From: Clostridia bacterium | Lineage (GTDB): Bacteria; Bacillota; Clostridia; Oscillospirales; Acutalibacteraceae | Assembly: GCA_017516485.1 (NCBI GenBank) | Contig: JAFXCH010000018.1 | Coordinates: forward strand, 1-44,920 | Length of the DNA: 44,920 nucleotides | Direction of reading: 5' to 3' | Shown here: piece after piece, positions 1 to 44,920 of the stretch | Position numbering within the stretch: the stretch's first letter is position 1 | Layout: each line of letters begins with the position of its first letter | Notes under the pieces: model-generated | Seen by the model: the letters and a program-made list of their open reading frames with translations, nothing else | Databases searched by the model: none | What the model was told of the DNA's origin: nothing | Made by a program: the position numbers and the translations under genes

Positions 1-627
1 ACGTGCACGGCGGAAGTCACCCTTTCTGTGGGGACCGTCAAGGATCATCTGATCGCCTGTGTAAGCGTGAACAGTTGTCATGATACCGCTCTGTACGGGT
101 GCATAATCGTTGAGAGCCTTAGCCATGGGAGCAAGGCAGTTTGTTGTGCAGGAAGCAGCAGAGATGATTGTATCCTCAGCTGTGAGAGTGTTCTCGTTTA
201 CGCTGTAAACGATTGTGGGAAGATCGTTGCCTGCGGGAGCAGAGATAACAACCTTCTTAGCACCTGCATCGATGTGAGCCTGTGCCTTTGCCTTGGAGCA
301 GTAGAAACCTGTGCACTCGAGAACAACGTCAACGCCGATCTCGCCCCAGGGGAGCTCTGCTGCGTTAGCCATAGCATAAATCTTAAGAGTCTTGCCGTCT
401 ACTGTGATTGTGCCTGCCTCGTCATCAGCGGAAACTGTGTGAAGGTTCTCGCCGATTGTGCCGCAGTAACCGCCCTGAGCTGTGTCGTACTTGAGAAGAG
501 TAGCGAGCATTGAGGGCTTTGTGAGGTCGTTGATAGCAACAACATCATAACCTTCTGCGCCGAACATCTGGCGGAATGCGAGACGGCCGATACGACCGAA
601 ACCGTTAATAGCAACTTTAACTGACAT
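1..627 (-). CDS. gap: Glyceraldehyde-3-phosphate dehydrogenase, N-terminal 209 residues (runs off the window)
   Basis: Converts glyceraldehyde-3-phosphate to 1,3-bisphosphoglycerate with NAD in cytosolic glycolysis. The reverse strand reads [15 protein letters not shown], the NAD-binding Rossmann start, and then the catalytic-domain motif [11 protein letters not shown] with nucleophile Cys160 and the histidine of [10 protein letters not shown] near 187. The frame stays open to base 1, so roughly the last 120 residues of a normal 330-340 residue enzyme lie outside the window. The start is ATG at 627, 8 nt after GGAGG. A consensus promoter lies upstream at 676-704, so it probably begins its own transcript. 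The protein family is certain; the symbol is by homology. Confidence 0.97.
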
Positions 628-675
628 TTTTCATACCTCCGAAAAAGTTTTATTTTGGATTTTTATACCTTTGTT

Positions 676-704
676 ATTCTATCCGTTTTTTTGTCGATAT
701 GCAA
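676..704 (-). promoter_or_regulatory. Sigma-A-type promoter for gap
   Basis: On the minus strand, TTGCAT (699-704) and TAGAAT (676-681) are separated by 17 nt, about 50 nt upstream of the gap start codon. Judged only by fit to consensus. Confidence 0.6.
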
Positions 705-775
705 GCGTTTTTCCAACTTTTGTAACTTAGCACAAATTACCATAAAACGGCAGAGATTTTTTTGATATTCTGCCC

Positions 776-1885
776 CTATTTTGAAAGCAAAACCAACGCC
801 TCTGCAGCTTCCTGCGGAGTATAGCCACCGGGGGTGCACTCAAAATTTTTCGGGATTGCACTCCAGCGTTTTATAAGTTCAGCCGCACGTTCCTCGGTTA
901 TTACGATATCCGAACAGCCTGCAAGAGTTTTTAGCGTGTAAACAATATTCTCTTTGGTATCGCCAAGCAAAGTTATAAGCGACTGTGCACGCTCGGGTGC
1001 ATATTTCTCCGCTTTTTCCATAAGTCTGTCGAAAAATGCAGCACAGGCTCTGCCGTGAGGAATGCCGTAATGCTCGGTAAGGATATAGCCGACGGGATGC
1101 GGAAACAGTGTACCGCAGTAATTCAGAGTAAATCCGGCACTGAGTGAAGCGTGATAAAGCACCTCTCTGCCCTTTTCATCAGGCAGCTCACCGTCGGCAA
1201 GAAACTTTTTGAGATAGAAATATATTTTTGGCAGGCACTCTGCGGCAAAGGCCGATGCAGGCTCATTACACTTAGGGCCAAGCCAGCCTTCTGCAGCATG
1301 CATAAATGCATCGAGTGCCGTTGAAACCGTAACGCCCATCGGACAGGAAACGGTGTATCGCCAATCAGCAAAAACAAGGTTGAAATATCCGAAATCACCT
1401 TTGATACTGCGCTTTACACCCTTTGTATCGGTCAGCACACTTACCGCAGAAATTTCACTGCCCGTACCCGAGGTAGTACCGATACCGATTGTGGGAAGCG
1501 GTGAATTCTCATAATTCATACGGTAAACCTCTTCCGCTCCCAGGTCAGGATTAGCGGCAAAAACAGCAGCAGCTTTTACCGCATCGAGTGCAGAACCGCC
1601 GCCAATGCCGACAAGAAAATCCGCACCGAATTCTGCCGCAATAAGACCAGCTTCACGGCAGGAAGTAACAAGCGGATTCTCACCTATTTTATTATAAATT
1701 TTATACTCAATATTTTCTTTGGCAAAAGCAATTTCAAGGTCGGCAAGTGCACCGCTCTTAACAGCACCCGTACCGCCGGTTACTACTACACATTTCTTAC
1801 CAAAACGGCTGAACATAGCAGACTGTGCAATCACAACACCCTCACCGCCGACAACACGTGCAGGCATATAAAAATCGTAAGCCAT
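776..1885 (-). CDS. Iron-containing alcohol dehydrogenase (group III)
   Basis: NAD(P)-dependent Fe-ADH of 369 residues, the usual length for the family. The nucleotide-binding GIGGGSALD motif is at about 94-101 and TSGTGSE at about 138-144. The metal ligands are all visible: Asp192 and His196 in ALDAFMHAAEG, and His263 and His277, spaced 14 apart in the segment HPVGYILTEHYGIPHG. It probably interconverts an aldehyde and an alcohol (butanol/propanediol-type) during fermentation; the substrate cannot be told from sequence. The gene is monocistronic and divergent from the Rnf operon. Its own promoter is at 1918-1946 and AAGGAGGAAG precedes the ATG. Confidence 0.9.
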   Translation of the reverse strand: MAYDFYMPARVVGGEGVVIAQSAMFSRFGKKCVVVTGGTGAVKSGALADLEIAFAKENIEYKIYNKIGENPLVTSCREAGLIAAEFGADFLVGIGGGSALDAVKAAAVFAANPDLGAEEVYRMNYENSPLPTIGIGTTSGTGSEISAVSVLTDTKGVKRSIKGDFGYFNLVFADWRYTVSCPMGVTVSTALDAFMHAAEGWLGPKCNEPASAFAAECLPKIYFYLKKFLADGELPDEKGREVLYHASLSAGFTLNYCGTLFPHPVGYILTEHYGIPHGRACAAFFDRLMEKAEKYAPERAQSLITLLGDTKENIVYTLKTLAGCSDIVITEERAAELIKRWSAIPKNFECTPGGYTPQEAAEALVLLSK

Positions 1886-1917
1886 ATAAACTTCCTCCTT
1901 ATTTCAACAACATAATA

Positions 1918-1946
1918 ATTTTATCAAAACAACCGATAAAAAACAA
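1918..1946 (-). promoter_or_regulatory. Promoter for the iron alcohol dehydrogenase
   Basis: Minus strand TTGTTT (1941-1946), 17 nt spacer, TAAAAT (1918-1923). A weaker match than the promoter facing the other way at 1991-2019, with which it shares a short divergent intergenic region. Confidence 0.45.
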
Positions 1947-1990
1947 GAGTGCTTTTGTTAAAATCATATATAAATAACTATAAATTCCTC

Positions 1991-2019
1991 TTGATTTATA
2001 TTATATTTTATTATATAAT
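1991..2019 (+). promoter_or_regulatory. Promoter of the apbE-rnf operon
   Basis: TTGATT (1991-1996), 17 nt spacer, TATAAT (2014-2019), in AT-rich DNA 41 nt before the apbE start. It is the only good promoter seen before rnfB, and the following nine genes overlap or nearly touch, so it probably drives all of them. Confidence 0.7.
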
Positions 2020-2059
2020 ACTATATCGATAAAGTATGTCGATTAAAGGAGTGCATCTG

Positions 2060-3070
2060 ATGAAAAAGAAGCTCATAGCTGCCGCAGTTGCAGTGGTGCT
2101 TGTTTTTGTCATAGTTGCCAATTTCATTTTTTCGCGTACCGTTAACGAAGTTTTTATGGCAATGAACACAACAGTCAGCCTCAACATTGAGTGCTACAAA
2201 CCGGATAAAACCGCACAAAAAATCAAGGACGAAATCACACGTCTTGACGTTGAACTGCTTTCAAGAACCAACACTTCATCTGAAATTTATGCCGTAAACA
2301 ACGGTAAAGTTCAGGTAAGCGACGAATTAGCCGACCTGCTCAGGGAATTAAAGCAGATTGAGATTGATTCCGGCGGTGCATTCTGTGTCGGTCTCGGTGC
2401 ACTTTCCGACTTGTGGGGTATAGGCACTGACAAAGCAAGAGTGCCGACACAAGCTGAGATTGATGCAACAATCAAAAACGCACACGAATGGAGCATTGAC
2501 GGCAACACAGTATATCTTCCCGTTGGTGTCAGGCTTGATATGGGTGCTGTCGGTAAAGGCTATGCCTGCGACAGTATAACAGATATACTCTCTGATACAA
2601 ACCGCGCAAGAGTTGTTGCCGCAGTAGGCGGCAGTGTACTTGCATACTCATCGAAAGCAAAAGATAAATTCACAATCGGCATACGCGATCCTCTCGAGCA
2701 AACGCTCAGCACCTGCGCAACAATCGAAACTACATCTGCCTGTGTTTCAACGTCAGGCAATTACGAAAGATTTTTTGAAGACAAAAACGGCAATCGTTAT
2801 CATCATATTTTTGACCCGTCAACAGGTTACCCTGCGGACAGCGGGCTCATAAGCGTTACTGTCATAACAAACAGCGGCTGTGTTTCTGACGCACTTTCAA
2901 CAGCCTGCTTTGTGCTCGGCATCAAAAAAAGCCTGCCTTTGCTTGAAAAATACGGCGCAGAAGCAGTTTTCATTACAAACAATAACGAAATTATCACTAC
3001 ATTGAGTGACGGTGACAGCGCAAAACTGACCGTAACAAACAACAATTATAAACTTGGTGAACTCGAATGA
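2060..3070 (+). CDS. apbE: ApbE-type FAD:protein FMN transferase (lipoprotein-like, membrane-anchored)
   Basis: Transfers FMN from FAD to a threonine of target proteins, here presumably RnfG and RnfD encoded downstream. The 336-residue protein starts with KKK and a single hydrophobic segment (about 5-27), so it is exported or anchored facing outside. ApbE hallmarks follow: DMGAVGKGYACD, AAVGGSVLAY, TSGNYERFF, HHIFDPSTGYPA and the C-terminal SDALSTACFVLG. I chose ATG 2060 over an in-frame ATG at 2036 because AAAGGAG lies 8 nt before it and the signal follows directly. The stop overlaps the next gene (ATGA), which indicates translational coupling. First gene of the Rnf operon. Confidence 0.93.
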   Translation: MKKKLIAAAVAVVLVFVIVANFIFSRTVNEVFMAMNTTVSLNIECYKPDKTAQKIKDEITRLDVELLSRTNTSSEIYAVNNGKVQVSDELADLLRELKQIEIDSGGAFCVGLGALSDLWGIGTDKARVPTQAEIDATIKNAHEWSIDGNTVYLPVGVRLDMGAVGKGYACDSITDILSDTNRARVVAAVGGSVLAYSSKAKDKFTIGIRDPLEQTLSTCATIETTSACVSTSGNYERFFEDKNGNRYHHIFDPSTGYPADSGLISVTVITNSGCVSDALSTACFVLGIKKSLPLLEKYGAEAVFITNNNEIITTLSDGDSAKLTVTNNNYKLGELE

Positions 3071-3444
3071 AAAAGCTCATCAGACCACTTGATATAATAC
3101 TGATTGCCGTATTGCTGGCAAGTGCAATCGGTTTTGGTATTTATACAAAAAACAGCACCGAATCCGCAACAGCCGTAATTTACATTGACGGTGAGATATA
3201 TCAAAGCATAGAACTAAATAAGGTAGAAAATAGCTATGAGCTCAACCTGCCATGCACACCAAAAGCAAAACTTTGGGTTGAAAAAGGCTGCATATCATTT
3301 ATTCAGGCCGAGTGTAGCGACAAGCTTTGTGTCAGTTCCGGAAAACTTAAGCACAGAGGTGACACTGCTGCCTGCCTGCCCGCAAAGGCAGTTGTAACCA
3401 TAGAAAACGGAGGAGAAAAAGAAATAGATGCCCTCGTTTACTGA
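3067..3444 (+). CDS. NusG domain II-containing membrane-anchored protein
   Basis: A 125-residue protein with one N-terminal hydrophobic segment (about 9-26) and a small extracytoplasmic beta domain resembling the NusG-II family. The Cys pair in QAECSDKLCVSSG followed by CLPAKAVVTIEN is typical of clostridial members. Such proteins regularly sit between apbE and rnf genes, and a role in Rnf assembly or redox has been guessed, but none is established to my knowledge. The start overlaps the apbE stop as ATGA, and the end overlaps the next gene by 17 nt. Confidence 0.8.
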   Translation: MKKLIRPLDIILIAVLLASAIGFGIYTKNSTESATAVIYIDGEIYQSIELNKVENSYELNLPCTPKAKLWVEKGCISFIQAECSDKLCVSSGKLKHRGDTAACLPAKAVVTIENGGEKEIDALVY

Positions 3445-3994
3445 TAAAAAAAGTCCTGCCCGCAGAGTTGCGCTTGCAGGTATACTCGGTGCCGAGGCAC
3501 TGGCGCTGGCATGGCTTGAGTCACTTTTGCCTGCATTCCCGTTTTTGCCGCCCGGTGCAAAGCCCGGACTGTCCAACATTGTGACAATGTTTGCAGTATC
3601 AACACTGAATATATCCGATGCGTTTTTCATAGTGCTTATCAAGTCTGCATTCGCAGGTATCACAAGAGGGCTTACGGCGTTTTTTATGAGCCTTTGCGGC
3701 GGACTTATGAGCCTTGCGGCAATGGTGCTCATCTTCAGGGTTTCGAAGAAAAACCGTCTCGGTCTTATCGGCACCGGTGTATGCTGTGCTCTGGCGCACA
3801 ACCTCGGTCAGCTTATTGCCGCAGCAATTATTACCGATACGGTAACTATCGCAGGCTACGCCCCTGCACTTCTGATTTTCGGCGTATGCACAGGTATAGT
3901 AACGGGCTGTGTTTTCAGAGCAGTCAGTCCGCTATTAATAAAGATAAGTAAACATTTTGTTTCCACCCCCAAATCCACAACGGAAACAAATTAA
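3428..3994 (+). CDS. Gx transporter family / heptaprenyl diphosphate synthase component I-like membrane protein
   Basis: A 188-residue integral membrane protein with about five hydrophobic helices. The N-terminal portion (ARRVALAGILGAEALALAWLE, then PFPFLPPGAKPGLSNIVT in spirit) fits the Gx/HepI family that accompanies rnf operons in Clostridia. The motif PGAKPGLSN at about 42-50 is the most diagnostic. The annotated names conflict: quinone or isoprenoid synthesis on one side, a small-solute transporter on the other. I therefore make no substrate claim. GGAGGAG precedes the ATG, which lies inside the end of the NusG-II gene. Confidence 0.75.
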   Translation: MPSFTDKKSPARRVALAGILGAEALALAWLESLLPAFPFLPPGAKPGLSNIVTMFAVSTLNISDAFFIVLIKSAFAGITRGLTAFFMSLCGGLMSLAAMVLIFRVSKKNRLGLIGTGVCCALAHNLGQLIAAAIITDTVTIAGYAPALLIFGVCTGIVTGCVFRAVSPLLIKISKHFVSTPKSTTETN

Positions 3995-4008
3995 CAGGAG
4001 ATGATATT

Positions 4009-5361
4009 ATGAAAGGATACTCCGCAGGCGGCGTGCTTTCAGCCGTCGTAAAAGGCAGAGGCGGCGTAAGTGTTTCGCACAGCAAAAACACTCAGGACTG
4101 TAAAATTGTCCGTATGCCTCCTCCCGAAAAAGTAGTACTCCCCATGCAGCAGCACATCGGTGCACCTTGCGAGCCGCTGGTTAAAATCGGCGACGAGGTA
4201 AAGGTAGGCCAGATTATTGCTGACACAGACAAGTTTGTGAGTGCCCCTATACACTCATCCGTATCGGGTAAGGTAACTGCAATCGGTGAGGTCAAGCTTG
4301 CAAACGGTTCTATTGCAAAGGCTGTCACAATCGAGTCCGACGGTGAAATGACTATGTTTGAAGGTCTGGAGCCGCCCAAAGTAGAAAATGCCCAGGACCT
4401 TATCAAGGCAGCCCGTGCATCGGGTCTTGTAGGCCTCGGCGGTGCAGGTTTCCCTGCTCACGTCAAACTTGCACTTATGCCCAACGAAAATATCGACACA
4501 CTGATTGTCAATGCTGCAGAGTGTGAGCCGTACATTACCGTCGACTACCGTGAGTGTATGGAAAACAGCGCAAACATTATCAAAGGTGTTGTTACACTCA
4601 AAAAATATCTCGGTTTCAAAAAGGTTGTTATCGCTGTTGAAGATAACAAGCCCCAGGCTATCAATCTGCTCAACAAGCAGATAAAAGATATAGCAGGCGG
4701 CGATAAGGACATTAATATTATGGCACTAAAATCAAAGTATCCGCAAGGTGCTGAAAAGGTTATGATTCAGTCCGTAACAGGCAGAAAAGTTCCTCCCGGA
4801 AAGCTGCCCTCCGATGTCGGCTGTGTGCTTATGAATGTTGCCAGTGTTGCTTTCATTCAGCGCTATATTGAAACAGGCAAGCCCCTTGTCAGCCGCTCTG
4901 TAACAGTTGACGGCTCGGCAATTCACACACCTAAGAATGTGCGTGTACCAATCGGCACAAGCATTAACGATATAATCGAATTCTGCGGTGGCTTCAAAGC
5001 AGAACCTTTCAAGATTATTTCAGGCGGTCCGATGATGGGTGCCGCAATAGTCGGAACAGATATTCCCCTGCTCAAGCAGAATAACGCTATTCTTGCATTT
5101 GCTGAGGGCACATTCAAGGTCAAGCCGGAGCGTGACTGCATCCGTTGCGGCCGCTGTGCTCAGGTCTGCCCGATGAGCCTTATGCCCACACTTATCGCAC
5201 GCTACGCCAAGTCAAAGGAAGCTGACAAGCTCACAGACACAGGTGTTATGGTATGTATGGAATGCGGCAGCTGTGCATACGTATGTCCGGCAGGTCTGCC
5301 GCTCGTACAGCATATGCTCCTTGCAAAATCAGTTATAAGAGAGGCAGGTGCAAAGAAATGA
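4009..5361 (+). CDS. rnfC: Rnf complex subunit C (NADH/FMN and 4Fe-4S subunit)
   Basis: Peripheral cytoplasmic subunit of the ion-translocating ferredoxin:NAD oxidoreductase, and the likely site of NAD reduction. The 450 residues show a barrel-sandwich N-terminus, the nucleotide/FMN loop GLGGAGFP near 145, then NAAECEPYI. Two C-terminal 4Fe-4S motifs follow: Cys377, 380, 383, 387 and Cys416, 419, 422, 426. This is the short clostridial form, without the long Ala/Lys-rich tail of proteobacterial RnfC. AGGAGATG lies just before the ATG. The stop overlaps rnfD as ATGA. Confidence 0.96.
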   Translation: MKGYSAGGVLSAVVKGRGGVSVSHSKNTQDCKIVRMPPPEKVVLPMQQHIGAPCEPLVKIGDEVKVGQIIADTDKFVSAPIHSSVSGKVTAIGEVKLANGSIAKAVTIESDGEMTMFEGLEPPKVENAQDLIKAARASGLVGLGGAGFPAHVKLALMPNENIDTLIVNAAECEPYITVDYRECMENSANIIKGVVTLKKYLGFKKVVIAVEDNKPQAINLLNKQIKDIAGGDKDINIMALKSKYPQGAEKVMIQSVTGRKVPPGKLPSDVGCVLMNVASVAFIQRYIETGKPLVSRSVTVDGSAIHTPKNVRVPIGTSINDIIEFCGGFKAEPFKIISGGPMMGAAIVGTDIPLLKQNNAILAFAEGTFKVKPERDCIRCGRCAQVCPMSLMPTLIARYAKSKEADKLTDTGVMVCMECGSCAYVCPAGLPLVQHMLLAKSVIREAGAKK

Positions 5362-6332
5362 GTGTAAATAAAAAGCTTACCGTCAGCGCTTCGCCGCACG
5401 TGCGCTCACCGCACACAGCTACCGGCATTATGCTCGACGTTATAATCGCACTTATCCCCGCACTTATTGCGGCAATCGTTATCTTCGGCACACAGGTACT
5501 TCTGGTCACAATAGTTTGTGTAGGCACAGCCGTACTTTCCGAGTACCTCTGCCGTAAAGTTATGAAACGCCACCAGACAATAGGCGACCTGAGCGCTGTT
5601 GTTACAGGCCTTCTTCTCGCTTTCAATCTGCCTGTTTCAATCCCTCTCTGGATAGCAGCAATCGGCAGCATTATAGCAATAGTTGTAGTCAAGCAGATGT
5701 TCGGCGGCATCGGTCAGAACTTTGTTAATCCCGCACTTGCCGCTCGTATCATTCTCCTTGTTTCATTCCCTGCAAAGATGACTACATGGACACTTGACGG
5801 TGTTACAACCGCAACTCCTCTCGCTTCACTCAAATCAGGTGCTGTTGATAAAACTGCTCTTCCGTCTATGGTTGATATGCTCATCGGTCAGCACGGCGGC
5901 TGTCTCGGTGAGGTTTGTTCAGCTGCTCTTATTCTCGGCGGTATCTATCTTATTGTCCGCAAGGTTATCTCCCCTGCTATTCCGTTAAGCTACATCGGTA
6001 CAGTTGCAGTGCTTATGCTTATTGCAGGTAAGTTCAGCCTTGAATTCACAGCATACCAGCTCCTCAGCGGCGGTCTTCTTATCGGTGCTATCTTTATGGC
6101 AACCGACTATACAACAAGCCCCGTCAGCTTCAAGGGCAAGATTATATTCGGTATAGGTTGCGGTCTCATCACTGCGGCAATCCGTATTTTCGGCGGATAC
6201 CCCGAAGGTGTTTCCTTCTCAATCATCATTATGAATATCCTTGTACCTCATATTGAAAGACTTACAACAGCCAAGCCCTTCGGCACACCCAAAAAGGATA
6301 AAAAAGCAGAGAAGGAGGCGGCAAAGGCATGA
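5358..6332 (+). CDS. rnfD: Rnf complex subunit D (flavinylated membrane subunit)
   Basis: Integral membrane subunit of 324 residues with about nine to ten hydrophobic helices; forms the ion path together with RnfA and RnfE and carries covalent FMN. The start is ATG 5358, overlapping the rnfC stop; open sequence further upstream in this frame lies inside rnfC and is not used. SPH..T near 17-20 and GGIGQNFVNPALAAR at 116-130 are family landmarks. The expected FMN-threonine motif is present as DGVTTATPL (147-155), with Thr153 the probable attachment site. It reads TTAT where the common form is SGAT or TGAT. The stop overlaps rnfG as ATGA. Confidence 0.95.
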   Translation: MSVNKKLTVSASPHVRSPHTATGIMLDVIIALIPALIAAIVIFGTQVLLVTIVCVGTAVLSEYLCRKVMKRHQTIGDLSAVVTGLLLAFNLPVSIPLWIAAIGSIIAIVVVKQMFGGIGQNFVNPALAARIILLVSFPAKMTTWTLDGVTTATPLASLKSGAVDKTALPSMVDMLIGQHGGCLGEVCSAALILGGIYLIVRKVISPAIPLSYIGTVAVLMLIAGKFSLEFTAYQLLSGGLLIGAIFMATDYTTSPVSFKGKIIFGIGCGLITAAIRIFGGYPEGVSFSIIIMNILVPHIERLTTAKPFGTPKKDKKAEKEAAKA

Positions 6333-6898
6333 AAAACTTCAAGCTCAGCGATATCCTCAAACCCGTAATTGTACTCACTGCAATATGCCTTATCACTTCC
6401 GCACTTCTCGCATACACAAACGATATCACAAAAGATAAAATCGCACAGCAGAACGTAATTGCCGCACAGGAAGCACAAAAGAAAGTGCTCTCGCAGGCTG
6501 CAGAGTTCGAAACCGTAAACGAAGGCAAAGCTGATGAATACATCATCGGTAAAGCTGCAGACGGCACAATTGTAGGCTACGTATTCACAACAACCGACAA
6601 GAGCTACGGCGGTGATATCGAAGTTATGGTCGGCATCAAACCCGACGGCACCGTAAACGCTGTTGAAATATTGACAATCAGCGACACACCCGGCCTCGGT
6701 ATGAATGCAAAAAACGCAACATTCCTTGACCAGTTCATCGGCAAAATCAAAGATATCGGCGTTAACAAAAACGAACCCGCTGAAAATGAAATCAAGGCAC
6801 TCACAGGTGCTACAATCACATCAAGTGCTGTAACAAGAGCGGTCAACACCGCACTTGCACAATTTGAAACCGTAACAGGAGGTGCTGAAAATGGCTGA
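6329..6898 (+). CDS. rnfG: Rnf complex subunit G (flavoprotein)
   Basis: A 189-residue protein with one N-terminal membrane helix (about 12-29) and an extracytoplasmic FMN-binding domain. The flavinylation motif TGATITS is at 159-165, with Thr162 the predicted phosphoester-FMN site made by ApbE. The ISDTPGLG segment at 117-124 is another family signature. It passes electrons within the Rnf complex on the outer face. It overlaps rnfD at its start, and its last codons contain the rnfE start (ATGGCTGA), so translation is tightly coupled. Confidence 0.95.
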   Translation: MKNFKLSDILKPVIVLTAICLITSALLAYTNDITKDKIAQQNVIAAQEAQKKVLSQAAEFETVNEGKADEYIIGKAADGTIVGYVFTTTDKSYGGDIEVMVGIKPDGTVNAVEILTISDTPGLGMNAKNATFLDQFIGKIKDIGVNKNEPAENEIKALTGATITSSAVTRAVNTALAQFETVTGGAENG

Positions 6899-7598
6899 TA
6901 AAAAACCGCTCGTAAAAGAATTTACCAAAGGCCTCATCGCCGAAAACCCGGTTCTTCGCCTTGTTCTCGGTACCTGCCCCACACTTGCCGTTTCCACATC
7001 CGTTATGGGTGCGCTCGGTATGGGTGCTGCCGCTTCAATAGTTCTCATTTGCTCGAACATTGTTATATCGGCACTTCGTAAAATCATCCCCGGCAAAGTC
7101 AGAATTCCTGCTTACATCGTTATTATCGCTTCATTCGTTACTATAGTACAGATGCTCGTTAAGGCATTCTTTCCCGAAATTGACGAAAGCCTCGGCGTTT
7201 ATCTGCCGCTTATCGTTGTTAACTGCATCATCCTCGGCAGAGCTGAGGCATTCGCAGGCAAAAACAGCATTGTTGCTTCCGCACTCGACGGTATGGGTAT
7301 GGGCGTCGGCTTCACAGCCGCTCTGCTTGCAATGGCATTCATCCGTGAGCTTATAGGTACAGGTGCCATCAACGGCATTCAGATTTTCCCCGCAGATTTC
7401 TCAATGCTTATATTCATTCTGCCTCCCGGCGGCTTCTTCGTATTCGGTATGCTTATTGCTCTTGCCAACAAGCTTGCTGAGAAGAAGGGTAAGCCCAAAG
7501 CAGAACTCCACGGCTGCGAAAGCTGCCCGATGGCTGCAAGCTGTACCCTTATCAGCAGCGGTGAAAACTGCGATGTAAAGGAGGCGACCGTAAAATGA
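6891..7598 (+). CDS. rnfE: Rnf complex subunit E, with Cys-rich C-terminal tail
   Basis: A 235-residue membrane subunit homologous to RnfA. Paired half-helices carry LGTCPTLAV and VVNCIILGRAEAFA; their cysteines contribute to the Fe-S centre shared by RnfA and RnfE inside the membrane. The start is ATG 6891, 7 nt after AGGAGG; a possible ATG at 6882 is too close to that site. The C-terminus carries CESCPMAASC plus one more Cys, a tail seen in clostridial RnfE proteins that looks like an extra metal or Fe-S ligand set of unknown role. It ends in an ATGA overlap with rnfA. Confidence 0.95.
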   Translation: MADKKPLVKEFTKGLIAENPVLRLVLGTCPTLAVSTSVMGALGMGAAASIVLICSNIVISALRKIIPGKVRIPAYIVIIASFVTIVQMLVKAFFPEIDESLGVYLPLIVVNCIILGRAEAFAGKNSIVASALDGMGMGVGFTAALLAMAFIRELIGTGAINGIQIFPADFSMLIFILPPGGFFVFGMLIALANKLAEKKGKPKAELHGCESCPMAASCTLISSGENCDVKEATVK

Positions 7599-8194
7599 CA
7601 ATGACAAAAGAACTCCTTGCAATTCTTATGACAGCAATTCTTACGGAAAACTTCCTGCTGAGCAAATTCCTCGGTATCTGTCCGTTCCTCGGCGTTTCCA
7701 AGAAGCTCAACACCGCATCAGGTATGTCAATGGCAGTTATCTTTGTTATGCTCCTTGCAACTGCCGTAACCTACCCTATAAACAATTTCATCCTTGTACC
7801 CAACGGTCTTGCTTACCTGCAGACTATAGTATTTATCCTCGTTATTGCAGCGCTTGTTCAGCTCGTTGAAATTACACTTAAGAAGTATATTCCTTCGCTT
7901 TACAGTGCACTCGGTATTTATCTGCCGCTTATCACAACAAACTGTGCAGTCCTCGGTGTAGTTATTCTCAACGTTGACAACGGCTATAACTTTGCTTACT
8001 CGATGGTAAATACACTCGGCGCCGGCCTCGGCTTCCTCGTTGCGATGGTTATGTTTGCAGGTGTACGCGAAAGACTTGAAAGCTGCGATGTACCCAAGTT
8101 TATGCAGGGTCTTCCGATTACACTTGTTGCAGCATCACTCACATCAATCTCATTCCTCGGCTTCGCAGGAATTGTAGACGGTATATTCGGTTAA
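7595..8194 (+). CDS. rnfA: Rnf complex subunit A
   Basis: A 199-residue membrane protein with six hydrophobic helices. LGICPFLGVSK (about 26-36) and TTNCAVLGV (near 108-116) mirror the Cys-bearing half-helices of RnfE; the two subunits are pseudo-symmetric and together hold a 2Fe-2S centre, as established for Rnf/Nqr. The start overlaps the rnfE stop. A second ATG two codons downstream is possible but less favoured. The gap of 19 nt before rnfB carries AAAGGCGG. Confidence 0.95.
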   Translation: MTMTKELLAILMTAILTENFLLSKFLGICPFLGVSKKLNTASGMSMAVIFVMLLATAVTYPINNFILVPNGLAYLQTIVFILVIAALVQLVEITLKKYIPSLYSALGIYLPLITTNCAVLGVVILNVDNGYNFAYSMVNTLGAGLGFLVAMVMFAGVRERLESCDVPKFMQGLPITLVAASLTSISFLGFAGIVDGIFG

Positions 8195-8213
8195 GAAAGG
8201 CGGATAAAAAATT

Positions 8214-9038
8214 ATGGTTCTTGCAATAATAGTTGTATCCGTCATCGGCGTCATCGCCGCACTTATGCTTGCCGTAGCATCTATCGTTATGGCAGTGCCG
8301 GTTGATGAAAAGGCGGAAAAAATAAGAGAAGAGCTGCCCGGTGCAAACTGCGGCGCCTGCGGTTTCTCAGGCTGTGACGGTTATGCCGCCGCTCTCTCAA
8401 AAGGTGAAACAACATGCACAACACTCTGCTCTCCCGGCGGCAGTGAGGTATCAAAGAAGATTGCTGCTATTGCAGGCCTCGAAGCAGGCGAAATTGCTCC
8501 GCAGGCAGCAGTTGTGCTCTGCCAGGGTAATTCCCACAACGCAGGCACAAAGCTCGTTTACAGCGGTGTTAAGAGCTGTAAAATGGCAACTCAGCTTTTC
8601 GGCGGTCCGAAGGACTGTATCTACGGCTGTATCGGTTTCGGTGACTGTATTGAGGCTTGTCCTTACGATGCAATCCACATCTGCGACGGTGTAGCGAGAA
8701 TCAACCCTCTTGCCTGCCGTGCTTGTAAGGCTTGTATCAAAACCTGCCCGAAGGGTCTGATTGAGCTTATGCCTCTTCACCAGGCAAAAGCAACCGTACT
8801 GTGTGTTAACCACGACAAGGGTGCTCTTACACGCAAGGAATGCAAAGCAGGCTGTATCGGCTGTATGAAGTGCGTTAAGGCTTGCGAATACGGTGCTGTT
8901 AAGGTTGAAAACTTCTGTGCTAAGGTTGATTACGATAAGTGTATCGGCTGCGGCAAATGTCACGAGGCTTGTCCCGTCAAAGCAATCGATGTTATTGAGC
9001 TTGGCAAGCTTGCACTCAAGAGCATCAACAGAATATAA
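8214..9038 (+). CDS. rnfB: Rnf complex subunit B (ferredoxin-like electron entry subunit)
   Basis: Accepts electrons from reduced ferredoxin. One N-terminal membrane helix (about 1-25) is followed by the NCGACGFSGC 4Fe-4S motif of the RnfB N-domain and a chain of further cysteine clusters: CIGFGDCIEACP, CRACKACIKTCP, CIGCMKCVKACE and CIGCGKCHEACP. The 274-residue length matches clostridial RnfB. It is the last gene of the operon; transcription should stop at the hairpin at 9054-9095. Confidence 0.96.
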   Translation: MVLAIIVVSVIGVIAALMLAVASIVMAVPVDEKAEKIREELPGANCGACGFSGCDGYAAALSKGETTCTTLCSPGGSEVSKKIAAIAGLEAGEIAPQAAVVLCQGNSHNAGTKLVYSGVKSCKMATQLFGGPKDCIYGCIGFGDCIEACPYDAIHICDGVARINPLACRACKACIKTCPKGLIELMPLHQAKATVLCVNHDKGALTRKECKAGCIGCMKCVKACEYGAVKVENFCAKVDYDKCIGCGKCHEACPVKAIDVIELGKLALKSINRI

Positions 9039-9053
9039 AATATCATCTTTTTA

Positions 9054-9095
9054 AAAAATAAGGCTTGCACAGTATACTGTGCAAGCCTTATTTTT
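9054..9095. terminator. Strong bidirectional terminator between rnfB and the sugar symporter gene
   Basis: A perfect 21-bp inverted repeat (9054-9074 with 9075-9095), with a GGCTTGCACAG core flanked by A and T tracts. It works as a terminator in either direction for the convergent rnfB and symporter genes, and it overlaps the symporter stop codon. Confidence 0.88.
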
Positions 9096-10596
9096 ATTCA
9101 CCGTCAACATCATCTTTTATTTGATTTGCCTTATCTATAATGCTCTTGCGTCGCTCAGCAAGCTCACGGTACATAAGTTCTTTCTTTTCACCGGAAAGGT
9201 CATAGAAGAATTTAGGAATCAAACCGAATACGCTTGTCACTGTAGGAAGCAAAGTGCACATCATAAAGAGCAGATACTCAGTACGTTCTGACTGTCTGCC
9301 GTATCCTGCACCCTCAACATAACCGATTTTGCTGAGAATAAAAGCTTTGATTGTAGCACCGAGCGTACCTACAAGCTTCCTTGCCAGATCCTTGGCAACA
9401 CCTGTCATACCTTCAGTGCGGTAACCATTTTTCCATTCACCGTAGTCAATGGTTTCATTACGCATCTCTTCGGGTATAACATTCATCAGACCCCAGCAGG
9501 TCATCCATATAGTTTCCCTTATCATAAATGCAGGAATCATAACTGAAAGCTTTTTATAGTTTTTATTTATCGCACCGACAAGATAAACAAAAATCATAAG
9601 AAAATCGCCAAGATGTGAGCTTGTGATCCACAGCGTCCTTGTAGAAAAGCGTGCACGTGCTTTGGTAACAAAAGCATAGCTTGTAGGTGAAACAAACGCA
9701 CCGGGGATTCCTACAATTGTAGTCATCGAAGCAAGACCGAGAACGTTTATGTAATAATAATTAGTACCGGAGTTCATACCGAATGCCTGAAGGAACTCGG
9801 TAATTGTAAGTATAAGCAAAGGCTTATTGTTAAGGATAGACTTTATACCTTGTATTATACTCGGCTTTTCAATACGCTGAGCAACACGCTCTTTTGCAGC
9901 AAACACAAAGAAAAGACCTAATGCACCTACAACGGTTGAAGTAAAAACACCTGCTGAAACATAAAGCGACCTCATAGGTATTTTAAGTTTACCGTGATTA
10001 ATAAGATCTATAAGAAGTCCCATAAATATTTCCGGCCATTTTTCAATAAAACCCGAAAAAAGGCTCGCCTGTGTTATAAGACGTGTTCGCTCTATAACAT
10101 TTGGTGTTATCGTCGAAAGCATACCGGTTCTTGAAATTGCAGCAAGCGAACCGTTCAGGTTATTCACCAACTGAAAAATCATATAAAAAACAAGCTTGCC
10201 CGAATGGTACGGACTTGTACCGGCAAAAATTATCGGTAACATCCAGTAAATAAGTGACAGCAGATATCCGGGGCCTGAGCAAACAAACAGCCACGGGCGG
10301 AACTTACCGAAACGTGTTCTCGTCTTGTCAACAATTGCAGCGAGGAAAACATCATTAATAACGTCCCATACACCGATAACAAAGTTAACAACGGTCTGAA
10401 AGCTTAAACCAACCTGAACAACATCGGTAATAAAAACATCCTGATATTTATTTATATTAAAGCTTTGCGAAATATCATAGGCAACGTAAGCAGTTGTTTC
10501 TCTTGAGCCGACGTAACGTCTGGTATATGATGCTTTTGCATTCTCATTTACAGACTCAGCGCGGTTCCCATCAACATAAACTGCATTTTCAGCCAT
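9094..10596 (-). CDS. GPH-type (glycoside-pentoside-hexuronide) MFS cation symporter
   Basis: A 500-residue membrane transporter with about twelve hydrophobic helices. The signature loop after helix 2, DKTRTRFGKFRPWL, is typical of the GPH:cation family (MelB/XynB-like). The length and the soluble C-terminal tail (ERRKSIIDKANQIKDD) fit too. It probably imports an oligosaccharide or glycoside with sodium or protons; no neighbouring hydrolase points to a substrate. The start is ATG 10596 with GGAGGGATACC before it, not the in-frame codons up to 10650. Transcribed alone. Confidence 0.85.
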   Translation of the reverse strand: MAENAVYVDGNRAESVNENAKASYTRRYVGSRETTAYVAYDISQSFNINKYQDVFITDVVQVGLSFQTVVNFVIGVWDVINDVFLAAIVDKTRTRFGKFRPWLFVCSGPGYLLSLIYWMLPIIFAGTSPYHSGKLVFYMIFQLVNNLNGSLAAISRTGMLSTITPNVIERTRLITQASLFSGFIEKWPEIFMGLLIDLINHGKLKIPMRSLYVSAGVFTSTVVGALGLFFVFAAKERVAQRIEKPSIIQGIKSILNNKPLLILTITEFLQAFGMNSGTNYYYINVLGLASMTTIVGIPGAFVSPTSYAFVTKARARFSTRTLWITSSHLGDFLMIFVYLVGAINKNYKKLSVMIPAFMIRETIWMTCWGLMNVIPEEMRNETIDYGEWKNGYRTEGMTGVAKDLARKLVGTLGATIKAFILSKIGYVEGAGYGRQSERTEYLLFMMCTLLPTVTSVFGLIPKFFYDLSGEKKELMYRELAERRKSIIDKANQIKDDVDGE

Positions 10597-10666
10597 GGTA
10601 TCCCTCCTCGGTTTTTGTTTCATATTAACATAAATAAGAACAAAAATCAAATCTGTTTATAATTTG

Positions 10667-10701
10667 AAAAGCTGCCTTTCGTTGTGTGAAAGACAGCTTT
10701 T
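10667..10701 (-). terminator. Terminator of the secreted metallophosphoesterase gene
   Basis: Arms 10667-10680 and 10688-10701 form a 14-bp stem with a 7-nt loop and a T-rich end on the minus strand. One pair is G-U only when read on the minus strand, which supports that orientation. Confidence 0.7.
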
Positions 10702-10707
10702 TCTTGA

Positions 10708-11670
10708 TTACTTTACAAGTTCGATTTCAATATCGTAATCGGGTACGTAAACACCCTTTGCAAAATCTCTTGCTCTGAAGATAACCTTGTCACTGTAAAC
10801 CTCGGTTACGTAGCCTGTTGCGGGCTCGTTATAATCACCGTCTTTGTTTACGATTGTTGTGGAAGGTACGTTAACACCGTGGATATTGCCTATCTTCTCG
10901 TATGAATACTGACCGAAACCTGTGTGAAGGTGGCCTGTGATAAGTATAACGTTTGAGTATTTGTTCATTATCTCATAGAGAACGTCACTCTGCTCACCGA
11001 CATGGCCTGCCTTTTCGTTTGTGCCGTTACCCCATGTGGTGGGAAGACCGTGAGTAAGTGCAAGCGGCTGATGTACTGCAACAAAAACAGGCTTGCCGTC
11101 TACAGCCTTTGCCTTAAGGGTTTCATCAAGCCATGCAAGCTGTTCTTCGCTGAAATAATTTTCTTCAAAAACGGTCTTATCATTACCGAGAACAATAAAT
11201 GTATAACCGTTTATTTCGTATGAATAATTGAGTTTATCAACTGCAAGCTCACTGCCCGCATTCTCATTGAGCTCGTTCTGGAAAGCTGTGAAGCGGTTGA
11301 CAACCTGCTTGTAGGAGCGGAGTCTAATATCGTGGTTACCGACTACCATAAGGTAGTTATCAACACCGCTGTCTTTAAGGTGGCCGCTTACAACCTCATA
11401 CTCGCACTCAAGACCGTTTTCAGCTATATCACCTACAACAAGAAGTGCATCGAGATTGCTCGAAGCATTTTTCAAGTCCTCTGCAGCAGCACGAAGGCGG
11501 GGCTCACGCTCAAACATATAGTTTGAAATCTGTGAATCGCCCCATGCTACAAAAGCAAGCTCAACCTTGCTCTCATCAAGCACCTTGATAGGGTCAGCTG
11601 TTGACGGTGCAACATAAGGTGTTATCATATAGTAGATTGAAAGGAAAAACGCAAAAAGTTTTGAAAGCAT
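10708..11670 (-). CDS. Secreted calcineurin-like metallophosphoesterase
   Basis: A 320-residue protein with an N-terminal signal or anchor (about 1-22). The dimetal phosphoesterase motifs appear in order: GDSQ (Asp45; Gln replaces the usual His of DxH), GDIAENG (Asp81), GNHD (112-114), VAVHQP and GHLHTG. These ligands suit hydrolysis of phosphomonoesters or phosphodiesters outside the membrane; the substrate is unknown. It is clearly a paralogue of the protein at 27903-28856: both share a THGLP-x-x-W segment after the HQP motif, and their C-terminal strands are similar. AAGGAGAT precedes the ATG and a promoter lies at 11703-11730. Confidence 0.85.
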   Translation of the reverse strand: MLSKLFAFFLSIYYMITPYVAPSTADPIKVLDESKVELAFVAWGDSQISNYMFEREPRLRAAAEDLKNASSNLDALLVVGDIAENGLECEYEVVSGHLKDSGVDNYLMVVGNHDIRLRSYKQVVNRFTAFQNELNENAGSELAVDKLNYSYEINGYTFIVLGNDKTVFEENYFSEEQLAWLDETLKAKAVDGKPVFVAVHQPLALTHGLPTTWGNGTNEKAGHVGEQSDVLYEIMNKYSNVILITGHLHTGFGQYSYEKIGNIHGVNVPSTTIVNKDGDYNEPATGYVTEVYSDKVIFRARDFAKGVYVPDYDIEIELVK

Positions 11671-11702
11671 AATTTATATCTCCTTTTATATTTTACGGAA
11701 TA

Positions 11703-11730
11703 ATTATATCATCTTGTTTTTATTTGTCAA
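11703..11730 (-). promoter_or_regulatory. Promoter for the secreted metallophosphoesterase
   Basis: Minus strand TTGACA (11725-11730), 16 nt spacer, TATAAT (11703-11708), both hexamers perfect. It lies in the 67-nt gap after the decarboxylase stop. Confidence 0.7.
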
Positions 11731-11737
11731 TTAAATA

Positions 11738-13075
11738 TTACTTTATTACGACTATTTTTTCTATACCGTAATGCTCAAACATTCTTATATGTTCATCCGT
11801 TATTATCTCACCGCTCACAGCAATAGGTATTGCAGGCGGACACGAAACCGTCGGCACTGCACAGATTCTGCCCTCTGACCCAGAAACCGGAATTTCTTCG
11901 CTCACAGCAAACACAGCGTCACGCACGGACAAAACGGACTTACCGCAAGGCAAAACAAATTCTTCCCTTGTGCGTTTAGTAAGCCTTATATTCTCAAAAG
12001 CTTTTTCAAGACGCTTAAAATCCTTTTCACTGTTGAACGGTGACACCATAAACACAACAAAATCTCTGTCGGCATACTCAGGCTCAATATCAAAACTGCG
12101 AAAATAATCGCCGATATTCTCAAAATCCTCAATTCCGTTATATCTGAAATCAGCCGTTATCTTAAGAGGCTCGGCAGATATATCCGAAATACTGTTTTGC
12201 GCCATAACCTTTCGCACATTTTCTATACGGTGAATACAACCGTTTATATCGGCACAGATTCGATCGCTCATATATCTGTTGCACATATCAAGCGACTGCA
12301 TAATAAGATACGACGGGCTTGTCGAACCGAAAAGCGACATTGAACGCACAGCACTTTCAGCAAAGCCGTATTTATCGTCTGCCGCTATATGCAGATATCC
12401 GCCGCCCGTAAGCACAGGCAGAGTTTTATGCGCCGAGTCACAGCACATATCAGCACCGAGAGCAATGGGGTGCATATTATTCTCACAAAAAGCAAGATAA
12501 GCACCGTGAGCGTTATCGACAAGAAGCGGCACGCCGTGTTCTTTACAAACATCAGACAAAGCTTTGATATCGCTTATACCGCCGAGATAATCGGGACTTG
12601 TGACATAAACCGCAAACGGCTTATATTCACACGCACCCAATGACTTTGCGAGCATTTCTGCAGTTATTACACAGCTGCATATACTGTCTGCCGATTCGGG
12701 ATAAATCCATTTCACATCAAAATCAAGCTTTGCCGCCGCATAGATAAACGCTTTATGAGCATTTCTGCCTGCAAGAACAAAAGGCTTTTTATCCTTTTCA
12801 GCATTCATCATACCGAGAAAAAGCATTGCGTGTATGCTCTGGGTTGAGCCTCCTGCGGAATAGAGAGTACGCGACGTACCGAAAAGTGAAGATGCATTAC
12901 GCTCGCTCCCGAGGATTATTCCCTCAGGCACAAAAAGCTCATCCGCACCCTTGATTTCGGTTATATCAAGGCTTTCACAGCCAAAAAAGGACACACCCTT
13001 ATGGCCCGGCATATGAAACCGAGCCTTGTCGCTTTGTGCATAAGCTTTCACAAAATCAACAATTGGTGTGTCCAT
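11738..13075 (-). CDS. Orn/Lys/Arg decarboxylase-family PLP enzyme (short form)
   Basis: Fold-type I amino acid decarboxylase. RFHMPGHKG at 19-27 opens the protein. VDNAHGAY (186-193) holds the Asp that contacts the pyridine nitrogen, and DSAHKTLP (213-220) supplies the PLP lysine, Lys217. At 445 residues it lacks the N-terminal wing domain of the large enterobacterial enzymes, like the short Gram-positive decarboxylases. Whether it acts on arginine, lysine or ornithine cannot be decided. The start lies 6 nt beyond the scfB stop, so it is very likely co-transcribed with the SCIFF genes; no functional link is known to me. Confidence 0.85.
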   Translation of the reverse strand: MDTPIVDFVKAYAQSDKARFHMPGHKGVSFFGCESLDITEIKGADELFVPEGIILGSERNASSLFGTSRTLYSAGGSTQSIHAMLFLGMMNAEKDKKPFVLAGRNAHKAFIYAAAKLDFDVKWIYPESADSICSCVITAEMLAKSLGACEYKPFAVYVTSPDYLGGISDIKALSDVCKEHGVPLLVDNAHGAYLAFCENNMHPIALGADMCCDSAHKTLPVLTGGGYLHIAADDKYGFAESAVRSMSLFGSTSPSYLIMQSLDMCNRYMSDRICADINGCIHRIENVRKVMAQNSISDISAEPLKITADFRYNGIEDFENIGDYFRSFDIEPEYADRDFVVFMVSPFNSEKDFKRLEKAFENIRLTKRTREEFVLPCGKSVLSVRDAVFAVSEEIPVSGSEGRICAVPTVSCPPAIPIAVSGEIITDEHIRMFEHYGIEKIVVIK

Positions 13076-13081
13076 AAATAT

Positions 13082-14449
13082 TTAAACCTCGTCAGCAATC
13101 TGAAGCATTACGGCACATTCGATACGCTTTTTGAAAAGCTCACAGCCGTATTCGTATATACCTGTAATCTTACCCGTTGCGTGATATGAATTGGCGGCGC
13201 ATCCACCTGAGCAGTAGAGCTTTGCCCAGCAGTCCTCGCACTCCTTGCGTGCGTATGCGTTGCAGAGCTTGAACTCGTTCTGCACCTCAGTATTTGAAAT
13301 ACCGTCGTAAATATTACCGAGCAGATATTTAGCATCACCTACAAACTGGTGGCAAGGATAAATATCACCTGTAGGTGTAACAGCAACATACTCCGTACCT
13401 GAGCCGCAGCCCGAAATACGCTTGTAAATACAGGGGCCGTGTTTAAGGTCGAGCATATAGTGGTAGAAGGTGAAGGGTCTGCCCTCACGCTTGCGTTTTA
13501 TCATCTCTTTGGCAAGTATCTCATACTGCTCAAAAAGCACAGGCAGGTCAGCCTCGGTAAGGGCACTCGCATCGCTCGGTGCACAGACTACGGGCTCCAT
13601 ACTAAGCTCAGTGAAGCCCATATCTGCCATATGGAAAATATCGTTGGTAAAGTCTGTATTTGCGTGAGTAAAAGTACCTCGCATATAGTAGCTCTTGTTA
13701 CCTCTGCGTTTTACAAACTCCTTAAACTTGGGCAAAATTATATCATAGCTGCCCTTACCGGTATAGTCTTTACGCAGGCGGTCATGCACTTCTTTTCTGC
13801 CATCAAGGCTGAGGACAACGTTGCTCATTTCCTTGTTGCTGAACTCAATAACGTCGTCATCAATAAGCATACCGTTAGTGGTAAGAGTAAAGCGGAAGTT
13901 CTTATTGTGAATCTTCTCCTGCTCACGGGCATAAGCAACAAGCTGCTTTACAACATCCCAATTCATAAGAGGCTCACCGCCGAAGAAGTCAACCTCAAGG
14001 TTGTGGCGTGTACCCGAGTTTTCGATAAGAAAGTCAAGTGCACGCTTACCAACTTCAAAACTCATCAGAGCACGCTCGCCGTGATACTTGCCCTGGCTTG
14101 CAAAGCAGTATTCACAGTTGAGGTTGCAGGTATGGGCAACGTGAAGGCACATAGCCTTGAGCACCGTATTTCTGTTTTTGAAATCAAAAGCCATATCGGC
14201 ATAGGTGTCGGGTGTATAGAGCTTCTGCATACTCTCAAGGCTCTTTACATCTTCGATACACTCGAGGCAATCCTGCTTTGTTACACCGTCAGCAGCATAT
14301 TTTGCACTGATTTCGTCTGCAATTTCATCTGCACTCTTTTCTTTGTAAAGTGCAATTATATCGTAAGCAACATCGTCGACAACATGGACAGAGCCGCTGC
14401 AAGTATCGAGCACGATGTTGTAACCGTTCAATTTATACTGATGTACCAT
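13082..14449 (-). CDS. scfB: SCIFF peptide maturase, radical SAM/SPASM thioether-forming enzyme
   Basis: A 455-residue radical SAM enzyme that installs a thioether crosslink in the SCIFF ranthipeptide precursor. The N-terminal 80 or so residues match the peptide-recognition part of ScfB. The CNLNCEYC motif holds Cys108, 112 and 115, the ligands of the SAM-cleaving 4Fe-4S cluster. The C-terminal SPASM/twitch region shows CGSGTEY, YPCHQF, CEDCWAKLYCSGGC and a last YGCELF, enough for two auxiliary clusters. The precursor gene lies just upstream at 14548-14697, and a PLP decarboxylase follows 6 nt downstream. GGAGTGA precedes the ATG at a rather long distance (about 11 nt). Confidence 0.93.
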   Translation of the reverse strand: MVHQYKLNGYNIVLDTCSGSVHVVDDVAYDIIALYKEKSADEIADEISAKYAADGVTKQDCLECIEDVKSLESMQKLYTPDTYADMAFDFKNRNTVLKAMCLHVAHTCNLNCEYCFASQGKYHGERALMSFEVGKRALDFLIENSGTRHNLEVDFFGGEPLMNWDVVKQLVAYAREQEKIHNKNFRFTLTTNGMLIDDDVIEFSNKEMSNVVLSLDGRKEVHDRLRKDYTGKGSYDIILPKFKEFVKRRGNKSYYMRGTFTHANTDFTNDIFHMADMGFTELSMEPVVCAPSDASALTEADLPVLFEQYEILAKEMIKRKREGRPFTFYHYMLDLKHGPCIYKRISGCGSGTEYVAVTPTGDIYPCHQFVGDAKYLLGNIYDGISNTEVQNEFKLCNAYARKECEDCWAKLYCSGGCAANSYHATGKITGIYEYGCELFKKRIECAVMLQIADEV

Positions 14450-14488
14450 TTAATTTATTCACTCCATAAGTAATCGCTGATTACAGAA

Positions 14489-14521
14489 AAACAGGTAATA
14501 CAGCAAATGTGTATTACCTGT
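14489..14521 (-). terminator. Hairpin between scfA and scfB (partial terminator/attenuator)
   Basis: Perfect 11-bp arms 14491-14501 and 14511-14521 with a 9-nt loop, followed on the minus strand by TTTT (14487-14490). It sits in the 98-nt gap after the precursor and before the maturase, so it could reduce maturase relative to precursor mRNA or protect the 3' end of the short precursor transcript. Confidence 0.7.
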
Positions 14522-14547
14522 CTGATAGCTGATTAAAATATCCGCAA

Positions 14548-14697
14548 TTAGTTTTCCTGAGCGTTTTCGCACTGCTGGTTAGCAACACCGCAGGATGTCT
14601 TGCAAGCGGACTGGCAAGAAGTCTGGCACTCGCCGCAACCGCCGTTTTCACAGCTCTTTACAAGATCTTTTGTTTCGATAGTCTTAATTCTCTCCAT
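14548..14697 (-). CDS. scfA: SCIFF ranthipeptide precursor, 49 residues
   Basis: A small ribosomally made peptide modified by ScfB. It reads MERIKTIETKDLVKSC and then a cysteine-rich core with CGECQTSC, QSACKTSC and GVANQQC. The six family cysteines are 21, 24, 28, 32, 36 and 43; an extra Cys16 makes seven. The core is nearly invariant in Clostridia, yet residue 37, right after CKTSC, is Gly where members I recall have Thr. GGAG lies 9 nt before the ATG, and a consensus promoter lies at 14763-14792. The product's role is unknown in the family; it has been proposed to be a signal. Confidence 0.93.
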   Translation of the reverse strand: MERIKTIETKDLVKSCENGGCGECQTSCQSACKTSCGVANQQCENAQEN

Positions 14698-14762
14698 TGT
14701 GGTTATCTCCAATCGTTTAAAATATTGAAAGGGTATAAGCTACCCTCTTAAATTACGGGTAA

Positions 14763-14792
14763 AGTATATCACAACTTACACTGTACTGTCAA
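14763..14792 (-). promoter_or_regulatory. Promoter for scfA-scfB-decarboxylase
   Basis: Minus strand TTGACA (14787-14792), 18 nt spacer, TATACT (14763-14768). The -35 box lies immediately beside the nanA stop codon, so the SCIFF unit can be transcribed separately from nanA. Confidence 0.7.
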
Positions 14793-14795
14793 GCA

Positions 14796-15668
14796 TTAAA
14801 GAAGAGGAAGTATTGTCTCCTTGAGATACTCAACCTGCTCGTCACTGAGCGGATCGAAAGGCTTGCGGCACACACCGAAATCAAAGCCGAGAAGGTTGAG
14901 CACAACCTTTTCTCCTGCCATAACGCCAACCTTACAGAGTGCTGTAATAATCTTGTTAGCCTGACACTGAAGCTCCTGAGCAGCCTTGATGTCACCACTC
15001 TCCCAGAATTTACGGATTTTGATGAATTTGTCAGCCATAAAGTTGTATGTAGAACCGATACCGCCGTCAACACCCATCGCAAGACCTGAAATCATCAGCT
15101 CATCAAAGCCGTTGTAAATGATTGCATCGGGGCAGCGGTCACGAATCTGCTGAAGCTTGAAGTAATCGTTTGATGTGTATTTAACACCTGCAATATTATC
15201 GTGTGCAAGAAGGTCTGCAATCTCATCAAGAGTAAGCTCAACGCCTGAAAAAGCCGGAATATTGTAAATAATAAGCGGAATGCTTACACTGTCGGCAATT
15301 GCCTTGTAGTGCTCGATAACCTGAGCATTACTGAATTTATAGTAAAAAGGTGCAACAGCAGAAACTGCATCATAGCCAATACTCTCGACATACTTTGCAT
15401 ACTCAACGGCCTGCTTTGTGGAAACTGTACCGACGTGAGCAATAAGTGTTACTCTGTCGCCTGCTGTATCTTTAACGGTCTTGTAAACTAATCTGCGCTC
15501 TTCTTCCGAAAGAAGGAAAGCCTCGCCTGTACTGCCTGCAACATAAAAGCCGTCAACACCCTGCTCAATATTTCTCTCAATGAGTTTTGCAAGCTCAGCT
15601 GTGTTCACGTTATCATTTGCATCAAACGGAGTCAGAAGTGCGGTGAAAATACCCTTTAAATTTTTCAT
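14796..15668 (-). CDS. nanA: N-acetylneuraminate lyase (DHDPS/NAL family)
   Basis: Splits sialic acid into N-acetylmannosamine and pyruvate in the cytosol. The 290-residue TIM barrel has GSTGEAFLL (from Gly45), Tyr135 in IIYNIPAFSG and the Schiff-base Lys163 in GVKYTS. GSTGE plus the YNIPAFSGV and GSTYN segments favour NanA over dihydrodipicolinate synthase, though other aldolases of the family remain possible. No nanE/nanK or sialic transporter is adjacent, so the rest of the pathway must lie elsewhere. AAAGGAA precedes the ATG. Confidence 0.85.
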   Translation of the reverse strand: MKNLKGIFTALLTPFDANDNVNTAELAKLIERNIEQGVDGFYVAGSTGEAFLLSEEERRLVYKTVKDTAGDRVTLIAHVGTVSTKQAVEYAKYVESIGYDAVSAVAPFYYKFSNAQVIEHYKAIADSVSIPLIIYNIPAFSGVELTLDEIADLLAHDNIAGVKYTSNDYFKLQQIRDRCPDAIIYNGFDELMISGLAMGVDGGIGSTYNFMADKFIKIRKFWESGDIKAAQELQCQANKIITALCKVGVMAGEKVVLNLLGFDFGVCRKPFDPLSDEQVEYLKETILPLL

Positions 15669-15757
15669 TTTTGTTAGTTCCTTTCTTATATTTCATAAAT
15701 AACGTGTATATTTTACAACAAAATTACAATAATTTCTATAGCTTTTTAAAAAAACTC

Positions 15758-15786
15758 TTGCATTAATTAGAAAATTTATATACACT
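15758..15786 (+). promoter_or_regulatory. Possible promoter for the APC permease
   Basis: TTGCAT (15758-15763), 17 nt spacer, TACACT (15781-15786), 33 nt before the permease start. A moderate match only. Confidence 0.4.
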
Positions 15787-15818
15787 TTAAAAGTATTAAA
15801 AATATTGGAGTTGATAAA

Positions 15819-17186
15819 ATGTCAACAACTATGACAAAAAAGTACGGACTGATGACGGCTATCGCAATGGTAACCGGCGTCGTAGTCGGTAGCGGTGTTT
15901 TCTTCAAAGCAGAGAAAATACTGACAGCAACAGGCGGCGACCTCAAGCTCGGTATCCTTTCCTGGATTGCCGGCGGACTTATTATGCTTGCCTGTGCATA
16001 CGCTTTCTCGATACTTGCAAACAGAATCGAAAAAGTAAACGGCCTTGTCGACTATGCTGAAGCACTTGTCGGCAAAAAGTACGCCTATTTCATAGGCTGG
16101 TTTACAAGTTTAATTTACTACCCCTGCCTAACAATGGCACTTGCATGGGTTACCGCCCGTTACACCTGCGTACTGTTTTTCCACGATCAGGCTGATATAA
16201 CCGGTGGACTTTGCATGACACTTGCAGGTTTCTACCTTATTCTCAGCTTTGCAATCAACTTGCTTTCTCCGGTTATTGCAGGTAAGGTACAGGTTTCAAC
16301 AACAGTAATCAAGCTTATTCCCCTCTTCCTTATGGCAATTGTCGGTACAATCTACGGACTTTCCAAGGGCTACACTGTAGAAAACTTTACAACAGTAGTA
16401 AACGAGGTACAGACTGGCCCCGCACTCTTTACCGCAATTTGTGCAACAGCATTTGCTTACGACGGTTGGATTGTTGCCACAACAATCAACGCAGAGCTTA
16501 AGGATGCAAAGAAGAATCTTCCCAGAGCACTTGTCTTCGGCTCACTTGCTGTTATCATAATCTATATCCTCTATTATGTAGGCCTTGCAGGCGGAATACC
16601 CAATGCAACAATGATGGAAGGCGGCGAAACGGGTGCAAGACTCGCATTTGAAGCTGTATTCGGTAAAATCGGCGGCACAGCAGTTTTCGTGTTTGTTATT
16701 ATTTCCTGTTTCGGCACTCTTAACGGTCTGACACTCGCTTGCTCAAGAGGTATGTACGCACTTGCTGCACGAAATGAAGGCCTTAAACCGCGTGTATTTA
16801 TCCAGGTCGACCAGGCAACGAATATGGCACCCAGCTCTGCAACCTTCGGACTTCTTATGTGTATTGTCTGGATGGTATTTTTCTACTGTTCACAGTTTTC
16901 ATCCTTCGGCAAAAGTCTGGGCATATTCGCATTCGACCCGACAGAGCTTCCCATTGTTACAAGCTATTTCTTATATATTCCGATATTCTTTATGATGCTG
17001 TTCAAGCTCAAAGACGTTAACGGATTCAAGCGTTTCATAGCACCGATTATTGCAATTATCGGTTGTATTTTTATGATGGTTGCAACTATCTATTCTCACC
17101 AGAAGTTTGTTATAGGCTACCTTATCATATTTATTATAATCAATGCGATCGGTATGCTTTTCTCTAAAGAAAAGAAAAAAGCATAA
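15819..17186 (+). CDS. APC-superfamily amino acid permease
   Basis: A 455-residue transporter with about twelve hydrophobic helices. The unwound first helix carries GVVVGSGVFF (near 20-29), the substrate-binding GSG motif of amino acid/polyamine/organocation carriers. The FAYDGW segment (about 213-218) marks helix 6, as in LAT-type and serine/threonine exchangers. It probably moves a neutral amino acid across the membrane; the exact substrate is not readable. Monocistronic, GGAG before the ATG, closed by a strong terminator. Confidence 0.87.
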   Translation: MSTTMTKKYGLMTAIAMVTGVVVGSGVFFKAEKILTATGGDLKLGILSWIAGGLIMLACAYAFSILANRIEKVNGLVDYAEALVGKKYAYFIGWFTSLIYYPCLTMALAWVTARYTCVLFFHDQADITGGLCMTLAGFYLILSFAINLLSPVIAGKVQVSTTVIKLIPLFLMAIVGTIYGLSKGYTVENFTTVVNEVQTGPALFTAICATAFAYDGWIVATTINAELKDAKKNLPRALVFGSLAVIIIYILYYVGLAGGIPNATMMEGGETGARLAFEAVFGKIGGTAVFVFVIISCFGTLNGLTLACSRGMYALAARNEGLKPRVFIQVDQATNMAPSSATFGLLMCIVWMVFFYCSQFSSFGKSLGIFAFDPTELPIVTSYFLYIPIFFMMLFKLKDVNGFKRFIAPIIAIIGCIFMMVATIYSHQKFVIGYLIIFIIINAIGMLFSKEKKKA

Positions 17187-17211
17187 TAAATTAAAACCGC
17201 TAAAATACCAC

Positions 17212-17248
17212 GCACCCGCTATGGCATAACCATAGCGGGTGCTTTTTT
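17212..17248 (+). terminator. Rho-independent terminator of the APC permease gene
   Basis: Perfect 13-bp GC-rich stem (17212-17224 with 17230-17242), 5-nt loop, then six T at 17243-17248. Confidence 0.92.
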
Positions 17249-17254
17249 ATACGG

Positions 17255-18193
17255 TTACCACTCCCACATAACTTCGGGAGCTGCAAAAATTTCATCGAGC
17301 TTTTTGATAAATGGAATAACATCGTTGAATCCGCCTATTCTGTGGTCAAACATTATATTGATAGGCAGTATTTTTTTGGTACCAAGGTCAACCTCGCCCT
17401 TATCGTTTCTGAAAGCATAGTCTTTGTCCTGTACCGCACCGAGAGCCATAATAAACACCTGCGGAAAAAGCAGAGGTGCATAGGTTACATTACCGTTGAG
17501 TCCTTTATAAAGCGTACCGAGGTTAGTCATACAAACCGTACCCTCGTTAAGCTCATTCATCTGAAGAGCAGACTTATCACGTGATGCGTGCTCAAAAAGA
17601 CCCGAAAACTTGGCAACCTTGTACTTGCCCACATAGCCTGTTGCTATCTGTGCTGCAGTGCTTGCAAATTTACCCTTGAGGATAAAACCGATAATTCTCT
17701 GAAGAATTATATCAAAAAGTACTCTGTCTACGTCTGTTTCTTTGAGTGCAGTTGTAAGTCTTGCTATTTCCTCCGAAATCCCTTTAAGAGAAAGCTGCTC
17801 GAGATTACGGAGCTTTACGGGGAAGGTTTCGCCGCTGTCGAGCAGAAAAGGCACAGCAACATCGATATGTTCTTTAACAATAAGTCTGCCCGTAGAAGCT
17901 TTGCGCTTGTATTCCATGTGTGCATTAAGCCTCGGATTAGCCTTAAGACCTTCAGCAAAAACGCGGAGCATTATTGTGTTAAACGATATGGGGTAGTCAC
18001 GCTCTTTCTTGAGCTTCTGAAATTCCTCCCAGAATTTTGTAATATCAGCCTCGTAATTATATCCGCCTGCAGGGATATCGGCTGCATTTGTGAGCACGTT
18101 ACCCGAAACTCTTGCCTTGAGTTTGAAATACTCTACCGTATCGCCTTTTTCGGGTGCAGTAAGTGCACCGCGTATATATTCTTTAAAACCCAT
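17255..18193 (-). CDS. Lipoyl-less 2-oxoacid dehydrogenase E2-like acyltransferase
   Basis: A 312-residue protein made only of the chloramphenicol-acetyltransferase-like catalytic domain of E2 enzymes; there is no lipoyl or peripheral-subunit-binding domain. Near the C-terminus the family's HxxxDG site reads DHRIGGFND: His284 is kept, but position 288 is Gly in place of Asp. It may therefore be an altered or inactive acyltransferase. It is the last gene of a four-gene minus-strand operon (gaps of 29, 17 and 58 nt) with DUF2804, DUF4838 and Gfo/Idh/MocA genes; no E1 or E3 gene is present. Acyl transfer onto a sugar or lipid is a guess. Confidence 0.75.
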   Translation of the reverse strand: MGFKEYIRGALTAPEKGDTVEYFKLKARVSGNVLTNAADIPAGGYNYEADITKFWEEFQKLKKERDYPISFNTIMLRVFAEGLKANPRLNAHMEYKRKASTGRLIVKEHIDVAVPFLLDSGETFPVKLRNLEQLSLKGISEEIARLTTALKETDVDRVLFDIILQRIIGFILKGKFASTAAQIATGYVGKYKVAKFSGLFEHASRDKSALQMNELNEGTVCMTNLGTLYKGLNGNVTYAPLLFPQVFIMALGAVQDKDYAFRNDKGEVDLGTKKILPINIMFDHRIGGFNDVIPFIKKLDEIFAAPEVMWEW

Positions 18194-18222
18194 TTTCTTT
18201 CTTACTCCCTTTTGTGGTCAGC

Positions 18223-19311
18223 TTACCATTTGTTTTCTACATACTCACAGAATGCATACATATCCTTGATTTCAAGCCTTGTGCCGTCGTCAAGTGTTAC
18301 GTCACCACTCCAGAGACCGTGCACCTGATGAGTGTGCATTCTCGCAACACCGAGATTCATATCTGAATGATGGTCAAATGTCGGTACCATTGTGAGATTG
18401 AATCTGCCGTCCTCGGAAACGAACTTCCACGGCTGCATAAACTTGTCGGGCTTCGGGAAGGTTTCAACATCGACAGCACCGAATTTATGTGCTTTGCCGT
18501 CGTAGAAAAGGCAGGTTTCGGTAGCGTTGCTCTCATTACCGATAGCCCATGTGATTTCAAAGCCGAAAAGGTGCTTTTCGCCATCAGGATCTGTTATATA
18601 CTTTGAGCCGTTGCCCCAGTACCATACCATTTTGTGCGGAGTATTTACTCTGCCCCAGTCGAGTGTACCGAAAGCATCAGCCTTTGAAAAATTCCATTCC
18701 TTGCCGTCAATCTTAAACACGCCCTCACAAGGCATACAGTTCTGCTTTGTGGTCATAAAGTACTTTGTATCGTCACCGTCAAACGGAAGAACGGTAGTGA
18801 TATTCTCAAGACCTTCGGGGATATCCATTGTGAATTTACACTCTACGGTTTTACCGCCCTTGAACATCTTGAACCACAGAGTTCTTGTATTCTCCTTGGT
18901 ATCAAAATCAAACTCTGCCTTGCCGATTTTGTAGCCGAAACGGTTGGGCGCGTCACCCTTTGCAGGCGGAACATACTTATCCTTACCGCCGAGGAAAATC
19001 TGTGTTGCATCAATAATCTGTTTGCCGTTTTCAAGGTCGATAAGTTTTGCGCCTACATAGCCGCCGATATTGATATTTGCAAAACTGAGCTGAACCATAA
19101 ACTTGCCGTCGGAAACCTGATAAAAGTCCCACTCCTTACGGCTCATAAGCTTTGCCTTTACCTTTGTACGGTCGTAGTCAAACACATTGTGCTTTGCCCA
19201 GCCTTTTGCCTGAAGCTTACCGTCGGCACTGAGAAGGACAGTATCATTTGTGTATTCGGTCTGCTTTGATTTTTCTTTCCACTGATTAAAGGGTATATAT
19301 GTTCTTTCCAT
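18223..19311 (-). CDS. DUF2804 family protein
   Basis: A 362-residue protein matching the DUF2804 family, rich in beta strands and tryptophan. Conserved-looking stretches are FGTLDWGRVNTPHKMVWYWG, FGFEITWAIGN and the C-terminal HTHQVHGLWSG. The family resembles lipocalin-like or carotenoid-hydratase-like beta barrels, but no reaction is established that I know of. I chose ATG 19311 (AGGTGA 5 nt upstream) rather than the GTG three codons earlier. It lies 17 nt after the DUF4838 gene and 29 nt before the E2-like gene, so all probably act together. Confidence 0.75.
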   Translation of the reverse strand: MERTYIPFNQWKEKSKQTEYTNDTVLLSADGKLQAKGWAKHNVFDYDRTKVKAKLMSRKEWDFYQVSDGKFMVQLSFANINIGGYVGAKLIDLENGKQIIDATQIFLGGKDKYVPPAKGDAPNRFGYKIGKAEFDFDTKENTRTLWFKMFKGGKTVECKFTMDIPEGLENITTVLPFDGDDTKYFMTTKQNCMPCEGVFKIDGKEWNFSKADAFGTLDWGRVNTPHKMVWYWGNGSKYITDPDGEKHLFGFEITWAIGNESNATETCLFYDGKAHKFGAVDVETFPKPDKFMQPWKFVSEDGRFNLTMVPTFDHHSDMNLGVARMHTHQVHGLWSGDVTLDDGTRLEIKDMYAFCEYVENKW

Positions 19312-19328
19312 AAATATCACCTACCAAA

Positions 19329-21230
19329 TTATTTCATAAAAGCGTTGTATATTTTACCGAGGAACTCGTAAAGTTTCACTGCATAGGGATTGAGAAAATC
19401 CCAATAAGGCTCTTCAAAAAGTGTAGTCCACTTGAACAGATGTCTGTAAAGATAGAGCAGGTTACAATCGGAAAGTGTATGGGTTGCACCCTCACCCATC
19501 ATCGTTATGCCCATATCCTTCAGGTCATGATGGAACTTTTCATTTGCGTTCATCCAGATGTACGGGAACTGCCATCTGGAGAATTCACCTACCTGATTTG
19601 AACACTTCCAGTATCGCCAGCAAAGCTCTGAACGCTTAACCTGAGAAAGTTGCTCCTCAGTCTGTGCCTGAGCCTTCGCATTCTCCCAAAGATGATTGCA
19701 ATACTCTATGTCTGTATTCTTCATACCGTACAGAGTCTTCTGCGATTTCTGATAAATATAGAGATGCTTTGAATCGGTAACTGCATGCTCTGTCATAATA
19801 TCGATAAACTCACGGATATTCTGCCAGCCTGCACCGTAAACAGCTTCAAGGTAGCCGTTCATTTCAGCATCGTAATCACAGTACGGATCCTGCATAAGCT
19901 TTGAGAGCAGATATGTTCTCATTTCGCCGAATTCACCGTCACTGTTTGCGATATAGTAGTTGCCTTCTTCGTAAATTCCTTTAACATTATTCTCGTAGAA
20001 AATCTGAACGTTTCTCTGCATTACGCCGAAATTCGGGAAGATACATACAGTTTCACGGTAGTTATTTACGTAATCCCAGATATATACACGGTTGCAGATT
20101 TTGCCCCACTGCTCAAGGTCATACATAAATTCTTTGTTCTCATCACACTTCGGGTCATCAAGAGTATGGCCGAAGCAGCACTCTATAGAGCAAAGTCGGA
20201 CGATAACATCCTCACGCGGTACAACAGCCGTCGGTGCCTTGCGTGTATACTGGTAAGCAAACGTATCAAAAACAACATTGTCATAATTGCCCGATGCTTT
20301 GACACGCTCGGCAACAGTATTGACAAAGGTAATCATTGTGCCTGCGTGTGAGCCGTTGGCATTATCAAGTGCCTTGCATTTGTCACACTCACAGTAATTC
20401 TGATTATCGTGCTGAGTGAGAGAAACAATCTGAATTGTAGCTGACGGGTCGTGCTGACGCGAAAGGTTTTCGAGCACTTCACCGACAACAATATCAATCA
20501 CGTCAGGGTTTGTGAGGCAAAGCTGCTCGGGCACTCTCTCGCCTTGGTGATAGGCGTAGTACTCGGGATGAGCCTCAAAATAAGTTTCAGGATTGCAATA
20601 GTGAGTTACAAGAGTATGAGCAAAAGAGCCTATATATCCTACCTGACCGCCCTGCTCTGCGGTAAAGCTGCGGTAAACACCGCCTGTCAGACCGTTTGCA
20701 AGTGAAAACTCGATATCACGCGAGCTTGTCGTATCGGTTTCGGTATATTCAAAGAAAGGATGATATTCATCATCAATACCGTAAGGTACGGTAAGAGAAG
20801 CATTTTCGGGAGTAACGATAACACCGCTCTCATACCAATGGCAGCCGCAGTAATCTTCGAGGAAAGCATAGACACCGTTTATTGTGCCCTTGTTGCCTGC
20901 GCCGCAGATTACTACTTTTTCTGCATCGGAAGTGATTACATAACCGCCGTCCTTGAATCCGTCAAGGTCAACCGTTTTACGGCCGGTTTCACCGACAACA
21001 ATTTCATATTCAGACTCCGGCTGAGAATCGGAAACAACGGCGATATCCCTGCCTGTTATCCGTTCAAGATAATACTCAAGGCGTGATGCAGCGTATTTAT
21101 CGGTAGCAGACTCGCCCGATACAATTACTGCTTTGGTCACATCAAATCCTGCCTCAGCCGCAGAAGTACCGAAAGGAAGAGCGGAAACAATCATAATAGC
21201 ACCAACCAGAATGCAAAGAAGTTTTTTCAC
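19329..21230 (-). CDS. Secreted DUF4838 protein, GH163-like glycosidase candidate
   Basis: A 633-residue exported protein with a signal peptide ending near TSAAEA (about residue 25). An N-terminal alpha/beta domain of the kind found before GH20/GH67 barrels (about 30-150) is followed by a large DUF4838-type barrel. Landmarks are ENASLTVPYG, the CxCxxC cluster in QNYCECDKCKALD and the CSIECCFGHTL segment. DUF4838 proteins include family GH163 endo-beta-N-acetylglucosaminidases acting on complex N-glycans, to my knowledge; this member could differ in specificity. Start is GTG 21230 with AAAGGAGCG before it. It lies 38 nt after the dehydrogenase gene, second in the operon. Confidence 0.7.
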   Translation of the reverse strand: MKKLLCILVGAIMIVSALPFGTSAAEAGFDVTKAVIVSGESATDKYAASRLEYYLERITGRDIAVVSDSQPESEYEIVVGETGRKTVDLDGFKDGGYVITSDAEKVVICGAGNKGTINGVYAFLEDYCGCHWYESGVIVTPENASLTVPYGIDDEYHPFFEYTETDTTSSRDIEFSLANGLTGGVYRSFTAEQGGQVGYIGSFAHTLVTHYCNPETYFEAHPEYYAYHQGERVPEQLCLTNPDVIDIVVGEVLENLSRQHDPSATIQIVSLTQHDNQNYCECDKCKALDNANGSHAGTMITFVNTVAERVKASGNYDNVVFDTFAYQYTRKAPTAVVPREDVIVRLCSIECCFGHTLDDPKCDENKEFMYDLEQWGKICNRVYIWDYVNNYRETVCIFPNFGVMQRNVQIFYENNVKGIYEEGNYYIANSDGEFGEMRTYLLSKLMQDPYCDYDAEMNGYLEAVYGAGWQNIREFIDIMTEHAVTDSKHLYIYQKSQKTLYGMKNTDIEYCNHLWENAKAQAQTEEQLSQVKRSELCWRYWKCSNQVGEFSRWQFPYIWMNANEKFHHDLKDMGITMMGEGATHTLSDCNLLYLYRHLFKWTTLFEEPYWDFLNPYAVKLYEFLGKIYNAFMK

Positions 21231-21268
21231 AAGGATCGCTCCTTTATTTTCAATTTTTGGGGATTAGA

Positions 21269-22210
21269 TTAAAGGCTGTTGAGAATGTTGAGAACACATC
21301 TGAGCTCTTCGGGCTTAACCTTTTCTACAGGTGTGTTGTCGCGTACACAGTCTGCAAAATAGTTGATTTCGTTAGCATAAGCATCACTCTTGGGAAGGTT
21401 GATGCTGCCTGTATCTCCCTTTGTCTCCTTGGAAAGATCGATTTCTTCGTCCTCAAGGTAAATTTTCATTGTACGGTTTTCATTTGCAACTATAGCTTTT
21501 TCAAATTGGAAGCGGAACTGAGCGGTAAACGGATAGCAGGTTGCATACCACGAAGCCTCGGTATTGATTGTAAAATCACCAAAATCGTAAGTAACGGAAA
21601 TAAAGTCCTGCTCGGGACGCTTTGAGCGATACTGGTGAGCAACCTTGGGCATACCGAAAGCGTATACCATAAAGTCAAGGTCGTGAATGTGAAGGTCGAA
21701 AGGTACAAGGCCGCTTCTCTTTTCATCCATCATCCAGCCGTCCCAGCTCCAACGGGGCTTGTGGCCGAGTCTTGTCATTGTACCGGAAAGGAGCTTGCCG
21801 TACTTGCCTGTGTCGAAAATCTCCTTAAGAACCTCGTACTCGGGCCAGAAGCGGAGCACCTGGGCGACCATAAACTTAACACCGGTTTTCTCGGCTGTTG
21901 AATAAACTCTGTCAATATCCTCTTCCTTAAGAGAAATGGGCTTTTCACATATTACGTTGATGCCCTTTTCCATTGCCTTAACGGCAAAATCTGCGTGAAG
22001 ATATGTAGGCAGACAGATATCGAGTATATCAAGCTCTTCGTTAGCGAGCATCTCATCAAAATCGAGATAGTGACGCTTGCCCTCGTACTTCTCCATTCTC
22101 TCGGGACGGATATCGCAAAGAGCAACAAGCTCGGCATCCTCTCTCTTATCCCACGCAGGGATATGTGCGCCGCTGATACCGCCGACACCTACAAGACCAA
22201 CTTTAAGCAT
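21269..22210 (-). CDS. Gfo/Idh/MocA-family NAD(P)-dependent sugar dehydrogenase
   Basis: A 313-residue oxidoreductase. The N-terminal Rossmann fold has VGLVGVGGISG, and the family motif CEKPISL is at about 93-99 with the catalytic-type lysine. The C-terminal alpha/beta domain carries DLHIHDLDFMVYAFG with histidines expected at the active site. Such enzymes oxidise or epimerise sugars, inositols or glycosides. The start is ATG 22210, 8 nt after GGAGG; open frame up to 22270 has no ribosome site. First gene of the operon with DUF4838, DUF2804 and the E2-like gene, suggesting that it processes the released sugar. Confidence 0.85.
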   Translation of the reverse strand: MLKVGLVGVGGISGAHIPAWDKREDAELVALCDIRPERMEKYEGKRHYLDFDEMLANEELDILDICLPTYLHADFAVKAMEKGINVICEKPISLKEEDIDRVYSTAEKTGVKFMVAQVLRFWPEYEVLKEIFDTGKYGKLLSGTMTRLGHKPRWSWDGWMMDEKRSGLVPFDLHIHDLDFMVYAFGMPKVAHQYRSKRPEQDFISVTYDFGDFTINTEASWYATCYPFTAQFRFQFEKAIVANENRTMKIYLEDEEIDLSKETKGDTGSINLPKSDAYANEINYFADCVRDNTPVEKVKPEELRCVLNILNSL

Positions 22211-22281
22211 AGTAAATACCTCCGTATATTTTACTGATTTTATTTTAATTCTTTTTTTATTTAAATGCAATAATTTTTATA

Positions 22282-23177
22282 AAAATAGAGATTGAAAATA
22301 TTGAGTTAACAGGTTATGATAAACTCAATGAAAGTCAAACAGATAAAATTGTTCACTTTTTTTAGATGACTACAAGTTTGAAGCATTATGGAATGACCCT
22401 GAGCCAAGAATTGAGAAACTAAAAAAGTATAAAGCTGTTCTTGCACCTAACTATAGCATTTACACGGAAATGCCGTTATCCTTAAAGGTGTATAACACTT
22501 TTCGGAGCCGTTGGTGCGGTGCATATTTGCAATCTAAAGGAATCAAGGTTATTCCTACTGTTGCGTGGGGAGAACCAAATACGTTTTGGTTTTGCTTTGA
22601 CGGAATTGAAAAAGGCAGTATCGTTGCTGTTTCAACCTTAGGTGTCAGAAAAGAAAAAGCACTGTTTATGCAGGGCTATAACGAACTGATAAGGAAAATA
22701 AAACCCAAGGCTGTAATTTGCTACGGTGAACCGTTTGAAGAAATGCAAGGTAATATTATACCTGTTGATTACGCTGAAACTAATAATTATGTAAAACATT
22801 TTGTTGAAGAAAAAGGGACAACATCAGATATTCGCCCCAAAATGCGTTACATAAAGACAGCATACGGACACATTGACAATACCTGCAAAGGTATGGGAGC
22901 GGCAGACAAAGGAAACTCCATAAAATTTCCAGGCTGGGATCCATCCATAAAACCGGGAGAAAATTACGAATGGAGAGGTAAAGGAGACCCTTCTAGCGGC
23001 AAAGGCGCTTGGGTAAACTCTAAAACCAAAGAAACTTTACATCCGGATCTGAACCACGGTGAGCCACACGGACCTCACTGGGATTATAATTACCCGGGCG
23101 GTGGTAATGGGTTCAGAATTTATCCTAACGGACAAATGACACCAAAAGAATATGAAGGAGGAATGTATTTTGCATAA
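22282..23177 (+). pseudogene. Frameshifted DUF4417 protein fused to a polymorphic-toxin-like C-terminal domain
   Basis: From 22470 on, an open 235-codon frame is seen, but its apparent ATG lies inside the DUF4417 domain. Continuing upstream in the same frame gives LDDYKFEALWNDPEPRIEKL, and a second frame before it gives DKIVHFF. The two join if one T is added to the T7 run at 22357-22363. No start codon with a ribosome site is seen, so the 5' end is also missing. The last 85 residues form a separate domain: PGWDP, YEWRGKGDPSSGKGAW, SLHPDL-like TLHPDLNHGEPHGPHWDYN and a final FRIYPNGQMTPKEYE. I recall this pattern as type 37 polymorphic toxin; that name needs a profile search. Confidence 0.75.
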
Positions 23178-23421
23178 CAAAAATGACTGGAGATTGCTTA
23201 ACCAGGAGGATTACTTAAAAAATGCAAAACTTATAAAATCCAAATATCAGAAGCCAAATGAAACCTGGGATCATGATCACTGTGCTTTTTGTTGGGATAA
23301 ATTCAGTGAAAATGATAACGACTTGAACACAGGTTACTGTACCACCGACAGAAAATACTGGATATGTGATGATTGTTTTTCTGATTTCAAAGACAGTTTT
23401 AACTTTGAATTAGTTTCATAA
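23170..23421 (+). CDS. Small Cys-rich protein, candidate immunity protein of the adjacent toxin domain
   Basis: An 83-residue protein reading NDWRLLNQEDYLKNAKL and then HDHCAFCWDKF, YCTTDRKYW and ICDDCFSDFK. The two CxxC pairs and HDH suggest a bound zinc. I recall similar small proteins beside polymorphic toxins in Firmicutes, and a gene overlapping the toxin's end is the usual place for immunity; this is inference. The best start is TTG 23170, 8 nt after AAGGAGG and inside the last codons of the toxin frame. The ATG at 23152 lies upstream of that ribosome site and is less likely. Intact, unlike its neighbours. Confidence 0.6.
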   Translation: MHNKNDWRLLNQEDYLKNAKLIKSKYQKPNETWDHDHCAFCWDKFSENDNDLNTGYCTTDRKYWICDDCFSDFKDSFNFELVS

Positions 23422-23526
23422 TTAAGCACTGCAAACAACACCCATATCAACCATACAAAAGTTTAGTCTGTAACATTAAGTTTTCGAGACACAAAAGAGA
23501 CTGTCTCACTGAATCTTTGAACAGAT

Positions 23527-23804
23527 CTGGATAAAAAATGTTATAGTCTTCAGTCCTTCGAAACTATAGACGATTTCAAATTCAGTTTAATTCACGGCAG
23601 AGAAATTGTTTTTGAATGGAAAAATGTTGAACACGGTGTATTCTATGAAGGAAAAGGTAAAGAGTCTTTTTTATATGTGAATCCAATAAAGATGAACACG
23701 GCAGATATTTTAAAACTTTAGACGAACTTCTGGATTGTAAAATCCAAGATAAAAGCTTACGAGAAATCATTACACAGGTCGAGGTTTGCTGGAGAAATCT
23801 TTAA
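23527..23804 (+). pseudogene. Frameshifted small gene of the toxin island (hypothetical, ends in a CWRNL tail)
   Basis: Two frames make one protein. The first gives SFETIDDFKFSLIHGREIVFEW and GVFYEGKGKE; the second gives NKDEHGRYFKTLDELLDCK and REIITQVEVCWRNL followed by a stop. Adding one T to the T6 run at 23667-23672 joins them. The ending resembles small proteins I associate with toxin or mobile loci in Firmicutes, but no function is known. No start codon is obvious; a TGA precedes the visible part, so the 5' end is lost too. Bases 23422-23526 hold nothing I can identify. Confidence 0.6.
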
Positions 23805-23830
23805 CAATACATATAGCAATATCAATATAA

Positions 23831-23872
23831 AAATCGGCTGTCTCGCACCATTCCCATGCAGACAGCCGGTTT
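23831..23872 (-). terminator. Terminator of the GH43-like gene
   Basis: A 13-bp stem (23831-23843 with 23860-23872, one wobble) with a GGCTGTCT core. On the minus strand it is followed by TTTTTATA. It lies 4 nt beyond the gene's stop codon. Confidence 0.8.
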
Positions 23873-23875
23873 GTT

Positions 23876-24916
23876 TTATTTCTCTATTCCGTATGCTTCG
23901 GCAAGTGCCGCATACTCGCTCTCCGTTATGGTTATAACAGAGCCGTGTCTGGGCTTGAGGTGGTCCATAGAGTAGGTTGAACGCTGTACTCTTTTGAAGG
24001 TAGTGAAATCCTTTGTCATCTGTGCAAAGTACGAGCCCTGACCGTACTCATCCATTATCATCATCCAGGAATCCGTACCGTTGATGCGGTACATTGAGCT
24101 GCCCTCTACACCCCAATAGTTAAGCGAACAGATTGTATAATCCGTATTGTACGGACCTGTAAGGTTCTTTGAGCGTACCCAGGCAATTTTCTGGGTTAAA
24201 TCCTCTTTGAAATAGAGATAGTAATATTCATCCTTTTCGTTGTAGACGATATCTCCGTCAATACACTGCACATTCATAATTTCACCTGTTTCGGTATTGA
24301 CCTCATTCCATCTGCCGAAAAGAATCTCAGGCTGAGTTTCGAAGGTTTTGAAATCCTTTGTATATGCATAGTAGTGGCCTGCACAGTCATTTTCTACAGT
24401 TGAGTTTGCCCAGTAGACCATATACATCTGCTTGTCGCTGTCCCATATAGCCTGCGGTGCCCACGCTCTGTTTGTGTTCTCAAAGCCCTCAAACTGACGG
24501 ATATCAATCACCGTTTCATCCGTCCAGTTGATAAGGTCGTATGAACGCCATGTGATAAGACAATGGTTTGAAGTCCAGCCATCGAGTGCATTCATATCGG
24601 TTGCAATAATAAAGTAGCAATCCTTGCCGTTTTCGTCGGCACCCTTGAGTATGTATGGGTCACGCACACAGCCTGTGCCCTTTGTCTGCTCAATAACAGC
24701 CTCATTACCGTTGAGAGCCTTGTAATTATATCCGTCTGTACTGACGGCAAAATGTATAGTCTGCTCATCGACTTCATTGCCGACAAAGTAGCAGAAAAGA
24801 TAAGCATCCGACCTGCTGACGGCAGGATAAACATATTCGTTAAACACGCAGTTAAAAAGATAGTAAGGCGACATTATAATTGCCATAAGAAATCTCAGAA
24901 AAGTTGTAAGAGTCAT
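23876..24916 (-). CDS. GH43-like glycoside hydrolase with N-terminal membrane anchor
   Basis: A 346-residue five-bladed beta-propeller enzyme of the GH43 clan. After a hydrophobic N-terminus (about 4-26, signal anchor) the propeller starts with DAYLFCYFVGNE. CVRDPYILK (Asp of the RDP motif), AWAPQAIWD, the CIDGDIVYN segment and GVEGSSMYR (probable acid Glu) follow. GH43 members act on arabinose, xylose or galactose linkages; the exact one cannot be inferred. AAAGGATGG precedes the ATG. It is divergent from the GH110-like gene, 123 nt apart, and probably tethered outside the cell. Confidence 0.8.
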   Translation of the reverse strand: MTLTTFLRFLMAIIMSPYYLFNCVFNEYVYPAVSRSDAYLFCYFVGNEVDEQTIHFAVSTDGYNYKALNGNEAVIEQTKGTGCVRDPYILKGADENGKDCYFIIATDMNALDGWTSNHCLITWRSYDLINWTDETVIDIRQFEGFENTNRAWAPQAIWDSDKQMYMVYWANSTVENDCAGHYYAYTKDFKTFETQPEILFGRWNEVNTETGEIMNVQCIDGDIVYNEKDEYYYLYFKEDLTQKIAWVRSKNLTGPYNTDYTICSLNYWGVEGSSMYRINGTDSWMMIMDEYGQGSYFAQMTKDFTTFKRVQRSTYSMDHLKPRHGSVITITESEYAALAEAYGIEK

Positions 24917-24979
24917 TTATACCATCCTTTCGGAATTAGTTTAACTAAAGAATAACACAAAACCACGCTCAAGTAAATA

Positions 24980-25008
24980 TTGAAATTATATTATAATAAG
25001 TATATAAT
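24980..25008 (+). promoter_or_regulatory. Promoter for the GH110-like gene
   Basis: TTGAAA (24980-24985), 17 nt spacer, TATAAT (25003-25008), 31 nt before the ATG. Confidence 0.65.
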
Positions 25009-25039
25009 TGAGTCATCCTGCAATTTGAGGAGAAAAGAA

Positions 25040-26698
25040 ATGAATGAACTGAGCACAATATTTTCAGAAATAACTGACGGCACACACATTACGCTTGAAA
25101 AAAACAGAATTTACGACGTACGTCAGGATGATTCGTTTGAGCTTGAGGGATACTACTGTACTAATACAGCCAAAAGGCACGAAAACCCAACAGGTAAAAG
25201 AGAAGCCGCCATTTACATCAAAGACAAATCTGATATAACAATTGACGGAAACGGTGCAACACTGCTTGTACACGGCAAGATGACTCCGTTTGTTTTTGAC
25301 AAATGCAATAACATTACAGTAAAAAATCTTATCGTCGACTATGCCTGCCCTACTATGTCAGAATTTACTGTAGTTTCAAATAACGACGGTGAATGTGTAA
25401 TAAAAATCAATTCCGAATGTCTTTTCAGAGTTGAAGGCAACAGCATTATCTGGCAGGGCGAACCCGACAAAAACGGTAAGCCGTATTGGGAAGACCACTA
25501 TGTACTTGGCAGAAGGCAGGTAAAACTGCTCGACCTTGCAACGGGGCTTTTCCGTGACTTCAGCCGTGCTGACCTTGAGTTTGAAAGTATTGATATGCTC
25601 GACAGCAATACACTCAAAGCTACACTTAAAAACAAGAACATATATTTTCCTGCAGGTGCAATAATCCAGTCACGCAATATTGTCCGCGACCAGACGGGCA
25701 GTATGTTTCAGCGATGCAGGGACATTGTTTTTGAATCTCTGCGTATAAAGTTTATGCACGGACTCGGTATGGTTTCGCAGTTTTGTGAGAACGTAACCTT
25801 CAAAAATTGTAACCTTATGCCCGCCGACGGCAGAACTGCGGCAAGCACAGCAGACTTTTTTCAGTTCTCAGGCTGTAAAGGCGATATACTTGTCGAAAAT
25901 TGCAAAGCAGGCGGTGCACACGATGACTTCATCAACGCACACGGCACTCACCTGCGGATAATTGATACAGATACAGCCACAAACGGCTTGACACTGCGGT
26001 TTATGCACGATGAAAGTTGGGGCTTTCAGGCATTTGAAGTCGGCGATAAAATCGACTTTATCAAGTGGAATACACTCATTCCATATGCATCTGCAAAGGT
26101 ATTAAGCTTTACAAGAATCAATGATACAGATATTCAAATAACACTTGATTCTGCTTTACCGGATATAGAAATCGGCAAAGATGTAGTCGAAAACGCAACC
26201 TGGATACCTAATCTTTACGTAAGGAACTGCCATTTTGGTCTCACCTGCGGCAGAGGAATACTCTGCACCACAAGAGGCGAAGTAATAATTGAAAACAACT
26301 GCTTCGAAAAAGTATGGGGACCTGCCCTGCTTATTGAAGACGATTGCAACTTCTGGTTTGAATCGGGATACACAACACACGTCATATTCCGCAATAACCG
26401 GGTTATAAGCTGTAACTATGCAAATATGTACGAAGGTGCACCCGTAATACGCTACTCTCCTAAAGTAATGGATGAGAGTTCAAAGCAGTTTGTACATGGC
26501 AAACTGACAGTTACGGGCAACAGCTTTGAAAAGCCTGTTTACGGCAACCATTATATTCACCTTGAATATTTGCGTGAAGCTGAAATAACAAACAACAGCT
26601 TTGATGCACCGTACAAATTTGAAACAAAATGTACAGGTTGTATTACGGATAAGAATAATATATACCCACTAAATGGATTGCTCTTTATGTTAAAATAA
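25040..26698 (+). CDS. GH110-like alpha-galactosidase, right-handed beta-helix
   Basis: A 552-residue protein built of beta-helix repeats (strings such as ITVKNLIVDY, IVFESLRIKF, VTFKNCNLMP). The segment GAHDDFINAHGTHLRI with Asp295 and Asp296, followed by WGFQAFEVGDKIDF, matches GH110, the exo-alpha-1,3-galactosidases that remove blood-group-B or linear alpha-galactose. No signal peptide is visible after the chosen ATG 25040 (GGAGAAAAGAA upstream). The earlier in-frame ATG at 24980 falls inside the promoter. The enzyme would therefore act inside the cell on imported oligosaccharides. Family assignment is from remembered motifs. Confidence 0.78.
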   Translation: MNELSTIFSEITDGTHITLEKNRIYDVRQDDSFELEGYYCTNTAKRHENPTGKREAAIYIKDKSDITIDGNGATLLVHGKMTPFVFDKCNNITVKNLIVDYACPTMSEFTVVSNNDGECVIKINSECLFRVEGNSIIWQGEPDKNGKPYWEDHYVLGRRQVKLLDLATGLFRDFSRADLEFESIDMLDSNTLKATLKNKNIYFPAGAIIQSRNIVRDQTGSMFQRCRDIVFESLRIKFMHGLGMVSQFCENVTFKNCNLMPADGRTAASTADFFQFSGCKGDILVENCKAGGAHDDFINAHGTHLRIIDTDTATNGLTLRFMHDESWGFQAFEVGDKIDFIKWNTLIPYASAKVLSFTRINDTDIQITLDSALPDIEIGKDVVENATWIPNLYVRNCHFGLTCGRGILCTTRGEVIIENNCFEKVWGPALLIEDDCNFWFESGYTTHVIFRNNRVISCNYANMYEGAPVIRYSPKVMDESSKQFVHGKLTVTGNSFEKPVYGNHYIHLEYLREAEITNNSFDAPYKFETKCTGCITDKNNIYPLNGLLFMLK

Positions 26699-26720
26699 AG
26701 TAAATTATCTGAAATATAAT

Positions 26721-26749
26721 TTGACTTACAGAAATATTTTTGTTAGAAT
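26721..26749 (+). promoter_or_regulatory. Promoter for the secreted esterase
   Basis: TTGACT (26721-26726), 17 nt spacer, TAGAAT (26744-26749), 35 nt before the esterase start. Confidence 0.6.
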
Positions 26750-26784
26750 TATTTTATAATTTTAATTAAGGTGGTTACCGAAAC

Positions 26785-27837
26785 ATGAAAAAAATCATTG
26801 CAATGATTATGGCTATGCTTATGTGCATACTACCGCTCAGTGTATCTGCATCAGCAAAAGGCAGCCGCAAGAAGGCACTCCCCACATCCGCAGGTATACA
26901 GGCACTTCGTGACGAATTCGAAAGCGACGTTGCGCCCGAAGCAGGCGGCGAAGCACTTGACTATGCATATTATTCACCCGTAGGTAAAAATGACGATACC
27001 AAATATCCTCTCGTAATCTTCCTTCACGGTATCGGTCACGCCGATTATGTTGACGCTCAGCTTGACGACAGCGACTTCCCCTACTGGGCATCTCAAGAGC
27101 TTCAGAGCAAATTTGACGAGGGCGGTGCATTCATTCTCCTTCCCCGTTCACCGGAGCACAGGCTTGTTTACTGGAACACAACACTTATCGAGCCTCTCCG
27201 CGCAGTAATCGACGATATGATTGCAAAGCACGGCGACAATATTGACACAACAAAGATTTTCATCGGCGGCAGTTCTGCAGGCGGTGAAATGACATGGAAT
27301 ATGGCAATCGCCTTCCCTGAGTATTTCGCAGGTATATTCCCGATTGCAGGCACAGGTACAGTCACGGCAAGCGATGTATCAAAGTGCTCCGACATCGCAA
27401 TCTGGATGATTTGCAGTAAGCTCGACCCCGTTGTAAACTACTCAATGGTAACCACTCCGCTTTGGAAAAACGTTTGCAAGAGCAACTCCAACCCCGAAAA
27501 GTGCAGACTTTCAAGCTTCTCCGCAGTAACTGAGCCTGCAGGCAACTCTGCAAGCGATAACCATCACCTTGCAAAGGTTGTTACATACGACCTGCATATG
27601 CTCGATGGCAGCACCTATCCCGATGTTGTAACCGAAAACGGTCTCGGTAAAGAGGTAAAGCTCGAAGGCTCCGAAGGTCTTATTTCCTGGATGAATTCCG
27701 TCAGCTCCGATTTTGACGGCACACCCGGCGAAGAAAGCGGCAACATAAGCGTAAATTTCTTTACACATATCCTTGCCTTCTTCCGCAACTTAGGCCTTAA
27801 AGTCGTAAACATCTTCCAGCGTTTACTCGGACTTTAA
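26785..27837 (+). CDS. Secreted alpha/beta-hydrolase esterase (PHB-depolymerase/CE1-like)
   Basis: A 350-residue exported hydrolase. The signal peptide covers about 1-24 (SVSASAKG). The oxyanion-hole strand is VIFLHGIG at 78-84, and the nucleophile elbow GGSSAGG at 161-167 has Ser164; the catalytic His is probably in DNHHLAK. It resembles carbohydrate esterases that remove acetyl or feruloyl groups. After a linker (TPGEESGN) the last 25 residues form a hydrophobic amphipathic helix (FTHILAFFRNLGLKVVNIF), possibly for membrane or surface contact. AAGGTGG precedes the ATG; a terminator follows the stop. Confidence 0.85.
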   Translation: MKKIIAMIMAMLMCILPLSVSASAKGSRKKALPTSAGIQALRDEFESDVAPEAGGEALDYAYYSPVGKNDDTKYPLVIFLHGIGHADYVDAQLDDSDFPYWASQELQSKFDEGGAFILLPRSPEHRLVYWNTTLIEPLRAVIDDMIAKHGDNIDTTKIFIGGSSAGGEMTWNMAIAFPEYFAGIFPIAGTGTVTASDVSKCSDIAIWMICSKLDPVVNYSMVTTPLWKNVCKSNSNPEKCRLSSFSAVTEPAGNSASDNHHLAKVVTYDLHMLDGSTYPDVVTENGLGKEVKLEGSEGLISWMNSVSSDFDGTPGEESGNISVNFFTHILAFFRNLGLKVVNIFQRLLGL

Positions 27838-27854
27838 TTCAATATAAAAGCACA

Positions 27855-27894
27855 CAGCCTGCTTACCGTAAAAAGTAAGCAGGCTGATTTTTTT
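27855..27894 (+). terminator. Rho-independent terminator of the esterase gene
   Basis: Perfect 12-bp stem (27855-27866 with 27875-27886), 8-nt loop, then a run of seven T at 27888-27894. It may also serve the convergent metallophosphoesterase gene. Confidence 0.9.
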
Positions 27895-27902
27895 GATTTG
27901 AT

Positions 27903-28856
27903 TTACTTTAATTTATATTCTTGCACAGAATAGTCGCCGTTTATATATTCACCCGTAAGGAATTTGCGTGCACGGAATACCACACGGTCAGCATAAACCT
28001 CAAAGAAATAGCCAACACCACAATCGGTGATACCGAAGTTATTTTCTTTTCTGTAACCGGGCACACTGATTGAATATACGCCATTTTCTTCGTTGAGCGT
28101 TTCAAAAACCTTATCACAAACTCCACCGTGAAGGTGGCCGTTGATAAAGAAAACATTTTTATGTTTTTCAACAATTGCTCTGACCTCGTCATTCTGCTCA
28201 CCGAGGTCGCCTGTTTCCCATACTTCGGGCAGACCGTGAGTAAAAGCAAACGGCTGGTGGCACATAAGGAATGCTGGTTTACCGTCTTTTGTACCTCGTG
28301 CAAGCTCGCTGTCAATAAACTCCATCTGCTCTTTCGAGATATATGCTTTTTCGAGCACACGCTTCTCGGTACACATAACAACAAAGGTATAGCCGTTTAT
28401 ATCGTATGAGTAATAGGTCTTGCCTTCAGTCTTTATGCCAAGGTATTTGTCAACTTTATCCATAACGATTTTGCTGTTTTTCTTAAAGAAAAAACGTGCA
28501 TCATGGTTACCCATAGTAACGAGTGTATGCGGTATTACCTTTTGAGCATCAAGCGGTCTGAAGAAGCGCTCATATTCTTTGTTGAGCCCGTAGTCAGCAA
28601 TATCGCCCGCCATCATAAACACGTCAAACTTTTCTTTTGAGTTTGAAATATCCTTGAAGAAATTGCCGAGGTTGGCTTCTGCCGCCTCACGGTCAGGCAG
28701 ATGCGTATCGGCAATAACAGCCGCAGAGAGTAAAACCTCGCTGCTGTTTTCAAAAGTAATAGGGTCTTTGTCGGAAACCTCATAAATCACATCGTACTTG
28801 GGTGACATAGCCTTTATCTGCTTGGCATATTTGTCGCAAAAATCTTTAAAAGACAT
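27903..28856 (-). CDS. Cytosolic calcineurin-like metallophosphoesterase (paralogue of 10708-11670)
   Basis: A 317-residue phosphoesterase without a signal peptide. All metal motifs are canonical: ADTHLP with Asp50 and His52, AGDIADYG, GNHDARF, MCHQPFAFTHGLP and NGHLHGG. It shares the HQP-THGLP core and the C-terminal domain with the secreted protein at 10708-11670, but differs in location and keeps the His that the other replaces by Gln. The substrate is unknown. Monocistronic; GGAGCGG lies 7 nt before the ATG. Confidence 0.85.
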   Translation of the reverse strand: MSFKDFCDKYAKQIKAMSPKYDVIYEVSDKDPITFENSSEVLLSAAVIADTHLPDREAAEANLGNFFKDISNSKEKFDVFMMAGDIADYGLNKEYERFFRPLDAQKVIPHTLVTMGNHDARFFFKKNSKIVMDKVDKYLGIKTEGKTYYSYDINGYTFVVMCTEKRVLEKAYISKEQMEFIDSELARGTKDGKPAFLMCHQPFAFTHGLPEVWETGDLGEQNDEVRAIVEKHKNVFFINGHLHGGVCDKVFETLNEENGVYSISVPGYRKENNFGITDCGVGYFFEVYADRVVFRARKFLTGEYINGDYSVQEYKLK

Positions 28857-29003
28857 CCTAAATCCGCTCCGTTATTATAGTTACCAAATAATTTTAGCAC
28901 ATAAAAAATAATGTTTCAATATAATTCGTCAAAATCAATTAAAACATAAACATTTGTACCAATATTTTTCTATATACTTTATATTATTTTATATTTTTTT
29001 GAT

Positions 29004-29033
29004 TTGACACTTTATACTCATTTATGATATAAT
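29004..29033 (+). promoter_or_regulatory. Promoter for the small secreted protein
   Basis: Perfect hexamers TTGACA (29004-29009) and TATAAT (29028-29033) with an 18 nt spacer, 28 nt before the ATG. Confidence 0.7.
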
Positions 29034-29061
29034 TATTGACAGATAAAAGGAGTGTATAATT

Positions 29062-29745
29062 ATGAAAAAAATCAAAAGAATCATCGCCATTCTACTTACT
29101 GCCACAATTCTTTTCGGCACATGCATTATTGCTTCTGCCGCAGATGAGGGCACTGCAAACAACACTGAAGTTGTTGCCAGAATGTATCTCTGCCACAAAG
29201 CTTCAACAGACCACACCTGGATTTATATTGAAAACCTCTCAAGCAAATCAATTCAGGTGGGCGCATATCCGTACATGGTCCCCAAAGGCTCAGGCGTATC
29301 TGTCGGTACATACGGTACAACAGTTGAAGACGGCCCCGGTCTCTACTACAATTTTGAGGCATGGCGTTACCGCTACCTTGACCCGGTCAACAACCCCGAC
29401 CACAAGTTCGTATACCTTTACAAAGACCTCACAGCAGATGACCTTGTAAAAGTAAACAATATGATTGTCAACTCCAACCGTTGGAGCAAAATTCTCAACT
29501 GTGCTTATACTGCTCTTCGTATCTGGAACAAGATACCCGGCCAGAAGGTAATATATCTCTATTTCCCCTTCCTTATTGAGCTCCAGTTGGCATTTAAAGG
29601 CGCAATCAACAATATTGACGGCGACCTCAAAATGATCGTACCCACACTTAACCAGACATACAAGCAGATTGACCTTGGCGACAGTGTAACAACTCAGCTT
29701 TCCAACCCGACTCCGATCGGTGAGCCTTCAAACGGCGACGAATAA
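29062..29745 (+). CDS. Secreted protein of unknown function
   Basis: A 227-residue protein I do not recognise. The N-terminal signal peptide (KKIKRI, then a hydrophobic stretch to about residue 26, IASAADE) indicates export. The mature part has a region of beta character (TWIYIENLSSKSIQVGAYPY), a glycine-rich turn and a helical second half with many aromatic residues (YLYFPFLIELQLAF). There are only two Cys in the mature protein, well apart. It is transcribed alone from a near-consensus promoter and closed by a terminator, so it may be well expressed. Confidence 0.75.
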   Translation: MKKIKRIIAILLTATILFGTCIIASAADEGTANNTEVVARMYLCHKASTDHTWIYIENLSSKSIQVGAYPYMVPKGSGVSVGTYGTTVEDGPGLYYNFEAWRYRYLDPVNNPDHKFVYLYKDLTADDLVKVNNMIVNSNRWSKILNCAYTALRIWNKIPGQKVIYLYFPFLIELQLAFKGAINNIDGDLKMIVPTLNQTYKQIDLGDSVTTQLSNPTPIGEPSNGDE

Positions 29746-29760
29746 TAAAAATCAAACCCA

Positions 29761-29790
29761 AACGAGGTAACACAAAGTTACCTCGTTTTT
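29761..29790 (+). terminator. Terminator of the small secreted protein gene
   Basis: Perfect 11-bp stem AACGAGGTAAC (29761-29771) with 29777-29787, a 5-nt loop and trailing T residues. Confidence 0.88.
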
Positions 29791-29859
29791 ATTTCCACGA
29801 AGCGTAGGTTGCGAAAAAGCAAAAGCAGAATTATAATACAAGTAAAAAGGAGTAAAACT

Positions 29860-30444
29860 ATGGACAACTATATAACAGGTGCAACAATAAAAAAGCTTCG
29901 TGAATCAAAAGATCTAACACAGACTCAGCTTGCAGAAAGAATAGGAGTCAGCAGTAAAGCTGTTTCAAAATGGGAAACAGCAAAAGGCTTGCCCGACATA
30001 ACACTGATTGAACCGCTCAGCAATGCACTCGGCGTTTCGGTAATGGAACTGATGTCGGGCGACACAGTAATCAACAATAACATTTCGTCAAACATTCTCC
30101 GCTCAAAGTTTTATGTCTGCCCCGTATGCGGTAATGTTATACACACTACGGGCGACGCATTAATCAGTTGCTGCGGAATAACCTTGCCCTCACTTGAAGC
30201 AGAAGAAACCGACGAAGCACACGAAATAAGAATCGAAAAGGTTGAAGACGAATACTTTGTAACGGTAGACCACGAAATGGAAAAGTCGCATTTCATTTCT
30301 TTTATCGCCCACCTCACATCGGACAAGGTGCAGTTTGTAAAGTTCTATCCCGAAGGCAATGCAGAAACTCGGTTTCAGCTCAGAGGCAGAGGCTATCTGT
30401 ATATCTACTGTAACAAACACGGACTGATGAAGAAGAAGATATAA
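29860..30444 (+). CDS. XRE-type regulator fused to a complete desulfoferrodoxin-like domain
   Basis: A 194-residue fusion. Residues about 6-62 are a helix-turn-helix of the XRE/HTH_3 type (LTQTQLAERIGVSSKAVSKW). Residues 87-105 form a desulforedoxin-like CxxC...CC centre: Cys87, 90, 104, 105. Residues 118-190 match superoxide reductase: His121, His138 and His144 (HEMEKSH), and Cys184 with His187 (CNKHG), i.e. all five centre-II iron ligands. The Lys next to the first His that assists catalysis in superoxide reductases is not seen (DEAHEI). It probably senses oxygen or superoxide, or iron. AAGGAG lies 7 nt before ATG 29860; the ORF's earlier start at 29809 is unlikely. Confidence 0.85.
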   Translation: MDNYITGATIKKLRESKDLTQTQLAERIGVSSKAVSKWETAKGLPDITLIEPLSNALGVSVMELMSGDTVINNNISSNILRSKFYVCPVCGNVIHTTGDALISCCGITLPSLEAEETDEAHEIRIEKVEDEYFVTVDHEMEKSHFISFIAHLTSDKVQFVKFYPEGNAETRFQLRGRGYLYIYCNKHGLMKKKI

Positions 30445-30446
30445 AA

Positions 30447-30482
30447 AAAAGCCGCTCAGGGTCAACCTTGAGCGGCTTTTAA
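30447..30482 (+). terminator. Terminator of the XRE-desulfoferrodoxin gene
   Basis: A 10-bp GC-rich stem (30451-30460 with 30466-30476, one bulged T), flanked by A tract and T tract. Confidence 0.85.
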
Positions 30483-30492
30483 ATCAGTAACA

Positions 30493-31308
30493 TTAATTGA
30501 TAACCTGCTTGCTGTAAAGACCTGTTTTTCTGAAAAATACTCTCGCAGTAAATGCTGCCAATGCAAAATAAATAAATCCGTTTGCACCAAAAAGCTCAAT
30601 TGCAATAACAGCTGCAGCTATCTGACAATTTGTGACCGAAGCAAAAAAGCAACCATACCAATTGCGGCACCCAACCCTAAAGGCAAACCAAAAACCGTCG
30701 CTAACACAGCACCCAGAGTTGCACCTATAAAAAACGACGGTACAATTTCGCCACCCTTATAGACTGCAGAAATCGTAATAACCGTAAAAACAATCTTCAA
30801 TAAAAACGCTTCAGGACGAACCGTACCTTCTTCAAAAATCCTTTCTACAACAAACATTCCGCCGCCGTTATAGTCAGTACCGAATATCATTGTAAGAGCA
30901 ATAACGATACAACCGCCTGCAAAAATTCTTATAAAAGGATTTTTCAGTACCTGCCGAACCGCCGAATAGATGCGTTATTACAGATGCCGTAAACACAACC
31001 GGCATAAGACGCATAGGTATTTTAGACACACCTGTTGCAGCTTCAAGCACCCTGTCAGTTCCTATACCTTCTGTTTTTGCCAGTTTATACAGTGCTACAG
31101 ACACAATTCCTCCGAACGGAAGAACAAAGACAAGCCATTTATGCTCTGCTCTCAATTCGGTTACAAAACTAATGCTACGGGCAAAAGCTCCGCCTACAAT
31201 GCCGCATATTACACCTACTGCGGCGGCAGAAAGAATCATTACCAACCACTTTAAAAGAGCATTAAACTATGGCGATATATTCTTTTTATTATCAAATAAA
31301 AAACTCAT
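30493..31308 (-). pseudogene. ClC-family chloride channel/antiporter, degraded
   Basis: Minus-strand remnants of a voltage-gated chloride channel protein. From ATG 31308 the frame reads MSFLFDNKKNISP and meets TAG at codon 14, then continues in frame with ALLKWLVMILSAAAVGV through HLFGGSAG, the selectivity-filter region. There the sequence jumps, near 30950, into another frame reading LKNPFIRIFAGGCIVI, which normally lies far downstream, so a central block is missing. The C-terminal part has IFGTDYNGGGMFVVERIF and YKGGEIVPSFFIGATLG. A further frameshift at the A6 run 30643-30648 separates it from the last segment QIAAAVIAIELFG. About 270 codons remain of roughly 400. Non-functional unless the assembly is wrong. 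Confidence 0.88.
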
Positions 31309-31393
31309 TTTTAACACCTGACTTCGACAAAATTTATATCACAAGCCAAAACGAAGCGCAATACACTTAAATGCACAATAATCACGTTATTTA

Positions 31394-31422
31394 TTGATGT
31401 TTGCCCCGTGCTGTGATATACT
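31394..31422 (+). promoter_or_regulatory. Promoter for the GH99-like/GH28-like operon
   Basis: TTGATG (31394-31399), 17 nt spacer, TATACT (31417-31422), 31 nt before the start codon at 31454. Confidence 0.6.
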
Positions 31423-31453
31423 GAAGGCACACTACCGATTCGGAGGGAATAAT

Positions 31454-32578
31454 ATGGCATACGATATAGCTGCTTTTATATGGCCGTCATACACAGGTGA
31501 TGAGCCACGCACACGCATATTTTGGCCTGAGGGTTACGGCGAATGGCAAACAGTAAAGGCGATGACAAACAAAGGCTACAAAGGTTGCCGCTGGCCTCGA
31601 ATTCCAACGTGGGGCTATGTTAACGAAGCTGACAGCCGTGTTATGGAGATGCAGATTAACTGCGCGGTATCACACGGAGTAAATGTATTTATTTACGACT
31701 GGTATTGGTATGACAACCGTCCTTTTCTTGAAAATTGCCTTAACGACGGTTTTCTGAAAGCACGAAACAATACCGATATGAAATTTATGCTGATGTGGGC
31801 AAACCACAACGCAAACCACCTCTGGGACAAACGCAACTCCGACCGCGATCTCGATACAGTTATATGGAGCGGTGTTGTCACCCCCGAAATCTTTTCAAAC
31901 ATCTGCGACAGAACAATTGAGAAATATTTCAGCCGTGAAAACTACTATAAGATTGACGGCAAACCCGTATATATGATTTTTGATTTTGATAACTTCATCC
32001 GCTCATTCGGTACAACTCAAAAATGCAAGGCAGCCATTGAAGAATTTCGCAGAAAAACAGTTGAAGCAGGCTTTGACGGGCTTCATTTTCAGGTTGTACA
32101 CTGGAGCGGCCGCACTTACGGCTGGCTTAATGACAATGATGAGTGTAAAGGTGTTGACGCTTACAAGCTGTTCGATTACCTCGGCATCGATTCGGTAACC
32201 AGCTACAACTGGGGTTGCTTAGTAAACTTTGACGGTGACTTTGCGGATGTTACAAAAGCCTACTGCGACAAGCTGGCAAGCGAATCCGAGAAGCTGACAG
32301 TGCCGTTTTACCCCAACATTTCAGTCGGCTGGGACAACAATGTAAGGTTTTACGATTTCATGCCCGGTGTTGTAACCGACAACACTCCCGATAAATTCAA
32401 AGCCGCTTGTGAAAATATAAAAACCTTTACAGATAATTCTGTAGCTAACGGCATTATGAAAGCCCCGTTTATAACCGTAAACAGCTGGAATGAGTGGACA
32501 GAGACAAGCTATCTTCAGCCCGATGACCTTTACGGATACGGTTACCTCGAAGCAATAAGAGATGTTTTCACAGATTAA
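31454..32578 (+). CDS. WbsX/GH99-like glycan enzyme
   Basis: A 374-residue protein of the glycoside hydrolase 99-like (WbsX) family. The N-terminus AAFIWPSYTGDEPR, the FIYDWYWYDNRPFLE strand, MLMWANHNANHLW and the C-terminal NSWNEWTE are all typical. Family members act on mannose-type linkages (endo-mannanase) or are linked to O-antigen loci; this one has no signal peptide and would be cytosolic. GGAGGG lies 6 nt before ATG 31454, and the upstream ATG at 31394 falls on the promoter. The next gene, coding for a secreted beta-helix protein, starts 12 nt on, forming a two-gene operon. Confidence 0.82.
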   Translation: MAYDIAAFIWPSYTGDEPRTRIFWPEGYGEWQTVKAMTNKGYKGCRWPRIPTWGYVNEADSRVMEMQINCAVSHGVNVFIYDWYWYDNRPFLENCLNDGFLKARNNTDMKFMLMWANHNANHLWDKRNSDRDLDTVIWSGVVTPEIFSNICDRTIEKYFSRENYYKIDGKPVYMIFDFDNFIRSFGTTQKCKAAIEEFRRKTVEAGFDGLHFQVVHWSGRTYGWLNDNDECKGVDAYKLFDYLGIDSVTSYNWGCLVNFDGDFADVTKAYCDKLASESEKLTVPFYPNISVGWDNNVRFYDFMPGVVTDNTPDKFKAACENIKTFTDNSVANGIMKAPFITVNSWNEWTETSYLQPDDLYGYGYLEAIRDVFTD

Positions 32579-32590
32579 GGAGATTTGAGT

Positions 32591-34255
32591 ATGATCAAAT
32601 TTTTCAGGTTTGTATTTAAAATATTCATTACGCTTACCGTAACCTTTTCCTCGCTATTCTCCCCTGCTGTCATCACACCGCCGAGTGAGAATCTTGACTT
32701 TGATGTGCTTGAATACCCCAAGGAGGCAGTCAAAACTCTTGCCGAGTGTGGTGTTACTGTAGAAGAACTTAAATCCCGTGCAGACGCTGAGCCTGAAGCG
32801 TACGAAGGTTGCAAGGGTTATGACGATATAAACGGTATTTTCATTTCTCCGTATTATACGGCAAAAATCGGCGACAGAGACATTCCCGTTTATGCGACAA
32901 CAGTTTTCCTCGGCGAGACACAGTACGGCGAATTACACTCTTTTTCGGAAGTTTATTTCGATGAAGGCGAAGATTTTTCATTCAATATTGAGTTGACTTC
33001 GGCTGATTTCAGAATCAAGAATGCAATCTGCCTGCCTGAAAAGCTCGGCGTTGGGGCAAACTGCTCAGGCGGAGTTATGACAGCAAGCATCAACGATTTC
33101 GGCATATACACCTTCCTTTTCAACAATGCGTCTCAGGCTTGTGCTTATACAGTATTTGTAAGAGAACGAATTGACGAAGACGCAGAAATTGCCGCTTACA
33201 AAGAACAGTACGGCGAAGAAAATGTTTTAGTTGTCGACAGCGAGCTTACCGTAACACCATACGCTCATTTTGAAGAAGAAAACTTTGTTGTGTATCTGCG
33301 ACAAGGTGCTTACGTGCTTGCAGAGCATATGCATGACATAAGAAGTCAAGAGGACGAAAACAAATACATCGAGGACGGCGCCGTTGAAGATAACGCCATA
33401 GGTCTGACAAGACGCCCGTTTGTAAACTTTTACAACTGCAAGAATATCAAATTAGTAGGCAGAGGTGTACTTGACCTTTCTCACCTTGACCGCAGAGAAC
33501 GCAGAGGTCTTGTATTTACAGAGTGCAGTAACATTGAGGTTAAAGGTTTAAAAATCATCAACTCGCCTGAGTGGTCTTTCATTACTTACCACTGTCAGAA
33601 TGTAAAAATCAAGGATGTTGACATATTCGGTTACAAAATGAATTCCGATGCATTTGCAATATGCAACACACAGGGCAGCACAATAGAGCGCTGCTTTGCA
33701 CGAAGCGGTGACGACCTGTTTGACGTAAAGGCACTCGGTGCAGCAGAACCGTCAGCCAGCGAAAACATCACATTTTCAGACTGTGTCGCATGGGGCGGCA
33801 AGGCAAGATGCTACGGCATACATGGCGAAGTAAACAGAGCTATACGCAACATCACATTCAAAGACAGCGCAGTTATCTGCCGCGATGCAACGTGGAATAA
33901 CAACAGAGTCGCTTCCCTTGCAGTTGTTGTCGAGCTTGCAGGAGGCAGTATTGACGGCGTAACGTTTGACAACATCGAAATTTTCCGTGACGACGGCAGA
34001 GCTATGATGTGCACAGTATTCACCGAAGAAATCGGTGATATGGACACAGTACCTATATATAACTTCACTGCTGACAATGTTGTATTCAAAAACATTAAAT
34101 ACAACGCGGCTATGAAATCGAAATTCTCCGCTGCAAACGAAACAAACACGGTAAACGTAACGGTTGAAAACGTACAGAGCGGTTGCTTAAGTTCAGAAAA
34201 GCACAACAATCTGATGTTTGAAACCGATGAATTCGCAAACGTAACATATAAATAA
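32591..34255 (+). CDS. Exported GH28-like right-handed beta-helix glycosidase
   Basis: A 554-residue protein with an N-terminal signal or anchor (about 3-25). An N-terminal beta domain (to about 240) precedes a polygalacturonase-like beta-helix with GLVFTECSNIEVKGLKI and the active-site region NSDAFAI (Asp353) and RSGDDLFDVK (Asp374, Asp375). The three Asp match the GH28 catalytic triad; the surrounding NTD/GHG pattern is altered, as in GH49- or rhamnogalacturonase-like relatives. Probable pectin or other uronate glycan hydrolase. ATG 32591 has AAGGAG 9 nt upstream; another ATG two codons earlier lies too close to it. Confidence 0.78.
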   Translation: MIKFFRFVFKIFITLTVTFSSLFSPAVITPPSENLDFDVLEYPKEAVKTLAECGVTVEELKSRADAEPEAYEGCKGYDDINGIFISPYYTAKIGDRDIPVYATTVFLGETQYGELHSFSEVYFDEGEDFSFNIELTSADFRIKNAICLPEKLGVGANCSGGVMTASINDFGIYTFLFNNASQACAYTVFVRERIDEDAEIAAYKEQYGEENVLVVDSELTVTPYAHFEEENFVVYLRQGAYVLAEHMHDIRSQEDENKYIEDGAVEDNAIGLTRRPFVNFYNCKNIKLVGRGVLDLSHLDRRERRGLVFTECSNIEVKGLKIINSPEWSFITYHCQNVKIKDVDIFGYKMNSDAFAICNTQGSTIERCFARSGDDLFDVKALGAAEPSASENITFSDCVAWGGKARCYGIHGEVNRAIRNITFKDSAVICRDATWNNNRVASLAVVVELAGGSIDGVTFDNIEIFRDDGRAMMCTVFTEEIGDMDTVPIYNFTADNVVFKNIKYNAAMKSKFSAANETNTVNVTVENVQSGCLSSEKHNNLMFETDEFANVTYK

Positions 34256-34259
34256 AAAA

Positions 34260-34292
34260 ACAAAAGGACTGTTCTATGAACAGTCCTTTTGT
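34260..34292. terminator. Bidirectional terminator between convergent genes
   Basis: Perfect 15-bp stem (34260-34274 with 34278-34292) with a 3-nt loop and A/T tracts on both sides, between the GH28-like gene and the DUF6056-like gene. Confidence 0.88.
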
Positions 34293-35836
34293 TATACCTT
34301 TTCAGCCATATACTTATCATAATATTCTTCAAACTCTTCAGGAGTTACCGTAACAATCTCTGCACTTTTATCATCTATACCGTAAAACGCTTTGTATCTG
34401 GGCTTTTGAATTTCTTCAATAGGTGTGGCCGTCCACACAAAGCTACGATTAGGCAAAGATGAAACGACGATTTGCTTTTCACCTCGTTCTGCTTGCAGTA
34501 ATGCAAACTCGTTACGTTTTTTATCGTGATTATAAATCGTTGCAAAAACGCCTGTATATATCACAACTGCAGCAACTGACACAATTGACAGCGCACCGAA
34601 GAGCTTTTTAAAATTCGTGTTACTGATAATGTTACTCTCATAGACCACATGTCCGAACAGATCGACCGCAAAAAGCATTGAGAGCAGATAAGAAACATAG
34701 AAGCATCGTGGGCCTATAGGTGAAACTACCATCAGCGGCAACACTGATATCGGAGCACAAACAAACGGCAATATCATTTTCAGCACGCGTTGCTTCTCGA
34801 TGCAAAGCAGAATAACCGCAAGAGCAGAAATAAAATACGCTATACCAACCGTTATAACCGCATTCATAAGCAATCTCGGCATAAGCACATATCTTAAGCA
34901 TATAGCAAGCGTACACACACCATTTACAGATATCGCGGCAATTGCACACTTCTTGCGTTTGACACAACTGCTTTTCTTGACAAAAAGCACCGTGATAACC
35001 AACAGTAATACGCTTATTACAACGCAAAGAGCATAGTTATATCCGAACAAATACTCGCAAATAAAGTATCCGTTGCCTTGCAGATTATATCTTCCGGTAG
35101 TGCTTTTTCTATATCCGTCAGTACCTTTCAAAACAGAAAGATATGCCGAATTGCTGAACATAATTACTGCACCGATAACGGCACCAATCAAAAAAGCAAT
35201 ATGTACGCTGTAAAATCTTTTAAAACGCACCGCAACAAAAACTATCACGGCAAAGCCGAAGAAAACATTAAAAACCGTAATATTTTCTATAAACAGCGCA
35301 CCGCATAAGCCCATCAAAAAAGTAATCGGCCATAAATGCTTTTTATATACCGGTGTATCCTGCGCGGTAATATTGCTCACCATAAAAATGTATGAAACTG
35401 CAATTACAGCCGAAGGCACATAATTAGCGAAGCCCGAAGCCCACGCAACCGCTTGTGCAAACATACTCCTCGACATAAAAATGAACAATATCATCGCCAG
35501 CAAAAGAGAGGCATTTCTTTTGTGATTCGTGTACTTATAGCAAAGCCAGCACGAAACATAATAAAACAGTGCCATCAGCACTACTTTCAACAGCTTACTT
35601 CTGGTAATGGCAAGCACGAGGAAATTGCCAAGATAACGGCCGTTGTAATTATCAAAAAATATATCAAGCCTTTTTATACCCTCTGCACTGCCCCACGCCC
35701 AATCATCACCTGCGTAAGGAAACAGAAACGCCAGCACGGCAAAAGCCGAAAACATCAACGCACTTATTATTGCAAAAGATAAGACAGAAGAAGATTTATC
35801 GTTGCTTGCAGCTGATAAATTTCTCTCACTCTTCAT
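34292..35836 (-). CDS. Polytopic membrane protein, DUF6056/GT-C-like
   Basis: A 514-residue membrane protein with about ten to twelve hydrophobic helices and a soluble C-terminus of about 90 residues. PYAGDDWAWG (Asp44, Asp45) just after the first helix fits the catalytic acidic pair of GT-C glycosyltransferases, and the repeated YLGNFLVL-type loop fits DUF6056-like proteins of capsule and teichoic acid loci. The role is probably transfer of a sugar from a lipid carrier on the outer face. No other cell-wall gene is adjacent. AAGGAAG precedes the ATG. Confidence 0.7.
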   Translation of the reverse strand: MKSERNLSAASNDKSSSVLSFAIISALMFSAFAVLAFLFPYAGDDWAWGSAEGIKRLDIFFDNYNGRYLGNFLVLAITRSKLLKVVLMALFYYVSCWLCYKYTNHKRNASLLLAMILFIFMSRSMFAQAVAWASGFANYVPSAVIAVSYIFMVSNITAQDTPVYKKHLWPITFLMGLCGALFIENITVFNVFFGFAVIVFVAVRFKRFYSVHIAFLIGAVIGAVIMFSNSAYLSVLKGTDGYRKSTTGRYNLQGNGYFICEYLFGYNYALCVVISVLLLVITVLFVKKSSCVKRKKCAIAAISVNGVCTLAICLRYVLMPRLLMNAVITVGIAYFISALAVILLCIEKQRVLKMILPFVCAPISVLPLMVVSPIGPRCFYVSYLLSMLFAVDLFGHVVYESNIISNTNFKKLFGALSIVSVAAVVIYTGVFATIYNHDKKRNEFALLQAERGEKQIVVSSLPNRSFVWTATPIEEIQKPRYKAFYGIDDKSAEIVTVTPEEFEEYYDKYMAEKV

Positions 35837-35945
35837 AACAAAATCTTCCTTAAATTTCGATTTGCATAAAATATTATACTATCAATACAATAAAAGTCAA
35901 TATTCTACAAAGCACTGCAAATTATTACACCGCAAACATATACTA

Positions 35946-35976
35946 AAAAAATCCCCACGGATGAATCCGAGGGGAT
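35946..35976 (-). terminator. Terminator of the lipoprotein gene
   Basis: ATCCCC-A-CGGAT paired with ATCCG-A-GGGGAT (one internal mismatch), followed on the minus strand by seven T. It lies 8 nt beyond the lipoprotein stop. Confidence 0.8.
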
Positions 35977-35983
35977 AAAAGTT

Positions 35984-36784
35984 TTATGAGAAAGTAAAAT
36001 AGTTCAGCAGTGTATCGGTTTTATCATTCTGAAATGAGCCTACAGTAACAGATACTATATTATTACCTACCCTATAACTGATAATAACCGAATAGTAATT
36101 AACACCGCGAATAACTCCGTTCAGCTTCAGTGCATCAAAGTTTCTGCCTTTTACGGTTACTTCCTGATAACTGACATCAACTTTACTGTAACCCATATTT
36201 GAAAAAGAAGATTTTATAGTTGGAATCTGAGATTCAAGAATCTCTTGATTACTGTATTTTGACAGCACAGCGGCATTCACTTTTTCAAAATTAATATTCA
36301 GACTGTCGCCGGTTGCTTCGTTAATAGCATAAAAAGCATAAACAATGTTGGCTTTTTCGAGCTGTTCCATAACCGAATCATCAACATAATTACCGACTAT
36401 ATTGTTCAGCTTCAATATCTGCTCTTCATTATAAACAGTCCAATTGCTCGGCAGAACACAGCTCAACCCCATAAAATCATTTTTATAACCGTTGCCGCTG
36501 ATATTACCGATTGAAAAGTTTGGTATCGTCGTATTTTCTTCGTCGAAAAGCGTACCTTCCATCGGTTCCGTATAATCAATATACGGCACGGTGGTAACTA
36601 TATCATCGGAATTTTTATCATCGTCGTCAAGCTCAACATCTTCGTCTTCTATTTTTTCAAGTTCATCTGTCATTTCTTCTTTTTCGTCGTCATTGTCTTT
36701 GTCATCATCTTTATCAAAACCGCTGCAAGCGCAAAGGCTGAACATAAGAATGAGAGCTAAAAACAAACTCCAAAACTTTTTCAT
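35984..36784 (-). CDS. Lipoprotein with an acidic linker, function unknown
   Basis: A 266-residue protein with a signal peptide and a lipobox LCAC at about 17-20, so it is lipid-anchored outside the membrane. Residues about 23-62 are almost entirely Asp, Glu and Lys (the D/E-rich tether also creates a false Ser-rich frame on the other strand). The remaining globular domain (FMGLSCVLPSNWTVYNEEQ, then NYYSVIISYRVGNNIVSVTVGSF) looks like the PsbP/DUF1795-like fold used in substrate-binding or stress lipoproteins; that is a guess. Monocistronic with AAGGAGG before the ATG. Confidence 0.78.
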   Translation of the reverse strand: MKKFWSLFLALILMFSLCACSGFDKDDDKDNDDEKEEMTDELEKIEDEDVELDDDDKNSDDIVTTVPYIDYTEPMEGTLFDEENTTIPNFSIGNISGNGYKNDFMGLSCVLPSNWTVYNEEQILKLNNIVGNYVDDSVMEQLEKANIVYAFYAINEATGDSLNINFEKVNAAVLSKYSNQEILESQIPTIKSSFSNMGYSKVDVSYQEVTVKGRNFDALKLNGVIRGVNYYSVIISYRVGNNIVSVTVGSFQNDKTDTLLNYFTFS

Positions 36785-37015
36785 AGCAAAAACCTCCTTG
36801 AAAATTTTTTGTTATACTAATTTTAACAAAATTCGACATCAAGGTCAAGACTGCTGTGTAATTCAATCTTTTTTACAATACCGCTCTATCGCTTTACAGA
36901 CAAACTCGGCTGTAACTATAAATTCCGCACATCACCCGGATTATATAATAAATCCTAACTTATCACAATATATTTTCACAGGAGTAAGAGCATAACTATT
37001 TTCTTTTTTGCAATA

Positions 37016-37044
37016 TTGACACTTTTTGACTGCAATGCTATAAT
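37016..37044 (+). promoter_or_regulatory. Perfect consensus promoter for the SGNH hydrolase
   Basis: TTGACA (37016-37021), 17 nt spacer, TATAAT (37039-37044), 30 nt before the ATG. The rest of the 290-nt gap 36785-37074 shows no gene. Confidence 0.8.
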
Positions 37045-37074
37045 TTAGCTGACAAAACATTAAGGAGAAAAACG

Positions 37075-37920
37075 ATGAAAAGATTAATTGCTTTTGCTCT
37101 CAGTATTGCTTTGATATTCGGTCTGTCTGCATTTGGTACAAGTGCCGCAGACGAAAAACCGTTTTACCTTGTACTCGGTGACTCCATAGCCTACGGCTCG
37201 GGCATTTCAAACTCACGCGAAGCCTGCTACGGAAAAATTGTTGCCGATACCAACGGATACGAATACGCAAACCACGCAATTCCCGGCCACACAACTACAA
37301 ACCTAATTAACAGACTTCAAGAAGAAGGAGTTATTGCCGATGTAAAAAAGGCAGATATTATCAGCATTTCTATCGGCGGAAACAACTTTCTTCTGGGCAA
37401 TCTTTTCGGCCTTATGTTCGACTCAATCGTACTTGATAAACACGATGCGTTTGACCGCATAGCGGACGGATTTTACAAGGATTTCTGCAAGATTGTTGAC
37501 ACAATCAACTCCTATAATAAAGATGCCGTCATTCTTATGCAGACACTCTACAATCCGCAGTCAGGTTATCTGAGAGAGCCTTATCAGCAGGGTGCTGACA
37601 GACTAAATGCCGCAATCAATCGCTATAACTCAGAACACCCCGGTGAAATTGTAATTATCGATGTCGGCTCGGCACTCGGTGACGATATGAATAACTACGC
37701 CGACGATGAAATTCATCCGAGTGCAAAGGGCAACGAAATAATTGCCGAGCTTATTATCGACAAGCTTTATGAAATCGAGCTTGGTACAGGTACAACGCCC
37801 GTTATTTCCGCACAAGGTAAAGATATAAATATTTCATCAGCGTTCACTGCACCGCTTAAAATTATGGGTGTTATATTCAACGCACTTTCGGTTATTTACA
37901 CATTCGTTTTATCAATGTAA
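37075..37920 (+). CDS. Secreted SGNH/GDSL-family hydrolase
   Basis: A 281-residue exported esterase. The signal peptide ends near SAADEK (25). Block I is GDSIAYG with Ser37; GHTTTN and the block III SIGGNNFL give the oxyanion residues; block V has Asp211 and His214 in DEIHPSAKG. It probably deacylates glycans or lipids at the surface. The last 30 residues (FTAPLKIMGVIF and a further hydrophobic run) form a hydrophobic tail like that of the secreted esterase at 26785-27837. AAGGAG precedes the ATG; a repeat-type hairpin follows the stop. Confidence 0.87.
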   Translation: MKRLIAFALSIALIFGLSAFGTSAADEKPFYLVLGDSIAYGSGISNSREACYGKIVADTNGYEYANHAIPGHTTTNLINRLQEEGVIADVKKADIISISIGGNNFLLGNLFGLMFDSIVLDKHDAFDRIADGFYKDFCKIVDTINSYNKDAVILMQTLYNPQSGYLREPYQQGADRLNAAINRYNSEHPGEIVIIDVGSALGDDMNNYADDEIHPSAKGNEIIAELIIDKLYEIELGTGTTPVISAQGKDINISSAFTAPLKIMGVIFNALSVIYTFVLSM

Positions 37921-37940
37921 ACAAAGCCCTGTTAAAAATC

Positions 37941-37980
37941 AAACCTCCGCTTGCCGATTGCTTGGTAAACGGAGGTTTTT
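37941..37980. repeat. Hairpin repeat copy 1 (terminator-like)
   Basis: Outer stem AAACCTCCG / CGGAGGTTT (37941-37949 with 37970-37978), inner stem TTGCCGA / TTGGTAA with loop TTGC, then T tract. It lies between the SGNH hydrolase and a convergent gene. Confidence 0.85.
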
Positions 37981-38038
37981 TAATACAGAGTTTAATCACA
38001 ACACAGAGAAATCCGCTCTGCGTTTTTATCGTACAGAC

Positions 38039-40462
38039 TTACATCCTATCTTTGATTTTTGAGAAATCAAATTTTTTCAATTCCTGTATGGTAACAAGGT
38101 TGCGCTTGAGCAAGACACCGCAAGTAATTGCAGCGACAGCAACGAGTATAAACAAAATACCCAAAACAGGAACGGAAACAATGCAGATAAACGTAAGAAG
38201 GAGTGCGACTACCGCAATTGCGAACATAATACCATGATAACGCTTTTCTTCTTTTATCATCTTCAAGTCGAGAATATGCTCAACCGTACAAGCATCAATA
38301 TTCAGCTTATACAGTTCATTGATTTTTCTCTCTTCGGGAACTGTAGCGTTTTTGTTCTCTTTTATAGCGGTAAAGCAAATTACATTTTTATCATACTCAG
38401 AAGCAACGCCTACATTGTAAGCAAGCTTTCTGATACCGCCACCCGAAAAATCAACCGAATAAATCGACTGAACATTTTTAGATACATTCGCCATCGCTTC
38501 ATTTGCACCTGTATTTATTTTGTCATCAAGAGAGATAAATATAATTTTGTCCTCTTTAACAGACAGAACTTCCTTTACTTTAGTACAAATCTTCTGCGAA
38601 TTTGTACCGTCCATCCTTACTTTTATCAATGCTGATTCATCGTTGAGGTAATAAAGATAGCCGTTCTTAAGCGAAATAACGCTTCCTACATTTTCTGCGA
38701 TTATCTTACAATCGCTTCCGTCAATACGAGCTTTACAAAGAACTGCGTTATATCCGGAAATACGGGTGAAATACAGCCAGCCTGCCTGCTCAAATGCAAT
38801 GTCGGTGATAAAGAGCGGCCATTTCTTTCTGTCTGTTCCGTCTATATTGATATTTATAAGCATTCTGTTCTTTGAGCTGCCCACATAGTAGAACAACTTA
38901 TCGGCAACAATTTGGCAGAACTGATAAATGTTTTTCTCAATAAGTACAGCAGGTTCAGTTGAACCAAGCGATTTGACAAAAAGGTTTTTATTGTATTTAT
39001 TGGGAGCTTCAACAGTATAAACTACCTTGTTACCCATAAAGCCTTCAATCGTCATCTTACCTGTACCGATATCTGTAATTTCAAGACTTGTAAGGTCTGC
39101 AACCTTGGTGCTGGTTGCAAGCGGTGAAGTCGACACAGTACCACCCTGCTGATTTGCCGTATTTTTCTCTTTAGCTTTATAAACAAGCTTATTATCTTTA
39201 AAGAATACTATCTTTGAAATTCCTTCGATAACGTTAGTGGTATCGCCTGTTTCAAGATCAACGGAAACAAGGCTCTTTTTCAAACTGCCCTCGCCTTGTT
39301 TTTCAATCACAAATAATTTTTTGTTGCAGAGATAATAGTTTTCGGTATCGATTGCTTTTTTGGTGATTTTGCTTTCCTTTTTTTCGCCGAAATGGAATTT
39401 CTTCAAGTTACCGTTTTTACTGATATAGTAAAGAATATCCGCATAGTTGGTAATAGATTCCTTTATTCCCTTCAAAACAGCAACATCAAGAATTTTTCCG
39501 TCCACAGCAGGATAAAGGTTAAGTCCGTCACCTTCTGTTTCACTTGCTTTTATAAAATACAGATTACCGCTGATTTCGCACACATCCGAAATTCTATAGA
39601 ATTTATCAAGCTGCTCAACAATTTCCTGCGAATCCGAATATCCGCGCAAAGATTTGAGAACGGTTAAAGCCTCAGCTTTTTTCTGGCCATCGATAAGAGC
39701 TTTTGCTCTCTGATATTCTGCCTGTGCATCTATACCCTTAGCTGACAACTCTGCGACAATCTTTCTTTGCTTCTCCTCAACAAGTGTTTTGATTTCAGGA
39801 ATGTCTTTAACATCAGCATAGTTGGCAATTAAATCCATCGCCTTTATGCTGTTTATTTCGTTATTAAGTTCGTTTATTTCTTCAGGTGATGCACCATATT
39901 TGGCTGCACGCAAAGCAATCTTTTCAAGCGATTGGACAGTACTGTCTTTTTGGCTTAATATCATTGACGAAATTCGCTTATAAGCATCAAATTTGCTGTA
40001 AGCATCAAGGTCATCGTTTTTATACTCTTCCACTATTTCTGAAAGAATCGCTTTACAGCCTTCAATCTTATGAGCAAACGGCAATGCAACCGCCTTGAAA
40101 CTTGCAAGCCATGTATTTTTATCGTCTGCCGAAGTCTCTTTAAGCTCAGCTACAAGCTTATCGATTTCGGGAATCGAAAGGAATCGAGAATATGTAAAAG
40201 CTTCGCGGTCGTATTCCTCATAGAAAAGCTCGATATAAGCAAGTGCAGAAGATGAGTTCTTTATTCCTTCGATTTTTACGGCATTTGAATAAACAGGTGC
40301 CGCAGCAACATCTGTTACCGGAGCAGACTCTTCCGAAACGGGGATTACAGTATTTCCGCAATAGACACACTCAATCTCTTTGTTTTTTCTTTCTGATTCA
40401 ATCTTAAGCTTGGCACCGCAAGTGGGACATCTCATCGTTTTGAGAGTAATCTTTTCAGCCAT
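38039..40462 (-). CDS. Zinc-ribbon / helical / beta-propeller membrane protein, function unknown
   Basis: An 807-residue protein. It opens with a zinc ribbon (Cys12, 15, 32, 35: CPTCGAKL, CVYCGN). A helical region of about 70-300 follows with TPR/SEL1-like character (QRAKALIDGQKKAEALTVLKSL). Residues 310-740 are strand repeats with the Tyr-rich pattern of DUF5050-type propellers (LYYISKNGNLKKFHF, GWLYFTRISGYNAVLCKARIDG). Two membrane helices near 750-790 are followed by a short tail. Such proteins may sense or scaffold at the membrane; no function is known. AAGGAGAC precedes the ATG. Gap 40463-40737 holds only the next hairpin repeat. Confidence 0.75.
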   Translation of the reverse strand: MAEKITLKTMRCPTCGAKLKIESERKNKEIECVYCGNTVIPVSEESAPVTDVAAAPVYSNAVKIEGIKNSSSALAYIELFYEEYDREAFTYSRFLSIPEIDKLVAELKETSADDKNTWLASFKAVALPFAHKIEGCKAILSEIVEEYKNDDLDAYSKFDAYKRISSMILSQKDSTVQSLEKIALRAAKYGASPEEINELNNEINSIKAMDLIANYADVKDIPEIKTLVEEKQRKIVAELSAKGIDAQAEYQRAKALIDGQKKAEALTVLKSLRGYSDSQEIVEQLDKFYRISDVCEISGNLYFIKASETEGDGLNLYPAVDGKILDVAVLKGIKESITNYADILYYISKNGNLKKFHFGEKKESKITKKAIDTENYYLCNKKLFVIEKQGEGSLKKSLVSVDLETGDTTNVIEGISKIVFFKDNKLVYKAKEKNTANQQGGTVSTSPLATSTKVADLTSLEITDIGTGKMTIEGFMGNKVVYTVEAPNKYNKNLFVKSLGSTEPAVLIEKNIYQFCQIVADKLFYYVGSSKNRMLININIDGTDRKKWPLFITDIAFEQAGWLYFTRISGYNAVLCKARIDGSDCKIIAENVGSVISLKNGYLYYLNDESALIKVRMDGTNSQKICTKVKEVLSVKEDKIIFISLDDKINTGANEAMANVSKNVQSIYSVDFSGGGIRKLAYNVGVASEYDKNVICFTAIKENKNATVPEERKINELYKLNIDACTVEHILDLKMIKEEKRYHGIMFAIAVVALLLTFICIVSVPVLGILFILVAVAAITCGVLLKRNLVTIQELKKFDFSKIKDRM

Positions 40463-40689
40463 AAGTAAGTCTCCTTATACAATTTTTTATACTTGCAAAT
40501 TTGACGATTTGTAAAAATTTACTAAATCATTTTAACATTATCATATTTTTTTCGTAAAAGCAACAAAATAATACAAAACTTTCCATATTCAGCCAATTGT
40601 TTTGCAGAAAACTTGCGGTTACATTCACTTTTCTGTAAGTTATATTGCTTGCATCGGTATAATACTATCATTCTCAACTACCAACAGCA

Positions 40690-40728
40690 AAACCTCCGCT
40701 TGCCGATTACCGGTAAACGGAGGTTTTT
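40690..40728. repeat. Hairpin repeat copy 2 (terminator of the sulfatase gene)
   Basis: Outer stem AAACCTCCG / CGGAGGTTT, inner stem TTGCCG / CGGTAA with loop ATTAC. It ends 10 nt from the sulfatase stop, so it probably terminates that minus-strand transcript. Confidence 0.85.
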
Positions 40729-40737
40729 AAGCTATTA

Positions 40738-42144
40738 CTAAAATCTTTTCCAGAAATCCACGCCCCAAGGGTGTGCCTGTTCTTCCCAGTCATCACGATG
40801 CTTAAGAATTTTCTTTTTCATTTCATTGATTTTGTCTTTATACTCTTCACAATCTGCAAGGTTACGGGTTTCCCACGGGTCATTTTTTATATCATAAAGG
40901 AAAGTCCACTTATCCTCTTCACTGTCGCCGTTGCGGTACTCAATAAGCTTATAATTCTCATCTTTTACGCCGCGGACAAAGTTATCAAAAATAAGATACA
41001 GTTCATCGCGGAAAGTGTCACCATGGTTACCGTCAAGCAGTTGTGCAAAGCTTTTGCCGTCGACCGAAGACGGAATATCTATGCCGACTTTCTCGCAGAG
41101 TGTCGGGAAAATATCGTAGAGATAAACGTATGCATCGTTTCTCACATTCTGTGCTATCTCGGGACCTGCCATAACAAGCGGAACCCGCACGCCGTGCTCG
41201 TAAATATCTTCTTTACCGAGCCAACCGTGCTGACCGACCGCAAGACCGTTATCGCCTGTAAATACGATGATTGTATTATCCTCTTCACCCGACTGATGTA
41301 ATGCATCAAGCAATCTGCCGATTTCATAGTCAAGATGTGTTATCATCGCAAAGTACTCGGCGATATGGCGTTTTATTTCGCTCTCTTCACGGGGATATGC
41401 CGCCAGATGCTCATCACGGTGCACCATAAGCGGATAGTTAGTGTCAATAATCCGCTGAAAATTAGGCGGTAATTTAATTTTTTCGGGGTCATACATCTCA
41501 CGGAAGCTGTCGGGCATTGTACGTGGGTCGTGCGGTGCAAGATACGCCAGATACATAAAAAACGGCTTATCTTTGCCTGCGTTTTCATTGAGCAAATCAA
41601 TTGCCGCATCGGTAAGCAATGTGCTTGAATGCTTACCGGGGTCAAATTCATCGCAGTGCTGCGGCTGCGGATGATTATCACTGTAGAAATCTACAACAAA
41701 ATTGATTATGTTGTCATATTCACCGGTAGGGTCATAACGGCAGGTAGGCACATTCCAATGATCCCACATTCCGCCGAAGAAAATTTTTGCACCCTGAGTA
41801 AAGCTGCGTGCATAGGCAGGACAGCCGTTATGCCATTTGCCGAGTCCTATGGTTTCGTACCCGTTATTCTTAAAGGTTTCGGCAAGAGTTTTGTGCTCGG
41901 GCGGAATGTCACCGCCAAGCTCCTCGAGATGAAACGGATTGCGACCTGACAGCACCATCGCACGGCTTGGCATACAGACAGCACCGCAAGTGCCGCCTGC
42001 GATATGTGCACGGACAAAAGACGTGCCGCGCTGTGCAAGTTTATCAAGGTTTGGTGTGATAATTTCTTTGTTTCCCAATGCATTAATAGTGTCAAATCGT
42101 TGGTCATCGGTTATGATGAATAAAACATTCGGTTTTTTCTGCAT
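40738..42144 (-). CDS. Type I (S1 family) sulfatase
   Basis: A 468-residue sulfatase. The metal site starts with FIITDDQRFD (Asp13, Asp14). The CMPSRAMVLSGR signature at 57-68 has Cys57, which must be converted to formylglycine by an anaerobic sulfatase-maturating enzyme encoded elsewhere. GLGKWHNG and the distal FTGDNGLAVGQHGWLGKEDIYEHG complete the active site. There is no signal peptide, so it probably desulfates imported sugars in the cytosol (mucin, glycosaminoglycan or algal type cannot be decided). AAAGGTGG lies 9 nt before the ATG. Terminated by repeat copy 2. Confidence 0.93.
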   Translation of the reverse strand: MQKKPNVLFIITDDQRFDTINALGNKEIITPNLDKLAQRGTSFVRAHIAGGTCGAVCMPSRAMVLSGRNPFHLEELGGDIPPEHKTLAETFKNNGYETIGLGKWHNGCPAYARSFTQGAKIFFGGMWDHWNVPTCRYDPTGEYDNIINFVVDFYSDNHPQPQHCDEFDPGKHSSTLLTDAAIDLLNENAGKDKPFFMYLAYLAPHDPRTMPDSFREMYDPEKIKLPPNFQRIIDTNYPLMVHRDEHLAAYPREESEIKRHIAEYFAMITHLDYEIGRLLDALHQSGEEDNTIIVFTGDNGLAVGQHGWLGKEDIYEHGVRVPLVMAGPEIAQNVRNDAYVYLYDIFPTLCEKVGIDIPSSVDGKSFAQLLDGNHGDTFRDELYLIFDNFVRGVKDENYKLIEYRNGDSEEDKWTFLYDIKNDPWETRNLADCEEYKDKINEMKKKILKHRDDWEEQAHPWGVDFWKRF

Positions 42145-42201
42145 AAATGCACCACCTTTACTCTTGATTATAATATAACAAAAAGGAAATTACAACAAAA
42201 A

Positions 42202-42225
42202 TCCCCTTGGATTGCTCCAAGGGGA
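42202..42225 (-). terminator. Terminator after the broken small ORF
   Basis: Perfect 10-bp stem TCCCCTTGGA / TCCAAGGGGA with loop TTGC, followed on the minus strand by TTTTTG. Confidence 0.82.
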
Positions 42226-42239
42226 GTTGCTTTAGTTAT

Positions 42240-42386
42240 TCACTGCAATAGATGCCTAAACAGTTCGTCAACATCCTCTGTTGTTATACCCTCTGCGAGA
42301 AGCATATTGCGAAACTCGTTCATTCCGTTGATTAAAAGGTTTCACTCAAAGTCCGTGAGCTTCAGTTTGGTTTTCTTATTAAACAT
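42240..42386 (-). pseudogene. Small ORF of mobile-element type, interrupted by an in-frame TGA
   Basis: The minus strand from ATG 42386 reads MFNKKTKLKLTDFE, then TGA at codon 15, then in the same frame NLLINGMNEFRNMLLAEGI and TTEDVDELFRHLLQ to a normal stop. The pattern KTKLKLTDFE-x-x-LLI...NEFRN...DVDEL resembles small proteins I recall from conjugative elements of Firmicutes, where the TGA position is usually aromatic, so TGG to TGA is the likely lesion. A very strong ribosome site AAGGAGGTC lies 9 nt before the ATG but is locked in a hairpin (42394-42433). Other genes here use TGA as a true stop. Confidence 0.65.
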
Positions 42387-42393
42387 AAAAATT

Positions 42394-42433
42394 GACCTCC
42401 TTGTATTTGGTAACACCATTTTACAAGGAGGTC
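42394..42433 (-). promoter_or_regulatory. Hairpin that buries the Shine-Dalgarno sequence of the small ORF
   Basis: Perfect 12-bp arms GACCTCCTTGTA (42394-42405) and TACAAGGAGGTC (42422-42433) with a 16-nt loop. In the minus-strand RNA the downstream arm is itself the ribosome site AAGGAGGTC, and the upstream arm is its exact complement, so translation would need the stem opened. Confidence 0.7.
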
Positions 42434-42504
42434 TGTGTTTTGTCGAATGTGTGAAACATCTTTATTACATATAACTTTATATTAAATATGTTTTAATCTT
42501 TGTG

Positions 42505-42533
42505 TTGAGTTAATTTATATTCAGTGGTATAAT
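42505..42533 (+). promoter_or_regulatory. Promoter for the HEPN-type gene
   Basis: TTGAGT (42505-42510), 17 nt spacer, TATAAT (42528-42533), 34 nt before the ATG. Confidence 0.65.
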
Positions 42534-42567
42534 ATAGTCAAAATTTGTCGTATCGAGGAATAACAGT

Positions 42568-43554
42568 ATGATACTAGAATATCTTTTCTCTAATAAAAAT
42601 ATACGTGAAGGTGTTGAGAATTTCAACACATCTGCATCATCAATTGAGAAATCTAAGGATGATGAATTAAAAATAGTTTTCAAAGATTTTGAAGGTGCTG
42701 AATATTGGGCTGTAAGATATGAATACGGGAAAAATTCTGAAAATGATGCTTTGCGTTTATCAAAACTTAATGAAGATTTTGTTTCTCAGTTTTCTCCTAT
42801 AACTTTAATTAACGAGAGTGCGGAGTTCTTTAATAAAAAACTTTATCCATTAGTTAACAAATTTGAACGATTACTTAGAAAGTTTTTATTTTTAAGAGTT
42901 GCCATGTGTGGTGAGAAGAAATTTGAGCATATTATCAAGGAAATTGAAAGCAAAGATTTTGGTGAAATTTATAATATTCTTTTTGTTGATAGCAAATTTT
43001 GCAGGGATGTTCGCGAAAAAATAAAAAATGCACACACCAAATTTGATATGCTTCAAATATTAGAAGAGTCAAAAGAGACCACCGCATGGGATATATTGGC
43101 GTCAGAAGATAAATTATCACTAATTAAAGATAATTTTGATGTTTTAAAATTATACCGAAACGATGTAATGCACGCTCATAATATTGGCGAAACCACATAT
43201 AAAAAAGCCAAAAATTTATTTAATGATGCAAATTTACAACTAGAACAAGAGATTAACAAGTTAATTGAATTTACATATACTTACCATGATTCTGAAGAGC
43301 ATACAAAATCATTATATGAAAAACTAATAGTTGCTAGTGAAAACGCATCCAAGATAAATACCGGAATGATTAAGGTTATGGAAATGCTTAATAACAATAT
43401 TTCCACTGTATTAACACCAGAAAAAATAGATGGGATAGAAAAAACAATAGAGTTATTAATTGAAGCTTTTTCAAAAAATCAAGACAACGAATCAAATCAA
43501 AACCAAAATAAAGAAAACGATTCTAGAACTGATTCTGATGATAATAATGAATAA
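42568..43554 (+). CDS. HEPN-type putative ribonuclease/defence protein, AT-rich
   Basis: A 328-residue soluble protein that I do not recognise as a named family. It is largely helical; residues 90-112 (KLYPLVNKFERLLRKFLFLR) and 192-205 (YRNDVMHAHN) look like the two key helices of a HEPN domain. RNDVMH gives Arg197 and His202, the Rx4H motif of HEPN RNases. The C-terminal 30 residues are a low-complexity Asn/Asp/Glu/Ser tail. The gene is clearly more AT-rich than its neighbours, with many TTA, AAT and AAA codons, suggesting recent transfer. It stands alone with its own promoter. RNase activity or phage defence is inference. Confidence 0.65.
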   Translation: MILEYLFSNKNIREGVENFNTSASSIEKSKDDELKIVFKDFEGAEYWAVRYEYGKNSENDALRLSKLNEDFVSQFSPITLINESAEFFNKKLYPLVNKFERLLRKFLFLRVAMCGEKKFEHIIKEIESKDFGEIYNILFVDSKFCRDVREKIKNAHTKFDMLQILEESKETTAWDILASEDKLSLIKDNFDVLKLYRNDVMHAHNIGETTYKKAKNLFNDANLQLEQEINKLIEFTYTYHDSEEHTKSLYEKLIVASENASKINTGMIKVMEMLNNNISTVLTPEKIDGIEKTIELLIEAFSKNQDNESNQNQNKENDSRTDSDDNNE

Positions 43555-43573
43555 TAAAAACGCTTATCATTTG

Positions 43574-43615
43574 AAAACTCCGATTGCCGATTACCGGTAA
43601 ACGGAGTTCGTTTTT
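43574..43615. repeat. Hairpin repeat copy 3 (terminator-like)
   Basis: Outer stem AAACTCCG / CGGAGTT, inner stem TTGCCG / CGGTAA with loop ATTAC, then T tract to 43615. It lies between the HEPN-type gene and a convergent regulator gene. Confidence 0.85.
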
Positions 43616-43633
43616 GTTATAGATTTTTATATC

Positions 43634-44557
43634 CTATTTTTCGATTTTGCTTTTGACTTCTTCGGCACGTCTTTCTGCTATATCAGCCTCAACGTCGTAG
43701 CCTCTGCTGCGGTAGATATCTGCCATTTTCATGCATTCATTATAAGCCTTTTCATATTCTCCCATTTCTTCATACAAACCGACTTTGCAATCCATTTCAT
43801 CGCAGAAGTATGTTCCGATTTCGCCTGCTTTGTCGTAGTATTCCAAAGCCTCATCATAGTTTTTGAGTTCCTTTGCGATGTCACCGCCGTGAATATACAT
43901 CCGCCAATCATCGGGGAATTTTTTAATAGACTCTCTAAAAATGCTATAAGCTTCATCAAATCTTTCTGCCCAGATAAGGGCAATCAAGAGGTTGTCTGTT
44001 TCTCTCGGATTGTTGGGGTCAGCCTTTATTTTTTCTTCAAGCTCTGAAATAATTTCATCTTCTTTTTTCAGAAGAAAGAACATCCATATTCTCTGCATGC
44101 AGGCGAGCTGATAATTTTCGGGGTCATCGTTCGGGTCATCGCTGACTGCTTTATCATACCACTCAACCGCAATGTCCCTGCAGTAATTCATCATATACAT
44201 ATGAATCCAGGCGTAGAGCCATTTATCCTCGGTTGACATCTCGCCCTTCTTTATAAGCTTTTCGTATTCGATACGGCAACGCATAAAGTCCTCGGGGTCA
44301 CGGGATTTCTCATAAACAGAAGCAAGACGCTGTGCATAGTTATCGTAAGCAACGGTGCTCTTTTTATAGAAATCATCAACCGTCACTTCGTAGAGCCTTG
44401 CGAGTTCGGGCAGGGTCAGAACATCGGGAAGAGTTGTTCCGCACTCCCATCGAGAAATAGTCTGCGAATTTACATTCAGTTTTTCTGCAACCTGCTCTTG
44501 GGTCAAGCCCTTTGCAAGACGGAATTTTTTAAGATTGTCGCTGAATATATTGTTCAT
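43634..44557 (-). CDS. XRE-family regulator with C-terminal TPR repeats
   Basis: A 307-residue protein. Residues about 8-62 form an XRE helix-turn-helix (LTQEQVAEKLNVNSQTISRW). The remainder is TPR-like helical pairs, for example KNYDEALEYYDKAGEIG and MGEYEKAYNECMKMADIYRSRG. The layout resembles peptide-responsive or stress regulators of Firmicutes, but no quorum peptide gene is adjacent. The start is ATG 44557 with AAAAGG 8 nt upstream; the ORF's GTG three codons earlier overlaps that site. It faces the HEPN-type gene, separated by repeat copy 3, so it might regulate it; this is only positional. Confidence 0.82.
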   Translation of the reverse strand: MNNIFSDNLKKFRLAKGLTQEQVAEKLNVNSQTISRWECGTTLPDVLTLPELARLYEVTVDDFYKKSTVAYDNYAQRLASVYEKSRDPEDFMRCRIEYEKLIKKGEMSTEDKWLYAWIHMYMMNYCRDIAVEWYDKAVSDDPNDDPENYQLACMQRIWMFFLLKKEDEIISELEEKIKADPNNPRETDNLLIALIWAERFDEAYSIFRESIKKFPDDWRMYIHGGDIAKELKNYDEALEYYDKAGEIGTYFCDEMDCKVGLYEEMGEYEKAYNECMKMADIYRSRGYDVEADIAERRAEEVKSKIEK

Positions 44558-44671
44558 CGTTTTCACCTTTTCATTTTTCTCGAAGCTTCTGATATGATTA
44601 TATCATTCAAGTTTGAATTTGATAAGGTCTTATTTTGTGAACAGACTCTTGATTTATGTATAGTCAAACGC

Positions 44672-44714
44672 AAAAACTCCGCTTACCGATTGCTCGGTAA
44701 ACGGAGTTCATTTT
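44672..44714. repeat. Hairpin repeat copy 4 (terminator-like)
   Basis: Outer stem AAACTCCG / CGGAGTT, inner stem TTACCGA / TCGGTAA with loop TTGC (seven perfect pairs). It lies just beyond the stop of the last minus-strand frame at 44713. Confidence 0.85.
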
Positions 44715-44841
44715 AAATATAGAGGTTAACTTCAATATCTCGCCAGTTTCTTACACGCTTTGTCGGGGATATGGAATAAGCATATTCCTGTGCATCCTCA
44801 AGCGTTAAAGTGAACTGAGCGAACTTGAAGAAGTTCTCCAT
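44713..44841 (-). CDS. Short ORF at the window edge, unknown, possibly a gene remnant
   Basis: A 42-codon minus-strand frame from ATG 44841 reading MENFFKFAQFTLTLEDAQEY and ending RVRNWRDIEVNLYI. AAAGGA lies only about 4 nt from the ATG. The frame continues upstream without stop for some codons (DSTTGSYKGL), so it may be the end of a longer, broken gene; beyond that a separate frame reading GTAVRFVNK ends in a stop near 44893. I do not recognise it. Confidence 0.35.
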   Translation of the reverse strand: MENFFKFAQFTLTLEDAQEYAYSISPTKRVRNWRDIEVNLYI

Positions 44842-44920
44842 TAGTCCTTTATAGCTGCCTGTGGTGCTATCGGCCAAAGGGGAAATTATTTATTTACGAA
44901 TCTAACGGCGGTACCGTATA

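Follow-up and report, generated by a model that had tools for sequence, protein, structure and literature searches.

The window analysed here, a stretch of 44,920 nucleotides from a Clostridia bacterium of the family Acutalibacteraceae, carries on its minus strand the genes for a SCIFF precursor peptide and its radical SAM/SPASM maturase. The precursor gene, scfA (positions 14548..14697), starts with ATG and, translated from the reverse complement, encodes 49 residues followed by a stop codon (MERIKTIETKDLVKSCENGGCGECQTSCQSACKTSCGVANQQCENAQEN); a likely ribosome-binding site, GGAG, recognised by inspection only, lies on the same strand nine bases before the start (14707..14710). The peptide reaches 77.7 bits with the SCIFF model TIGR03973 (cut-off 50) and 78 bits with the Pfam SCIFF model PF13165 (cut-off 27), and is the only TIGR03973 match in the source genome, whose assembly is about 91% complete. 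Because both models are matched over their cut-offs and the maturase gene lies on the same strand, scfA is not a chance open reading frame.

SCIFF peptides are recognised by six cysteines within about 45 residues. The window peptide has Cys21, Cys24, Cys28, Cys32, Cys36 and Cys43 and, as a seventh, Cys16 in the leader; its core reads CGECQTSC-QSACKTSC-G-VANQQC, with glycine as residue 37. The minus-strand translation thus confirms what the first-pass annotation had described, namely an otherwise canonical core, Gly37, an extra Cys16 and the numbering of the residues. The codons of interest, all read on the minus strand, are TGT for the extra Cys16 (14650..14652), TGC for Cys32, the thioether donor reported in reviews (14602..14604), ACA for Thr34, which reviews report as the acceptor in CteA co-expressed in E. 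coli (14596..14598), and GGT for Gly37, which takes the place of the Thr37 acceptor mapped in vitro (14587..14589).

The maturase gene, scfB (13082..14449, minus strand), begins 98 bases downstream of scfA and encodes a protein of 455 residues, identified by the SCIFF-maturase model TIGR03974 (768.5 bits, cut-off 425), by alignment to CteB and by its cluster cysteines. Its best structure match is CteB (5wgg; 582 bits over residues 1-450), the maturase of thermocellin (CteA) from Clostridium thermocellum, with which it shares the same cluster motifs. The CX3CX2C radical-SAM motif is formed by C108, C112 and C115, set in HTCNLNC in the window ScfB versus HDCNLRC in CteB, and the SPASM region contains C340, C348, C366, C404, C407, C413, C417 and C436. 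The PqqD-like N-terminal domain PF05402 scores 20.5 bits (cut-off 23.4), and residues 1-100 align with CteB. Freyrasin (PapA/PapB) and the sactipeptides are likewise radical-SAM thioether peptides, and ScfB matches the PapB model with 282 bits, under its cut-off of 340; two reviews (PMC8326336, PMC8172795) give six Cys-Asp beta bonds for freyrasin and alpha bonds for sactipeptides.

Six bases after scfB, on the same strand, lies a gene of the PLP-dependent OKR-decarboxylase family (11738..13075; PF01276, 101.6 bits), a putative member of the system. We discarded as a part of the system the lyase-family gene upstream of scfA (14796-15668), for which relatives (tblastn E 1e-10) occurred at only 3/368 loci, the window included; the two other relatives are 23% and 33% identical to its product, and many loci have short flanks.

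Frequency of Gly37 and conservation of the SCIFF core

We read 366 SCIFF loci in all, a total that is enriched for peptides with Ser32 (see below). Most of the loci come from two surveys whose genomes were evenly drawn. The family survey covered 150 genomes of the window's family, with a SCIFF in 110 and 111 loci read (G127 and G000 are counted here), and the class survey covered 196 genomes across the class, with a SCIFF in 163 and 148 loci read among the matches listed. A phylum-wide search matched in 162 genomes, and we read its best 30 loci, 27 of which were new; it carries little weight for other classes. The named set consists of the best 80 of 597 loci for a Ser-type ScfB query, and is biased toward that type. 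L245, found at the same place as L178, and L368, a wider copy of L020, were dropped before counting.

The first-pass annotation implied that Gly37 is rare, which is ruled out by its presence in 74 of the 258 SCIFFs readable at residue 37 in the two surveys (the class part among the matches listed). It had also considered that Gly37 might be common among SCIFFs with identical chemistry; the count bears out the commonness, and that half only. Residue 37 is Thr in 55, Gly in 44, Ser in 9 and Ala in 2 of the family loci (n=110, one further locus being truncated), Thr in 118 and Gly in 30 of the class loci (n=148, among the matches listed), and Thr in 26 and Gly in one of the 27 new phylum-wide loci (from the best 30 of 162 genomes). 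All four glycine codons are used at this position (GGT 65, GGC 34, GGA 8, GGG 1; n=108), which points to selection for glycine; together with its frequency in the family and among the class matches listed, this makes the residue look maintained. Named organisms with Gly37 are Faecalibacterium prausnitzii, F. longum, F. hattorii, F. gallinarum and Bacilliculturomica massiliensis. The Faecalibacterium SCIFFs (L301, L304, L307, L312, L282) resemble the window's SCIFF in having Gly37 and an OKR-family gene downstream, but their leaders lack Cys16. Ranthipeptide clusters have already been reported from Faecalibacterium genomes; the titles and abstract openings that we searched, a coverage that leaves out most subscription papers, contained no description of a Gly37 type, a Ser32 type or a linkage to a decarboxylase gene.

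The extra leader cysteine, also presented at first as unusual, is no rarity in Gly37 peptides either: 43/74 have one, compared with 18/172 peptides with Cys32 and Thr37 (both surveys, the class part among the matches listed). Their usual leader cysteine is Cys13, and Cys16 is found in 5/44 family Gly37 loci, including the window. An uncultured Christensenella (L308) has a Gly37 SCIFF with eight cysteines, two of them extra in the leader.

The block of residues 27-36 is nearly wholly invariant. Cys21, Cys24 and Cys28 are present without exception in the 366 loci read, as is Cys43 in the 365 that are readable there, and residue 34 is Thr in 363/366, with Val in the other three (L093, L106, L109), all of which keep Thr37. 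Residue 37 takes four small residues, Thr, Gly, Ser and Ala. Cys32 is absent from 59/366 loci of this Ser32-enriched set, and from 12/259 in the surveys (the class part among the matches listed). We found Ser32 in place of Cys32, the reported donor, at 58 loci, 47 of them from the named set, which was searched with such a query. Ser or Ala occupies position 37 in 57 of these 58 (examples L250-L281), the exception being L109, with Thr37 and an aberrant core; conversely, no peptide with Cys32 had Ser or Ala at 37 among the 366 loci read. Within the core (residues 21-41), the differences between the Gly and Ser types are essentially limited to positions 32 and 37, and positions 38 and 39 vary somewhat. 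The Ser32 loci keep Thr34 and have an intact ScfB, and their peptides have a sixth cysteine, placed in the leader or the tail, at 9/10 survey loci and 37/47 named-set loci. Separately, Cys36 is lost in L109 (Asn), L111 (Ser), L108 (Glu) and L028 (Ala), the first two also lacking Cys32; these four are possibly decaying or re-purposed SCIFF copies.

Maturase clades and neighbouring genes

Phylogenetic trees were built from the ScfB proteins, leaving out rows that had no ScfB or whose match was shorter than about 350 residues. Among the 325 proteins of the larger tree, a single clade of 162 rows (support 98) contains 104 partners of Gly37, 55 of Ser37, two of Ala37 and one of Thr37 peptides, and so takes in all the Gly37 and Ser37 partners, two of the three for Ala37 and one Thr37 row (L020). 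A 54-row tree under a site-mixture model recovers the same grouping (20 Gly, 10 Ser, 1 Thr; support 97), and here the nearest rows to the window ScfB are its congener L090 and then three from Faecalibacterium. Residue 37 is nearly fixed, as Thr, Gly or Ser, within each ScfB clade. Listing residue 37 against the paired ScfB, as the first-pass annotation had proposed, thus places all 104 Gly37 tree rows in one maturase clade, and Gly37 accordingly appears to be an ancient, maintained feature rather than something peculiar to the source genome. In all, the window peptide is no anomaly; it belongs to a known peptide family, in a form that is common and found throughout a clade.

The radical-SAM and SPASM cysteines of ScfB are kept in all three types. 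Twelve cysteines are conserved throughout 104 Gly-, 57 Ser- and 162 Thr-type rows, apart from gaps and a single Thr-type row that has Ser instead. Two other positions differ by type. Residue 107, beside the first cluster cysteine, is T in 91/104 Gly-type and D in 157/162 Thr-type rows, and residue 331 is Y in 104/104 Gly-type, 57/57 Ser-type and 4/162 Thr-type rows, following the clade even in L020. The pairing of T107 with Gly37 and of D107 with Thr37 at first suggested that residue 107 is a switch sensing residue 37. We rejected this, because the Ser type is mixed (n=57: D 32, G 21, A 3, T 1), the Gly37 rows L041, L044 and L048 keep D107, and L020, also with D107, does not fit; an early count of Asp107 in 9/10 Ser-type rows was not upheld in the larger set. 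At best, to judge from these alignments, the residue may serve as a clade marker. L020 (G083:C63) is a Thr37 SCIFF whose ScfB is nested inside the Gly37 clade, and the same genome holds a Gly37 SCIFF, L051, near the start of another contig; this pairing could reflect exchange or a mixed assembly.

The OKR-family gene also follows the types. Taking as assessable those loci whose flanks extend 1 kb or more upstream and 2.2 kb or more downstream from scfA, it adjoins scfAB in 53/60 Gly-, 9/10 Ser- and 0/110 Thr-type survey loci (the class part among the matches listed), that is, in 62/70 of the Gly and Ser types together, being absent in 8/70; with the named loci added, it is present at 115/135 assessable Gly/Ser-type loci. 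It lies either upstream or downstream of scfAB, for the most part according to which of two family branches it comes from, and the other neighbours of scfAB vary among the loci inspected. Exceptions outside the 110 assessable Thr-type loci are L020/L368 (Thr37 with a Gly-clade ScfB), with the gene downstream, and L247 (Thr37), with the gene upstream on the other strand. In a search of 14 Thr-type genomes, no family member turned up on the scfA contig at a distance of 60 kb or less from that gene. In three of these 14 genomes an OKR-family gene lies beside what we take to be tmk-, yaaQ- or holB-like genes. The distribution suggests a functional link of the OKR-family gene to the Gly and Ser types, although it falls short of showing function because these two types together form one clade.

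The suggestion of the first-pass annotation that the modification differs in this lineage therefore stands as something that may be so, since the Gly37 partners fall in one ScfB clade, have ScfB residues of their own and sit in a differing gene neighbourhood.

Candidate sites of the thioether ring

The ring site of SCIFFs is itself in dispute. In vitro work from 2016 and 2017 gave a Cys32-Thr37 bond in CteA and in Tte1186a, the SCIFF of Caldanaerobacter subterraneus that is paired with the maturase Tte1186, whereas a 2019 study in which E. coli expressed CteA together with CteB gave Cys32-Thr34, with labelling that pointed to the gamma carbon; the two reviews from which we take these results number Cys32, Thr34 and Thr37 of CteA as in the window peptide, report a single Cys32 bond for both peptides, and leave the conflict open (PMC8326336, PMC8172795). 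The first-pass annotation had named a Cys32-Thr37 crosslink, which agrees with the in vitro experiments and disagrees with the co-expression result. Its claim that the peptide has lost the side chain normally used holds insofar as Gly37 replaces the Thr37 of CteA and Tte1186a, so that a residue needed for a Cys32-Thr37 ring is absent, but which acceptor is the usual one is a matter of dispute, and Thr34, the other candidate, is intact. Both residues needed for a Cys32-Thr34 ring, Cys32 and Thr34, are present in the window peptide.

From the gene pair, the enzyme signatures, the census and the clades observed here, we infer expression, reaction and ring site of the Gly37 pair, and favour by a modest degree of confidence a working SCIFF (ranthipeptide) pair in which the most likely ring is Cys32-Thr34. 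The N-terminal recognition domain of ScfB would hold the leader (MERIKTIETKDLVKS...), the radical-SAM cluster would abstract a hydrogen from the acceptor residue, with Cys32 placed near a SPASM cluster, and one thioether ring would be closed between Cys32 and the acceptor. This acceptor would be the gamma carbon of Thr34, matching the CteA result from E. coli co-expression and giving a small ring, from Cys32 to Thr34, that should be indifferent to residue 37. Thr34 is the most likely acceptor because Gly37 has no side chain, and also the simplest, since it is present and almost invariant, and since Val, its sole substitute in the 366 loci read, also carries a gamma methyl. Its invariance argues weakly for such a role, however, because nearly all of the block 27-36 is invariant, and the Ser32/Ser37 group keeps Thr34 without Cys32, which indicates that it is conserved for some other reason too. 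Against a Cys32-Thr34 ring stand the two in vitro studies that mapped Thr37 (PMC8326336, PMC8172795) and the behaviour of position 37, which does not drift freely within clades.

Alternatively, residues 32 and 37 would be the true ring partners and the chemistry would be specific to each clade, using the Thr37 side chain in the Thr type and, through a glycyl radical, the Gly37 alpha carbon in the Gly type, much as in sactipeptides. We consider this rather unlikely for the window peptide. The positions at which the types diverge coincide with the two that in vitro work mapped as ring partners in the two orthologues (PMC8326336, PMC8172795), and the differences between the Gly and Ser cores are almost confined to them, which favours a real partnership. 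Residue 37 also matches the ScfB clade, and ScfB residues 107 and 331 differ by type. Nevertheless, position 32 changed independently no more than about three times in the tree, too few for a test: statistical coupling between 32 and 37 cannot reach significance with at most two supported independent pairs, or three when all branches are used. The mixed residue 107 of the Ser type, D107 in L041, L044 and L048, and the Thr37 of L020 beside an otherwise Gly-clade ScfB also fit poorly, and an alpha bond to Gly37 is at odds with the resemblance of ScfB to CteB, a non-alpha enzyme.

The Ser32 loci bear on a different and likewise improbable reading, in which the modification made in the native host would sit on other residues (Cys21, Cys24, Cys28, Cys43 or Cys36), and the bond to Cys32 observed with purified or heterologous enzymes would be one of several or a by-product. 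Cys21, Cys24, Cys28 and Cys43 are never missing where they can be read, Cys32 is, and the loci with Ser32 retain an intact ScfB. The search model itself favours these cysteines, though, and the single bond reported in CteA and Tte1186a involves Cys32 (PMC8326336, PMC8172795).

More speculative, and in our view doubtful, is the idea that the 32/37 pair forms the true ring in three clade-matched chemical types (Cys32/Thr37, Cys32/Gly37 and Ser32/Ser37), where the Gly type would have a Cys32-Gly37 alpha thioether, the Ser type a Ser32-O-C37 ether or a different ring, and the OKR-family PLP enzyme would take part in both; TQQ and darobactin provide precedents for C-O bonds formed by radical-SAM enzymes, according to one of the reviews (PMC8326336). 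Finally, that the window peptide is a decayed substrate, no longer cross-linked, would agree with the absence of the Thr37 mapped in vitro, but is highly improbable given a Gly37 conserved with synonymous codon variation, an otherwise nearly invariant core and an intact ScfB.

As to the family as a whole, a paper from 2017 states that all clear ScfA homologues appear functionally equivalent. Such an equivalence is doubtful because of the Ser32 group. A natural Gly37 clade, with a Ser32/Ser37 group inside it and intact, matched enzymes for both, makes the disputed ring site of SCIFF peptides directly testable.
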